DNA from: a virus
IMG/VR virus record: IMGVR_UViG_3300024348_000081
Span: 1 to 46,000 of that record
Reading direction: 5' to 3' (one strand)
Length of the DNA stretch: 46,000 nucleotides
Shown here in pieces: positions 1 through 46,000 of this stretch; the first letter of the stretch is position 1, and each line of letters opens with the position of its first letter. The notes below the pieces were generated by a model that was not told the origin of the DNA, made no database searches, and saw only the letters and a program-made list of their open reading frames with translations. The translations under genes were made by a program, and so were the position numbers.

Positions 1-188
1 TATAGTATCTGGTCTGAGTCTATATAGAGTCTACCATTAACCCTGTTTCTATAGGGACTAAGCTTACCCTGTTCTATATAGCGATCTAACGTTCTTACTG
101 TTACACCAAGTCTCTGGGCTGCGATCTTTCGCGAAACCAGCCCGCCAGTAGGTAAAGAGTCTGGCGCCGGGATATCTTGCTTCTTCAT
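1..188 (-). CDS. HTH (MerR/excisionase-like) DNA-binding protein, truncated by window edge
   Basis: The minus-strand frame opens with ATG at 188-186 and is still open at base 1, so only about 62 N-terminal residues are visible. Residues about 18-60 read as a winged helix-turn-helix of the MerR/Xis type: a segment SRKIAAQRLGVTVRTLDRYI (helix, turn, recognition helix) followed by a basic wing ending in GRLYIDSDQI. Such domains bind DNA as excisionases or small regulators. A TATAAATAA box lies 3 nt upstream on the same strand, so the transcript may have almost no leader. The function beyond DNA binding cannot be told from the fragment. Confidence 0.6.
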   Translation of the reverse strand, partial: MKKQDIPAPDSLPTGGLVSRKIAAQRLGVTVRTLDRYIEQGKLSPYRNRVNGRLYIDSDQIL

Positions 189-190
189 AT

Positions 191-201
191 GGTTATTTAT
201 A
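191..201 (-). promoter_or_regulatory. T4-late-like promoter box TATAAATAA
   Basis: On the minus strand the sequence reads TATAAATAACC directly before the ATG of the HTH gene. It matches the T4 late consensus TATAAATA. The very short distance to the ATG implies a leaderless message or a downstream start. Confidence 0.4.
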
Positions 202-318
202 CCTCAACCGTAGACAGCCTGGAACCCGGTGTCTATAAGCTTCTACCTAATGTCCGATTCCACAGCGGTCGCCCGACCCGAGGAATCCCGTTGCCCGCCC
301 CGAGTCGAGAGGCGCACC

Positions 319-444
319 ACTCCGTAGTCCTTAAGTAGGACCAAGTGGGTCAGTCTGGGTCGGCTGGCTGCCGGCACTCCGTAGTCCCGGCTAGGTAGGG
401 CTAGGCTGGCTGCGGTCCGGTCCTGCCTGTTTACTCCGTAGTCC
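319..444. repeat. Three copies of a 12-bp core at exact 57-bp spacing
   Basis: ACTCCGTAGTCC occurs at 319-330, 376-387 and 433-444, exactly 57 bp apart. The spacers are GC-rich and only partly alike: a GGCTGGCTGC word recurs in the first two. On the minus strand the core falls in a 97-codon open frame (536-243) and reads DYGV every 19 residues, so it is either a degenerate peptide repeat or an iteron-like DNA element. The frame lacks an ATG (it would start with TTG), so I do not call it a gene. Apart from the repeat I see no supported gene in 202-631. Confidence 0.6.
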
Positions 445-631
445 CAGTGGGGGCAGGCTAGGTCTATATAGAGTAGGCTATAATAAGGAGACTGGTTATA
501 GGTTGGGTCTGGTCTGGCTAGGTTAGTGCTATCCAAACTAGGGTTAGGCTTATTCTTTTTATTATTAATATAGGTAGGGGTAGAGACAAGAGTAGTCTAG
601 ATATAGGTAGTATTATTATTGGTAAAGAGCC

Positions 632-672
632 GCCCCTTGGAGTTTAGAGGCGTGGAGAAGCCTAGACGGGGC
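632..672 (-). terminator. Hairpin just past the stop of the 202-aa minus-strand gene
   Basis: GCCCC (632-636) pairs with GGGGC (668-672). Inside it GTTTAG-AGGC (642-651) pairs with GCC-TAGAC (660-667). The hairpin abuts the TAA at 676-674 on the minus strand. No clear U-run follows, so it may stabilise the RNA end or terminate only weakly. Confidence 0.4.
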
Positions 673-673
673 T

Positions 674-1282
674 TTAGCAGGCTGTATAACCGGTTACCCA
701 GCCGCAGCTATTAACCTGTAGGGTTGTACCGCCCGATGGAATATCATTATCAGTAACATGGTACCAGCTGTCGCCACCGAGAAAAGGCTGGGTCAAGGAC
801 TGGTCTAGCCAGATGCGGTCGACCTGCTGCCAAGCATCGCGCTGGACCCATACCGACTGGTTATACGGTCCGTTAAGTTGACACTGAGTTAGGCTTGGCT
901 GGGTGATACGAACCAGTATTGCCTCGGGCTGGGCAATAGTTTCAATCGCTGCAATACCCGACGCGTTGTATTTTATTAGCTGGCTATCAATGCGATACCA
1001 GTTACCGTTAATTAAGGTAGCAATCTCTTGGCTTAGCCCACTGTCTAGATAGAGTCGAGTGCCAACGGCTAGGCTAGGGGTACTTGGCCATACTTGAGCA
1101 AAGCCTCCGCCGACCAGACCTAGCCAGTCATTAATATCGCCATCACCCTGTGCGCCAACAAATAGACTGTCAAATTCATAGCCGTATCGCAATTGTAGAG
1201 AGTTGGTACAGCTAATAGTTAGAGTAGCGGCTGCGCCACCTGCTCGGCGGCCTAATAGGGTATAGTAGTAGTTATGATTCAT
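674..1282 (-). CDS. Repeat protein, possible virion or tail-associated protein (202 aa)
   Basis: Unrecognised protein with no signal peptide. A motif occurs at least twice: GTRLYLDSGLSQ (about residues 94-105) and VDRIWLDQSLTQ (about 153-164). Each is followed by a G-x-x-W-Y segment. Similar LYxDSxLxxP...WY repeats are familiar from Bacteroidetes tail and adhesin proteins, so a structural role is a reasonable inference. It starts with ATG at 1282 and is transcribed divergently from the block at 1350. The intervening sequence has ATAAATA-type boxes on both strands. It is GC-richer and CTAG-rich compared with genes further right. Confidence 0.55.
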   Translation of the reverse strand: MNHNYYYTLLGRRAGGAAATLTISCTNSLQLRYGYEFDSLFVGAQGDGDINDWLGLVGGGFAQVWPSTPSLAVGTRLYLDSGLSQEIATLINGNWYRIDSQLIKYNASGIAAIETIAQPEAILVRITQPSLTQCQLNGPYNQSVWVQRDAWQQVDRIWLDQSLTQPFLGGDSWYHVTDNDIPSGGTTLQVNSCGWVTGYTAC

Positions 1283-1318
1283 AGGTATAGAGACTTTGTT
1301 ATAGCTATTTATTATCCG

Positions 1319-1327
1319 GATAAATAA
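1319..1327 (+). promoter_or_regulatory. Late-type promoter box GATAAATAA
   Basis: CCGGATAAATAATAAGAAAA precedes the gene at 1350 by 23 nt. An almost identical block, CCAGATAAATAATAAGAAAA, lies at 21961 before the T9SS-sorted protein. An ATAAATAG box on the minus strand at about 1306-1316 could serve the divergent gene. Confidence 0.5.
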
Positions 1328-1349
1328 TAAGAAAAGAGTTCATCTCTAT

Positions 1350-1772
1350 ATGAAGGCAAAATCATTTAGCCAATTTATTACCGAAGACCACAACGATGAT
1401 GCAGAGCAGCATCAGGTTTATCGCAGACTACAGGGGCTTGGGCTTGCTGACTCTCCACTTGACGGATTAGAGAAGATGCTGATACAGCGCCGCTGGAAAT
1501 GGGAAAAGGTCGATAGCGACCGTACCTTTGCAATTGAGCTAACCCGATGGGAAGCTGAGTCGACCTATCTGTCGCGAATGGGTGCACGCCACCAAAAGAA
1601 ATATCCTAATGTCTACTACTTTAGTGTAACTGATCTAGGAGCCGAGCCCGGTCAGGTTCGTATCCTATGGTATTCAAGTAAAGACTCTGTCAAGGAGGTG
1701 CCCGTTGCCGCAGAGCCAGAGGTAATAGTACGCAAGATTGAACAATTATTTGGTGAACGCAGTGCAGATTAA
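1350..1772 (+). CDS. Candidate internal head protein (140 aa)
   Basis: The start at ATG 1350 gives an N-terminus KSFSQFITED that closely matches the T4 internal-protein capsid-targeting signal (TYQEFIAEA), including an I-x-E site as used by the T4 gp21 prohead protease. The remainder (about residues 15-140) is a compact soluble sequence with no motif I recognise. The gene leads a run of similarly tagged genes and sits behind a GATAAATAA box. Packaging into the head is inference; the body function is unknown. Confidence 0.7.
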   Translation: MKAKSFSQFITEDHNDDAEQHQVYRRLQGLGLADSPLDGLEKMLIQRRWKWEKVDSDRTFAIELTRWEAESTYLSRMGARHQKKYPNVYYFSVTDLGAEPGQVRILWYSSKDSVKEVPVAAEPEVIVRKIEQLFGERSAD

Positions 1773-2199
1773 TCGTCATACTATATCAGAAGCATTTTCA
1801 TTCTCTACCTGGCAGAGGATCAATGCGCTAGGCCTTAGTGACGAGGGAATCACCACTAACCGGATTGATCTACACGGTCGACTACTAAGCAAAATTGTAG
1901 ATGAAGACCTGTTTAAGCAGAAGCTGGTTGAGCTTGGGCTGGTAGTGCTAGTGGTTAAAGTATTTAGGACACGCACCCAACCTGTTGTACAGACAGTTGC
2001 AATCGCTGGGCCGGACGAGGCTTTTACTGAGCTAAATAACTGGTGGCGGGAACAAACTGGCCGTGACTGTCCAATCCATAATTATCTTGATCGGGCAATG
2101 TCAAATGGGTTCCTAGTTAAGGACAGGTGGTCACAAGCTGTGGCAGATGGCCAGGCCATTGCAAACGGTGCATTTAACGAAACTGGCTCAAAATTATAA
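1762..2199 (+). CDS. Unknown protein with capsid-targeting-like N-terminus (about 145 aa)
   Basis: The frame is open from upstream, but the only plausible starts are GTG codons at 1753 and 1762, overlapping the end of the previous gene by 10-20 nt. The N-terminal segment has TISEAFSFSTWQRINALGLS. Its SFSTWQR(I)N resembles DFKSWQRLN of the head-tagged GH19 protein at 37816, and I-S-E/A fits a gp21-type cleavage site. The rest is a mixed alpha/beta sequence of unknown function. Translational coupling with its neighbour is likely. Confidence 0.6.
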   Translation: MQINRHTISEAFSFSTWQRINALGLSDEGITTNRIDLHGRLLSKIVDEDLFKQKLVELGLVVLVVKVFRTRTQPVVQTVAIAGPDEAFTELNNWWREQTGRDCPIHNYLDRAMSNGFLVKDRWSQAVADGQAIANGAFNETGSKL

Positions 2200-2204
2200 T
2201 AATT

Positions 2205-3083
2205 ATGATAAAGAAATTAATACTAGTCTTGGCGCTAGCCTTAACGGGTTCTACCGCCCATGCACAGGTTGCACAAGACACAGTTAAGCTAACACCACAG
2301 GAACTATTTGAATTTAATTCAGAGTGGTTGGGCTTGGGCACAACACAGTCCTATATTGATTTTTCAAAGGATGTCCTAAATACATCAGATCTTTCGCTTG
2401 GTATAGTTGGCCGTAAGGTTTCAACTACCCTCAACCTGACCCTTAACAGGGCTTCAACTAGTGGTAAGTGGAGCCATGCTGGAATCCTATCCATAAATCC
2501 AGGTTGGAAATATTATGGTGTAGGCTATGGCCTTACCCGAAAGCGGGCCAATCGCAGCACAACCTTACAGGTAGTTGGCTCGGCCGACTTTGATTTTCAA
2601 AAAAATATTAACATTTCGCTAATCGATATGGTTAAAACCCGCCGCTTTGGTAACTTTGGTTATAACCTAACTGCAAGCCAAACCTTTTGGGGTACTTGGC
2701 AAGGCCCATGGCAAGGCGAATATACAGTAGATTCGCTAGGTAATTGGGTTGCTAACATCTATCCAACCATGCCGCCGTCTAGACAGCTAACCACACGTGC
2801 GATGATTGTCTATTCCTATCCGGTTAAATTAAGACGGGTTACCCTTTCACCACAACTTATTTTAGTTAGTGATATTCATAAATCATTTAGTGATGGTACT
2901 CTTAATATTAGTTATCTAGCAGATTTTAACATTGATGCCTATTATGGGGTACAGGCTGACTGGAAAATAGGCAAGCACTTTATCCTAAATAGCGGTCTTA
3001 GATTTAATAGCACAATTGAAAAAAACAGTCAAGATTTTAAAAAGAGTAATCCAATTCTTTTTTCAATCGGCACCGGCTTCTAG
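2205..3083 (+). CDS. Exported beta-barrel-like outer membrane protein (292 aa)
   Basis: Residues 1-21 are a typical signal peptide (KK, hydrophobic core, AHA-Q). The mature part is built of alternating amphipathic strands rich in Tyr, Trp, Ser and Thr (for example YYGVGYGLTRKRANRSTTLQ) and ends in Gly-Thr-Gly-Phe; a C-terminal Phe is typical of outer-membrane barrels. About ten or more strands can be guessed. It is 5 nt from the preceding gene. A phage-encoded barrel would be placed in the host outer membrane, perhaps for superinfection exclusion, but that role is inference. Confidence 0.7.
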   Translation: MIKKLILVLALALTGSTAHAQVAQDTVKLTPQELFEFNSEWLGLGTTQSYIDFSKDVLNTSDLSLGIVGRKVSTTLNLTLNRASTSGKWSHAGILSINPGWKYYGVGYGLTRKRANRSTTLQVVGSADFDFQKNINISLIDMVKTRRFGNFGYNLTASQTFWGTWQGPWQGEYTVDSLGNWVANIYPTMPPSRQLTTRAMIVYSYPVKLRRVTLSPQLILVSDIHKSFSDGTLNISYLADFNIDAYYGVQADWKIGKHFILNSGLRFNSTIEKNSQDFKKSNPILFSIGTGF

Positions 3084-3098
3084 AAATAAATAATGTAT

Positions 3099-3437
3099 AT
3101 GAAACACGTATCAAACTTTGGAGGCTGGAAAGCCGAAAATAATATTAATGAAAGCTTGATTCTTACTATTCAAGCTGGTATTGTACTGGGTCTACTTGGT
3201 ATAAAGGGCCTTATGCTGATTGTAAATAAGGTTGCACAAAGGGTTGGTGAAGGGATTGAACTGTCTAAATCTGAACTAAAATCCCTAGTCAACGACATTA
3301 TCTCTGATATTAAAAAGGCAGATAAGGGTAACACCTCATTTGCTGAATTAGAGCGCGAACTAAAAAAGAGAATTGATAGTGGTGAAATTACTAAAGCCAA
3401 AGATATTATTCCTGTAATTAAAGAATTTACTAAATGA
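3099..3437 (+). CDS. Small membrane protein with capsid-targeting-like N-terminus (112 aa)
   Basis: Two in-frame ATGs exist (3093 and 3099). The second gives MKHVSNFGGWKAENNINES, aligning with MKHLMLYEEW of the next gene. One hydrophobic helix lies near residues 24-44 (IQAGIVLGLLGIKGLMLIV), followed by a charged, probably helical tail (lysine/glutamate-rich). INE-S is a possible prohead protease site. An AAATAAATAA box sits directly upstream. It overlaps the next start by 4 nt (ATGA). Function unknown. Confidence 0.65.
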   Translation: MKHVSNFGGWKAENNINESLILTIQAGIVLGLLGIKGLMLIVNKVAQRVGEGIELSKSELKSLVNDIISDIKKADKGNTSFAELERELKKRIDSGEITKAKDIIPVIKEFTK

Positions 3438-4270
3438 AACACTTAATGCTCTATGAAGAGTGGTGTGCAGCTGGTAAGTTAGACACCGATTCATATCAAA
3501 TAGCCGAAGGCGATCTTTCTGATATACTACATTTTGTTGGTGATGTTGCAGCTGCAGTTGCCGATACAGTAGTACCTGGTTCGGGCGCTGTACTTGATGT
3601 TATTAATATGCTTTCCTATTGGGTGCAGGCTCACCTAGCAACAGACGGTCTTGAAAAAACCAAATACATACTTAGTGGTATAATTCAGGCATTTGCCATA
3701 TTTGATCCAATTAATGCGCTTAGCACCATACTTAAAACTGGGCTTAACAAGGTAATTGGTGCAATTGCAACCAAGAGCCCAGCCACAATTGCTGCCGCCC
3801 GAATTGCAGCACGCCAAGTTGCAGATGGCCTAACTACACTGCTGGGAGCCTTAACTGGTTTTGCAACTAAAATGATAACTGGACTAAGCGGTTCAAAATT
3901 TGGCTCAGCTGTTGCATGGCTAAGTACAAAATTAGGCATGACTAATGTACTTGCCTGGTTAAAGACCTTTATTACCCAAACTGCGCCAACTTATATTAAA
4001 CAGTTTTTGACCAGAATTCGCGATACCTTTAATCCAGCTCAAGCTGGTGCAAACACTGCTGCAACTGAATTTAATCAAATACTAAGCCGAAATATTGCAA
4101 AGACCGTTGTTAACTATGGTGCAGCTGATGCTATTCACCAAAAGGTATCGGCCTTTGCTCAAACCTGGAATAGTTCAATCCAAAATATTAAGAACTATCC
4201 AGATCCAAGGATTATTGCTAGGGACAATACGTATGTTGCGGCAAAACCATATCTTAAAGGACTAAACTAG
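3434..4270 (+). CDS. Hydrophobic internal-type protein, pre-toxin-like segment (278 aa)
   Basis: The N-terminus MKHLMLYEEWCAAGK matches the shared head-targeting pattern, and YQIAE-GD (about residues 20-27) fits an I-x-E/G cleavage site. Residues about 33-60 (VGDVAAAVADTVVPGSGAVL) resemble the small-residue-rich pre-toxin segment found before toxin domains. Further helical hydrophobic stretches (about 65-175) could insert in a membrane. An injected membrane-active protein is an attractive inference, but no catalytic motif is visible. It is translationally coupled to the upstream gene. Confidence 0.6.
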   Translation: MKHLMLYEEWCAAGKLDTDSYQIAEGDLSDILHFVGDVAAAVADTVVPGSGAVLDVINMLSYWVQAHLATDGLEKTKYILSGIIQAFAIFDPINALSTILKTGLNKVIGAIATKSPATIAAARIAARQVADGLTTLLGALTGFATKMITGLSGSKFGSAVAWLSTKLGMTNVLAWLKTFITQTAPTYIKQFLTRIRDTFNPAQAGANTAATEFNQILSRNIAKTVVNYGAADAIHQKVSAFAQTWNSSIQNIKNYPDPRIIARDNTYVAAKPYLKGLN

Positions 4271-4294
4271 ACTTAATCCAAATTCTGTGTATAA

Positions 4295-4304
4295 GATAAA
4301 TAAC
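4295..4304 (+). promoter_or_regulatory. Late-type promoter box GATAAATAAC
   Basis: GATAAATAACTACAAA lies 24 nt before the ATG at 4329. The same GATAAATAACTACAAA word recurs at 6162 before another gene of this block. Confidence 0.55.
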
Positions 4305-4328
4305 TACAAATAAATTTAACAATTTACA

Positions 4329-5609
4329 ATGGCAACAATTAAATCATTTGAATCCTTTGTTAATGAAGGCCTAACCAATCAATACCTAACTCAACTTAAT
4401 GAGGGGTTTGAAAAAGATAGCTATACATATCGCACAGAATCTACTAATTTAAGACCAATGCAATATTTTGACCAGGTTACCACGGTTTTGCAAACTGGAA
4501 CTTTAACCAAAGGAAATATTCCACCATGGTTGGGTCGATATGGTAATTTTGAAGGAAAATCTGCTAACGAAATTTATCAAGTGTTAATGGCAAAGGAGGC
4601 CCTAATTGAAATAGATTTAATTATTACAGCTAAGGCTCAAAAAAGTAATACTGCAGAAGAGCTTATCAAATGGAAAGCTGACTCAACTAAGAATTTATTA
4701 TATGCAATGGTTTTGCTTGATTTAAACTCAAATAATCGTGAAGCTTGGCGAAGCGCTCTAGACAAAGGTAGAACCTCTGTAATTGTTTCTGATATTGAAA
4801 CAAAGAAAAAAATTACTAAACCAGGTTCTTCCGTAACTCCACCGGGTACACAATCTGCGCCAAATGCGCCAAATGCAACATCTGTTCCATTTAGTCATTC
4901 ACAAGATAGTTCCAAAGGAGATGTGTTTGTAATTAATGAATGGATTTTAAGTGATTCATTTAAATCTGAGCTTGATGCTAGAATTCAAGATATTAAACAA
5001 ACGGTTGATTTATTAAATCCGCCTTCGGGTAAGCCTAAAGCATTTTGCTCAAATATTGAAATTGAATCCAGTTGTTCAACTGCTCCAAATGGTACACCAA
5101 AATCTTCAACTGGCGCTTCAAAATATACAGGAACAAAAATCTCTTTTATGGATTTGTCTAAAGAGCGAGCAAATGCAATTTTAACATATCTTAAAACTGG
5201 ATTATCTTCGGTTGGAGTTTTAATTGATACTGATACTAGAGTTACAATTAAAGCTGATGGTCAAAATGGAGATGGTACAAGCGGACCAGCTTGGAATAGT
5301 GTACCGGGTAATTCAAATGAAGAAAAACTTGCACAAGTTAAAAAATATCAAATGGCAAAGTTTGATTTTACAATTTTATTCAATGATACAACGACGTCAA
5401 TTACTCCATCTGAGGAAACAAAACCCGAAGGTTCGGTTGTTCCGCCAGAAATGGTTGAAGTACCGGCTGGAGAATACAAATTGACTCTTGCAATTAACAC
5501 ATTTAGATTCCACTTGCCTGAAATTACTTTACCTAGAATCAAAATCAGACTTCCTAAATTAGGTAGCGGTCGACGTAATTGGGGTTCAACTAAATGTTAT
5601 AAATTCTAA
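4329..5609 (+). CDS. Candidate internal head protein with possible OmpA-like region (426 aa)
   Basis: The N-terminus IKSFESFVNEGLT is a near-textbook match to the T4 capsid-targeting signal; V-N-E/G and a second L-N-E/G (about residue 25) are candidate prohead protease sites. A Pro/Thr/Asn-rich linker lies at about residues 160-190. Residues about 270-350 (SKERANAILTYLKTGL, then TRVTIKADGQNGDG) recall an OmpA-type peptidoglycan-associating fold, though weakly. The basic C-terminus ends GSGRRNWGSTKCYKF. It appears paralogous in layout to the gene at 6194. Exact function unknown. Confidence 0.65.
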   Translation: MATIKSFESFVNEGLTNQYLTQLNEGFEKDSYTYRTESTNLRPMQYFDQVTTVLQTGTLTKGNIPPWLGRYGNFEGKSANEIYQVLMAKEALIEIDLIITAKAQKSNTAEELIKWKADSTKNLLYAMVLLDLNSNNREAWRSALDKGRTSVIVSDIETKKKITKPGSSVTPPGTQSAPNAPNATSVPFSHSQDSSKGDVFVINEWILSDSFKSELDARIQDIKQTVDLLNPPSGKPKAFCSNIEIESSCSTAPNGTPKSSTGASKYTGTKISFMDLSKERANAILTYLKTGLSSVGVLIDTDTRVTIKADGQNGDGTSGPAWNSVPGNSNEEKLAQVKKYQMAKFDFTILFNDTTTSITPSEETKPEGSVVPPEMVEVPAGEYKLTLAINTFRFHLPEITLPRIKIRLPKLGSGRRNWGSTKCYKF

Positions 5610-5629
5610 TAGCTAATACTTTATTGTAC

Positions 5630-5658
5630 AAAGCCGGGAAAATCTCTCGGCTTTTTTT
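5630..5658 (+). terminator. Rho-independent terminator
   Basis: An AAGCCG..GA stem pairs with TC..CGGCTT around a short A-rich loop and is followed by seven T. It closes the transcript from 4329 and lies just before the exported CAP-domain gene. Confidence 0.8.
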
Positions 5659-5671
5659 GTATATTAGATAT

Positions 5672-6166
5672 ATGAAGAAGTTGCTAATTATAGGAATCTT
5701 TGCAATAAGTCCACTTGCAAAAGCACAGGTAAAAACCGATTCGGTTTATACTGTAATTCGTGAATTGGTTGCTCCATCTACCAAAATAACCAGAACTGCA
5801 AACCTTGATTCGGCTGCAGCATTTCACGCAAATTACCTAATCTCTGGTAAAAAGACTGGCCACTATGAAGAAGAGTGCCCTCTAACCAAAACCCCAATGC
5901 GCAGAGCAGAAAAGTTTGGAGATGAAGGCTTAGGTATCTATGAAGTATGCTGGGCTGGAACTCCAAAGTATGGAAATCTGCCAGCCTCAGTACGATCGGC
6001 CATCTACTATTTTAAACTTAGTGATAAACACTGGGATATTATGACTAAATCTGTCAGCCAATTTACTGAAATCAGATTTGGCTATAGCAGAATTGAAACT
6101 AAAGACTGGAGTGTATGCGTTATTATCTACTCAACTGGTCCAGAACCGGTTGGATCTAACAGATAA
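5672..6166 (+). CDS. Secreted CAP (SCP/PR-1-like) domain protein (164 aa)
   Basis: The start at ATG 5672 gives a clean signal peptide (KKLLIIGIFAISPLAKAQ). The mature part carries CAP-superfamily hallmarks: an AAAFHANYL helix, RAEKFGDEGLGIYEV, SDKHWDIMTKSVSQF and a closing strand WSVCVIIYST. Bacterial CAP proteins are secreted or periplasmic, and their biochemical role is mostly unknown. A longer frame begins at 5624 but would read through the terminator and destroy the signal peptide. It stands alone between two late-type internal-protein genes. Confidence 0.7.
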   Translation: MKKLLIIGIFAISPLAKAQVKTDSVYTVIRELVAPSTKITRTANLDSAAAFHANYLISGKKTGHYEEECPLTKTPMRRAEKFGDEGLGIYEVCWAGTPKYGNLPASVRSAIYYFKLSDKHWDIMTKSVSQFTEIRFGYSRIETKDWSVCVIIYSTGPEPVGSNR

Positions 6167-6171
6167 ATAAC
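6162..6171 (+). promoter_or_regulatory. Late-type promoter box GATAAATAAC
   Basis: Overlaps the stop of the CAP gene and lies 22 nt before ATG 6194. It has the same GATAAATAACTACAAA core as at 4295. Confidence 0.55.
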
Positions 6172-6193
6172 TACAAACAAACACTAATGTACA

Positions 6194-7522
6194 ATGTCAA
6201 ACATTTTAAGATACCAAACTTGGTTAAATGAAAACCGTATCTTTGAAGCAGACGAAAGTCTCTTTATTGATTGGAGAGGAAAATTAAGCGGAACCTTTCC
6301 TAAATTAGGCTTAGCCGGAGACGGTAAACGTATAATTGGAATTGGCGCAAAATCTGGAAAAGAAGGCGCAATAGGAATAACCTTTGGTTCAGCGGCAAAG
6401 CGTGGAACTAAGTGGTCAGTAATTACACCACCTAAATCTACTCCGCCAGTTGCAACTACTCCACAATTAACACAGCCTACTATTACACCATCTGTTGATT
6501 TCAAAGGAACAGATTTTCCTTATCCAGATAATATTATTACCCCAAACTGGACTGTTGCACAAGGTGCAAAGACTCTATTTGATGGTTTTATTATAAACTT
6601 AGTTGACTATTTTAAATTAGATCCAACTCAAGCCAAAATTAATTTTAAATCAATTGCAATTGAAGGAGCAGCCGACGTTGCAAATGCAACACTAGATGTT
6701 CCAGCTGGATATACGAAGCTAGATCATAATTACGGTGGAGCTAAACCTAGTAACGAATTTCTTGCAGAGAATCGCGCACTTAAAATGAAAGAAGCAATTG
6801 TTAAAGCCCTAACTGCAAATGGCGGACTTACTCCAGAATTAGTTACTTTTATATCAGGTAAAATTACAACCACTTTTAAAACAGGTTTACCAAGAGGCGG
6901 TCGTTATGTTAAAATCACAACTGCAGCTACTCCATACGATGTAAAAACAGCAGGCACAGTAACTCCAGCCACAACTACGCCAGGAACAGAAACTCCAGGC
7001 CAAGTTGGACCTAGCGGAGAAACTTCTAAAACCTATTCAGTGCTAAACGATACGTTTTTAGGTTATTTCTTTGGAGACTCAAGTGCCTTTAAAATCGAGT
7101 CTAGCGCAATTACACCATTTAGACCAGATAAAAATGGTAATTCTGATTTCCAAAAGATTGAAATTTCAGCTTTACAAAATTGGGCTAAAGAATATTTAGG
7201 TGGTGAACTATTAAGTTCAAATGAAGTTGCTAATCTTACAGCAACAGTTAATTTTACAGAAAATGCAGCCGAAGTTTCATTTAACGTTCCAGCTGGAAAA
7301 GTTTTTGCTCCATCTTCTGATCAAGCAGATAATGCAAACAATTCTATTAAGTGTTCAGATGAAAATTCAAGCACTCTTTCTAGATATGGTTATGGAATGG
7401 GTCAGCGTGGAATGAAAACTGGATTTCCATTTGTAATATTCTATACTGCAATCGGTGACGGACAATGGGGAATATTAGAATTGCACTCAGTTTCAGTTGG
7501 ACCAGAAAGCTTAATAATGTAA
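6194..7522 (+). CDS. Candidate internal head protein with OmpA-like domain (442 aa)
   Basis: The N-terminus ILRYQTWLNENRIFEAD follows the head-targeting pattern; I-F-E/A is a good prohead protease site. Residues about 150-250 look like an OmpA C-terminal domain: INFKSIAIEGAAD, then NEFLAENRALKMKEAIVKAL, then a closing strand YVKITTAA. OmpA domains bind peptidoglycan. Thr/Pro-rich linkers flank it (about residues 78-95 and 255-280). A second mixed domain (about 290-440) is unrecognised. Like the protein at 4329, it may be carried in the head and act at the envelope on entry (inference). Confidence 0.65.
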   Translation: MSNILRYQTWLNENRIFEADESLFIDWRGKLSGTFPKLGLAGDGKRIIGIGAKSGKEGAIGITFGSAAKRGTKWSVITPPKSTPPVATTPQLTQPTITPSVDFKGTDFPYPDNIITPNWTVAQGAKTLFDGFIINLVDYFKLDPTQAKINFKSIAIEGAADVANATLDVPAGYTKLDHNYGGAKPSNEFLAENRALKMKEAIVKALTANGGLTPELVTFISGKITTTFKTGLPRGGRYVKITTAATPYDVKTAGTVTPATTTPGTETPGQVGPSGETSKTYSVLNDTFLGYFFGDSSAFKIESSAITPFRPDKNGNSDFQKIEISALQNWAKEYLGGELLSSNEVANLTATVNFTENAAEVSFNVPAGKVFAPSSDQADNANNSIKCSDENSSTLSRYGYGMGQRGMKTGFPFVIFYTAIGDGQWGILELHSVSVGPESLIM

Positions 7523-7529
7523 TTTACTT

Positions 7530-8294
7530 ATGCGATACATTAAACTCTTTGAAGATTTAGAACCATTTTATCAACCGAGCCTTAACCCAAGGGTTTGGGG
7601 AGTTACTGATGTAAATACTGCGCCTAGGATCCATCCAGGTTTAAGAAACAGACTACTTGTTATTGCGCAAGATTTCTATGAAGCCCTTAAAGTTGAAATT
7701 CCAATTGAGGATATCCACTTAACTGGCTCGCTTGCTAACTATAACTGGACCCAATACTCAGATTTTGATGTGCATGTTCTGTTTGATTTTACTAAAGTTA
7801 ATGAAGATACTGCGCTAGTTAAAAAAGCACTAGACGGCCAACGATTTATGTGGAATCAGCGTCATCCAGTTCAAATCTTAAGTCATGATGTTGAACTCTA
7901 TGCACAAGATATTAGTGAGCCACACATCGCAAGCGGTCTCTATTCCCTCTTAAAAGACGAGTGGATTACCATTCCTCGCTTTACTCCACCTTCAATTGAT
8001 CCTAAAGACGTTAGTCGTAGAGTTGAAGCACTAGAAACTGAAATTGAAATGCTTGCTAAAGAGATTGCTACGAGCGATTTCGGGTTAATTCAGGAACCTC
8101 TAATCTCAAGAGTTGATTGGCTTAAAGAGAAAATCATGAAAGCTCGCAAGGATGGTCTAAGTGAACGAGGAGAGTTCTCAGTTGAGAACCTAACGTTTAA
8201 AGCGCTTAGAAATTCGGGCCATATTGAAAAACTAATTGACCTAGGCAAAGAAGCCTATCGACGTCGTCACTCAGACGGAAACCCTATTGTATAG
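7530..8294 (+). CDS. Nucleotidyltransferase (pol-beta fold), possibly head-packaged (254 aa)
   Basis: Residues about 64-80 contain LTGSLANYNWTQYSDFDVHV, the GSx..SDFDxH signature of pol-beta-type nucleotidyltransferases, with the two metal-binding Asp of DFD and a third acidic residue likely in HDVELY (about 114). These enzymes transfer a nucleotide to RNA, protein or small molecules; the substrate here is unknown. The N-terminus MRYIKLFEDLE is like the capsid-targeting tags of its neighbours, so it could be delivered with the DNA. A charged helical region follows at about 160-220. Confidence 0.75.
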   Translation: MRYIKLFEDLEPFYQPSLNPRVWGVTDVNTAPRIHPGLRNRLLVIAQDFYEALKVEIPIEDIHLTGSLANYNWTQYSDFDVHVLFDFTKVNEDTALVKKALDGQRFMWNQRHPVQILSHDVELYAQDISEPHIASGLYSLLKDEWITIPRFTPPSIDPKDVSRRVEALETEIEMLAKEIATSDFGLIQEPLISRVDWLKEKIMKARKDGLSERGEFSVENLTFKALRNSGHIEKLIDLGKEAYRRRHSDGNPIV

Positions 8295-8325
8295 TAGAGT
8301 AGAATATAGAATAAATCTCTATACT

Positions 8326-8460
8326 ATGCGATCAAAAATTAAAGCCCTTTCGAATTTTGCACTATCAAGCATTTGGAATTTTGTCTTTACCTTATTAGGT
8401 ATAAGCCTTGCACTTCGTTTTATTGCACTATTTGTTAAGTACTGTATATTACAAAATTAG
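8326..8460 (+). CDS. Small single-helix membrane protein (44 aa)
   Basis: ATG 8326 to TAG 8458-8460. After a basic start (MRSKIKAL) comes a hydrophobic helix FVFTLLGISLALRFIALFV. It lies just upstream of the gene at 8462, with 1 nt between. Function unknown. Confidence 0.5.
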   Translation: MRSKIKALSNFALSSIWNFVFTLLGISLALRFIALFVKYCILQN

Positions 8461-8461
8461 T

Positions 8462-8668
8462 ATGAAAGAATTCGACTATATCGAAATCGCTAAGTGGATT
8501 AACCGAATAGTCGAATCCTCTACCACTAACGCTCATCTTAAATGTTGCGAAAAGTTATTGGATCAATATCAAGATCTAATTATCAATCAACGGGATTCCC
8601 AATTGTGGACACTGCACCACCAAATTCGCAACCATATTTTTACCAAAGCCTGTAAAATTAAAGTATAA
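8462..8668 (+). CDS. Unknown small protein (68 aa)
   Basis: ATG 8462 follows the stop of the previous small gene immediately. The sequence is soluble, rich in Ile, Asn and Gln, with two His and two Cys but no recognised motif. A longer in-frame extension upstream (from 8408) would overlap the membrane protein gene and is unlikely. Confidence 0.5.
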   Translation: MKEFDYIEIAKWINRIVESSTTNAHLKCCEKLLDQYQDLIINQRDSQLWTLHHQIRNHIFTKACKIKV

Positions 8669-8671
8669 TAA
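8663..8671 (+). promoter_or_regulatory. Early-type promoter box GTATAATAA
   Basis: AAGTATAATAAT lies 4 nt before ATG 8676. This RGTATAATA word recurs before at least a dozen genes in the window. Confidence 0.5.
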
Positions 8672-8675
8672 TACT

Positions 8676-8837
8676 ATGAAAATAGTGTACATGGAGCAGA
8701 CCATTAATTGGCTTGCTCAAATAGATCCTGAGCGGGTCAATGAACTTATAAAAGCCAGTACTGTTAAAAAGACAGAATCTGGTATTAATTATTTAGTAAT
8801 AGAAGAAGATGGAAACACAAACACAAAAGGCAATTAA
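8676..8837 (+). CDS. Unknown small protein (53 aa)
   Basis: ATG 8676 to TAA 8835-8837, reading MKIVYMEQTINWLAQIDPER and so on. It overlaps the start of the next gene (8809) by 29 nt in another frame. No recognised motif; a probable short helical protein. Confidence 0.45.
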   Translation: MKIVYMEQTINWLAQIDPERVNELIKASTVKKTESGINYLVIEEDGNTNTKGN

Positions 8838-9009
8838 CGAAGCTCGTGAAATTATGGAAAGCTTTGATCCAAGTCCAGCAATGACAATTGGATTTGACTT
8901 GCCGACTTATACCCTAACCGCAGAGCAAATGATTAAAATCGCTGGAGCGCTTTACCTGGCTGATTGCGAAATTGGCGAACTCACAATTAATAAATGCAAA
9001 TGTAACTAA
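8809..9009 (+). CDS. Unknown small protein (66 aa)
   Basis: ATG 8809 to TAA 9009. Soluble helical sequence with a Cys-rich end (NKCKCN). It is part of a tightly packed run of small genes read in the same direction, with the next ATG one nucleotide after the stop. Function unknown. Confidence 0.55.
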   Translation: METQTQKAINEAREIMESFDPSPAMTIGFDLPTYTLTAEQMIKIAGALYLADCEIGELTINKCKCN

Positions 9010-9010
9010 T

Positions 9011-9310
9011 ATGCCAACTCTAATTAAAATACACCAAGACGGCCGAGAAGAATTTAAAGAGCAAGGCCAAAGAGTAGAGGCAATTGCCTGGAATGAAGAC
9101 AAGACTTTTAAAGAAATTGTTGATTCAAAACCAGTTGTTGGCTGTTCTCTCTTAGTAGGATCAGTTACAGCTAGATCTTATTCAAGTCAAGATTATTGGT
9201 TAACGACAGTCGTAACTGAAATCTTAGAAGAGAAAAGAAATGCAGAAGGTCATTTAGAATTTGTAAAATTCAAGACCAAAAACTCAGATTATATCTTAAC
9301 AAACAGATAA
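9011..9310 (+). CDS. Unknown protein (99 aa)
   Basis: The ATG at 9011 follows the previous stop directly; an upstream extension to 8972 would overlap it. The predicted fold is mostly beta (VVGCSLLVGSVTARSYSSQDYWLTTVVTEI). No motif recognised. The next gene starts 1 nt after its stop, so it is likely in one operon with the HAD-type phosphatase. Confidence 0.6.
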   Translation: MPTLIKIHQDGREEFKEQGQRVEAIAWNEDKTFKEIVDSKPVVGCSLLVGSVTARSYSSQDYWLTTVVTEILEEKRNAEGHLEFVKFKTKNSDYILTNR

Positions 9311-9311
9311 A

Positions 9312-9920
9312 ATGAAAGTAATATTTTTAGACCACGACGGAGTTATTTGCTTAGCAACTGAATGGGGCGGCAGATTTAAAAAACAACAGAAGCACGGCAA
9401 AAAACTAAGTCAATCAGTTTTGTCTCTTCCGGTAGATTGTAGGTTTGATAACTTTAATAAGAAAGCTATTCTAATCTTAAATGAAATTATCCAAGAAACT
9501 GGTGCAGAAATTGTTGTAAGTTCAGATTGGAAAAGTTGGGCTACATGTGAAGAGATGGGAGAGTATTATGAAGCTAAAGGAATTGCTAAGAAACCTATTG
9601 CGTTTACTCCATTTTTTAGAGATCTTCAGGCTGAAGGTAAAATACCCGGATATGATGATTTTGTGTGGGACAGAAAATTTCAATTGGAGCAAGAAAGACA
9701 TTTTGAAATCCTTGAATGGTTAAAGGAAAATCAGGGGGTAACACATTGGGTAGCAATAGACGATTTGAATATGGGTATACCTGTTAGCACACATCATTAT
9801 GGTGATTTTGATAGAGAATGGGGTTTAACAAATTTTGTTTGGACACCTCAGGAATCTGAAGGAATTAAACAATCGGGTAAGAAAGAATCAATTTTAAAAT
9901 TTTTAAAAGATGGGAACTAA
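9312..9920 (+). CDS. HAD-superfamily hydrolase (202 aa)
   Basis: Motif I is LDHDGV (residues 5-10; first Asp the nucleophile), motif II is VSSDWK (about 71-76) and motif IV is AIDD (about 150-153). This order and spacing fit HAD phosphatases or nucleotidases. The substrate cannot be predicted. The second Asp of the usual DxD is kept (D-H-D). It overlaps the next gene by 11 nt. Confidence 0.75.
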   Translation: MKVIFLDHDGVICLATEWGGRFKKQQKHGKKLSQSVLSLPVDCRFDNFNKKAILILNEIIQETGAEIVVSSDWKSWATCEEMGEYYEAKGIAKKPIAFTPFFRDLQAEGKIPGYDDFVWDRKFQLEQERHFEILEWLKENQGVTHWVAIDDLNMGIPVSTHHYGDFDREWGLTNFVWTPQESEGIKQSGKKESILKFLKDGN

Positions 9921-10407
9921 TTATTATAGAATTCCGACTGAATCGGAAATGCAAGAGCGTAAAGCTCGTTTAGAAAAGCGTATTCAAGAATTAGAGATGA
10001 CGGCTGGAAATATTGAACGCAAATTTAATACGATTCCAACTCATGATTCAGATTATGTTTGGGAATATGAAACTCCATGGGACGAGTTTTGTAATAATAC
10101 TAATATTCATTTAGGAAAACGCAGCAGCGGCTGGAAGTTTAGCTGGAATTTCCATAAGAATAAGTTTTACAATAACAAAGAAACCTTATTGGCCTTTATT
10201 AGAGCGGGCCGAATTATTGATGAATATGGTACAGAACTTCCAGCCGAAGAATTTATTGAAATGGCCATGGATTGGGGTCAACCCGATGGATTGATCGCAG
10301 ATGAAGCTTACCTAAGAAAGTACGAACGTAATATTGGTAATTGGCAAGACTATGTGGATCGGGACATTGACGGGCTTAGGGTTTCTTCTTCAACTGAATT
10401 CTGTTAA
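9910..10407 (+). CDS. Phage protein of the MGTNYY type (165 aa)
   Basis: It begins MGTNYYRIP and contains IHLGKRSSGWKFSWNFH (about residues 62-78), a pairing common in small phage proteins of unknown function. An N-terminal coiled coil (about 10-40) precedes it. Acidic residues at the C-terminal half may bind a ligand, but no reaction is known. It overlaps the HAD gene by 11 nt. Confidence 0.65.
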   Translation: MGTNYYRIPTESEMQERKARLEKRIQELEMTAGNIERKFNTIPTHDSDYVWEYETPWDEFCNNTNIHLGKRSSGWKFSWNFHKNKFYNNKETLLAFIRAGRIIDEYGTELPAEEFIEMAMDWGQPDGLIADEAYLRKYERNIGNWQDYVDRDIDGLRVSSSTEFC

Positions 10408-10437
10408 AATTAACTAGACCCTAGTCAATAATTAAAG

Positions 10438-10446
10438 TATAATACA
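10438..10446 (+). promoter_or_regulatory. Early-type promoter box GTATAATAC
   Basis: AAAGTATAATACAGT ends 2 nt before ATG 10449. If it is used as a -10 box, the transcript would begin at or inside the start codon. Confidence 0.4.
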
Positions 10447-10448
10447 GT

Positions 10449-10754
10449 ATGGAAAACCAAGAAGTTTTAATATGTGAATGTCACTCAACTGATCATCAGA
10501 TCCTATTTATGTGGGAACATGATCCATTTATCGATGATCAATTGGCTTTTATGCACATACACCTATCGAATTACCGAGGTTTTTGGCAAAGACTTCGGTA
10601 TGGCTTAGCCTATGCTTTTGGTAGAAAGAGCCGCTTTGGGGCTTTTGATGAAATTATCTTAGATCCAAAGGATGCTGATAAACTACAAAGGGTAGTTAAT
10701 CACCTCAAAAATATAAAGAAACAACGTGAAAAGAAAGTTAAGAGAACTGTTTGA
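10449..10754 (+). CDS. Unknown protein (101 aa)
   Basis: Soluble protein with a basic C-terminal tail (KKQREKKVKRTV) and an aromatic middle (FWQRLRYGLAYAFGRK). No recognised domain. It heads a short operon through the methylglyoxal synthase and overlaps the next gene by 29 nt. Confidence 0.6.
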   Translation: MENQEVLICECHSTDHQILFMWEHDPFIDDQLAFMHIHLSNYRGFWQRLRYGLAYAFGRKSRFGAFDEIILDPKDADKLQRVVNHLKNIKKQREKKVKRTV

Positions 10755-10929
10755 TAATCTTGCTAAAAAAGCAGGATATGTAACAGTTGCCGAGGCTGAG
10801 AAGCTTGTAATAGACCAGCGCGAAAGATGCGCGGTTAGAGCAAGTCAAAGATTCCAACATGCTAAAAGTAATAGAGACATGTTTGGTGCAGTAATAAACA
10901 CATGGTTAGTAACAGAAAAACAAGACTAG
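10726..10929 (+). CDS. Unknown small basic protein (67 aa)
   Basis: It starts with GTG at 10726 inside the end of the preceding gene. Helical and rich in Arg, Lys and Ala (KRKLRELFDNLAKKAG; ERCAVRASQRF). It could bind nucleic acid, but no family is recognised. It ends 6 nt before the ATG of the methylglyoxal synthase. Confidence 0.5.
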   Translation: MKRKLRELFDNLAKKAGYVTVAEAEKLVIDQRERCAVRASQRFQHAKSNRDMFGAVINTWLVTEKQD

Positions 10930-10934
10930 AAAAC

Positions 10935-11300
10935 ATGCAAATTGCCCTAATTGCACACGATGGAAAGAAAGCCGAAATGGTTGCTTTCCTAATGGAAAAT
11001 CGTGAAGCACTTAACGGAATTAATCTTATCTCAACCGGTACTACCGGAAAATTTGTTGAGCAGGCAGGACTTAAGGTAACGCGAGTCCTGTCCGGCCCAA
11101 TGGGTGGAGACGCCCAAATTGCAGCTAAGATTGCTGAAAAAGAAATCGAAGCAGTAATATTTTTTAGAGATCCACTAAATGCCCATCCACACGAACCAGA
11201 TGTTCAAATGTTAATGCGTATTTGTGATGTACATAATATCCCCCTTGCAACAAATCCTAGTTGTGCTCGCCTTATCTTAAAAGGCCTACATAGTAATTGA
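10935..11300 (+). CDS. mgsA: Methylglyoxal synthase
   Basis: Cytosolic enzyme converting dihydroxyacetone phosphate to methylglyoxal and phosphate, bypassing lower glycolysis. All family motifs are present: IALIAHDGKK (2-11), LISTGTTGKF (33-42, phosphate loop), GPMGGDAQIA with the catalytic Asp at about 59, FFRDPLNAHPHEPD (78-91) and ATNPSCARLI (108-117). The 121-aa length is shorter than E. coli MgsA (152 aa) but complete for the core. The start at ATG 10935 is chosen because the upstream extension is not family-like. Rare in phages; it may relieve phosphate limitation or reroute carbon (inference). Confidence 0.9.
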   Translation: MQIALIAHDGKKAEMVAFLMENREALNGINLISTGTTGKFVEQAGLKVTRVLSGPMGGDAQIAAKIAEKEIEAVIFFRDPLNAHPHEPDVQMLMRICDVHNIPLATNPSCARLILKGLHSN

Positions 11301-11307
11301 TAAATAT
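11299..11307 (+). promoter_or_regulatory. ATAAATA box before a small gene
   Basis: GATAAATAT begins within the mgsA stop and lies 8 nt before ATG 11316. It resembles the late-type boxes but not their GATAAATAACTAC extension. Confidence 0.3.
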
Positions 11308-11315
11308 TTACAGTT

Positions 11316-11567
11316 ATGCAATTTATAGAATTTTATATTACCACTTATAACTCTACAACAGAAAGAGTTATTGAAACTATCCTTGTTCAACTAGCTGATG
11401 CTGGCATGGTTAAAAAGTGGAAGACTCATGCAAGTGATTCAACTCTGCACTGGCAAGTAATTGGCAGCTGGGCTGCATATTCAACGGTTTCAGCAGTCGA
11501 TAAGAAGAAATTTATTTCAGAAGCAGAACCAGTCTCCTTTAGCTTAGAGCACTTCGAGGAAGATTAA
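11316..11567 (+). CDS. Unknown protein (83 aa)
   Basis: ATG 11316 to TAA 11567. An alpha/beta sequence (FIEFYITTYNSTTERVIETI, then a WKTH...LHWQVIGSW strand region). No motif recognised. It is followed by a 72-nt gap with two hairpins. Confidence 0.55.
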   Translation: MQFIEFYITTYNSTTERVIETILVQLADAGMVKKWKTHASDSTLHWQVIGSWAAYSTVSAVDKKKFISEAEPVSFSLEHFEED

Positions 11568-11588
11568 TAAACATAGTGTTAATGATTT

Positions 11589-11627
11589 GATAATCCTAAA
11601 ACAGATTATCGGATTGGCAAAGCCAAT
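11589..11627 (+). promoter_or_regulatory. Two adjacent hairpins in the leader of the glycosyltransferase gene
   Basis: GATAATC (11589-11595) pairs with GATTATC (11604-11610), and ATTGGC (11613-11618) with GCCAAT (11622-11627) across AAA. No T-run follows, so a leader or processing structure is more likely than a terminator. Confidence 0.4.
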
Positions 11628-11639
11628 AGATAACCTTAT

Positions 11640-12344
11640 ATGATTAGTACCAAATTAACTATAGTTATTCCATGTAAAAACGAGGGCAATACAATTTATG
11701 CCTGCCTACTTGCTATCTCAAACCAAGTAGATTCCAACAACCTTTCCATTATTATTGCAGATAGTTCAGATAATCAAGAGTCTCTTGATATTTTAGCTAA
11801 GTGCAAATCTGATTTTAAAAATCTAGATATTCAAGTAGTGAATGGCGGATTTCCAGCTCAAGCCAGATTAAATGGTTCTTATCTAGTTAAAACCGATTAT
11901 CTACTCTTTTTAGATGCAGATATTATGCTAACTGATATTAATACACTAATACAGTCTATAATCCATTGCTGCTCTAACCCACATATTGATTTACTTACAA
12001 TACCTTTTTACACAGATCCTAAGTGGAACTGGGCTTTTAGAGCGTTTAAATTCTGTCAAATGATTGGACCACCATTTGCAATAGGCGGCTTTCAATTATG
12101 GAAAACCTCAGCCTATTGGAAAACTGGCGGTTATAATCCAGCTGAAATATTTGCAGAAGACTATTCAATTTCTTCTAAAGTAGATCGAGCTAATTTTAAA
12201 ATGCTAAAGTCTAGTCTTGCATATACTTCGCCAAGACGATTTGAAAATAAAGGTATCTTTTATATGTTTAAGTTAATGATCTTAAGTTATATTAACCGAA
12301 ATAAACCAGACTTTTTTAAAAAACACCATGATTATTGGACATGA
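11640..12344 (+). CDS. Family 2 glycosyltransferase (234 aa)
   Basis: The N-terminal nucleotide-sugar domain reads KLTIVIPCKNEGNTIYACL (4-22), followed by IIIADSSDN and the metal-binding LFLDADIM (about 88-95). The acceptor half contains PPFAIGGFQLWKTSAYWKTGGY and EDYSISSKV, the GT2 ED motif. The C-terminus has a hydrophobic YMFKLMILSYI helix that may bind the membrane. The sugar and acceptor are unknown. It overlaps the next gene by 4 nt (ATGA) and may modify LPS with it. Confidence 0.8.
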   Translation: MISTKLTIVIPCKNEGNTIYACLLAISNQVDSNNLSIIIADSSDNQESLDILAKCKSDFKNLDIQVVNGGFPAQARLNGSYLVKTDYLLFLDADIMLTDINTLIQSIIHCCSNPHIDLLTIPFYTDPKWNWAFRAFKFCQMIGPPFAIGGFQLWKTSAYWKTGGYNPAEIFAEDYSISSKVDRANFKMLKSSLAYTSPRRFENKGIFYMFKLMILSYINRNKPDFFKKHHDYWT

Positions 12345-13084
12345 CCTATCAATCTATAATAGTATCTGACCTACACTTAGGAACAAAAGATTCTAAATGC
12401 GAAGAGTTCTTGGAATTCTTAGATACACATAAAACCCATCAGCTAATTCTTAATGGAGACATTATAGATGGTTGGGCCATTAATAGAGGAGGCAAGTGGA
12501 GAAAAGAACACACTAAAGTTCTTGGTAAATTATTAAGACTTTCAAATGATATTCAAATTATTTGGATTAGAGGAAATCATGACGAGTTCTTAACTGAATT
12601 TATTGGTAATGCCTTTGGTGGAATTGAATTTAGAGAAGACTATACTCTACAATATTCTGAATGGATTGAATCTGATGTATGGCAGCGCAAAAGTTATTAC
12701 GTTTTTCATGGAGATGTTATTGATGTTTTTATTACTAACTATAAATGGTTAGCCAAAATTGGAGCAGTCGGATACGACTTTGCACTATGGTTAAATCGTA
12801 TCTACAATGGATATAGAAAATGGAGAAATCTTCCATATCAATCAATTTCTCAGAAAATAAAGGCTGGAGTTAAAGTTGCAACCAATTATGTTAATGATTT
12901 TGAAGTAACAGCTCTGCGCATGGCAGAAAAGAAAGGCTGTCATGGAGTTATTTGTGGTCATATCCACCAACCAGCTGACCGCTATATCAATGGTCACCAC
13001 TACCTAAACTCTGGAGACTGGGTTGAAAACATGTCTGCTATCTTAATTGATAACAAGGGACAGGTTAAATTATATCAAGCTTAA
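12341..13084 (+). CDS. LpxH-like metallophosphoesterase (247 aa)
   Basis: Calcineurin-type phosphoesterase with all metal-ligand motifs: SDLHLG (8-13), NGDIID (about 38-43), RGNHDE (about 76-81), FHGD (about 125) and CGHIHQP (about 206-212). The family includes UDP-2,3-diacylglucosamine pyrophosphatase of lipid A synthesis and related UDP-sugar hydrolases. Next to a glycosyltransferase this suggests envelope lipid/sugar work. The ATG at 12341 overlaps the previous stop. Assignment to LpxH itself is uncertain. Confidence 0.75.
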   Translation: MTYQSIIVSDLHLGTKDSKCEEFLEFLDTHKTHQLILNGDIIDGWAINRGGKWRKEHTKVLGKLLRLSNDIQIIWIRGNHDEFLTEFIGNAFGGIEFREDYTLQYSEWIESDVWQRKSYYVFHGDVIDVFITNYKWLAKIGAVGYDFALWLNRIYNGYRKWRNLPYQSISQKIKAGVKVATNYVNDFEVTALRMAEKKGCHGVICGHIHQPADRYINGHHYLNSGDWVENMSAILIDNKGQVKLYQA

Positions 13085-13103
13085 ACTCTTTCAGCGTACA
13101 CCA

Positions 13104-13112
13104 GTATAATAA
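13104..13112 (+). promoter_or_regulatory. Early-type promoter box GTATAATAA
   Basis: CCAGTATAATAATCC lies 3 nt before ATG 13116, again almost touching the start codon. Confidence 0.4.
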
Positions 13113-13115
13113 TCC

Positions 13116-13220
13116 ATGAAATGGAAGAAATATAACTGGACTTTCCTTGTTACATGGGTACTTGTCCTAATTACAGCGGGCTTTCTTTGGGGTAAGCTAA
13201 TCGCCTGGCTAACGTCTTAG
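13116..13220 (+). CDS. Tiny membrane protein (34 aa)
   Basis: ATG 13116 to TAG 13218-13220: a basic start MKWKKYNW, then a single transmembrane helix TFLVTWVLVLITAGFLWG. It sits between the phosphoesterase and the topoisomerase with its own promoter-like box. Similar 31-45 aa one-helix proteins occur at 8326, 24606, 31028, 40439 and 43742. Confidence 0.5.
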   Translation: MKWKKYNWTFLVTWVLVLITAGFLWGKLIAWLTS

Positions 13221-13239
13221 TCAAACCTAATAGTATTGG

Positions 13240-13248
13240 GTATATTAA
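13240..13248 (+). promoter_or_regulatory. Early-type promoter box GTATATTAA
   Basis: TTGGGTATATTAATTT, a one-base variant of the GTATAATAA word, 19 nt before the topoisomerase ATG. The variant recurs at 30114 and 35096. Confidence 0.4.
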
Positions 13249-13267
13249 TTTAAATTACGTCTAAACG

Positions 13268-15103
13268 ATGGCATCAACAAAAGAAATTAGTAAGAAATAC
13301 CAGCTGCTTGATGAGATCGAGCACGTCCTAAAAAGACCTGGCATGTATATCGGTTCAACCAAACCTCATACAAGTCAGGAGTGGATCCTTAAAGATGGTA
13401 TGTATGAGAAAGAGGAATTGACTTACAATCCCGGCTTTCTAAAGTTATTTGATGAGATTATCTCAAACTCAGTCGACGAGCATAAACGCTCAGGTAAAAT
13501 TAACCAGATCAAAGTTGTTATTAAAGACAACCTTATTTCAGTTTGGGATAATGGCGGAATTCCAGTAGTTCAGCATCCAGAACATAAAGTCTGGATTCCT
13601 GAATTAATCTTTTCTAACCTTAGAGCTGGCTCTAATTTTAATGATGATGAAGGTAGAATTGTAGCTGGAACAAATGGAGTTGGTGCATCGCTGGTTAATA
13701 TTTTTTCTAATAAGTTTAAGATTGAAACAGCCGATGGTAAAAAGAGACTAGTTCAGCTCTTTACCAAAAACATGTCAGTTAAGGGTGTTGCAAAGATTTC
13801 TGCATCAACTCAAGGTTTTACTGAAATTTCATATGAAACAGATTTAAGCAGATTTGAAATGAAATCTCTTGATGAAGCTCATATTAAAATGATGCGTAAG
13901 CGTGTTATTGATATTGCAGCAGCAAATCCGGGTCTTAAGCTAGAATTTAATGGCGAGAAATTTAGATTTAAAAATTTCAAAGAATACGTTGAGCTCTATG
14001 TTCAAGCTCCAGTTTGGGAAAAGGGCGAGCATTGGGAATTTGCAGTTGGCCATTCAAAAGATGGCTATCAATCTATTTCATTTGTTAATTCAATTGAAAC
14101 TAAAGATGGCGGTACCCATGAAAACTATATCTTAAATCAGGTAATTGAAGACCTAAGAGTCTTAATTAAAAAGAAACATAAGGTTGAAGTTAAACCTTCG
14201 GAAATTCGTAATCATGTTTTCTTATTCATAAACTGTACAGTAATTAATCCAGCGTTTTCTTCTCAAACCAAAGAAAAACTAATTACTGAACCTAAAGAAT
14301 TTGGAACAGCTCATACTGTTTCAGACAAATTTGCTAAAGCAGTTTTTGCATCAGAGATAATTGAATCCTTATTAGATTGGATTCAACAAAAGAAACAGGC
14401 TGAAGAGAGAGCCGAACTACGTAAACTTAATAAATCTCTTGCAACAACTAAAGTTCTTAAGTTAATTGATGCTAAAAGCAAGGACAGAAGCCAGTGTTCG
14501 CTTGGAATATTTGAAGGTATGTCTGCTCTATCAGCTGTTCGTAAGTTTAGAGATCCTCAGGTATTTGGAGCATTTCCACTTAAAGGTAAATTTCTTAATG
14601 TAAGTGAGATGAAGAATACTGAAGTTATTAAGAACGAAGAAGTAGTTCAGCTGATGGCATCGTTAGGTATTAAATTAGGAGAAGATCCCAAGGAAATGCG
14701 TTATAATAAAATCCTAATCTATACTGATGCTGATCCAGACGGAGACTCTATTGCCGGTTTGCTAATTAACTTTTTTAATAGGTATTGGCCAGAATTAGTA
14801 ACAGAAGGCAAGGTCTTTAAAGTAATGACTCCGCTTGTTGTTGCAAAGAAAGGTAAAGAAATCATGCCATTTTATACAGCCGATTCTTATTTAAAATGGG
14901 AAGCTAAAACTAAAATGACAGGCTGGACAGTTGAATACAAAAAAGGTCTTGCTGCACTTGAAGATGCAGAGTATCGAGAGATTATTCATAACCCAAATTT
15001 AGTACAATTAACTAACGATAAACAGGCAGCGAAATCACTAGACGACTGGTTCGGAAATGATTCAGCTCCTCGAAAAGCACGTCTTTTACAATTTTCAATA
15101 TGA
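13268..15103 (+). CDS. 39: T4-type DNA topoisomerase II large (ATPase) subunit
   Basis: Type IIA topoisomerase subunit. It holds an N-terminal GHKL ATPase domain: EIISNSVDEHKRSG (about 60-73), DNGGIPV (about 96-102), GTNGVGASLVN (about 136-146); then a transducer region and a C-terminal TOPRIM domain with IFEGMSAL (about 413-420) and TDADPDGDSI (about 484-493). In T4 this function is split between gp39 and gp60; here one 611-aa frame covers both. EGDSA is changed to EGMSA; the catalytic Glu is kept. It relaxes DNA with the gp52 homologue encoded next, overlapping it by 4 nt. Confidence 0.92.
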   Translation: MASTKEISKKYQLLDEIEHVLKRPGMYIGSTKPHTSQEWILKDGMYEKEELTYNPGFLKLFDEIISNSVDEHKRSGKINQIKVVIKDNLISVWDNGGIPVVQHPEHKVWIPELIFSNLRAGSNFNDDEGRIVAGTNGVGASLVNIFSNKFKIETADGKKRLVQLFTKNMSVKGVAKISASTQGFTEISYETDLSRFEMKSLDEAHIKMMRKRVIDIAAANPGLKLEFNGEKFRFKNFKEYVELYVQAPVWEKGEHWEFAVGHSKDGYQSISFVNSIETKDGGTHENYILNQVIEDLRVLIKKKHKVEVKPSEIRNHVFLFINCTVINPAFSSQTKEKLITEPKEFGTAHTVSDKFAKAVFASEIIESLLDWIQQKKQAEERAELRKLNKSLATTKVLKLIDAKSKDRSQCSLGIFEGMSALSAVRKFRDPQVFGAFPLKGKFLNVSEMKNTEVIKNEEVVQLMASLGIKLGEDPKEMRYNKILIYTDADPDGDSIAGLLINFFNRYWPELVTEGKVFKVMTPLVVAKKGKEIMPFYTADSYLKWEAKTKMTGWTVEYKKGLAALEDAEYREIIHNPNLVQLTNDKQAAKSLDDWFGNDSAPRKARLLQFSI

Positions 15104-16455
15104 TGATTAAAGCAGAATTAAAATCAGTATCTCAATTTCTAGATCAAGACTATGCAGCCTATGGTATGTACACTCTTGAAAACAGAGCAATTCCTTCAGT
15201 TATAGATGGATTTAAGCCAACTCAGCGTAAAATTATTTTTATTGCAGATAAAGTTTGGAAAGGTTCTAATGATAAACCCCTAAAGATATTTCAACTCGGC
15301 GGCCGAATTGCAGCAGATGCTCACTATCATCATGGAGATGGATCGCTTAATGGAGCTATTATTGGAATGGCTCAATCATTTAAAAACTCCCTTCCATTAT
15401 TAGATGAGGTTGGTCAATTTGGATCAATGCGATCTCCTGAAGCAGGTGCTGCTCGTTATATTTCAACCAAACTTACTCCAAATTTTAGATTACTCTATAA
15501 AGATTTTGAACTATTAACTTCGCAAATCGAAGAAGGTAATGAAATCGAACCTAAATATTTCTTACCAATTATTCCAACTGTCCTCCTAAATGGAAGTTCA
15601 GGTATTGCAGTAGGTTTTGCTACAAATATTTTAAATAGAAATCCTGCTCAATTAATAGAAGCTTGCACTAAAGTATTAGATGGTAAAAAGATTGGAGAAT
15701 TACTTCCATGGTTTAAGGATTTTAATGGGCCAATCTCTAGAATCGGGGATAACCAATATCAATTTAAAGGAGTTGCTCGAGTAGTTAATACAACAACCGT
15801 TGAAATTACCGAGTTACCTCCATCAATGACATTCCAAAAATACGAGAACCATTTAAATAATTTACAAGAGCGTGGAGTTATTTTCTCATATGAAGATAAC
15901 TGTTCAAACGGAATTTCATATACCCTTAAATTTCAACGAGCTAGCCTTGCTGACTTGATTGCAAAAGATAAATTAGAGACAACTCTTAAATTAGTAGAAA
16001 CTGATAGTGAGAATTTAACATGTCTAGATGAAAGAGGAAAACTTAAAATATTTTCAAGTCTACCGGAATTAGTTGAGTACTTTGTTAAATTTCGTTTAGC
16101 TTATTATGATAAACGCAAGGCCTACTTAATTGATACACTAGAAAAAGATTTAGTGTATCTTTCAAATAGAGCCAGATTTATTAAGATGATTATTGATGGT
16201 AAACTTAAATTAGGTAATCGCCCAAAACAAGAAATCGTTTTAGAATTAGATGAGCTTAAGTTTGACCGTATCAATTCAGGCTTTGACTACTTGCTAAGCA
16301 TGCAAATTCAAACTTTAACTAAAGAGAAATACGAACAGTTAGTAAATGAAGTTAAAGAAAAATCTGCAGAATTGGTAACTGTAAAAAAGACTGCACCAAT
16401 TGATATGTATAGAACCGATCTTGCAGAATTAAAGAAAAATCTTAAGACTAAATAA
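15100..16455 (+). CDS. 52: T4-type DNA topoisomerase II medium (DNA-cleaving) subunit
   Basis: Counterpart of T4 gp52 and GyrA. The active-site Tyr lies in AGAARYISTK (about residue 120; T4 gp52 uses Tyr116). It is preceded by HYHHGDGSLNGAIIGMAQ and QFGSMRSPEAG and followed by LPIIPTVLLNGSSGIAVGFA. The C-terminal half is the coiled-coil/C-gate region. The 451-aa length matches gp52 (about 440), so there is no GyrA-like DNA-wrapping tail. ATGA overlap with the large subunit gene implies coupled synthesis. It ends with a 1-nt overlap to the thioesterase gene. Confidence 0.93.
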   Translation: MMIKAELKSVSQFLDQDYAAYGMYTLENRAIPSVIDGFKPTQRKIIFIADKVWKGSNDKPLKIFQLGGRIAADAHYHHGDGSLNGAIIGMAQSFKNSLPLLDEVGQFGSMRSPEAGAARYISTKLTPNFRLLYKDFELLTSQIEEGNEIEPKYFLPIIPTVLLNGSSGIAVGFATNILNRNPAQLIEACTKVLDGKKIGELLPWFKDFNGPISRIGDNQYQFKGVARVVNTTTVEITELPPSMTFQKYENHLNNLQERGVIFSYEDNCSNGISYTLKFQRASLADLIAKDKLETTLKLVETDSENLTCLDERGKLKIFSSLPELVEYFVKFRLAYYDKRKAYLIDTLEKDLVYLSNRARFIKMIIDGKLKLGNRPKQEIVLELDELKFDRINSGFDYLLSMQIQTLTKEKYEQLVNEVKEKSAELVTVKKTAPIDMYRTDLAELKKNLKTK

Positions 16456-16862
16456 TGAAGTTTTTAAATCAACACCCTATCAAGAAATCTGATCTTGGAT
16501 TTCATGGTAATTTATTTGGAGGTAAACTCCTAGCCTGGATTGATGCAGCTGCAGCCGGTTATGCAATGGAATATGCACATAATCGTAGAATGGTTACAGT
16601 TAAAATTGATGAATGTATCTTTAAAAAGCCAGCCAAAGAGGGCAGTCTACTTAAAATTTATGGTTCTATAACAAAGGTCGGCAATACCAGTATTACTCTA
16701 TACATAGAGGCAAGATCATTTAATGTCTATACCCACGAAGAAGATATTGTCTTGTCTACGCATATTACGTTTGTTAGAATAGATGAAGACGGTAGCCCTA
16801 TTCCAATTTCAGATAAGGTTCGAAACGGCTTTCATTATGAAGTAGCAGCCAAAGATAAATAA
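16455..16862 (+). CDS. Acyl-CoA thioesterase (hotdog fold, YciA/BACH type)
   Basis: Hydrolyses acyl-CoA to free fatty acid and CoA. The hotdog signature is clear: GNLFGGKLLAWIDAAAAGYA (about 19-38), where the Asp of WID is the expected catalytic residue, and VKIDECIFKKPAKEGSLLKI (about 49-68). At 135 aa it is a single hotdog, like YciA, which works as a hexamer. It directly follows the topoisomerase genes in one operon. A phage acyl-CoA thioesterase is unusual; it could alter host membrane lipid supply (inference). Confidence 0.85.
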   Translation: MKFLNQHPIKKSDLGFHGNLFGGKLLAWIDAAAAGYAMEYAHNRRMVTVKIDECIFKKPAKEGSLLKIYGSITKVGNTSITLYIEARSFNVYTHEEDIVLSTHITFVRIDEDGSPIPISDKVRNGFHYEVAAKDK

Positions 16863-16884
16863 TACTGAAAAAAGAACTATTAAT

Positions 16885-17757
16885 ATGTCATTAGTAACTA
16901 GCTTCGATAAATTTAATGTAAACGAAGAAGAAATTGAAACTCCTACTCCAGCCCCGGCTGAAGATCCAATGGCTGAACCTGCTGCTTCTGAAGAAGTTAA
17001 AGTAGAAGAGCCTGCTGCTGAAGAAGCTCCAACCGAAGAAGTTAAAGCGGACGAACCTCAAGCTGAAGAACACGAATACTATTTTACATGGTATGGCTGG
17101 GTTCCTAGTTATGGAGATTTTGACCAAGACTGGATGTCAGTTAAAGCAAAATCAGATAGCGAAGCAATTGAAAAATTATCTGAATACAAACCACTTCAAT
17201 ATTCAAAAGGTGGAGTTGGTCTTGATACACTAGACGGAGAAAAACCTAAAGGCGCATCTGTTGGTGGATGGGACGAACAAGAAGATGGTTCTAAAATTGC
17301 AAAATCTTATGAAGTAGATTTTAAAAACAAGAAATTTGTTCTTAATGTTACTACATATCCAAAGGATCACTTTGCTAATCCTAAAGAAAACCCTAAAAAG
17401 AATGAAAAACAGGACGTTGAACCATTCTTTAGTGGAGAAACTAAAACTAATGAAGGAATGGATTCTATGATGGAAGTTTCTCTTGAAGAGAAGTACGATA
17501 CATTTGTAGAGTCAATTCGCAAAAGTGGTAAAGGTGCAAAGATTACCTTAACGCCAAACGATATTATTGTTGAATTTGGATTTGATTATCCAGATGAATT
17601 AGCTGAACTTGCATTCGATATGGCTGATCAAACAGGTATATCAAGCAGAGAACTTTCAGTTTGCGCAGAATCTAGCGGACACAAATCTATTAAAATCAAT
17701 ACGGTTAATGGAGGTCCTAAAAACTGGAGAATGCTAAATAGATACGGGCGTCGTTAA
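16885..17757 (+). CDS. Acidic candidate internal head protein (290 aa)
   Basis: The N-terminus LVTSFDKFNVNEEE follows the capsid-targeting pattern. Residues about 15-62 are a repetitive acidic linker of Pro, Ala, Glu and Val (EEPAAEEAPTEEV style), likely disordered. The rest contains an EYYFTWYGWVPSYGDFD segment (about 64-80) and a C-terminal small alpha/beta domain (about 200-285). Function unknown. The DNA-mimic-like acidity and tag suggest a protein packaged with or shielding DNA, which is speculation. Confidence 0.6.
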   Translation: MSLVTSFDKFNVNEEEIETPTPAPAEDPMAEPAASEEVKVEEPAAEEAPTEEVKADEPQAEEHEYYFTWYGWVPSYGDFDQDWMSVKAKSDSEAIEKLSEYKPLQYSKGGVGLDTLDGEKPKGASVGGWDEQEDGSKIAKSYEVDFKNKKFVLNVTTYPKDHFANPKENPKKNEKQDVEPFFSGETKTNEGMDSMMEVSLEEKYDTFVESIRKSGKGAKITLTPNDIIVEFGFDYPDELAELAFDMADQTGISSRELSVCAESSGHKSIKINTVNGGPKNWRMLNRYGRR

Positions 17758-17760
17758 TCA

Positions 17761-18018
17761 GTGCCAAAGGTATTATCATATAACGAGTGGGCTGATCTTA
17801 AGCAAGCCAATCATGTAAACCACGATGGCTATTTAGACTCATCTCCCAATAATACAAACCCTTACAATATTATTCCTTCTGCTGACATTACAATGGATGG
17901 CGTTAGCAGAAGGCTTAAACTTACCCCCGAAAAAGGCGATTCTATTATAGCTGAACCAAACTCAGGTTCATATAATTTCGGAGACTCTAGCTGGGTACTA
18001 GAAATTCCTCAAGATTAA
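17761..18018 (+). CDS. Small protein with capsid-targeting-like N-terminus (85 aa)
   Basis: It begins with GTG at 17761, three bases after the previous stop. The N-terminus PKVLSYNEWADLKQ again shows the SY/F-x-x-W/F pattern. The remainder is polar (Asn, Asp, Ser) with no recognised motif. Pairing with the preceding tagged gene supports a shared head-protein role (inference). Confidence 0.55.
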   Translation: MPKVLSYNEWADLKQANHVNHDGYLDSSPNNTNPYNIIPSADITMDGVSRRLKLTPEKGDSIIAEPNSGSYNFGDSSWVLEIPQD

Positions 18019-18041
18019 GTTAATCTAATTCAAGTTTTTTA

Positions 18042-18050
18042 GTATAATAG
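18042..18050 (+). promoter_or_regulatory. Early-type promoter box GTATAATAG
   Basis: TTTTTTAGTATAATAGTTTAG, 22 nt before ATG 18073. Confidence 0.5.
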
Positions 18051-18072
18051 TTTAGATACTAATTATAACTAT

Positions 18073-18795
18073 ATGAAACTTGGACACTGGTTTTGCGAAA
18101 TGGTTGGAATTAAAATTAGATCGTTTTATTTAGGCGACCTATATTTTACCATTACCAAAGATTCCCCTTACTATTCATCTGGCAATGATGTTTTAAACAC
18201 CCTACATTTTAAATTTCTAGGCCTTTATTTTGCCAGTCGGCTAAAGAAGCGAAAAACTAAAGCTGGTTTTAGGAAAAATCAAAAATTAATTAAGATTTTT
18301 GAATCTACATGTGGAGTTATTGTTGGTAATTATCAAGTTAAAGATAACTCTAGCAATACATATGATGATTGGGCTTTACCGGATGCAGTTGTTACCATAC
18401 AGGATAAAAAATTAGTTGGCACACTAAGCGATTGTTACTGGCTTTTAGAGAAATCTGTAGTAGTTTGCGAAGAGTTCCCAAGTGCAGGCTATTCAATGAC
18501 TGATAATATGTGGGTAGGCTGGTCTCATAGAGCAAAGGCCGGCTTTAAAAAGGGTGATCGTCTTTTTGATGAAACCTATAAACCAATCGAATCTGATTAT
18601 ACACAAGCTGAGTGGAAAAACTGGAAAGTTAAATTTCAAAAGGCAATCAATAAAGCTGACGATCTTGAAAAGAAGTGGATTATTGAAGATGGTATGTCTT
18701 ATGTAATACCATTTAAACAAAGAGGGCCAAAGATTATTGAAACAAATCAGGAAGCTAAACAGGCAGCAATTAATTTTTCTAAATACGTATCATAA
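18073..18795 (+). CDS. Unknown protein (240 aa)
   Basis: Soluble protein with an aromatic-rich N-terminus (KLGHWFCEMVGIKIRSFYLGDLYF) and a basic patch SRLKKRKTKAGFRKNQK (about 57-73). The C-terminal third is charged and helical. No domain recognised and no signal peptide. It is followed within 1 nt by the MazG-like gene, so it is probably in the nucleotide-metabolism operon. Confidence 0.6.
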   Translation: MKLGHWFCEMVGIKIRSFYLGDLYFTITKDSPYYSSGNDVLNTLHFKFLGLYFASRLKKRKTKAGFRKNQKLIKIFESTCGVIVGNYQVKDNSSNTYDDWALPDAVVTIQDKKLVGTLSDCYWLLEKSVVVCEEFPSAGYSMTDNMWVGWSHRAKAGFKKGDRLFDETYKPIESDYTQAEWKNWKVKFQKAINKADDLEKKWIIEDGMSYVIPFKQRGPKIIETNQEAKQAAINFSKYVS

Positions 18796-18796
18796 T

Positions 18797-19102
18797 ATGA
18801 AATTAACAACCGAATTCCAATCAATTAGAGATTGGGCAGAAGAAAAAGGAATCTACTCTAAAGGGGATCCTAAAACACAATACATTAAACTATGCGAAGA
18901 GATGGGAGAGCTGGCTCAATCTATCTTAAAGCAGGACGAAGCCGAATTTAAAGACGCAATTGGAGATTGTGTTGTAGTCTTAACAAACTTAGCCAAATTA
19001 AAGGGTTATACAATTGAAGAGTGCATTAACGGATCATATGATGTTATTGCAAAGCGTACAGGCAAAATGGTTAATGGAACATTTGTTAAAGAACAAAACT
19101 AA
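18797..19102 (+). CDS. MazG-like nucleoside triphosphate pyrophosphohydrolase (101 aa)
   Basis: All-alpha NTP pyrophosphatase: KLCEEMGELAQSILK (about 35-49) gives the EExxE metal site, and KDAIGDCVVVLTNLAK (about 55-70) gives the downstream E/D-x-x-D half. Single MazG-like domains of about 100 aa hydrolyse (d)NTPs to monophosphates, for pool control or removal of damaged nucleotides. It starts at ATG 18797; an upstream extension overlaps the previous gene. It lies 2 nt before the PRPP synthetase. Confidence 0.8.
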   Translation: MKLTTEFQSIRDWAEEKGIYSKGDPKTQYIKLCEEMGELAQSILKQDEAEFKDAIGDCVVVLTNLAKLKGYTIEECINGSYDVIAKRTGKMVNGTFVKEQN

Positions 19103-19104
19103 TA

Positions 19105-20073
19105 ATGAAACAATATAAACTTTTCTCAATTGACGGTCGTCCACTTGCAAACGAAATTTGCGAACATCTTTCAACCCTAACTGACTCTGATATTAGAGTC
19201 GGTAAATTTAAAATTGATCAATTCTCAGATGGAGAATTTAGTCCACAGTTTTTAGAATCAATTAGAGACAAGTCTGTATTTTTAACAACTACTTTAACTA
19301 GTTCAGACGCTATTATTAAATTAGTACTTTCAATTGATGCAGCAAAGCGCGCATCTGCATCTGAGATTATTATAGTACTTCCATACCTTGCATATTCGCG
19401 ACAAGATCGAAGAGAAGGCCATCGCGGTTCAATTGGCGGAAAGGCAATTGCTGATCTTATTAAAAACGCAGGCGCCAATAAAGCAATCTTGTTTGATCTA
19501 CACTCAGAACAGATTCAGGGTTTCTTTGATATGCCGGTTGAACATATTCCAGGCTGGGTTGCATTTACTGAGTATGTAAAAGAATTGGATCCAACTTGTG
19601 ATTGGACTGTATGTTCTCCAGATGCAGGCGGTGTTAAACGAGCAATGCGGTTTTATCAACACTTTGTTAAAACACATGAGACTGCAACCTTTTCAATGTT
19701 ATCTAAACTAAGGGACAAGCCAAATTCAATTGAACGAATGGATCTGATTGGAGATGTTAATGGTCGATGTGTAATCTTAATTGATGATATGGTTGATACT
19801 GGCGGAACTCTTCTACTTGCCGCAAAACTGCTAAAAGAAGCAGGAGCCCTAAAGGTTCATGCAATCTGTACGCATGGAGTTTTATCTGGCCCTGCATATG
19901 ACCGACTAAGCGGAGAAAATGGTCAATATCTAGATTCGTTAGTTATTAGTACTTCAATTCCATCTAATTTTCACGATAAAATAAAAACCGTAAGCTGTGC
20001 TCAGCCCATTGCTAAAACTATTTTTGCAATGACTAGATCTGTATCTGTAGCACAAACTCTATTACCACTATGA
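19105..20073 (+). CDS. prs: Ribose-phosphate pyrophosphokinase (PRPP synthetase)
   Basis: Makes PRPP from ribose 5-phosphate and ATP for nucleotide and NAD synthesis. Diagnostic segments: FSDGEFSP (about 40-47), LPYLAYSRQDRR (about 92-103), FDLHSEQIQGFF (about 130-141), SPDAGGVKRA (about 171-180) and the PRPP loop LIDDMVDTGGTLL (about 225-237). Its 322-aa length is normal for the family (about 315). Some large phages carry prs with nampT for NAD salvage, but no nampT is in this window. It overlaps the next gene by 4 nt. Confidence 0.92.
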   Translation: MKQYKLFSIDGRPLANEICEHLSTLTDSDIRVGKFKIDQFSDGEFSPQFLESIRDKSVFLTTTLTSSDAIIKLVLSIDAAKRASASEIIIVLPYLAYSRQDRREGHRGSIGGKAIADLIKNAGANKAILFDLHSEQIQGFFDMPVEHIPGWVAFTEYVKELDPTCDWTVCSPDAGGVKRAMRFYQHFVKTHETATFSMLSKLRDKPNSIERMDLIGDVNGRCVILIDDMVDTGGTLLLAAKLLKEAGALKVHAICTHGVLSGPAYDRLSGENGQYLDSLVISTSIPSNFHDKIKTVSCAQPIAKTIFAMTRSVSVAQTLLPL

Positions 20074-20804
20074 AGAAATTAATTTTTATCCTATGCTTTT
20101 TGCCAAGCTTGGCAGGAGCACAAACCCAAACCTATTCCTTAAATGGAATGTTAAATATCGGTAACCGTGCAGGTTATCTGGTCGGAACAAAGGCAGAATA
20201 CAAATCAAAGGACACTGACCAAATCGGTTTAGTTAGCAATGCATCAGGTCAAATTCAATATGCATCAGTCAATGACGCAATGCTATTACAGAGAAGAGAT
20301 ATTAACCTTTCTGTGTATGGCTGGAAGACTCTGGATAAGGTACAGTCACTTATATTTTTTAGTGAAGGTGAACATTCATATACCAGAAAGGTTGAATTCA
20401 GGGTGACCGGAGGAGCTGGTTATAAAAAGGTTCTAGTTGATGCTCCAGGTAAAAAGATTGAAGTTTCGCAAGCCATTACAACAGAACAACTTCAATTAAT
20501 TGACGGCAATCGTAGCTGGACTATTCGCAGTTCAACTAGAGGTAAACTTGTGTTGGGTACAGACACTAAATTAACAATCATTGCCACCATACAGCCGCCC
20601 CTTGCCTCTAATACTGGAGCAGACGTTAAGAACAATATGGTAGGTCGAGTTATTGCTCAATTGGAGCACCCCTTATCAAAAAGTCTGTCATTTTCAGTTA
20701 GTAGCGATATAAACTATCAAACATATCAGTCTTGGGTTAAACCAGACGTTAAACCTTACGACGGAGTTATTCAGCTTGGCCTAATGTGGAAGCCGAATAA
20801 ATAA
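20070..20804 (+). CDS. Exported beta-strand-rich outer membrane-type protein (244 aa)
   Basis: The signal peptide KKLIFILCFLPSLAGAQ is followed by alternating strands of a likely small barrel (YSLNGMLNIGNRAGYLVG; GRVIAQLEHPLSKSLSFSVSSDINY) ending GVIQLGLMWKPNK. Resembles a transporter-like or DUF481-like barrel rather than an enzyme. It is coupled to prs by ATGA overlap, an odd partner. It could alter the host surface (inference). Confidence 0.6.
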   Translation: MKKLIFILCFLPSLAGAQTQTYSLNGMLNIGNRAGYLVGTKAEYKSKDTDQIGLVSNASGQIQYASVNDAMLLQRRDINLSVYGWKTLDKVQSLIFFSEGEHSYTRKVEFRVTGGAGYKKVLVDAPGKKIEVSQAITTEQLQLIDGNRSWTIRSSTRGKLVLGTDTKLTIIATIQPPLASNTGADVKNNMVGRVIAQLEHPLSKSLSFSVSSDINYQTYQSWVKPDVKPYDGVIQLGLMWKPNK

Positions 20805-20810
20805 TCCTAT

Positions 20811-21425
20811 ATGACAACTGCCAGTCGACTAGAACATCCACGTATTAAAGCATTTATTAATCACGTAAAGTCTGAATGTAAACGTACTGGAATTAGGGTC
20901 GAACTAAGAAACGTAAGATACTTAATGCTGGGTCACGGCATGAAGTGTTCGGGATATTTCGATGAAGCAAACCGCAAGTTAGTAGTTGCAATGCTAAATC
21001 CAGTCGCAGTTGAGGTCTTGGTCCATGAATTTGGTCACTTTACCCAATGGGACGAAAATATTCCAATTTGGAAAGAAGCCGGCTTTGCAATGGGTCATAT
21101 TGAAGAGTGGCTAAACGGAAAAACTAAGCGCAGTATTGAAAAGTGGATGGCTCTATCTAGGGATCTTGAACTTGATAATGAAAAGCGTAGCGTTCAGCTA
21201 ATCAAAGACTTTAACCTTCCGATTAATATAGAAAAATATACTAGATGTGCTAACGCGTATGTTCTTTTCTATAATTGGATGCTTACTTCAAGAAAATGGT
21301 GTAAGCCCGGTAATACCCCATACTCAAATAAAGCTGTAGTCGCAGCATGCTCCCCTAAATTCAATATGAGATACGATCAGCTCTCTGCAAAGATGAGATT
21401 GGCCTTTGAAGAGTCAGGAATTTAA
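20811..21425 (+). CDS. Putative zincin metallopeptidase (204 aa)
   Basis: VEVLVHEFGHFTQW (about 70-83) is a standard HExxH zinc site, with a further Glu likely from the helix after it (HIEEWL or DLELDNE, about 102-128). No signal peptide, so a cytosolic or virion role. Substrate unknown. The N-terminal region binds no recognised ligand. The gene ends before the cspA promoter. Confidence 0.6.
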   Translation: MTTASRLEHPRIKAFINHVKSECKRTGIRVELRNVRYLMLGHGMKCSGYFDEANRKLVVAMLNPVAVEVLVHEFGHFTQWDENIPIWKEAGFAMGHIEEWLNGKTKRSIEKWMALSRDLELDNEKRSVQLIKDFNLPINIEKYTRCANAYVLFYNWMLTSRKWCKPGNTPYSNKAVVAACSPKFNMRYDQLSAKMRLAFEESGI

Positions 21426-21444
21426 AACCAAGTAACATAATTAG

Positions 21445-21453
21445 GTATAATAC
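21445..21453 (+). promoter_or_regulatory. Early-type promoter box GTATAATAC
   Basis: ATTAGGTATAATACC, 30 nt before the cold-shock protein ATG. The A-rich leader CACACACAATACAATACAA follows. Confidence 0.5.
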
Positions 21454-21483
21454 CTTTATAAAAACACACACAATACAATACAA

Positions 21484-21678
21484 ATGAAAAACGGAACAGT
21501 AAAATTCTTCAACGCTGAAAAAGGCTTTGGATTTATTAAAGAAGACAATGGACAAGAAATTTTTGTACATTCAACAGGTTTACAAGAAGACATTCGCGAG
21601 AATGACACAGTAACCTTTGACGTACAAGATGGTAAAAAAGGTTTAAACGCAGTTAACGTTAAACTAGTTCAAAACTAA
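21484..21678 (+). CDS. cspA: Cold-shock (CspA-family) nucleic-acid-binding protein
   Basis: 64-aa single OB-fold cold-shock domain with both RNA-binding motifs, KGFGFI (RNP1, about 14-19) and IFVHST (RNP2-like, about 27-32). Binds single-stranded RNA/DNA and melts RNA structure. Own promoter-like box and a long A-rich leader suggest strong expression. Given the large structured RNAs in this genome it may act as an RNA chaperone (inference). Confidence 0.92.
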   Translation: MKNGTVKFFNAEKGFGFIKEDNGQEIFVHSTGLQEDIRENDTVTFDVQDGKKGLNAVNVKLVQN

Positions 21679-21707
21679 AAACAAAACACAATAAAAAAAC
21701 AACACAT

Positions 21708-21878
21708 ATGAAAAACTACGTAATCGTAATGCTTCTAGTTGCTGCAGTAGGAATTACTGCATGTGGAAATGGTTCAGCTGGTGCTGATGCTACAGCTGTT
21801 GACTCTACTCAAGTAGATTCAGCATGTTGCGCAACAGACTCAACTGCAGCTGTAGACACAGCCACTGCTACCAAGTAA
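21708..21878 (+). CDS. Small lipoprotein (56 aa)
   Basis: ATG 21708 to TAA 21876-21878. Signal peptide MKNYVIVMLLVAAVGITAC with a lipobox (I-T-A-C, Cys about 19) followed by GNGSAG. The mature part is a low-complexity Asp/Ser/Thr/Ala tail with repeated DST and a CC pair. Probable cell-envelope lipoprotein, possibly for superinfection exclusion or lysis timing (inference). Confidence 0.7.
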   Translation: MKNYVIVMLLVAAVGITACGNGSAGADATAVDSTQVDSACCATDSTAAVDTATATK

Positions 21879-21902
21879 TCAAGAGTTAATATACTCGGAG
21901 TT

Positions 21903-21932
21903 AAAAGGGAAACTATTTGTTTCCCTTTTTTT
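21903..21932 (+). terminator. Rho-independent terminator
   Basis: AAAGGGAAAC pairs with GTTTCCCTTT around TATTT, followed by seven T. It closes the cspA-lipoprotein transcript. Confidence 0.9.
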
Positions 21933-21963
21933 GTTTCTGGCGTCAAGTAACACAAATAAACCA

Positions 21964-21973
21964 GATAAATAAT
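21964..21973 (+). promoter_or_regulatory. Late-type promoter box GATAAATAAT
   Basis: CCAGATAAATAATAAGAAAA is nearly identical to the block at 1317 and lies 21 nt before ATG 21995. Confidence 0.55.
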
Positions 21974-21994
21974 AAGAAAAGGTCTAGATTTAAA

Positions 21995-23926
21995 ATGAAA
22001 CAGTGGCTAAAAACCCTCCTATTCGCCGTGCTATGTCTCTCGGCAAGCTCAATTTACGCTCAAACAGGTCCTCCAGCTCCATCTTCGGGTGCTTGGGTCT
22101 TGATTGACACCAACTACACAGTTGGATCATCTCTGCTTGGTCAAACCAAAGCACGAATTACTTACAAAAATAATACCTCAACCCTAGTAACAGGTCTTCA
22201 ATTTAGAGTATTCTATGATAAGACTGCATTTACTGGTGCTACTGTCGCTGCAGTAACTTCAGCGTCAAACGAAGTTCTGTCGTATGTAACTGATTCAGTT
22301 AATGGATTTATTACAATTACGCTTGTTTATACAGGTTCAAGCAGCACATGGACGCTAGCTGAAGGTGAAACTTTTGAAATTACATTTACCCATGCGACAA
22401 ATTCTACATTCCAAGCACTAACTGCAATTTCAAACTTAACTTGGTCTGCAACCAGTGGAAACTCTTTCCCTAAGTTATTGGCAAAGCAAGATGGTACAGA
22501 TGGTACACTAAGCCAACACAACTATGGTGGTATCTTTGTAAGACCATCTCTTAATTACCATGGTACATTTACCAACGTAACTGGTTCAGGTTCAAAGAAT
22601 ATTATTGTTCAACTACAGCAACGTCCAAAGACTGGTGGTACTTGGTCAACTATTAAAATGGATACGACTGCTGTATCTGGAGCATTTGCATTTAATAATG
22701 TAGTTGTCGATACTACTTACTTTAATGCACGATTATATGTTAAAGGTGATACGTTAACCGTAGGTAATACAATCTCTACAGCAGATGCTGCTAAAGTAAA
22801 CCAATATGTATTAGGACAAGCAACTCCAACTGGATTTGATTACTATGCAGCTGACGTAAACTCAGATAATACAATTTCAATTACAGATGCCTATGGTATC
22901 TATGGTAGATTAGCTGGAAGATTTACAGCATGGCCAAACAGTACGCCAGATGTTAAATTCTTTACTGCGGCTCAATACACAACCATCAATGGTTCATCTA
23001 CAAACTATACTTCATCAATTGCAGGTATAACTGATATTACATTTAATATTGTCGCAGGTCAACCTGATTCTGTAACATTCTATGTATTAGGTAAAGGTGA
23101 TGCAAATGGAACAGGATTCCATATGGCACGTGTAACCCCTATTCAAATTATTAATCCTAATAATGCGCCAAACCATATTATCGATGTAACAACTGAATAT
23201 GATAATGCTAATCAATTAGGAACAATTGAAGTAAACATGCCAACACTATCGGTTGAGGCTGGAAATTTAGTTAATGTTCCTGTTAAAATTTTAGCAACCA
23301 ATACTCAAATCAGTGCTCTGCAATTAGCAATGAAATACGATCCACTTCTATTAGAATTTAAATCTCTTTCTGCTGAAGCTGGAGTAGCTCATTGGTTATC
23401 ATTTGTAAATCCATCAGATGGAACAATCGAATGGGGAGCTTCTGACTTTACTACAACTAATCCACTAAGTGACGGGCAAACTGCAATTAATATTCAATTT
23501 AAAGCGTTAGTTCCTCAAAATCAATGGAATAAAAGCCCACTCTATGTAACTCGTAAATTTGCAGGTGTTGCTGGTACTCTTAGAGATTTAAATATTACAC
23601 CAACCGATGGAATTATTCAAGTATTAATTGTTAATCCTGGATTTGGCAATCAATTAATCGAAAACGAATTGATGCAAGTTAGATTAGCGCCAAACCCAAC
23701 TAGAGATCAGGTTGCAGTAACATTTAATATTATAGAAGATGCACTGGTGAATCTTACATTTAGAGATCACCTAGGTCAACCTATTAAAACTTTAGTTAAT
23801 CAGTTTATGCCAGCTGGAACCTATACCTACACTACAAATTTAGGTCATGTTCCCGATGGAATTTACTATGCAATTCTTTGGTCTGGTAAGAAGGTTGCAT
23901 CAGCAAAGGAAATAGTTTTAAAGTAA
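21995..23926 (+). CDS. Secreted cohesin/dockerin-type protein with T9SS sorting domain (643 aa)
   Basis: Signal peptide 1-23 (ending SIYAQ). Then a cohesin-like beta sandwich (about 30-165); a linker; a dockerin-like calcium-binding region (about 255-310) with ISTADAAKVNQYVLG and DVNSDNTISITDAYGIYG; a second cohesin-like domain (about 420-545); and a C-terminal type A T9SS sorting domain (about 562-643) starting LAPNPTRDQ and ending SAKEIVLK. Bacteroidetes export such proteins to the cell surface by the type IX system. The longer frame from 21917 lacks a sensible signal. In a phage this implies use of the host T9SS. Confidence 0.8.
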   Translation: MKQWLKTLLFAVLCLSASSIYAQTGPPAPSSGAWVLIDTNYTVGSSLLGQTKARITYKNNTSTLVTGLQFRVFYDKTAFTGATVAAVTSASNEVLSYVTDSVNGFITITLVYTGSSSTWTLAEGETFEITFTHATNSTFQALTAISNLTWSATSGNSFPKLLAKQDGTDGTLSQHNYGGIFVRPSLNYHGTFTNVTGSGSKNIIVQLQQRPKTGGTWSTIKMDTTAVSGAFAFNNVVVDTTYFNARLYVKGDTLTVGNTISTADAAKVNQYVLGQATPTGFDYYAADVNSDNTISITDAYGIYGRLAGRFTAWPNSTPDVKFFTAAQYTTINGSSTNYTSSIAGITDITFNIVAGQPDSVTFYVLGKGDANGTGFHMARVTPIQIINPNNAPNHIIDVTTEYDNANQLGTIEVNMPTLSVEAGNLVNVPVKILATNTQISALQLAMKYDPLLLEFKSLSAEAGVAHWLSFVNPSDGTIEWGASDFTTTNPLSDGQTAINIQFKALVPQNQWNKSPLYVTRKFAGVAGTLRDLNITPTDGIIQVLIVNPGFGNQLIENELMQVRLAPNPTRDQVAVTFNIIEDALVNLTFRDHLGQPIKTLVNQFMPAGTYTYTTNLGHVPDGIYYAILWSGKKVASAKEIVLK

Positions 23927-23952
23927 TTAAATAATAAAAAAATAATTAAACA

Positions 23953-24276
23953 ATGTCTGAAGAAACAGAAAACGACGGCACTTGGTCAGGTCTTAAGAAG
24001 ACCCTAATCGGAACAATTTCAACTGTTGTGCTAGCAGGTGGAACATACTTAACTACTACTCTTTTTGGTGGTGATGACAAAGAAGAAACTAAAACTGAAC
24101 AGGCTGCCCCGGCTCCTGTTATAGTTAATGTTCAACAAAATCAAGAGAATACTCAAAAACAGCAAAACAATGGTGGTACCACAACTATCATCAAAGAAAG
24201 AGTTATAGAGAAAGCTCCTGCAGCAGAGCCAGCCGCTCCTAAAAAAGAGGCTAAGAAAGAAGAAGATTCTTGGTAA
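23953..24276 (+). CDS. Membrane-anchored linker protein (107 aa)
   Basis: One hydrophobic helix (about 14-40, TLIGTISTVVLAGGTYLTTTLFGG) follows a short acidic N-terminus. The rest is a polar, likely disordered linker with a Gln/Asn stretch (VQQNQENTQKQQNN), a possible coiled coil (TIIKERVIEK) and a Lys/Glu/Ala tail. It may act with the holin-like protein that follows, as a spanin-like or holin-partner protein; this is only positional inference. Confidence 0.55.
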   Translation: MSEETENDGTWSGLKKTLIGTISTVVLAGGTYLTTTLFGGDDKEETKTEQAAPAPVIVNVQQNQENTQKQQNNGGTTTIIKERVIEKAPAAEPAAPKKEAKKEEDSW

Positions 24277-24299
24277 TTAAAAAAATAAAAACTATTAAC

Positions 24300-24590
24300 A
24301 TGGCTAAATTAGAAAAAACAAAACCGAATTTCTTTAAACGTATGTTTATGGATGATAACGATATCAATGAAAAATCAATCGTAGGCTTTGGTGCTTTCTT
24401 AGTAATGGTTATTGCATTTGGAGTTGACATTTACACAGGTGTTAAAGGTATGCCTTTCGAAATTAATGAATTTATTTTTGATGGTTTTATGGTTATTACC
24501 TTAGGTGCATTTGGTATAGCATCAGTTGACAAATATCTAACTGGAAAGAATAAACCAGGTTCTTCTGACGAAGAAACTCCGGTAGAATAA
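24300..24590 (+). CDS. Holin-like protein with two transmembrane helices (96 aa)
   Basis: Two hydrophobic helices separated by a short loop: about 27-45 (VGFGAFLVMVIAFGVDIYT) and about 60-77 (FDGFMVITLGAFGIASV), with a basic N-terminus and an acidic, disordered C-terminus. This size and topology fit small phage holins. It starts at ATG 24300, 23 nt after the previous stop. No endolysin is adjacent; the nearest muralytic genes are at 36875 and 39927. Confidence 0.55.
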   Translation: MAKLEKTKPNFFKRMFMDDNDINEKSIVGFGAFLVMVIAFGVDIYTGVKGMPFEINEFIFDGFMVITLGAFGIASVDKYLTGKNKPGSSDEETPVE

Positions 24591-24605
24591 AAAATAGCAA
24601 ACTTT

Positions 24606-24710
24606 ATGGAGAAGGTATATTCTTTCTTTAAAGAAAACTGGAAAATAATCTTACTGGCAACCGTTTGGTTTGGTGGGTTGGGATTTATTGCCTATAAACT
24701 TGGAATATGA
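24606..24710 (+). CDS. Tiny membrane protein (34 aa)
   Basis: ATG 24606 to TGA 24708-24710, overlapping the CsgG-like start by 4 nt. One helix (WKIILLATVWFGGLGFIAY) after a short charged N-terminus. Possibly a lysis or secretion accessory; function unknown. Confidence 0.5.
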   Translation: MEKVYSFFKENWKIILLATVWFGGLGFIAYKLGI

Positions 24711-25420
24711 AAAAGTTAATCGTAATTTGCACCATGCTGTTATTGACAGTGTGCGCTCAAGCTCAAACAATTGGTTCAACTAAAACTGAAACCTACCAGG
24801 CTGATTTTGAAAAGAAGCAGTCAATAAACCTTGTTGCAAATTACGATGATACTATTGTAATTCCAATTCAAGTATTAAAAATTGGTATTAACGAAGAGTT
24901 ATATGAGATGTACCCTGAATTAAAGGATAATCGAGTAGGTCTTGGTGTTGCCAATATTGTTCTTGAATTTTTAGAATCGACTGACCGATTTAAATTCACA
25001 GAGGACAGGGAAGAGATTAAACAAAAAATGATTGCTCAACAAAAAGCATCAGATAAAGGAGTCTCAGCGAATACTATTCAAGTAAAAGGCAATGTTATTC
25101 TTGCTAAATACTTTGTTTATATCGAAGTTTATGATTTTGCAATATCAGAAGATGAAGAAATTCAAGTTTCTAGTGCAGAAGTTAAACAAAAAACTACAAT
25201 CGGCCTTCAAGTAAGATTTGTAGACGCTGAAACAGGCGAAATTATTACTGGCTCAGGGCTTGGTGAAGCAATTACTGTTAAGAAAGCAAGTCTATTGGAT
25301 GGCGTTGACGAGGTTAAGTTTAACCAATCAACAATCGGTATATCGACTAAGAAATCCCTTGAGACTGCTGCTTCACGTGTAGTGAGTAAGTTGATCAAAA
25401 AGGGAGTCTTTAGACGATGA
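24707..25420 (+). CDS. CsgG-like exported protein (237 aa)
   Basis: Signal peptide 1-20 (ending CAQAQ). The mature region has the CsgG/HfaB plan: LGVANIVLEFLESTDRFKFTEDREE, then strands of a periplasmic domain, and IGLQVRFVDAETGEIITGSG (about 164-183) with AASRVVSKLIKKG at the end, as in CsgG-family lipoproteins that form outer-membrane export channels. No lipobox Cys is seen, unlike classic CsgG. It lies in a four-gene run with a Gly/Ser-rich barrel protein and a small exported protein, which suggests a surface assembly cassette. Confidence 0.7.
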   Translation: MKKLIVICTMLLLTVCAQAQTIGSTKTETYQADFEKKQSINLVANYDDTIVIPIQVLKIGINEELYEMYPELKDNRVGLGVANIVLEFLESTDRFKFTEDREEIKQKMIAQQKASDKGVSANTIQVKGNVILAKYFVYIEVYDFAISEDEEIQVSSAEVKQKTTIGLQVRFVDAETGEIITGSGLGEAITVKKASLLDGVDEVKFNQSTIGISTKKSLETAASRVVSKLIKKGVFRR

Positions 25421-27063
25421 GATCTCTGTTCTTAATACTATTGTTATCTGCTTTTACCTCTTTGGTAAAAGCTCAAAGCTACATTTATCAATATGTAGAT
25501 CCATGTACAAAGAATATTAAATTTGTATCTGTTCCACTTAGTGGTGCAAATGTCGCCGTAACATATTATGGCCAAGTTGGAACATTTAGTAATGCAGATT
25601 TTAGCAATGGTAATTTTATATCATGGTTAAATCAAACTTCTGGCTCAAATGCTGGTAAACCATGCGATCAGGCTACAACTCAAGCAGTTAACTCAACTAA
25701 CTTAATCGTTACAAATAACATCATTTCAACCTTAACTAATATTACATCAGTTTCAATGATGGCAGCAAGTCTTTCATCAAATGTTGCAGGGACAGTCGGC
25801 GGTAATCTTGGAAATACTGTAAGCAATGGATCTTCCGGCGATGGTTCAGGAAACGGTAGCGGCGATGGAAAAAAAGACGATAAGAAAAATAGTAGCGGAA
25901 ATGGAAACAGCGGCAGTGGTAATAACAATAATTCTAATGGTTCCTCTGGTTCTAGTGGGAATACTCAGTCTAGTGGTTCAACTGGATCAACAAATAATCA
26001 AGGAAATGGCTCATCTAATAATAACGGAGGAAATACAACAGGTTCTAGCGGAAATACTGGAAGCGGAAACACTGGATCAGGTTCAGGTTCTGGTCAAGCA
26101 GGTGGAAACCCTGCTTCAGGCTCGGGAGGAAGCGGTTCAGGTTCAAGTGGTTCAACTCAAGGAGGAGGTTCATCGTCTCAGCCGCCTGTAGGTAATACGG
26201 GATCAACTGGGTCAACCGGAACTGGCGGTAATGGTAACACTAATGGCGGCGGAACGGGATCAGCTGGGGGTACAGGAAACACCACAGAAACAGGCGGAGC
26301 AACCCAGTCTAGTTCAAGTAGCGGAAGCGGCGGAACTGCAAATTCTGTATCAAATGCAGCTGAAGCAACATCAAGTGGAGGCGGTAGTTCTAGCGGCGGC
26401 GGAAGTTCAAAAAATGGAGATAAAAACCGAGCAAGAACTGGTGCTCTTATTGGAACTGGCGATATTGTAGCTGTACGTAGCGCAGAAGAGGGAGAAAAGG
26501 ATCAATTTAAGTTTACGATGAGTATGACTAAATCTAATACTAAAAACACCTTTGCTAGAGGATTCTTAGGAAACTTTACTACTCAAATTAATAATTCAAA
26601 CGTTACGTTCTATGGTGCATGGACCTTGCCTAAGAGTAAAACAACTATTATTGTTGCAAACTCATCAATGATAAATCCAGATAGAGACTTTTTTAATACT
26701 ACAACTTTACTTTCGTCAAAGAGATTTACAAAACTGTCACTTATGGGCGGTCTTAACTTTACAGCTGGTGCAATTGGAGAAACTGGTTTTCAAAACTTAT
26801 CAGCAGTCGGCGGTGGATTTTATATGTTTAATGCAGGTAAAAAAATAACAGCAACTCTCCTGGTACTTGGAGTCTATTCTCCATTTACACAATTCTATGA
26901 AGGAAATTGGTGGAGTTCAGGTCTATTGGTAGTTCCATTTAGTTCATGGGATTATTCAATTACAAAGAAATTTAAATTTAATATAAGTTTCTCGGGAACT
27001 TATGAAATGAATAAAAATATGCTTAACTATCAGATCTTAACCGGTGGTAAAGTTATGCTTTAA
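25417..27063 (+). CDS. Exported Gly/Ser/Asn-rich protein with C-terminal barrel-like domain (548 aa)
   Basis: Signal peptide 1-20. Residues about 20-130 are a globular N-terminal part with a Cys pair. About 135-345 is an extreme low-complexity region of Gly, Ser, Asn and Thr, interrupted by one GDGKKDDKK patch. About 350-548 is a beta-barrel-like domain (alternating strands such as FKFNISFSGTYEMNKN). It overlaps the CsgG-like gene by 4 nt. The layout suits a surface-displayed or channel-associated fibre anchored in the outer membrane; this is inference. Confidence 0.65.
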   Translation: MRSLFLILLLSAFTSLVKAQSYIYQYVDPCTKNIKFVSVPLSGANVAVTYYGQVGTFSNADFSNGNFISWLNQTSGSNAGKPCDQATTQAVNSTNLIVTNNIISTLTNITSVSMMAASLSSNVAGTVGGNLGNTVSNGSSGDGSGNGSGDGKKDDKKNSSGNGNSGSGNNNNSNGSSGSSGNTQSSGSTGSTNNQGNGSSNNNGGNTTGSSGNTGSGNTGSGSGSGQAGGNPASGSGGSGSGSSGSTQGGGSSSQPPVGNTGSTGSTGTGGNGNTNGGGTGSAGGTGNTTETGGATQSSSSSGSGGTANSVSNAAEATSSGGGSSSGGGSSKNGDKNRARTGALIGTGDIVAVRSAEEGEKDQFKFTMSMTKSNTKNTFARGFLGNFTTQINNSNVTFYGAWTLPKSKTTIIVANSSMINPDRDFFNTTTLLSSKRFTKLSLMGGLNFTAGAIGETGFQNLSAVGGGFYMFNAGKKITATLLVLGVYSPFTQFYEGNWWSSGLLVVPFSSWDYSITKKFKFNISFSGTYEMNKNMLNYQILTGGKVML

Positions 27064-27076
27064 AAAATCAAATACT

Positions 27077-27523
27077 ATGAAAAAGTTATTATTAGTTTTA
27101 TCAACCCTTACTCTACTTTCTTTTACTGAACCTTGTTATAAAGTAACAAGCGTTATCGCAAGTGCAGATGCGCCTGATATGAAAAAAGAAAGAGTAATCT
27201 TTGGAATTAAACAATTAGCAGAAGAAATTGTTTCAGAAAAATATACAATTTGCAGCGACGGTTCGCCAATTACAGTTGATCTTTTTTCAATAGAGGCTCC
27301 AACTACTGGCGTTTCAATCGGACCTTTTACTGCAATTAAGAAAGAAACTATTATTAAAGTTAAAATTACCAAAGATGGTAAAGAATATATTGGAGAAGGC
27401 ACAGCTAAAACCACGGTTAAATCTACCTTAATTGAATTAAAAGACGAGAATCTTCCATTTGAAAAAACAACTTTCGCTAGTGCAGTAAAGAAAAGTTTAT
27501 TAGACGCAGTTAGCAAAATGTAA
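27077..27523 (+). CDS. Small exported protein of the CsgG-like cassette (148 aa)
   Basis: ATG 27077 gives a signal peptide (KKLLLVLSTLTLLSFTEPC); the Cys at residue 21 could be a lipidation site but the lipobox is poor. The mature part is a compact beta-rich domain (ITVDLFSIEAPTTGVSIGPF; IIKVKITKDGKEYIGEGTA) ending SAVKKSLLDAVSKM. It is reminiscent of CsgG-operon accessory domains, but no clear family is recognised. Starts 13 nt after the barrel gene. Confidence 0.55.
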   Translation: MKKLLLVLSTLTLLSFTEPCYKVTSVIASADAPDMKKERVIFGIKQLAEEIVSEKYTICSDGSPITVDLFSIEAPTTGVSIGPFTAIKKETIIKVKITKDGKEYIGEGTAKTTVKSTLIELKDENLPFEKTTFASAVKKSLLDAVSKM

Positions 27524-27525
27524 TT

Positions 27526-29838
27526 ATGTTTAAAAAACAACTCTACATATTATTAGGACTTGTCCTATTCTTAATTCCAGCACTAGGTTTTGCGCAAGCA
27601 ACAACAGTTAATCTTGGAACAAGTAGTAGTGGGGTTGTATCAGTTAGCTTTAATACATGGACCAAAGTTGATCCAAACATATCAATAACAGCAAACGGAA
27701 CAATTAGCGGGTTCAGGGTTCAAATATCTCAAGCCTATACAAGTGGTGCAAGCGGAGATCAATTAAGATCTACAGCAACTCTGCCATCGGGAATATCGGT
27801 TGCGGCATTTAATACAACAACTGGAGTCTTAGCATTTAGCGGTTCTACTACTGCCTCTAATTGGCAAACTGTGTTAAGCGGAGTTGAGTTTAGATCAACT
27901 ACTTCAACCTGCTATGCCCTACAAAGAAGAATTACTTTTGTAGCAGGTACAGTATTTTATAATCCATTAACTGAACACTTCTATGAATATGTTTCAGGTA
28001 GTACATCTTGGACTAATTCCTATACGGCAGCCTCTGCTAAATCATATTTTGGCCGAGCTGGATATTTAGCAACAATGATGTCAGAAGCAGAAAATAATTT
28101 TGTTTGGAAGTTAATGGCAAACGATGCTTGGATGGGAGCGTCTGATGATTATAACTATATTAATACAGCAAAGGGTTCAACTGTTTATGCTAGTCAATCG
28201 GCAGCTGAAGGTAAGTGGCACTGGGTAACTGGTCCAGAAAAAGGTCAAAACTTTTCAAACGGAAATACCCCAAGCACAACCTTAGTATCGGGTATGTATC
28301 ATAAATGGGCAGGCGGCGAGCCTAATGGTACATCAGAAGCTTTTGGTCAATTCTATTCTTCAAATAATGGCCAATGGAATGACTTAGCCAATAGCACTCT
28401 ACCTGGTTATATTTGTGAATATGGAGATATGCCTGGAGATATTACATCAAGTACTACAATATTAACCCGAAGTATTGAGATTAGCGGAGCATCGAGCGGT
28501 TATATTTCAGGTGGAGATATTAATGTTTGTTCAGGTTCAAATAGTACAACCCTAACTCTTAATAGTTATACTGGAAGTATTGTAAGATGGGAATCTTCTT
28601 TTGATAACTTCTTTACTGCAGGTACTACAATTTCAAGTACGTCCGCTAGCATCACAGTTACTAACTTAACTAAGACTACATATTATAGAGCAATTGTAAA
28701 TTCAACTAGCCCAACTACTTGTTCAGGTTTAGCAACATCGAGTAGCGCTCTATCAGTTAAGCCAACAACCGCTGGCTCGGTATTCGCAGCAAACAATTCA
28801 ATTTGTGCAGGCGGTCAAGCTGAACTAACCTTATCTGGTCAACAGGGTAATATTAATAAATGGCAAAGGTCAACTGATAATGTTAACTGGACTGATATTA
28901 CAAATACGACTGCAAGTTTAACTCAAACTCTTAATACAGCAGGTACCTATTATTATAGAGCACAGGTGCAAACACCAAACTGTGGAAGTGCAGTTAATAC
29001 TAGTGCTAAGACCATTACCGTTACATCGGGAACTCCGCCAGTCGGAGGATCAGTTTCATCTGCAGTTCATGCAACCGCAACCAATTCAGGTACGCTAACG
29101 CTTAGTGGACATACCGGAACTATTGTTAAATGGCAACGTTCGGCAAATGATGGAGTAACGTGGACAGATATTACAAATACCTCTACGACCAATTCATATT
29201 CAAATCAAACCGATGGTGTTTTGTATAGAGCTCAATTACAAAATGGAACATGTGGATTTACATTTTCAACTGCAGGAATAATTACAGTTGCACCATTTAC
29301 ATATTCCGGAACTGTTTACAATTCAGAGGTAATCGTTTTTCCAAACGTTGAAGTTAAACTATATTCTAAACTTAAATCTGATCTAACCTATTCTTTTAAT
29401 AGTTCGTCTACTACTAATGCAAGCGGAGTATACTCATTCACAACTTCTCTAAGTGTAAACAAATATGATTTTAGAGTGTCAATTGAATCTATTACAACTA
29501 CAATTCCAACATCGACTGATGCTCAAACATTTACCAATAAGATTTTAACACAAACATTTAACTCAAAGGATTACTATAGAATTGACGCAAATAATAATAA
29601 CTCATTATCAATTACAGATGTGTTCTTAATTTATTCTAAAGTTAACTCTACTATTTTAACTTGGCCAAATTCAACACCAGACTATAGAATATTCTCGGCA
29701 ACCCAATGGTCTACTATTAATAGTGGAACAGCTAACATGAAATCTACTTTACCTGGACAACAATCGCTGCTAATAGATGGGCCAGTTTCAGGTGGAACAA
29801 CTAACTTTTATATAGTTAGAACTGGAATTCGCCAGTAA
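27526..29838 (+). CDS. Secreted C-type-lectin and Ig-repeat protein with dockerin-like end (770 aa)
   Basis: Signal peptide 1-24. A beta-domain (about 25-135) precedes a C-type lectin domain (about 140-300): ITFVAGTVFYNPL, AKSYFGRAGYLATMMSEAENNF, WMGASDD, WAGGEPNG and WNDL, the calcium/sugar-binding signature. Then come Ig-like or fibronectin-like repeats with a shared KWQRS..N..WTDITNT motif (about 440 and 540), and a dockerin-like part (NNNNSLSITDVFLIYSKVN) followed by TWPNSTPDYRIFSATQWSTI, closely matching the protein at 21995. No T9SS sorting tail. A carbohydrate-binding surface protein. Confidence 0.75.
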   Translation: MFKKQLYILLGLVLFLIPALGFAQATTVNLGTSSSGVVSVSFNTWTKVDPNISITANGTISGFRVQISQAYTSGASGDQLRSTATLPSGISVAAFNTTTGVLAFSGSTTASNWQTVLSGVEFRSTTSTCYALQRRITFVAGTVFYNPLTEHFYEYVSGSTSWTNSYTAASAKSYFGRAGYLATMMSEAENNFVWKLMANDAWMGASDDYNYINTAKGSTVYASQSAAEGKWHWVTGPEKGQNFSNGNTPSTTLVSGMYHKWAGGEPNGTSEAFGQFYSSNNGQWNDLANSTLPGYICEYGDMPGDITSSTTILTRSIEISGASSGYISGGDINVCSGSNSTTLTLNSYTGSIVRWESSFDNFFTAGTTISSTSASITVTNLTKTTYYRAIVNSTSPTTCSGLATSSSALSVKPTTAGSVFAANNSICAGGQAELTLSGQQGNINKWQRSTDNVNWTDITNTTASLTQTLNTAGTYYYRAQVQTPNCGSAVNTSAKTITVTSGTPPVGGSVSSAVHATATNSGTLTLSGHTGTIVKWQRSANDGVTWTDITNTSTTNSYSNQTDGVLYRAQLQNGTCGFTFSTAGIITVAPFTYSGTVYNSEVIVFPNVEVKLYSKLKSDLTYSFNSSSTTNASGVYSFTTSLSVNKYDFRVSIESITTTIPTSTDAQTFTNKILTQTFNSKDYYRIDANNNNSLSITDVFLIYSKVNSTILTWPNSTPDYRIFSATQWSTINSGTANMKSTLPGQQSLLIDGPVSGGTTNFYIVRTGIRQ

Positions 29839-29856
29839 TCCAATCCAATTTTCATA

Positions 29857-29865
29857 GTATAATAA
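29857..29865 (+). promoter_or_regulatory. Early-type promoter box GTATAATAA
   Basis: TTCATAGTATAATAACTAAAA, 18 nt before ATG 29884. It shares AGTATAATAACT with sites at 33034, 34124, 37877 and 41750. Confidence 0.55.
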
Positions 29866-29883
29866 CTAAAATAATCAATCGTA

Positions 29884-30111
29884 ATGATAGATTTAAAGGA
29901 AGTATCTATTGCCTGGTTTAGATCGTTTAACCCAACTCCTGAACAAAGGGCAACAGCAGACGAACGACTCGCTATTTGTGAAGCCTGTCCAGAATCAAAA
30001 GTTAATCAATTAAATATTCACTATTGCGGTGCATGCGGCTGTCCTCTTAACAAGAAAATTTTCTCACCAAAGGGGCCAAGTGCATGTCCTCAGCAAAAAT
30101 GGCCCCAATAA
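29884..30111 (+). CDS. Small cysteine-cluster protein, probably zinc- or Fe-S-binding (75 aa)
   Basis: The C-terminal half has CEACPESK, then CGACGCPLNKK and ACPQQKW: six Cys in a C-x2-C / C-x2-C-x-C / C order. Small phage proteins with this pattern ending in CPxxKW are common, and a metal site is likely. No enzymatic function is known. It begins an early-type operon of small genes. Confidence 0.6.
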   Translation: MIDLKEVSIAWFRSFNPTPEQRATADERLAICEACPESKVNQLNIHYCGACGCPLNKKIFSPKGPSACPQQKWPQ

Positions 30112-30113
30112 GG

Positions 30114-30122
30114 GTATATTAA
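30114..30122 (+). promoter_or_regulatory. Early-type promoter box GTATATTAA
   Basis: AGGGTATATTAATCGTAA, 6 nt before ATG 30129. Confidence 0.35.
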
Positions 30123-30128
30123 TCGTAA

Positions 30129-30356
30129 ATGGCAAAGTTAAACATACAGTTATTCAAAGAAACAATGGACGAGTTTAAAGACAAGATCGAAAATGATCCG
30201 TTTAGAACTGGCGAAATTCTTCGTGATCAATATCCCGATGAAATTTCAGAAATGTTAGAATTGCTATTTTGGGCAAAGGGCGCTAGGGAAGTAACATTTA
30301 AAGTTTCCAAAGATTCCGATGACCTACTTAAAGTTGAAATCTTAAACAGAAAATAA
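30129..30356 (+). CDS. Unknown small protein (75 aa)
   Basis: Helical, acidic N-terminal part (KETMDEFKDKIENDPF) and a C-terminal strand (AREVTFKVSKDSDDLLKVEIL). No recognised motif. Followed 1 nt later by the next ATG. Confidence 0.55.
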   Translation: MAKLNIQLFKETMDEFKDKIENDPFRTGEILRDQYPDEISEMLELLFWAKGAREVTFKVSKDSDDLLKVEILNRK

Positions 30357-30357
30357 A

Positions 30358-30564
30358 ATGCCACCAGAATTTTACACAGAAGCAGACATTGAAAATGCTC
30401 AAGCAAACGCACCAATAGATTACAATAAAGTATTTAGGGGTTCAACTTATACCGAAACCGAATTAGGTAAATTGTTACTTGAAATTTGGGAAAACCGTAA
30501 TTGGTTTAGTACAAAGGATATTGATGCGATACGTAATCAATTAAAAGAAGATAGGAAATTATGA
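30358..30564 (+). CDS. Unknown small protein (68 aa)
   Basis: Polar helical sequence (YTEADIENAQANAP; TETELGKLLLEIWENRNW). It overlaps the start of the receiver-domain gene by 4 nt (ATGA), so the two are probably translated together. Function unknown. Confidence 0.55.
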   Translation: MPPEFYTEADIENAQANAPIDYNKVFRGSTYTETELGKLLLEIWENRNWFSTKDIDAIRNQLKEDRKL

Positions 30565-31013
30565 TTAGAATTTATTTAGATGATGTACGAACTCCAGTTG
30601 AAACTGAATGGGTAGTAGTCCGAAATTATGAAGAGTTTGTACATTTAGTTAAAGAAACTGGGTTAGAGAATATCGAAGTAATTTCTCTTGACCACGACCT
30701 AGGTGATTCGGCTATGAGTGAATACTTTAATAACGTAAGTCCTAATTATATTTTAGATTACACGCATATTAATGAGAAAACTGGATATGACTGTGCTAAA
30801 TGGTTAGTTAACGAGTTTTATGATAGGAATCCAAAGTGGAGTGACTTATCACGAGACGTAAAGCGAGGTAAGCCTTTTCAATTTCCACTAGTCTATACTC
30901 ACTCAGCTAATCCAATCGGCAGTGCCAATATCATGGGTTATATTAATAACTTCTTTATGAATGAGGCTCAAGCCCAAACTTGTGTACGAGTAACTATTAC
31001 TCACACAGTATAA
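30561..31013 (+). CDS. Cyclic-phosphate processing receiver-domain protein (150 aa)
   Basis: The sequence IRIYLDDVRTPVETEWVVVRNYEEF (2-26) and VISLDHDLGD (about 40-49) matches the receiver-like domain proposed to process cyclic phosphates in RNA repair. Conserved acidic residues: DD at 7-8 and DHD at about 44-46. A GYDCAKWLV helix and a VYTHSANPIGSANI segment (about 112-125) are also typical. Phage RNA-repair genes occur at 42123 and 42589. The biochemical role is predicted, not proven, for this family. Confidence 0.7.
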   Translation: MIRIYLDDVRTPVETEWVVVRNYEEFVHLVKETGLENIEVISLDHDLGDSAMSEYFNNVSPNYILDYTHINEKTGYDCAKWLVNEFYDRNPKWSDLSRDVKRGKPFQFPLVYTHSANPIGSANIMGYINNFFMNEAQAQTCVRVTITHTV

Positions 31014-31027
31014 AAATATTTTAAATT

Positions 31028-31168
31028 ATGGGAATACTTACCGGAATATTGATATGCGCAATATGTGCTGTCATAGTATACATGGCATTTAAACATGTAT
31101 ACTATCATGAAAAAAATGATAAGAAGCTAGTTAAGTCAATACTAAAAAACAAAAAAAGTAAAAAATAA
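31028..31168 (+). CDS. Small membrane protein with basic tail (46 aa)
   Basis: ATG 31028 to TAA 31166-31168. One helix (ILTGILICAICAVIVYMAF) and a strongly basic C-terminus (KNDKKLVKSILKNKKSKK). Function unknown. Confidence 0.5.
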   Translation: MGILTGILICAICAVIVYMAFKHVYYHEKNDKKLVKSILKNKKSKK

Positions 31169-31234
31169 TATGCAAATTGTCAAAAACTTTGTGTATATTA
31201 GCAAATATAAATAACTATACAAAATAACACCGTG

Positions 31235-31333
31235 ATGCAAACACAAATGAACCATATTATCGAGAATTGCTTTAGCCAAGTAGCATATGCTAAGTGGACA
31301 GGCAATGACCGTGACTTAGGGTTCAGGCGTTGA
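31235..31333 (+). CDS. Possible very small protein (32 aa)
   Basis: ATG 31235 to TGA 31331-31333, reading MQTQMNHIIENCFSQVAYAK and so on. It lies behind a TATAAATAAC box (31206) and before a terminator. No motif; coding status uncertain. This is the only candidate gene between 31169 and the first tRNA. Confidence 0.3.
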   Translation: MQTQMNHIIENCFSQVAYAKWTGNDRDLGFRR

Positions 31334-31370
31334 TAGGTATTATAAAGTTAGTAACTATGAAAACACTGAG

Positions 31371-31397
31371 CCCGAACCCAAAAAGTTCGGGTTTTTT
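31371..31397 (+). terminator. Rho-independent terminator before the tRNA array
   Basis: CCCGAAC pairs with GTTCGGG across CCAAAAA, followed by six T. It separates the small-gene block from the tRNA array. Confidence 0.9.
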
Positions 31398-31411
31398 GTT
31401 TTTACAGAATA

Positions 31412-31435
31412 GGTTCTTTGACATGTTGGAAAGTA
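31412..31435 (+). promoter_or_regulatory. BoxA-like antitermination motif before tRNA-Phe
   Basis: GGTTCTTTGACATGTTGG then AAAGTA, directly before the first tRNA. It is nearly repeated at 33812. The core resembles boxA of rRNA leaders (CTCTTTAACA in E. coli). An alternative reading is a TTGACA -35 box, but no -10 lies at the right distance. Confidence 0.45.
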
Positions 31436-31438
31436 TTT

Positions 31439-31511
31439 GGACAGGTAGCTCAGTAGGTAGAGCACAGGACTGAAAATCCTGGTGTCGGCGGTTCGACCCC
31501 GCCCCTGTCCA
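31439..31511 (+). tRNA. tRNA-Phe (GAA)
   Basis: Acceptor GGACAGG/CCTGTCC, D-arm with AGCTCAGTAGGTAGAGC, anticodon loop CTGAAAA and T-loop TTCGACC. First gene of the array. Confidence 0.9.
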
Positions 31512-31512
31512 C

Positions 31513-31587
31513 GTTGGCTGTAGCTCAGTTGGTTAGAGCGTCTGATTGTGGTTCAGAAGGTCGTGGGTTCGATTCCCATCAGTCACC
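31513..31587 (+). tRNA. tRNA-His (GTG)
   Basis: Anticodon stem TCTGA/TCAGA with loop TTGTGGT. An extra G at the -1 position can pair with C73, as in His tRNAs. The acceptor has one mismatch. CCA follows in the DNA. Confidence 0.85.
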
Positions 31588-31592
31588 CCATT

Positions 31593-31677
31593 GGAAGTTT
31601 GTCAGAGTGGTCTATTGTGCAGCTTTGCTAAAGCTGTGGATGTCAAAGTCCCGAAGGTTCGAATCCTTCAGCTTCCG
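31593..31677 (+). tRNA. tRNA-Ser (GCT)
   Basis: Class II tRNA. Acceptor GGAAGTT/AGCTTCC, anticodon stem CAGCT/AGCTG with loop TTGCTAA, and a long variable arm before the TTCGAAT loop. Confidence 0.85.
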
Positions 31678-31689
31678 CTTAAAATTGTT

Positions 31690-31801
31690 GCTGGTAGGTG
31701 GTGAAATTTGGCAGACACGACCTCCTGTCTCGGGGTTAAAGATCGGAAATAAAGCGAAAGCCTAATCCCTTTGTACTGGTTCGAATCCAGTCCTACCAGC
31801 A
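31690..31801 (+). tRNA. Aberrant tRNA-like element on a Leu-type (class II) scaffold, 112 nt
   Basis: Acceptor GCTGGTA/TACCAGC and T-arm ACTGG-TTCGAAT-CCAGT are perfect, and the D-arm (GCAGACAC) is Leu-like. The centre is abnormal: the best anticodon stem ACCTC/GGGGT gives loop CTGTCTC (formal anticodon GTC, with a pyrimidine at 37). A further 38 nt precede the T-arm. These can form GGGGTTA/TAATCCC with an inner GC-GAAA-GC tetraloop hairpin. Either a tRNA with a giant variable arm, an intron-like insertion, or a tRNA mimic. Amino acid identity unassigned. Confidence 0.5.
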
Positions 31802-31829
31802 GTAGTTAAAAATTTGTAAATTACTTATT

Positions 31830-32258
31830 ATGGATAATATAGACAAAGAGTTTTTAAAACTCAAAATACAGAAACAATTGGAGCATGATCGAATCGATCG
31901 TGCCAAAAGGATTAGGGAATATTGGGAAACTGAAACTACTCCATTTAAGGAGCCACATGAAGTTCCAACTATTCCTAGAGCAGAGCCCGAAGAATATAAA
32001 AACTTTTATATTCCTAAACTTATACAAAGAGGTGCAATTCCAAAACGCGACCTGATCCACGGTCAAGTTTATATTGGCGATACACGTAATGCCACTACTG
32101 CAAAATGGAATGCAGACCTGCAAGAGTTTGAATACTGGCGATATAAGTTCGGTAACACTTATATTGATACTTGCAATCATTTCGAAGATGATAATGGATT
32201 TGCCCTCTTTGTTCCTATCAGATTAGGAGAAGAAAAAGATTGGAAAAAAAGTGAATAA
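31830..32258 (+). CDS. Unknown protein within the tRNA array (142 aa)
   Basis: Charged helical N-terminus (KEFLKLKIQKQLEHDRIDRAKRI, about 6-28), a Pro/Glu-rich linker and a C-terminal beta-rich domain with aromatic residues (VYIGDTRNATTAKWN; EFEYWRYKFG). No recognised family. Its position among tRNAs is shared with ClpP and the Hc1-like gene. Confidence 0.6.
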   Translation: MDNIDKEFLKLKIQKQLEHDRIDRAKRIREYWETETTPFKEPHEVPTIPRAEPEEYKNFYIPKLIQRGAIPKRDLIHGQVYIGDTRNATTAKWNADLQEFEYWRYKFGNTYIDTCNHFEDDNGFALFVPIRLGEEKDWKKSE

Positions 32259-32305
32259 AAATTTTTTAGTGTCAAATATTTGTTTTATATTTGCTCTAAT
32301 TCAAT

Positions 32306-32379
32306 CGAACTGTAGCTCAGTTGGTTAGAGCACTCGCCTGATACGCGAGTGGTCGATGGTTCGAGTCCATCCAGTTCGA
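32306..32379 (+). tRNA. tRNA-Ile (GAT)
   Basis: Acceptor CGAACTG/CAGTTCG, anticodon stem CTCGC/GCGAG with loop CTGATAC, T-loop TTCGAGT. Confidence 0.9.
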
Positions 32380-32384
32380 CTTAT

Positions 32385-32456
32385 AGTTTCTTAGTTCAAT
32401 GGATAGAACACTTGACTACGGATCAAGAGATAAGGGTTCGAGTCCTTTAGGAACTA
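32385..32456 (+). tRNA. tRNA-Arg (ACG)
   Basis: Acceptor AGTTTCT/AGGAACT, anticodon stem CTTGA/TCAAG with loop CTACGGA. A34 would need deamination to inosine by the host. Confidence 0.85.
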
Positions 32457-32462
32457 CTATAG

Positions 32463-32532
32463 GTACAGGATGATCGTGGTGGTCGGATAGTCTGCAAAAC
32501 TATTGGTGTTGGTTCGATTCCAACCTTGTACT
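32463..32532 (+). tRNA. tRNA-Cys (GCA)
   Basis: Acceptor GTACAGG/CTTGTAC, anticodon stem ATAGT/ACTAT with loop CTGCAAA, T-loop TTCGATT. Confidence 0.8.
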
Positions 32533-32540
32533 CAACATAC

Positions 32541-32611
32541 ATGCCTGTGGTGAAATGGTATCATGTCGGTCTCCAAAACCGCGGTTAGAGGTTCGAATCC
32601 TTTCAGGTGTG
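32541..32611 (+). tRNA. tRNA-Trp (CCA)
   Basis: Acceptor ATGCCTG/CAGGTGT (two G-U pairs), loop CTCCAAA giving anticodon CCA, T-loop TTCGAAT. The anticodon stem has a mismatch at its outer end. Confidence 0.8.
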
Positions 32612-32617
32612 CAAAAT

Positions 32618-32689
32618 GTCTTGGTAGCTCAGCGGTAGAGCTCTCGACTGTTAATCGAGTGGTCGCAGGTTCGAATCCTGCCCGGGACG
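32618..32689 (+). tRNA. tRNA-Asn (GTT)
   Basis: Acceptor GTCTTGG/CCGGGAC, anticodon stem CTCGA/TCGAG with loop CTGTTAA. CCA follows in the DNA. Confidence 0.9.
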
Positions 32690-32696
32690 CCAATAT

Positions 32697-32771
32697 TGCG
32701 GGATGTGTAGAAGATGGTTATCTCGTCAGTCTCATAAGCTGAAGTCCCCGGTTCGAGTCCGGGTCCCGCAA
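32697..32771 (+). tRNA. tRNA-Met elongator (CAT), or Ile2 if lysidine-modified
   Basis: Acceptor TGCGGGA/TCCCGCA with a paired 1-72, unlike the initiator at 36746. Anticodon stem TCAGT/GCTGA with loop CTCATAA. Confidence 0.85.
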
Positions 32772-32777
32772 CAAAAA

Positions 32778-32853
32778 TGATCTCGTAGCTCAGTTGGCTA
32801 GAGCACCTCACTTTTAATGAGGGAGTCGATGGTTCGAGTCCATCCGGGATCAC
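32778..32853 (+). tRNA. tRNA-Lys (TTT)
   Basis: Acceptor TGATCTC/GGGATCA, anticodon stem CCTCA/TGAGG with loop CTTTTAA. Confidence 0.9.
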
Positions 32854-32855
32854 AA

Positions 32856-32936
32856 ATGTAAGTAGAATATAGAAATGGCGAGTTCAGTATTCCTCCCAAT
32901 TACGCCTATGCAAAGGAGGTCGAATTCTACTTACAT
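32856..32936 (+). ncRNA. Candidate pseudoknotted small RNA between tRNA-Lys and tRNA-Val
   Basis: An 81-nt element is closed by a perfect 13-bp helix: ATGTAAGTAGAAT (32856-32868) with ATTCTACTTACAT (32924-32936). Inside, CCTCC (32892-32896) pairs with GGAGG (32915-32919), and GGCG (32877-32880) with CGCC (32903-32906). This order forms an H-type pseudoknot. No open reading frame explains it. GGAGG is also anti-SD-like in complement, so chance pairing of the inner parts is possible. Confidence 0.55.
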
Positions 32937-32940
32937 GCAT

Positions 32941-33015
32941 GCTTTCTTAGCTCAGTTGGTTTAGAGCATCTCGTTTACACCGAGAGGGTCGTAGGTTCGA
33001 ATCCTACAGAAAGTA
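32941..33015 (+). tRNA. tRNA-Val (TAC)
   Basis: Acceptor GCTTTCT/AGAAAGT, anticodon stem TCTCG/CGAGA with loop TTTACAC, T-loop TTCGAAT. Confidence 0.9.
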
Positions 33016-33033
33016 CATAGTATAATTAAATTA

Positions 33034-33042
33034 GTATAATAA
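33034..33042 (+). promoter_or_regulatory. Early-type promoter box GTATAATAA
   Basis: TTAGTATAATAACTGT ends 4 nt before the ClpP ATG at 33047. A second GTATAATTAAA lies 14 bp upstream. Confidence 0.5.
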
Positions 33043-33046
33043 CTGT

Positions 33047-33718
33047 ATGAGAAACGAATTTGAAAAATACGCGATGAGTAAGCATGGCATTTCTTCACTG
33101 AATATGCACTACCATCAAAAACAGATTGAGTCGTCAATGACTCCTTATATTTTAGAAGAGCGCGAATTACGTGCAACTCAAATGGATATTTTTTCCAGAT
33201 TAATGATGGAAAGATTAATTTGGGTAGCCGGGCCAGTCAACGATCATATGTCGACTATTGTTCAAGCTCAGCTAATGTTTTTGGATTCAGTTGATGGATT
33301 AGATATTACAATGCATATTGATAGTCCAGGCGGAAGCGTTAAGAGTGGTCTTTCAATGGTAGATGTAATGGACTATATTAACTGCGATATCAAAACAGTT
33401 AATACTGGAATGGCTGCATCAATGGGATCAGTGTTGTTAGGAGCAGGAACAAAAGGAAAGCGCTCCTCACTAAAACACTCAACTACAATGTTGCATCAGT
33501 CTTCAGGCGGTTTTAGCGGAAATATCCAAGATGCTGAAATCGATATGCAAGAGTGGCAAAAGGTAAATGCTGAGTTGTTTGTTTTACTAGGTGGATATTG
33601 TGATAAAGATCCAGAACAGGTAAAACGGGATGCAACTCGAGACTTTTGGTTAAATGCAGAAGAGGCCAAGGCATATGGAATTATTGATGAAGTAATTACA
33701 AAAAAGCCTAGAAAATAA
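33047..33718 (+). CDS. clpP: ClpP-family serine protease
   Basis: Self-compartmentalising peptidase fold of 223 aa. MHIDSPGGSVKSGLSMVDVM (about 87-106) is the ClpP oligomer/substrate strand region. The catalytic Ser is about 125 in GMAASMGSVLL and the His about 150 in TTMLHQSSGG, with the same 25-residue spacing as E. coli ClpP. The Asp is probably in YCDKDPEQVKRDATRDFWL (about 185-203). No Clp ATPase is in the window, so it may use the host's. It sits inside the tRNA array with its own promoter-like box. Confidence 0.88.
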   Translation: MRNEFEKYAMSKHGISSLNMHYHQKQIESSMTPYILEERELRATQMDIFSRLMMERLIWVAGPVNDHMSTIVQAQLMFLDSVDGLDITMHIDSPGGSVKSGLSMVDVMDYINCDIKTVNTGMAASMGSVLLGAGTKGKRSSLKHSTTMLHQSSGGFSGNIQDAEIDMQEWQKVNAELFVLLGGYCDKDPEQVKRDATRDFWLNAEEAKAYGIIDEVITKKPRK

Positions 33719-33723
33719 TAATT

Positions 33724-33805
33724 GGGAGTATCGCATAGCGGCAATTGCCAGGGACTGTAAATCCCTCCTCATTCGAGTTCGGTGGTTCGAGTCCACCTGC
33801 TCCCA
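33724..33805 (+). tRNA. tRNA-Tyr (GTA)
   Basis: Class II length (82 nt). Acceptor GGGAGTA/TGCTCCC, anticodon stem AGGGA/TCCCT with loop CTGTAAA, and a short variable arm. It starts 5 nt after the ClpP stop. Confidence 0.9.
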
Positions 33806-33811
33806 CAAAAA

Positions 33812-33834
33812 GGTCTTTGACATATTGGAAAGTA
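33812..33834 (+). promoter_or_regulatory. BoxA-like antitermination motif before tRNA-Gln
   Basis: GGTCTTTGACATATTGG then AAAGTA, a near copy of the element at 31412, again ending within 4 nt of a tRNA. Confidence 0.45.
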
Positions 33835-33837
33835 CAC

Positions 33838-33908
33838 TGTCCTGTGGTGTAAAGGCAGCACATCTGGTTTTGGTCCAGATAATCGAGGTTCGAATCCTTG
33901 CGGGACAA
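33838..33908 (+). tRNA. tRNA-Gln (TTG)
   Basis: Acceptor TGTCCTG/CGGGACA, anticodon stem TCTGG/CCAGA with loop TTTTGGT, T-loop TTCGAAT. Confidence 0.88.
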
Positions 33909-33916
33909 CATGGGGC

Positions 33917-34025
33917 TTGTGGAAGTCCAAGAGTAGGCAAGTAGCTTATATCCACAATGGTGAAGAGAACCCTTAGTTTATAGATGGTTACTATAAATCA
34001 AGTAGACGTCACACTTCACCTATTT
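33917..34025 (+). ncRNA. Candidate structured RNA between tRNA-Gln and tRNA-Thr
   Basis: Three helices: TTGTGGA (33917-33923) with TCCACAA (33951-33957); GGTGAAG (33959-33965) with CTTCACC (34014-34020); and inside it TTTATAG (33977-33983) with CTATAAA (33991-33997). The first loop carries AGGCAAGTAG (33935-33944), complementary to CTATTTGCCT (34020-34029), which would form a pseudoknot reaching into the tRNA-Thr acceptor. No reading frame covers it. Confidence 0.5.
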
Positions 34026-34098
34026 GCCTCCTTAGCTCAGCTGGTAGAGCAACTGATTTGTAATCAGTAGGTCGTTGGTTCGATTCCGACAGGAGGCT
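34026..34098 (+). tRNA. tRNA-Thr (TGT)
   Basis: Acceptor GCCTCCT/AGGAGGC, anticodon stem ACTGA/TCAGT with loop TTTGTAA. Confidence 0.9.
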
Positions 34099-34123
34099 CA
34101 ATACAATTATTAACCTGTTTATA

Positions 34124-34132
34124 GTATAATAA
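34124..34132 (+). promoter_or_regulatory. Early-type promoter box GTATAATAA
   Basis: TTTATAGTATAATAACTATAA, 31 nt before the Hc1-like ATG. Confidence 0.5.
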
Positions 34133-34163
34133 CTATAATTAATAATTTAAATAAAGTATACCT

Positions 34164-34337
34164 ATGCAAACATTAGCACAAATCCAAGCAACACTTGACG
34201 CGGTTCAAGCAGATGCAGTAAAGTTTTTCGAAAGCGGAAACAAATCAGCTGGAACGAGAGTTCGTAAAGCCATGCAAACTATCAAAAGTCTAGCACAAGA
34301 TGTTAGAGCTGAAGTTTCGGCTAAGAACAACGCTTAA
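34164..34337 (+). CDS. Histone H1-like Hc1-family protein (57 aa)
   Basis: Short protein reading MQTLAQIQATLDAVQADAVK, then FFESGNKSAGTRVRKAMQTI and onward. The E-x-GNKxAGTRxRKA segment (about 23-36) is the hallmark of the small Hc1-like histone family of Bacteroidetes and Chlamydiae, which bind and compact DNA. The length matches that family (about 55-60 aa). It sits alone between tRNA-Thr and tRNA-Ala with its own promoter-like box. In a phage it could affect the host nucleoid or package DNA; role inferred only. Confidence 0.8.
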   Translation: MQTLAQIQATLDAVQADAVKFFESGNKSAGTRVRKAMQTIKSLAQDVRAEVSAKNNA

Positions 34338-34340
34338 CCT

Positions 34341-34360
34341 ATTGAATTTTTTAAAATTCA
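34341..34360 (+). terminator. Hairpin after the Hc1-like gene
   Basis: TTGAATTTT pairs with AAAATTCAA across TT, 3 nt past the stop codon. It is AU-only apart from one G-C pair, and no T-run follows, so termination is uncertain. Confidence 0.35.
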
Positions 34361-34383
34361 ACTAAGTCTACTCCGGTCGAGAC

Positions 34384-34392
34384 TATAAATAA
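34384..34392 (+). promoter_or_regulatory. Late-type promoter box TATAAATAA
   Basis: GACTATAAATAAGGATC, 12 nt before tRNA-Ala. Matches the T4 late consensus. Confidence 0.35.
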
Positions 34393-34403
34393 GGATCGGA
34401 GAT

Positions 34404-34477
34404 GGGGGTGTAGCTCAGTTGGCTAGAGCATCTGCCTTGCACGCAGAGGGTCGCAGGTTCGATTCCTGTCACCTCCA
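34404..34477 (+). tRNA. tRNA-Ala (TGC)
   Basis: Acceptor GGGGGTG/CACCTCC, anticodon stem TCTGC/GCAGA with loop CTTGCAC. Confidence 0.9.
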
Positions 34478-34480
34478 CTA

Positions 34481-34672
34481 CAAATCTTACATAAGACGGG
34501 TTAGCACCGTTGAAAGAGACCTTGGCTTCGTGGGAGTAATTACCCAATGAAGTATACATGACCCAAGGTATTATGTGATGGACCCTGCTCTGTAGTGCAC
34601 TTACACCAGGTGAACAGTAAACTATGTTCAATCAAATCCACAAGCATGGTGAGCATGCAAGATTTGTTTTTT
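34481..34672 (+). ncRNA. Candidate multibranched RNA with intrinsic terminator, between tRNA-Ala and tRNA-Glu
   Basis: TTACATAA (34487-34494) pairs with TTATGTGA (34571-34578), enclosing two hairpins: ACGG/CCGT (34496-34510) and ACCTTGG/CCAAGGT (34519-34569), the latter with inner CTTC/GAAG and TGGG/CCCA. Downstream are GAACA/TGTTC and a final hairpin CAAATC..GCATG-GTGAG-CATGC..GATTTG (34633-34666) followed by six T. The 5' CAAATCTT (34481-34488) can also pair with AAGATTTG (34659-34666), closing the whole RNA in competition with the terminator: a switch-like arrangement. Confidence 0.6.
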
Positions 34673-34744
34673 GGCCCCATCGTCTATCGGTTAGGACGCC
34701 AGGTTTTCATCCTGGAAAGTCGGGTTCGACTCCCGGTGGGGCTA
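34673..34744 (+). tRNA. tRNA-Glu (TTC)
   Basis: Acceptor GGCCCCA/TGGGGCT, anticodon stem CCAGG/CCTGG with loop TTTTCAT. It starts right after the T-run of the preceding RNA. Confidence 0.88.
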
Positions 34745-34751
34745 CACAATT

Positions 34752-34823
34752 GGTCCTGTAGTTAATCGGCTATAACGCCGCCCTGTCACGGCGGTATGCC
34801 GGGTTCGATTCCCGGTGGGACCG
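34752..34823 (+). tRNA. tRNA-Asp (GTC)
   Basis: Acceptor GGTCCTG/TGGGACC, anticodon stem CCGCC/GGCGG with loop CTGTCAC. Confidence 0.9.
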
Positions 34824-34828
34824 CAACT

Positions 34829-34929
34829 AGTTAGGAGTCCATTGGTTGGAGGCACCTCCCCAAGGTTGAGTACAGTTAGGCTGACTCTTTATGGCAAAGC
34901 TGGAATAGGTTCGAATCCTGTCCTGACTA
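34829..34929 (+). tRNA. Aberrant tRNA-like element, 101 nt
   Basis: Acceptor AGTTAGG/CCTGACT, D-arm TCC-ATTGGTT-GGA (with the usual A14 and GG) and T-arm ATAGG-TTCGAAT-CCTGT are good. Between D-arm and T-arm lie about 55 nt instead of about 27. They contain a GAGT-A-CAG/CTG-ACTC hairpin and no normal anticodon arm. A weak CTT/AAG stem with loop TATGGCA would give anticodon TGG (Pro, the one missing from the array), but U33 is absent. Could be an inserted, decayed or mimic tRNA. Confidence 0.45.
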
Positions 34930-34973
34930 CAACAGTGTCTCGGTACGCTCTGACGAAAGTTAACGACGAGGTC

Positions 34974-35003
34974 CCGGCAGGCAGAAGGCCTCTGATCCTG
35001 CCC
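34974..35003 (+). other. Strong GC hairpin before tRNA-Gly
   Basis: GGCAGG pairs with CCTGCC, and inside it CAGA with TCTG across AGGCC. No T-run. With CTCG/CGAG pairing around 34939-34970 it may be part of a further structured segment linking the tRNA-like element to tRNA-Gly. Confidence 0.45.
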
Positions 35004-35009
35004 AAAGCT

Positions 35010-35081
35010 GCGAATATCGTATAGTGGTTATTACTCCATCCTTCCAAGTTGGAGACGACAGTTCGATTCTGTCTATTCGCT
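35010..35081 (+). tRNA. tRNA-Gly (TCC)
   Basis: Acceptor GCGAATA/TATTCGC, loop CTTCCAA on stem CCATC/GTTGG (one U-U mismatch), T-loop TTCGATT. Confidence 0.85.
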
Positions 35082-35095
35082 CAAAAAGTTTTTAG

Positions 35096-35104
35096 GTATA
35101 TTAA
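35096..35104 (+). promoter_or_regulatory. Early-type promoter box GTATATTAA
   Basis: TTTTTAGGTATATTAAAAAC, 32 nt before ATG 35137. Confidence 0.4.
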
Positions 35105-35136
35105 AAACTATTATTAACTAAGTAATACAATAAAAC

Positions 35137-35565
35137 ATGAATATCACAAAAGCACTTAAACAGAAAAACAAATTAGTTTCAAAAACTAATGAGTACATTT
35201 CGCATGTTTCGGCGTACAACTCGATTCAAGAAGGAACTACACGTCCTTATGATGCAAGAGAAGCGTTGGAAAAAGCAATGGCGTCGGTTGATGAATTAGT
35301 TGCCCTAAAAACAGCTATTCACAAAGCTAACTCAAAGGTTTATGATAAAATCTTTAAATTGGCTGAACTAAAATCTTTGGTTTCTAAATTGAAAAGTTTG
35401 GATTGCAAAGAAGGAATGCACCAATCATATCGAATGGATGCTCCAGTAAAATACACTACACAAATCTCAATTGTTGAGAAAGACCAGTGGATTGAAAAAT
35501 TGGAGTCTCAAATCGAGATGTTGCAAGAGGAGTTAGAAGCTCACAATGCAAAAACCAAAATTTAA
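35137..35565 (+). CDS. Coiled-coil protein, possibly DIP1984-like (142 aa)
   Basis: Predominantly helical: an N-terminal coiled coil (ITKALKQKNKLVSKTNEYIS), a central ALEKAMASVDELVALKTAIHKANSK helix pair (about 45-70), a KLAELKSLVSKLKSL helix and a C-terminal coiled coil (WIEKLESQIEMLQEELEAHN). The middle resembles the small DIP1984-like proteins (QEG..., ELVALKTAIHKAN), but this is weak. Function unknown. It precedes the giant RNA. Confidence 0.6.
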   Translation: MNITKALKQKNKLVSKTNEYISHVSAYNSIQEGTTRPYDAREALEKAMASVDELVALKTAIHKANSKVYDKIFKLAELKSLVSKLKSLDCKEGMHQSYRMDAPVKYTTQISIVEKDQWIEKLESQIEMLQEELEAHNAKTKI

Positions 35566-35808
35566 AATATAGGGGAGAGAAAAGAGTGAAGGGGGATCGG
35601 TAGCAACAAATGGCCACAAGCTATTTCTTACATACTAGCTATCCAATCGATGTTAAGACGAAGACACTGAATTCAAAGTTCAAGATTCAAGTAATTCAAA
35701 AATGGGCAAGTCAAAACACAACAATCTTTCAGCGAAAATTTTTTCGGATCTCTTTTCAAACCCTTAATTTTTTTTTTACTTTTATTAAACCGATATAGAA
35801 TAAAGTAG

Positions 35809-35817
35809 GTATAATAA
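35809..35817 (+). promoter_or_regulatory. Promoter box GTATAATAA ahead of the giant RNA
   Basis: AGTAGGTATAATAAATAAG combines the early-type box with an overlapping ATAATAAATAAG late-like word. It lies 26 nt before the boxA-like motif and is the best start site candidate for the large RNA. Between 35566 and 35808 I see no supported gene; a 62-codon frame at 35610 looks non-coding. Confidence 0.5.
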
Positions 35818-35835
35818 ATAAGTAAACACAAAATA

Positions 35836-36712
35836 AGTTCTTTGAATTTTATTGATATATGTAGCCTAGCTTGCTAGGTTGCAACACGGTCGCCTATGAT
35901 CGTTAAATAAATCTGGAAACAGATATAAAGTGGAGCTATAAGACTTATCGGCTCTGCGGTTTCGCAAGGAACTCAAGTAGGCAAGCAGGATATCAGAAGT
36001 CCTGAGTATCTGAGGGTAACACTGTAGGAGAAATGGAATGCTGACTAGGCGATGTGGGTCGTTTAGTTGAGAGGGGAACCTCAATAAGATTAACCTGTAG
36101 GATATTTGCAAGGAGTGGACTCATCCGACTCCATGATTGCGAACTCCAATTTAATGGGAACCTTAAAGTCGAAAGACAAGTTGGTGTACAGACGGTGCTG
36201 TTACTAACCTTATCATCAGTCTACCAAGGCTGCAGTTAAGAGGAATCCGGAAAAATTGAGGTAGGGATATCTCAGAGAGTAGTTAAGTATCGACCCTGAC
36301 AAAATCGGGGTTGGCCTAATGACGAGCCACTACTTTCATAATCCACAGAGTCAAAAACTTTGGAATAAAGTTCTATTGGTGAATAACTAATCCAACCCAA
36401 AAAACAAAGCTTAAGCGCTCGTCAGCTGCGAACGAAAGGTGCCTACCTAGTAACTGGTTGTCAGTTGCCGTAGAGGATCGCAAGTCCAATACGAGTTCTC
36501 AGAAAAATCTATAGCCTCGCAAGGGTTAACGGGATCGGCAGATTCTGGTAGATATAATATGAGGAGAGTAGTTCAAACCCGCAGCTCAAGGAGTGGTACA
36601 CCTAAAAAACCGGCACTGTTAGAATAGAGATCAAAAGTCTCTGGATAAGTAGGGAAACAATAATCCTATGTAAAGATCTAACGTTAAAACGTATAATCTC
36701 AGCGTTTTTTTA
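35836..36712 (+). ncRNA. Large ornate structured RNA, GOLLD/ROOL-like
   Basis: About 870 nt with no credible gene, lying inside a phage tRNA array between a promoter and a terminator. It is dense in hairpins and GNRA loops: ATCTG-GAAA-CAGAT (35911-35924), CCTAG-CTTG-CTAGG (35865-35878), TGCG-GTTT-CGCA (about 35955), GAGG-GGAA-CCTC (about 36070), GTC-GAAA-GAC (about 36168), GTAACTG/CAGTTGC (about 36450) and AGAGA/TCTCT (about 36627). A GTTCTTTGA boxA-like word opens it. Size, structure density and tRNA neighbourhood match the GOLLD class (about 800 nt) better than ROOL (about 600 nt). Exact class unverified. Confidence 0.65.
36686..36711 (+). terminator. Terminator of the giant RNA
   Basis: AAAACG (36686-36691) pairs with CGTTTT (36703-36708) followed by further T (seven in all from 36705). 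The stem is short and AU-rich. Confidence 0.55.
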
Positions 36713-36745
36713 CTTTCCAACAATCACATCTTGAAAATATTATAT

Positions 36746-36818
<73 letters not shown>

Positions 36819-36828
36819 CTAAAAAGAA

Positions 36829-36849
36829 AAAGCCGCAATTAGCGGCTTT
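36829..36849 (-). terminator. Terminator, mainly for the minus-strand GH19 gene
   Basis: AAAGCCGC pairs with GCGGCTTT across AATTA. Read on the minus strand it is followed by TTTTTCTTTTT. It may also stop plus-strand transcription from the tRNA-fMet side. Confidence 0.8.
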
Positions 36850-36874
36850 CTGTGTTTATCTAGTTTATTATAAG

Positions 36875-37816
36875 TTATGCAATAGTTGATGCATAGTCTA
36901 GTGCTCTTGCATAACCTCTTGCACTATGGCCGGCACGAATATCTGTACCCCATCCAGCATTGGCTTGAACATAGTCAGTAACAGCAGATTCTAAATTATT
37001 GTAGGAGTTTAGGTCTTTACCCTTTCCTTTAAAACTATTAATAAAGTACAACATTGCAAATTCAGCTGCAATATTTGGATCTTCTAGTAATTCAGGTTCC
37101 TCAACAATATTAATTTCAGTACCAGCTTTAAGCTTACCCATTTTATCAAATAGGTCTTGCAGTTTTTTATAGTTAGCCTTAAATGTTATTTGGTTAAATC
37201 CACGACCTCTATATCTAGCCCCATCGCCAGGTTGAGTATTGCCGTATTTTACACCACGACCAGTTGGATCGTCTACTCCATATACTCTATCCCAAAATTT
37301 AGTAGGCTCTTCTTTTAGTGCAGTAAGTTGACTATCGGAAAGATCTGCTACTCTTGCACCATATACTTCTCTGATTCTTGAATTTGAAGTATTACTATAG
37401 TCCCCTTCTGGAGTTAAGTTTGAACTTTCTTTTGAAATTACACCAAGAATTGCTTTTCTTGCAAAGTCATTTGTAATTCCATGTCTTTCCATTGCAGCCT
37501 CAAGCGCTAAGACGTTTTCTGCTGGAATTTTCTTGTCAAACTTTTTAAATTTAGTAGACGACTTAGCAGAATCTGATTTAGATTTTTCTTTATCATCAGC
37601 TTTAGTATCAGTCTTTATACCTAGGGCAGAAGCAGTCTTATCTATAACTGCAGCTGCGGTTGATCCAGGTTCTGCAATTGAAGTTACTGAACTTGGTGCA
37701 GGCTCAACTGCCTTTCCGGTAAATGCCGATGTTGCAAGATCGCCAATCCATCCTAAAAATGAAGTGTCTTCATTTAATCTTTGCCATGACTTAAAGTCTC
37801 TAATGTTTTGTCCCAT
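36875..37816 (-). CDS. GH19-type lysozyme/chitinase with capsid-targeting-like N-terminus (313 aa)
   Basis: The C-terminal domain (about 105-313) is a GH19-like muralytic fold: AILGVISKESSN with the likely catalytic Glu (about 120), DGARYRGRGFNQITFKANY (about 203-221) and NIAAEFAMLYF. Residues 1-20 (NIRDFKSWQRLNED) match the head-targeting tag, and about 30-100 is a low-complexity Ala/Ser/Lys linker. It degrades peptidoglycan or chitin-like glycans. No signal peptide. The only minus-strand gene after 1.3 kb, with its own late-type box. Could be packaged in the head and injected, or serve as endolysin. Confidence 0.8.
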   Translation of the reverse strand: MGQNIRDFKSWQRLNEDTSFLGWIGDLATSAFTGKAVEPAPSSVTSIAEPGSTAAAVIDKTASALGIKTDTKADDKEKSKSDSAKSSTKFKKFDKKIPAENVLALEAAMERHGITNDFARKAILGVISKESSNLTPEGDYSNTSNSRIREVYGARVADLSDSQLTALKEEPTKFWDRVYGVDDPTGRGVKYGNTQPGDGARYRGRGFNQITFKANYKKLQDLFDKMGKLKAGTEINIVEEPELLEDPNIAAEFAMLYFINSFKGKGKDLNSYNNLESAVTDYVQANAGWGTDIRAGHSARGYARALDYASTIA

Positions 37817-37838
37817 TAATAATTAGTTATTTCTATAA

Positions 37839-37847
37839 ATATTTATC
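37839..37847 (-). promoter_or_regulatory. Late-type promoter box GATAAATAT (minus strand)
   Basis: On the minus strand TTAGATAAATATTTATAG lies 22 nt before the GH19 ATG. The ATAAATATTTAT core is palindromic, so it also reads TATAAATAT on the plus strand. Confidence 0.5.
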
Positions 37848-37876
37848 TAAGGAAGATAACCCAGTTAACAAACGTA

Positions 37877-37885
37877 GTATAATAA
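37877..37885 (+). promoter_or_regulatory. Early-type promoter box GTATAATAA before tRNA-Leu
   Basis: ACGTAGTATAATAACTTAG ends 9 nt before the mature tRNA-Leu 5' end, a sensible distance for direct transcription initiation near the tRNA. Confidence 0.5.
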
Positions 37886-37894
37886 CTTAGTTAT

Positions 37895-37980
37895 GCCGAC
37901 GTGATGAAACAGGTAGACATGAGAGACTTAAAATCTCTTGGGCAGTAATGCCCGTGCCGGTTCGATTCCGGCCGTCGGTA
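37895..37980 (+). tRNA. tRNA-Leu (TAA)
   Basis: Class II tRNA. Acceptor GCCGACG/CGTCGGT (G-U closing pair), anticodon stem GAGAC/ATCTC region with loop CTTAAAA, variable arm GGGCAGTAATGCCC, T-loop TTCGATT. CCA follows in the DNA. Confidence 0.9.
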
Positions 37981-38000
37981 CCAAAAATAACCTCAACTAA

Positions 38001-38288
38001 ATGTCAGAGGAGCTTACTAAAGAAGAGCGAGGAAAAATCCTTGCTGAAATGATGCGATTAGACCAAGAGGCTGGTTTATATGATGAACCGGTTGAAAATC
38101 CACTAGTCAAAGAAAAATTAAAGGACACTAATTATTATAAATTTGCTGGCACTGCGCCAGACGGATTTGTCCTGATTCCAACCGAAGTTATCGATATGCT
38201 AGATGATTTTGAAGAGTGGAAGGATTTTAAATATAGAAAGTTTGAATGGATAGAAGAAAAATCCAAACAGGTTTTAAGAGTAAAATAA
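38001..38288 (+). CDS. Unknown acidic protein (95 aa)
   Basis: Helical, charged protein (EELTKEERGKILAEMMRLDQE at the N-terminus) with an APDGFVLIPTEVIDMLDDFEEW segment. No recognised motif. It leads the operon that contains thioredoxin. Confidence 0.55.
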   Translation: MSEELTKEERGKILAEMMRLDQEAGLYDEPVENPLVKEKLKDTNYYKFAGTAPDGFVLIPTEVIDMLDDFEEWKDFKYRKFEWIEEKSKQVLRVK

Positions 38289-38301
38289 AATAAAGAAAAC
38301 G

Positions 38302-38574
38302 ATGATTAATGTAATTTATTTCTCAGCGCCATGGTGTGGACCATGTAGAACATTTGGTCCAGTTATGGAAAAAGTAGCTGAACAGTTTAACGAAAACGAT
38401 TTAGTTGAAATCACTAAAGTAAATGCGGATGAAGATCCAGATACAGCAGCCCTACATGGAATTAGATCAATTCCTGCCCTGGTATACTTAAAGGCAGGCG
38501 AAACTGTACACCAATCGGTTGGCGTAAAATCCCAAGCAGATATTATTGAAAAAATTAATGAGCTATTAGCTTAA
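38302..38574 (+). CDS. trx: Thioredoxin
   Basis: 90-aa thioredoxin fold with the CGPC active site in FSAPWCGPCRTFGP (about 7-20), the buried Asp region VNADEDPDTA and the cis-Pro loop RSIPALVYL (about 52-60). Reduces protein disulfides; in phages it can serve ribonucleotide reductase or a polymerase. Slightly shorter than E. coli TrxA (109 aa), lacking some N-terminal residues. Confidence 0.92.
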   Translation: MINVIYFSAPWCGPCRTFGPVMEKVAEQFNENDLVEITKVNADEDPDTAALHGIRSIPALVYLKAGETVHQSVGVKSQADIIEKINELLA

Positions 38575-38580
38575 TAAATT

Positions 38581-39645
38581 ATGAATGAACCTATATTAGG
38601 AGTACATGCATTCTACTCAGGAGATGTAGATGAAGGAATATTTAAATCAGTTAATTTACTATGTCAATTAACGTCAGCTCTGTATTGGAGAAAAAACTTT
38701 GGCCCAATTGGTCTCTATATTAGTCCCGAACGAGAGGCTCAGCTATTTCACTATGGTCTGCACAATGCCTATTCGTTTGTTGATACTATCCACCATGAAC
38801 AGGTGTTAATGCGAAGTGATGATAGATTTTGGGCATATCCTAAAATGCTAATTGCAAAACACGTTTCACTAGACTTTAATAAATTTTGCATGATCGATAC
38901 CGATCTCTATATTAAATCTAGAGATTTTTTTAATATTGATGCACAAATATTAACTTTCCATGGTGAAATAACCGATGCTGACAAATATCCAGAAGTTGGT
39001 TATGTAAATGGCGATGACCTATACAAAGTTGCAGAGTTAGAGAGTCCAGTTGAAAAATGGTCGCCTAGAGCAGTTAACACGGCAATGCTGTATTGTAATG
39101 GAGCTAGCGAATTTATCCATGAGTGGATGTATCATGCAGAAATGATCGTTGAAAATAGCGATAAGTGGAAACCTATTATTGGAGCAGGCGATCAGATTTT
39201 TATAGAACAATACCTATTGTCTAATTTAGCTGAAGCCCGAGGAATTAATATTGAAACTTATCTTAAATCAGACTGGATTCCTGGCAAAAAGATTAATGTG
39301 ACCCACCTAGATCCAGAAATGGAAGGTTGGATTCACACCGAACCTCTTGATACAGTTAAACAGAAATTTAATAATGTTTTACATATATGGGGTCTAAAGC
39401 ATAACTTAAATTATGCAATCGTTAGGCTTCAACTTTTAGGTAAAATTCTTGAAGATTTAGATAGAGATTTTCCAGGAATTGACCAGTCATATCCAGTTCT
39501 GTTAGCTGAGGCTAGGGAATTGTACAAAGACCAAACTGACTATAATCTAGGTATATTGACTAAAGATACACCTAAACAAATAAAGAATGGAAAATCAAAA
39601 AAACTTCGCCCAACACCTAACAGAAAAAGCAACAGCCCTTCTTAA
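38581..39645 (+). CDS. Glycosyltransferase-like protein (354 aa)
   Basis: Residues about 95-105 read KFCMIDTDLYIKS, a DxD-type metal site; GAGDQIFIEQYLLS (about 200-213) and VLHIWGLKHN (about 260-270) fit a GT-A-like nucleotide-sugar transferase of a DUF6734-type family. Residues about 1-60 form the nucleotide-binding half. The C-terminus is a basic disordered tail (KKLRPTPNRKSNSPS) overlapping the next gene. Acceptor unknown; it might glycosylate phage DNA, virion or host surface. Confidence 0.65.
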   Translation: MNEPILGVHAFYSGDVDEGIFKSVNLLCQLTSALYWRKNFGPIGLYISPEREAQLFHYGLHNAYSFVDTIHHEQVLMRSDDRFWAYPKMLIAKHVSLDFNKFCMIDTDLYIKSRDFFNIDAQILTFHGEITDADKYPEVGYVNGDDLYKVAELESPVEKWSPRAVNTAMLYCNGASEFIHEWMYHAEMIVENSDKWKPIIGAGDQIFIEQYLLSNLAEARGINIETYLKSDWIPGKKINVTHLDPEMEGWIHTEPLDTVKQKFNNVLHIWGLKHNLNYAIVRLQLLGKILEDLDRDFPGIDQSYPVLLAEARELYKDQTDYNLGILTKDTPKQIKNGKSKKLRPTPNRKSNSPS

Positions 39646-39916
39646 AAGAATTGGAACAGTTGCAGTTTTAGCCAGTGCACTAATCGCAGGATTTTGTATT
39701 GGTTATTATTACGAATTAGCCTTAAACAAAGTTAAAGGTGAAGCTTGGAGAGAAGCTAGATCTCTTAAAAGTACGTCGATTGCAGTAAATGAAAAGGAAG
39801 AGCTATTGATTATCGATAGAAAGACTGGAGTTTATACAATTTACTCAGACTCAATCGGACGTGTTATTTTTAACATATATGCACAAAAAGCATATGTAAA
39901 TGCTACTGGCCACTAA
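39587..39916 (+). CDS. Membrane-anchored protein (109 aa)
   Basis: The start overlaps the previous gene by 59 nt. One transmembrane helix (about 21-44, IGTVAVLASALIAGFCIGYYY) with a helical basic N-terminus; a beta-rich C-terminal part (VYTIYSDSIGRVIFNIYAQKAYV) probably faces the periplasm. It directly precedes the transglycosylase, so it may help lysis. Function unknown. Confidence 0.55.
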   Translation: MENQKNFAQHLTEKATALLKRIGTVAVLASALIAGFCIGYYYELALNKVKGEAWREARSLKSTSIAVNEKEELLIIDRKTGVYTIYSDSIGRVIFNIYAQKAYVNATGH

Positions 39917-39926
39917 AATTAAAATT

Positions 39927-40427
39927 ATGGGAGTAAATTCATTTAAAACTCTCATTGTATTGGCTGGAATATTAGCATTTGGTTTTCTTTGGAGACTATT
40001 TAATACTGAACCAACTAAAGAGCTAAGCAGCGGAACAATCAATGAGAAGTCACCGCCAAGTTTAGCTCTTTATTATTATCTAGAGAAATATTCAGATGAA
40101 TATAATGTTCCATTCCATATTGCAATGGGAGTGGCAAGGGAAGAAACAGGTTACCATGGTCCATTTGATTGGAAATACAATCCAAAGCTAACTTCATCTG
40201 CTGCAGCGTATGGTGCAATGCAGATACAGGTACCAACTGCAAATTTTATTTGGGATGAGCCGATAACCAAGAAACAATTACTAAATAACCTTGAACTAAA
40301 TGTTCAAATTTCAATGAAACTTTTGGCATATCTGTATAAAAGATATGATAGTTGGCCATTGGCGGTTGGCTGTTATAATACAGGTAGACCAATGGTTAAC
40401 GATTACGCTAGACGTATAGTTAAATAA
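39927..40427 (+). CDS. Membrane-anchored lytic transglycosylase (166 aa)
   Basis: An N-terminal anchor helix (about 5-24, FKTLIVLAGILAFGFLW) followed by an SLT domain: FHIAMGVAREETGY with the catalytic Glu (about 73), AAAYGAMQIQVPTA (about 92-105) and WPLAVGCYNTGRP (about 146-158). It cleaves peptidoglycan glycan strands. The ATG at 39927 is chosen; an upstream ATG at 39900 overlaps the previous gene and would delay the anchor. Likely lysis or entry enzyme. Confidence 0.8.
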   Translation: MGVNSFKTLIVLAGILAFGFLWRLFNTEPTKELSSGTINEKSPPSLALYYYLEKYSDEYNVPFHIAMGVAREETGYHGPFDWKYNPKLTSSAAAYGAMQIQVPTANFIWDEPITKKQLLNNLELNVQISMKLLAYLYKRYDSWPLAVGCYNTGRPMVNDYARRIVK

Positions 40428-40438
40428 AATAAAGCAAC

Positions 40439-40576
40439 ATGGAAAACTGGGATCCGAACGAATATCAAGGTCGTAGCAAAAAACAAGTTGAAGGCAATGA
40501 ATCAATAGTGACAGCCGTATTATTTACTGGTGCAGTTATTGCAATAATTGTCATTACAATCAAAATACTATTTTAA
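40439..40576 (+). CDS. Small membrane protein (45 aa)
   Basis: ATG 40439 to TAA 40574-40576, the last A shared with the next ATG. Polar N-terminus (ENWDPNEYQGRSKKQ) and a C-terminal helix VTAVLFTGAVIAIIVITIKILF. Together with the next gene it looks like a lysis-linked pair after the transglycosylase (inference). Confidence 0.5.
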   Translation: MENWDPNEYQGRSKKQVEGNESIVTAVLFTGAVIAIIVITIKILF

Positions 40577-40815
40577 TGAAAGAAAACTCTAAAGAAAAAC
40601 TGCACTCAATCCTAAACCTTATATTCTATGTAATGGTGGTGGTAAATTTTATTTTTCCAATCTCACTAGTAACTCTATGTACTATTGCGCTAGACCACTT
40701 GGAAAATGTACACTGGTCAATTTATTGGGCTATTAGAGTTTCGCTGTGTCTTGCAGTTGTAGAAACCTGTGCCCAGCTAATCCGAACTGTGAAACTTTTT
40801 AAAAATAAGAAGTAA
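40576..40815 (+). CDS. Two-helix membrane protein, holin-like (79 aa)
   Basis: Two predicted transmembrane helices: about 12-34 (LNLIFYVMVVVNFIFPISLVTLC) and about 47-68 (YWAIRVSLCLAVVETCAQL), with basic ends. Start overlaps the previous stop (TAATG). Small size and context after a transglycosylase suit a holin or antiholin, but the 24300 protein is another candidate. Confidence 0.5.
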   Translation: MKENSKEKLHSILNLIFYVMVVVNFIFPISLVTLCTIALDHLENVHWSIYWAIRVSLCLAVVETCAQLIRTVKLFKNKK

Positions 40816-40831
40816 ATAATATTGAAGAAGA

Positions 40832-40906
40832 GAGATTAGAGCCTCTCCTTGTTCGCCTCGGGTTAATAGCCCTTGAATGATCGCATGGTCATAAAGAGGT
40901 AAGCAA
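40832..40906 (+). ncRNA. Candidate three-way-junction leader RNA (riboswitch-like)
   Basis: TTGTTCGCCTC (40849-40859) pairs with GAGGTAAGCAA (40896-40906) over 11 bp with one C-A mismatch. It encloses two hairpins: GGGT/GCCC with loop TAATA (40860-40872) and TGATC/GGTCA with loop GCAT (40878-40891). A separate GAGAG/CTCTC hairpin (about 40831-40847) precedes it. The RNA lies 15 nt before ATG 40922. It does not match a ligand class I know. Confidence 0.5.
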
Positions 40907-40921
40907 AAATATAAATCTAAA

Positions 40922-41713
40922 ATGTATACACTACAAGAACAAAAGCGTTGTTCGGTGAATATCACCAGCAACAAAAACCGTATTAAACAATACGAAGACT
41001 CTGTCTACCTAAATGACGGACAACAATTTGAACTGGAAATTTTTAATCCCCATCAGTTCAAAGTACTAGCAAAAATTTCAATTAACAGTAAAGAGATTTC
41101 TCAAGCTGGTCTAGTTATTAGACCCGGCCAAAGAATTTACCTTGAGCGTTATCTTGATGTTGCTAAAAAATTTAAGTTTGAAACATATGAAGTTGAAGAC
41201 TCTACAGAATCCAAAGAAGCTATTGCTAAAAATGGACAAGTTAAAGTTGAATTTTTCTATGAGCTGAACTTAAGAGGAAATTACTGGTATGGTAATTCAA
41301 TGACAATTAATTCAAATAATTGGGCTGGAACAACTATAACTACTAATACTCCAAGTATCTATTGTACAGGAACCAGTACAGGTTCGCTTGGCTCAGGTAT
41401 AAGTTATACTAGCTCAAGTGCAGTAGGTAATTTAAGTTATGGTGGAACCACTCTCAACAATGTTTCAATGCCAGTAGCTGGATCAATTGAAACAGGTAGA
41501 ATTGAAAAGGGTTCTAATTCAAAACAAAAATTCTCTGAAGAAAACGGATCTTATAATTGGTGGGTTAACGAAACTTTAATTATAAAACTCCTACCACTTT
41601 CAAAAAAACCATTAGAAGTTGCTGAGATACGTAACTACTGTGGCGGATGCGGCTCACGTATCAAAAAATCTAGTTGGAAGTTTTGCCCTAGTTGCGGCGA
41701 ATCTTTAGACTAA
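40922..41713 (+). CDS. Zinc-ribbon protein with low-complexity centre (263 aa)
   Basis: The N-terminal domain (about 1-120) is beta-rich (VYLNDGQQFELEIFNPHQFKV; AGLVIRPGQRIYLERYLD). A Ser/Thr/Gly-rich segment (about 125-185) follows. The C-terminus ends in a zinc ribbon: CGGCG (about 239-243) and CPSCG (about 256-260). No known family. The ribbon suggests nucleic acid or protein binding. The gene is preceded by a three-way-junction RNA that may regulate it. Confidence 0.6.
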   Translation: MYTLQEQKRCSVNITSNKNRIKQYEDSVYLNDGQQFELEIFNPHQFKVLAKISINSKEISQAGLVIRPGQRIYLERYLDVAKKFKFETYEVEDSTESKEAIAKNGQVKVEFFYELNLRGNYWYGNSMTINSNNWAGTTITTNTPSIYCTGTSTGSLGSGISYTSSSAVGNLSYGGTTLNNVSMPVAGSIETGRIEKGSNSKQKFSEENGSYNWWVNETLIIKLLPLSKKPLEVAEIRNYCGGCGSRIKKSSWKFCPSCGESLD

Positions 41714-41749
41714 AATAAGAACAGAGAGGCTCTAACTCAATTCTTTTTA

Positions 41750-41758
41750 GTATAATAA
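41750..41758 (+). promoter_or_regulatory. Early-type promoter box GTATAATAA
   Basis: TTTTTAGTATAATAACTCTAT, 17 nt before ATG 41776. Confidence 0.55.
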
Positions 41759-41775
41759 CTCTATACACAATAAAG

Positions 41776-42117
41776 ATGGAAAATTTATTAAATGAAGCAC
41801 TAGGCTTTTCGGGTCGAATGATTTCGGCAAGCAAGAGCGGTTATCGAGATCGCAACCCAAACAACTTTGCAATATTTAATGCAAACGTATGCACTGACGC
41901 TGGAAAACTTTGGTGGGGAGATATTGATCTTACCCTTAGCAAAGATGCACTTATTCAAGCGGCAGTCGCTGAAGGTCAAACTATCTATGTTCTATATGAA
42001 ATGGATGGTAGATTTGAAAATGAAGACTCTCCTAAAATACATGAGGCAGTGGTTCGATTTTTACCAGACGGCACAGTTAAAATACGAGAAGACCTGCAAC
42101 AATATTACACACTTTAA
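41776..42117 (+). CDS. Unknown protein (113 aa)
   Basis: Alpha/beta sequence with FNANVCTDAGKLWWGDIDLTL (about 34-54) and a closing strand AVVRFLPDGTVKI. No recognised motif. First gene of the operon holding the kinase and RNA ligase. Confidence 0.55.
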   Translation: MENLLNEALGFSGRMISASKSGYRDRNPNNFAIFNANVCTDAGKLWWGDIDLTLSKDALIQAAVAEGQTIYVLYEMDGRFENEDSPKIHEAVVRFLPDGTVKIREDLQQYYTL

Positions 42118-42122
42118 AAAAT

Positions 42123-42599
42123 ATGAAACTATACTTACTTAGAGGATTACCAGGAAGTGGTAAATCAACCCTAGCCAAAGAATTAGGCGGCAGGCACTAT
42201 GAAGCAGATATGTTCTTTGTAGATAAGGATTCTAATTATAACTTTGATGCAACTAAATTGAGTGAAGCTCATGCTTGGTGTCGTCATTCAGTAATGGCAG
42301 AAATGAAAGCTGGCGAACCTATTATTGTAGTATCAAATACCTTTACTCAAGCTTGGGAAATGTCAGCCTACTTTGATTTGGCTGAAGAACTTGGATATCA
42401 AGTATTTTCTCTAATAGTTGAAAATCGTCATGGCGGTAAAAATTTACATGGCGTACCCGATGATAAGTTGGAACAAATGAAAAATAGATTTGAATTACAA
42501 CTACTTCCAGTAAAAGAAATTAAAATGGAAGATGTATTCAATGATGAGAAAAAAGAAGATCTTAAAAAATTTATAAACGAACACAAAAATGGAAAATAA
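42123..42599 (+). CDS. P-loop kinase, polynucleotide-kinase-like (158 aa)
   Basis: Walker A LLRGLPGSGKST (about 5-16), then EADMFFVD (about 28-35), ARG-type lid residues (AHAWCRHSVMAEMKAG) and VVSNTFTQAWEM (about 61-72). This is the small AAA_33 kinase family that includes the 5'-kinase domain of polynucleotide kinases. It overlaps the RNA ligase gene by 11 nt, so a 5'-end healing role next to a sealing enzyme is likely. The T4 Pnkp phosphatase domain is absent. Confidence 0.75.
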   Translation: MKLYLLRGLPGSGKSTLAKELGGRHYEADMFFVDKDSNYNFDATKLSEAHAWCRHSVMAEMKAGEPIIVVSNTFTQAWEMSAYFDLAEELGYQVFSLIVENRHGGKNLHGVPDDKLEQMKNRFELQLLPVKEIKMEDVFNDEKKEDLKKFINEHKNGK

Positions 42600-43716
42600 T
42601 AATTCAGTGTGCTTTGTTGCAACAGTTAAGGAAATTAAACCAATTGAAGGTGCTGATAAAATTGAATTAGCTGTAGTTGGTGGATGGAACTGCATTGTGC
42701 AAAAAGGTCAATATAAAGTTGATGATTGGGTAGTTACTGCAACAACCGATGCAGTAATTCCAATTAAGCTTTCTGATGAACTTAATGTTACAAACTATCT
42801 TAGAAAAGGTGGTAGGGTCCGTACTGTAAAATTACGTGGTGTTTATTCTGAATGTCTAGTGATTCCGTTAAAGCATATTCCATTCATGGAAAACTACTAT
42901 GAAGGTAAGGACATGATGTATGCAATGGATATTTGGAAATACGAACCTCCAGTTAAACAGGTTCAATTGGCTAGCGGTAAAAAGATTAGGTATTCCGAAA
43001 ATCCAAACTTTCATATCTACTATAAATTTCCAAATGCAAAAAATGTACCAGGAATGTTTACCGAAGAAGATTGGGTTGAGATTTCTCGTAAGATCCATGG
43101 TACTAATGCAAGATACGGTATTGTAAAGAAAAACAAACTTTCCTTATTTGATAAAGTAAAGAAATTATTTGGTGTTAAATGGGTCGATTATGAATTTGTA
43201 GCAGGTTCACACAATGTTGAAAAGGGTTCTGACTCTCAGGGTTTCTATGATACTAATGTGTGGTATGATGTTGCCGATAAATATAACATTAAGGAAGTTT
43301 TATGGAAGTTTGCCAAGGACACCGAAAGATTCCCAGACGGTATTGGTATAGGCGTAGTTTTATACGGCGAAATTTATGGAGCAGGTATTCAAAAGAACTA
43401 TGATTATGGACTAAAGGAAATTGAATTTGCAGGGTTTGACTTGGAAATCAATGGCAAATACTGTTCAACTGATGAATCTTTTAATTTTGTTGGAATTGAA
43501 ATGGATTTACCTTATGTTGATGTGTTATATGTTGGAGAGTGGAATAAAGAAATTGAAGATATGTATGTCTTTAAGAATTTTATCCCTGGAACTAAAGTGC
43601 CACACGAAGGAGTTGTTGTAAAACACCACACCGGTGATCGTCATAAAGTTGCAAAGGTAATTAATCCAGACTACTTAATATATGCAGAAAACTGGGAAGT
43701 TGGTGACAGCCATTAA
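42589..43716 (+). CDS. RNA ligase (Rnl2/Rnl5-like) with N-terminal OB domain (375 aa)
   Basis: ATP-dependent nucleotidyltransferase ligase. N-terminal OB-like domain (about 5-110) beginning FVATVKEIKPIEGADKIELA, as in Deinococcus Rnl and related enzymes. Motif I RKIHGTN with the adenylated Lys at about 168 matches T4 Rnl2; motif III-like LYGEIYGAG (about 263-271); motif IV EGVVVK (about 341-346); and motif V-like HKVAKV (about 354-359). It seals RNA nicks, plausibly restoring cleaved tRNAs with the adjoining kinase. Directly overlaps the kinase gene. Confidence 0.85.
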   Translation: MENNNSVCFVATVKEIKPIEGADKIELAVVGGWNCIVQKGQYKVDDWVVTATTDAVIPIKLSDELNVTNYLRKGGRVRTVKLRGVYSECLVIPLKHIPFMENYYEGKDMMYAMDIWKYEPPVKQVQLASGKKIRYSENPNFHIYYKFPNAKNVPGMFTEEDWVEISRKIHGTNARYGIVKKNKLSLFDKVKKLFGVKWVDYEFVAGSHNVEKGSDSQGFYDTNVWYDVADKYNIKEVLWKFAKDTERFPDGIGIGVVLYGEIYGAGIQKNYDYGLKEIEFAGFDLEINGKYCSTDESFNFVGIEMDLPYVDVLYVGEWNKEIEDMYVFKNFIPGTKVPHEGVVVKHHTGDRHKVAKVINPDYLIYAENWEVGDSH

Positions 43717-43728
43717 CAAAATAATTGG

Positions 43729-43737
43729 GTATAATAT
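43729..43737 (+). promoter_or_regulatory. Early-type promoter box GTATAATAT
   Basis: ATTGGGTATAATATTATT ends 4 nt before ATG 43742, another near-leaderless arrangement. Confidence 0.45.
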
Positions 43738-43741
43738 TATT

Positions 43742-43837
43742 ATGAAAAACACATTTAATAGAAAGGATGCGATCATATATTTGATCATAGCTCTTTGGTT
43801 AGGTGGAATTATTTGGGGAATCGCATATTCAAGCTAA
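43742..43837 (+). CDS. Tiny membrane protein (31 aa)
   Basis: ATG 43742 to TAA 43835-43837. Basic N-terminus (MKNTFNRKD) then a helix AIIYLIIALWLGGIIWGIAY. Similar in layout to the proteins at 13116 and 24606. Confidence 0.5.
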   Translation: MKNTFNRKDAIIYLIIALWLGGIIWGIAYSS

Positions 43838-43841
43838 TTAT

Positions 43842-44171
43842 ATGAATCTATACATTTATCCTGGCGTTAGACAAGTAGAAGACGCCCAATTTTTAGTAGT
43901 AACCGAAGAAGGAGAAGTTCTCTATTCTCACATTTGTTCAAGTTATCTCTTTGCAAAAGGAGATTTAGTTGATAACAAGCCTGACCGAATAGATGAGCTT
44001 AACCAAAAGTATGGCGATGGTGGATGGACTCTAAGATTTATCGACGAAGAGGGTCAACTCGATATTACAGATGACCAGTTGTGGGAGCGTAATCAAGCAT
44101 TCTATAAACCAAGTGCACCACCAATCGAGGGTCCTCTATCAGAGGATGCAGACTGTGGTTGCGGCCAATAA
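43842..44171 (+). CDS. Unknown protein with Cys-rich end (109 aa)
   Basis: ATG 43842 is chosen; the frame's upstream part overlaps the tiny membrane gene. N-terminal beta-rich region (NLYIYPGVRQVEDAQFLVVT), a charged middle and a C-terminus ending DADCGCGQ. No recognised family. Confidence 0.55.
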   Translation: MNLYIYPGVRQVEDAQFLVVTEEGEVLYSHICSSYLFAKGDLVDNKPDRIDELNQKYGDGGWTLRFIDEEGQLDITDDQLWERNQAFYKPSAPPIEGPLSEDADCGCGQ

Positions 44172-44177
44172 TTTAAT

Positions 44178-44417
44178 ATGAATCCAGCAAATTTAAAACG
44201 ATATATGCAAGTAAGTAGAACGGTAAAGGTATCTGATCAATTCAGAACAAATAATTTAAGCTTGACTCCAGGTGGGTCTGAAATTTCAATTACACTTAAC
44301 ACTGGACAAACCTTAGTTTACGATAAGATTAAGAGTCCCAAGAAATATATTCAAAGTCTATCTAACTACAAGGATATTGTTGCAGTTACAGTAAATGGCG
44401 AACCTTTTAATTTTTAA
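44178..44417 (+). CDS. Unknown small protein (79 aa)
   Basis: Lies 6 nt after the previous stop. Polar beta-type sequence (GSEISITLNTGQTLVYDKI). No motif recognised. Part of a dense run of small genes to the window end. Confidence 0.5.
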   Translation: MNPANLKRYMQVSRTVKVSDQFRTNNLSLTPGGSEISITLNTGQTLVYDKIKSPKKYIQSLSNYKDIVAVTVNGEPFNF

Positions 44418-44420
44418 GAA

Positions 44421-44684
44421 ATGAAAACATTTGAAGATTTAGAATTTAAAGATCACCCAAACCATGAGGGTGGCGTGCATGCCAAAATCAAATTTAGTAA
44501 TGGATTTGGCGCAAGTATAGTTAAAAGCCCGTATTCGTATGGTGGAAAAAACGGGCTATACGAATTGGCAGTATTTGGACAAGACGGAGATATTACCTAT
44601 GATACTCCAATTACTAGTGATGTATTAGGTTATTTATGTGAAGCTGAAGTAACCGCAACCCTAGCTCAAATTCAAGCTCTATAA
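44421..44684 (+). CDS. Unknown small protein (87 aa)
   Basis: Begins MKTFEDLEFKDHPNHEGG. The first residues recall the head-targeting tags, but the F-x-x-L-E-F pattern lacks the following cleavage-like site, so I do not class it with them. The rest (HAKIKFSNGFGASIVKSPYS) looks beta-rich. Function unknown. Confidence 0.5.
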   Translation: MKTFEDLEFKDHPNHEGGVHAKIKFSNGFGASIVKSPYSYGGKNGLYELAVFGQDGDITYDTPITSDVLGYLCEAEVTATLAQIQAL

Positions 44685-44685
44685 T

Positions 44686-44973
44686 ATGGCAAAGAAGAAA
44701 TCTCCAGAAGAAGTAGCACAGGTTCTCATTGATAAAATGTTTGAGCTAGCCGGTCATGAAGTTAAATACGCAGATATCGTTGAGCGCAAAGACAATTGGT
44801 TTTGGGATTGGACTATGACAATGGAACAGCGAAATCAATGGATGGAATGGGGTGTTGACTACTTACGTAAAAACAATAGATATACAACCAAAAAGCAGGC
44901 TGAGATCAATATGAGCTGGGTTGATATGCAATGGGGTCTTAAAGTATCAGATTATGAGCACGCTAACAATTAA
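44686..44973 (+). CDS. Unknown protein (95 aa)
   Basis: Helical, Trp-rich protein (DNWFWDWTMTMEQRNQWMEWG, about 36-56) with a basic middle (RKNNRYTTKKQ). Trp/Met-rich helices of this kind occur in small phage proteins of unknown function. It overlaps the next gene by 20 nt. Confidence 0.5.
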   Translation: MAKKKSPEEVAQVLIDKMFELAGHEVKYADIVERKDNWFWDWTMTMEQRNQWMEWGVDYLRKNNRYTTKKQAEINMSWVDMQWGLKVSDYEHANN

Positions 44974-45262
44974 TACAGATTCAAGTCACTTGACCATGCA
45001 AGGTTCAGGTAAAGTTACTATTAAGAGTAGTATTAAGATTGCTGGCAGCGGGACTCATTTACCAATTGAGTGTACTGCAGATTTTAGTACTATTCCAACT
45101 CATTTGCACCAAGTATATTTTGATGCATTTAAGTATCAATACAATAGCCAAGTAAATGTTCATAATAATACTGAGCCTTTAACAATCAAAGAACAAAAAA
45201 GTGAATGGCGCTTGAATAGGATAACTAATATTATTCTTAATGCAATTAAATCAAAGAGGTAA
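44954..45262 (+). CDS. Unknown protein (102 aa)
   Basis: Starts at ATG 44954. Beta-rich N-terminal half (LTMQGSGKVTIKSSIKIAGSG) and a basic C-terminal helix (RLNRITNIILNAIKSKR). The stop's last A is the first base of the next ATG. Function unknown. Confidence 0.5.
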   Translation: MSTLTINTDSSHLTMQGSGKVTIKSSIKIAGSGTHLPIECTADFSTIPTHLHQVYFDAFKYQYNSQVNVHNNTEPLTIKEQKSEWRLNRITNIILNAIKSKR

Positions 45263-45495
45263 TGAGCAGATACACCAAAAAACTGGATAGTGGACAAACT
45301 ATCATATACGGCTGGGACCATGCGCTTGGATATTTTTATGATGTCTGGGAAAATTATGGTACCAAAGAAGAAAAATGTATTAAGGATCGATGTTCCCTCT
45401 TCGGCATGTCTAAAAATGAATTAGTTGCTGCAATTAGCGAAATCAAGGCAAATCCAAATTTTATGCAAGCCCTTGCATTGGACCTGCCAGATTAA
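45262..45495 (+). CDS. Unknown small protein (77 aa)
   Basis: Overlaps the previous stop by one base. Contains a QTIIYGWDHALGYFYDVWE strand pair and an acidic helical tail. Resembles small phage proteins of unknown function; no family recognised. Confidence 0.5.
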   Translation: MSRYTKKLDSGQTIIYGWDHALGYFYDVWENYGTKEEKCIKDRCSLFGMSKNELVAAISEIKANPNFMQALALDLPD

Positions 45496-45551
45496 TTTAA
45501 TGTTATTTTTAAAGAAATCTCACATTTTTAAAAACTTATAGTGGACTTGTT

Positions 45552-45561
45552 GTTAAATAAC
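45552..45561 (+). promoter_or_regulatory. Late-type promoter box GTTAAATAAC
   Basis: TTGTTAAATAACTAAAATTAAC, 20 nt before ATG 45582; a one-base variant of GATAAATAAC. Confidence 0.4.
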
Positions 45562-45581
45562 TAAAATTAACAACTGTTATT

Positions 45582-45818
45582 ATGTCTATACTACTAAAAT
45601 CACCAATTACCATTGACGATACCTATATCGGCAAAAGTTTTACTATGGTAAATTCTAGAGGTGAAGAGGTAGAAGACACTGTCAAAGAGTTTGTAACTAT
45701 TTGGATGGCAAAAACTCATAGGAAAACCAACACTAGAGTTTATCGACCGCAGTTAACAGTTAAAAGCCCCAGTGAAAAACTCTATCCACTGGCTGAGATC
45801 TATTTTCATCTCGATTAA
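45582..45818 (+). CDS. Unknown small protein (78 aa)
   Basis: ATG 45582 to TAA 45818. Beta-rich with a basic patch (MAKTHRKTNTRVYRPQ). No motif recognised. It has its own late-type box, unlike the small genes before it. Confidence 0.5.
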   Translation: MSILLKSPITIDDTYIGKSFTMVNSRGEEVEDTVKEFVTIWMAKTHRKTNTRVYRPQLTVKSPSEKLYPLAEIYFHLD

Positions 45819-45879
45819 TCCATTTCTTATTTAGTAGTATAAGACCATTGTAGCTAAGACACAAAATAATCTAAAAACA

Positions 45880-46000
45880 ATGGAATTAACTTCATTCGCT
45901 TTAGGTATGCTAACGATGGTTGCTATTGCATTTGCAGTAGTAGTTGTTATTGGTTTGCTTAAGGTTAACAGACAAGCAAAGCAGATTGAAAATCTGCACC
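45880..46000 (+). CDS. Membrane protein, truncated by window edge
   Basis: ATG 45880, still open at base 46000 (40 codons visible). A strong hydrophobic helix (about 8-27, LGMLTMVAIAFAVVVVIGLL) and then a basic/helical segment KVNRQAKQIENLH, perhaps the start of a coiled coil. An A-rich leader precedes it. Confidence 0.5.
   Translation, partial: MELTSFALGMLTMVAIAFAVVVVIGLLKVNRQAKQIENLH

Follow-up and report, generated by a model that had tools for sequence, protein, structure and literature searches.

A widespread phage-specific gene module in viruses of Flavobacterium-type bacteria, with a predicted CsgG/PelC-type fold protein and a possible role in surface display

Why should a virus carry a row of genes for exported proteins, one of which resembles the curli secretion protein CsgG, and is such a row a curli-type assembly line? 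We addressed this question for a 46 kb virus record (IMG/VR IMGVR_UViG_3300024348_000081, positions 1 to 46,000, the whole of which is called the window here), a fragment of a large tailed-phage genome as judged by neighbouring genes that include those for T4-type DNA topoisomerase II and PRPP synthetase. A first-pass annotation had described a cassette of four adjacent genes, here named A, B, C and D, of which the first two overlap. These reading frames are real, and A and B share 4 bp (ATGA), but the cassette is larger than that: three genes directly upstream on the same strand (T9coh, tm1 and tm2b) had been missed, as had the homology between C and A. The seven genes are as follows:

T9coh, 21995-23926, + strand: signal peptide, dockerin-like motif, cohesin domain and C-terminal T9SS type A sorting domain.
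tm1, 23953-24276, + strand: single N-terminal transmembrane (TM) segment, Pro/Ala/Lys/Glu-rich tail and invariant C-terminal Trp; a possible inner-membrane tether.
tm2b, 24300-24590, + strand: two-TM holin-like protein.
A, 24707-25420, + strand: exported protein of 237 aa with a predicted CsgG/PelC-type fold.
B, 25417-27063, + strand: 548 aa, with signal peptide, N-terminal domain, linker and predicted C-terminal 12-strand barrel.
C, 27077-27523, + strand: small exported protein of 148 aa, by profile comparison a shorter homologue of A.
D, 27526-29838, + strand: exported protein of 770 aa, with C-type lectin (EPN..WND signature), Ig-like repeats and a tail with a dockerin-like motif.

C likely starts at MKKLLLV, and the listed GTG start at 27044 sits upstream of this. 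All four of the proteins A to D had been said to bear signal peptides, and each indeed has one of Flavobacterium type, as called by inspection and a simple heuristic rather than by SignalP. A search of PHROGs gave no family for A, B, C or D.

Protein A is the most conserved member of the cassette (77% mean column identity among 24 proteins). It scores 18.6 bits against the Pfam CsgG profile, below the cut-off of 20.8; six of 24 homologues match that profile at E ≤ 0.1, the best at 8.5e-5, and a sequence search against the sequences of solved structures gave no match. Its structure model (pLDDT 65), with the element order b-a-b-a-b-b-b-a and long strands at 135-173 that may enter the membrane, finds CsgG as the best match among solved structures in Foldseek (4uv2, E 2.9e-8; 6l7c, E 3.4e-8), followed by PelC (5t0z, E 4e-6), GNA1162, HpaA and LptE. 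As modelled, A is a protein of CsgG/PelC-type fold, and the earlier description of the first protein as CsgG-like agrees with this structure prediction (E 3e-8).

The further view that the cassette resembles a curli-type assembly line was not supported. CsgE, CsgF and CsgA/B curlin repeats were each found in 0 of 12 phage records, the E. coli control being positive for all three. The signal peptide of A is a plain one ending in AQ, with neither the Cys found in CsgG nor a lipobox; the hairpin motif GGxGARYFG, invariant in 10 Flavobacteriaceae CsgG proteins, is missing in A; and the A profile does not match the CsgG profile of the same bacterial family (hhalign probability 5%). Bacterial CsgG itself, present as full-score hits in 10 of 60 Flavobacteriaceae, is a protein different from A. 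Membership in the curli (type VIII) systems was rejected on the CsgE, CsgF, curlin and CsgG profile tests, all of which were negative, and likeness to curli secretion is confined to the fold of a single component.

Pelagiphages and methylophage Melnitz are known to carry curli operons that encode CsgG, CsgF and curlin-like proteins, and sibling capture, protection against superinfection, uptake and lysis control have been proposed as their functions (PMC7029224, PMC9599517, PMC9004378). The present module shares with these type VIII (T8SS) operons a phage-carried CsgG-fold protein with partner genes; the curli products lie at the outer membrane and are proposed to alter the cell surface or lysis. 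The curli operons have true CsgG and CsgF, CsgA/B-like repeats and FecR, whereas the module here, with no CsgE, CsgF or curlin, combines a distant CsgG-fold protein (A) and its homologue C with the barrel protein B, a possible membrane tether and T9SS, cohesin and lectin proteins.

The third protein, C, is a small exported protein, as had been noted, but its kinship with the first had been overlooked. The profiles of C and A match (hhalign probability 95.8%, E 7e-9) and the C HMM matches 108 A ORFs, so at the level of sequence C is a small homologue of A; since the C profile also matches A, ORFs were assigned to the best-scoring family. The C profile gave no pairwise profile match to bacterial CsgG. 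Protein B begins with a small domain that has an invariant Cys pair and a long helix in the alignment, continues in a disordered Gly/Ser/Asn-rich linker of ~220 residues, and ends in a predicted 12-strand barrel of outer-membrane type (AF2; mean pLDDT 55 overall, mostly 70-80 in the barrel), so that the prediction bears out the earlier view of a Gly/Ser/Asn-rich protein with a barrel-like C-terminus. The barrel matches NanC, NalP and FapF in Foldseek (E 4e-6 to 1e-5). FapF, which secretes functional amyloid, likewise has a 12-strand barrel preceded by a helix and a linker, but no sequence relation to it is shown, no Fap partners were seen, and NanC and autotransporter barrels match equally, so the likeness may be generic.

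A CsgG-type fold in A next to a barrel in B recalls the PelBC exopolysaccharide exporter, in which twelve PelC subunits make up a ring on the PelB barrel (PMC12141448). A CsgG-like fold, predicted in the case of A, stands beside a separate outer-membrane barrel protein, likewise predicted in the case of B, and among the kinds of fold that A matches PelC comes second only to CsgG. PelC forms a periplasmic ring without a membrane barrel of its own, and a ring in the present module is predicted by analogy. The two systems differ in that PelC is a lipoprotein that works on polysaccharide, whereas A and C are not lipoproteins and their cargo is probably protein, and in the 12 predicted strands and extended disordered linker of B.

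Among the candidates for display, sequence evidence is strongest for T9coh, which the first-pass annotation left out. Its window copy scores 43-47 bits for Cohesin (cut-off 24), and is sub-threshold for Dockerin_1 and for Por_Secre_tail (22.5 bits against 27); 22 of 23 homologues match Por_Secre_tail (PF18962) and TIGR04183, the best at 1e-11 to 1e-12, and 20 of 23 have a Cohesin domain. T9coh combines the signal peptide and C-terminal type A sorting domain that mark T9SS cargo, the latter by way of its homologues, as the window copy is sub-threshold. At 33 loci the cohesin protein was seen without a T9SS tail, and the gene next to it, on the tm1 side, encodes a lipoprotein of ~120 aa (loci of the L084 and L114-L164 type; e.g., L084 6213-6584). 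The profile of this lipoprotein weakly resembles the T9SS tail (hhalign 69%, E 4e-5), and it is a possible alternative anchor, perhaps a split anchor or a switch from T9SS to lipoprotein export. The last residue of tm1 is Trp in 158 of 158 homologues, the rest of the tail being variable, and its topology was deduced from the KK ahead of the TM segment.

Protein D had been called C-type lectin/Ig/dockerin-like, and this description stands: the window copy has weak Lectin_C and Ig_7 matches and a dockerin-like motif, and homologues have a firm Lectin_C match (1e-17). D-type proteins have interchangeable heads (Lectin_C in 13, LamG in 5, Ig_7 in 3, GEVED in 3 and PA14 in 1; n = 21) on a conserved tail with the dockerin-like motif. 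The lectin heads have the EPN..WND signature of C-type lectins, which denotes calcium-dependent, mannose-type sugar binding; it occurs in 41 of 200 unique members of the T9coh and D families, and QPD..WND in none of them. None of 21 D members matches PF18962, the T9SS sorting tail, and D, lacking such a tail, may depend on export by way of A/B/C or on a partner with a cohesin domain. A cohesin-bearing anchored protein beside proteins with binding heads and dockerin-like tails is reminiscent of cellulosome-type scaffolds; however, the D-type heads are without enzymes, and the cohesin-dockerin pairing is putative, as the dockerin matches in the T9coh and D families are sub-threshold. D-type proteins are also not universal, about 30 loci having only one T9coh-family gene; A, B and C therefore cannot exist only to export D, and T9coh and tm1 are their safer partners.

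How widely is this set of genes spread, and do its members belong together? Relatives of A are encoded by at least 284 stretches in IMG/VR, and the A protein of Flavobacterium phage immuto, an isolate that carries the cassette and infects Flavobacterium sp. LMO8, is 72.8% identical. The homologue search thus confirms that the cassette is carried by viruses, and it is very widely conserved. The gene order in immuto is lectin, T9coh-family gene, cohesin protein with T9SS tail, tm1, A, B, C. Among the 102 full loci (IMG/VR loci flanked by at least 7 kb on either side, from two scans), which were chosen by similarity to A, T9coh, tm1, B and C lie on A's strand in every one. This five-gene core is present in 35 of 35 clusters of A (95% identity), where pairs of A go down to 51% identity. 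The 102 loci show 31 gene arrangements, and because the order varies to this extent the linkage is not frozen ancestry alone; nor is the A/B/C set a product of chance, given at least 284 relatives of A and the presence of all three genes together on one strand at all 102 loci. When records were instead selected by capsid protein, A, C and tm1 were all together in two of seven and all absent in the other five. A divergent record from outside this sample, selected by its MCP, has an A that is ~50% identical over the part read, and it keeps C, an exported protein in the cohesin position, tm1, A and B. The cassette is not universal, A being found in 2 of 10 records whose capsid protein resembles that of immuto (several of them fragments).

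Bacteria gave a different picture. In 249 Flavobacteriaceae genomes A occurs on phage-like contigs only, it was absent from 395 genomes of the class (first look plus scoring) apart from one phage-like contig, two GTDB contigs with A both have phage genes, and plasmids yielded none. A cellular origin of A was rejected, as its matches in the bacterial genomes searched are to phage-like contigs only. The module is real, widespread and phage-specific, in many large viruses of Flavobacterium-type bacteria.

Several other genes near the cassette deserve mention. Exported proteins of ~150 aa with a zinc-protease-like HESxH motif, which belong to no Pfam family, lie near it at 34 of the 102 loci (e.g., L019 5144-5599, - strand; L076 11718-12170), and DNA/RNA non-specific endonuclease homologues at 17 of the 102 (e.g., L019 10589-11176; immuto 9935-10513), the L019 copy having a signal peptide and being probably secreted. 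A further exported protein upstream, perhaps a small outer-membrane barrel, adjoins the PRPP synthetase gene both in the window (20070-20804) and in L083 (2205-2948, - strand). The window also encodes a putative lipoprotein of 56 aa with TAVDST-like repeats (21708-21878), and a similar one is found in immuto (19887-20114).

What might the module do? Export and surface display had been proposed, and signal peptides together with T9SS tails do point to display. The reading that we prefer, at about even chances, is a phage-specific outer-membrane complex with T9SS- or lipoprotein-anchored display of cohesin and lectin proteins, probably late in infection. By analogy with PelBC, A and its homologue C would probably form one or more CsgG/PelC-type rings, periplasmic and at the outer membrane, that work with the 12-strand barrel of B much as the PelC ring does on PelB, and tm1 may tie the complex to the inner membrane by its tail and terminal Trp. 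The host type IX system would send T9coh to the cell surface; in the other branch the lipoprotein paired with the cohesin protein may stand in for that protein's sorting tail. D-type proteins, with their interchangeable sugar-binding heads, may attach to T9coh by their dockerin-like tails. The outcome would be an infected cell that shows phage-encoded lectins, probably late in infection, and candidate effects are the masking of receptors, which would prevent superinfection and the loss of progeny on debris, or cell-cell sticking; the coating of cells, blocking of other phages and aggregation suggested earlier are likewise candidates. The constancy of the five-gene core at 102 of 102 loci, the joint presence or absence of A, C and tm1, and variable heads on a constant tail support a module of this kind; confidence in the structure models is low to moderate (pLDDT 65 for A and 55 for B). 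Phage genes with T9SS C-terminal sorting domains are known from Cryophage as single cargo genes, among them one for a PA14 protein, that vary between phages (PMC7468147), whereas in the present, fixed module the cargo gene is a constant companion of A, B, C and tm1. A bolder version, which we offer only tentatively, is that A and C rings, B and tm1 with its terminal Trp as a signal make up a phage-only outer-membrane secretion or assembly machine that puts exchangeable lectins on the infected cell, either alongside the host type IX system or, in certain lineages, in its place.

The main rival is release of progeny: A, B, C and tm1 would breach the outer membrane or weaken it at the time of lysis, as a spanin-like device or a pore, and the cohesin and lectin proteins would be accessory. 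An endolysin gene is found within the locus at 75 of the 102 loci; in contigs of at least 100 kb (33 contigs, 28 distinct A) the locus includes a same-family endolysin in 19 of 28 lineages, against 3.5 expected at random placement, and L269 has a non-homologous amidase in the same position. Two-TM holin-like genes sit inside the cassette, tm2b being directly 5' of the endolysin gene in several relatives (e.g., L081, tm2b at 12092-12340 and endolysin at 12340), and in immuto a two-TM holin-like gene (43413-43721) is followed by an endolysin gene at 43732. A lysis role has also been proposed for the CsgG of phage Melnitz (PMC9004378). As lysis genes often lie with the module, it is probably used late. 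However, the immuto cassette (10.5-16.4 kb) sits beside nrdAB (ribonucleotide reductase) and replication genes, ~30 kb from the genes for holin and endolysin and from an overlapping pair of spanin-like genes; a T9SS-tagged cohesin and variable lectin heads are superfluous for lysis; and A, B and C, with signal peptides but neither lipobox nor coiled coil, have the features of neither the lipoprotein nor the coiled-coil subunit of known spanins. Because the cassette of immuto lies apart from its lysis genes, we keep release as the main rival rather than the best reading, and consider it unlikely. Other lysis-type genes are the overlapping spanin-like pair of immuto (45825-46488; L184 17826-18489), beside a four-TM holin and endolysin, and two in the window, a likely endolysin (36875-37816, - strand) that matches the profile of the cassette-linked endolysins (E 1e-10) and a lytic-transglycosylase-like protein with an N-terminal TM segment (39900-40427, + strand).

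Less probable still is a function limited to superinfection exclusion or receptor masking, in which the exported proteins bind surface glycans of the host itself or block outer-membrane receptors and A/B/C acts as a blocking complex, not as an assembly line. The combination of a constant tail with variable sugar-binding heads would suit such a role, and the extreme conservation of A suggests contact with a conserved part of the host envelope, but likeness to known exclusion proteins is limited to a match to Cor in the signal peptide only, and the T9SS tail and tm1 are left unexplained. An uptake complex for nutrients or macromolecules, in which a porin-like B and periplasmic rings feed phage replication, is very unlikely: the 12-strand barrel of B is close to the NanC porin, uptake through a pore has been proposed for pelagiphage CsgG, and the immuto cassette lies beside nucleotide metabolism genes, but the cassette has no transporter genes and its lectins, cohesin, T9SS tail and tm1 would have no explanation. 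Phage virions often contain C-type lectin and Ig domains, yet virion components such as fibres or capsid decoration are highly improbable in view of the signal peptides of T9coh and of A to D and the long distance between cassette and structural module in immuto. A true curli system acquired from bacteria is scarcely credible, the CsgG fold of A and the precedent of phage-borne curli being outweighed by the failure to find its other components in 12 phage records and by the mismatch of A in lipobox, motif and profile.

Curli systems and T9SS cargo have each been described from phages before, and the set of genes reported here is apparently undescribed; a search of the open-access literature (subscription papers lay outside it) found no description of the module. 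If the preferred display reading is true, the module would be a third, independent case besides these two, and the immuto isolate on Flavobacterium sp. LMO8 opens the question to settlement in the laboratory. Control by a lytic phage of what sticks to infected cells, be it other phages, progeny on debris or sister cells, would become testable, and a widespread group of aquatic Bacteroidota phages would be seen to rebuild the outer surface of its hosts by means of interchangeable lectins and a phage-encoded outer-membrane machine.
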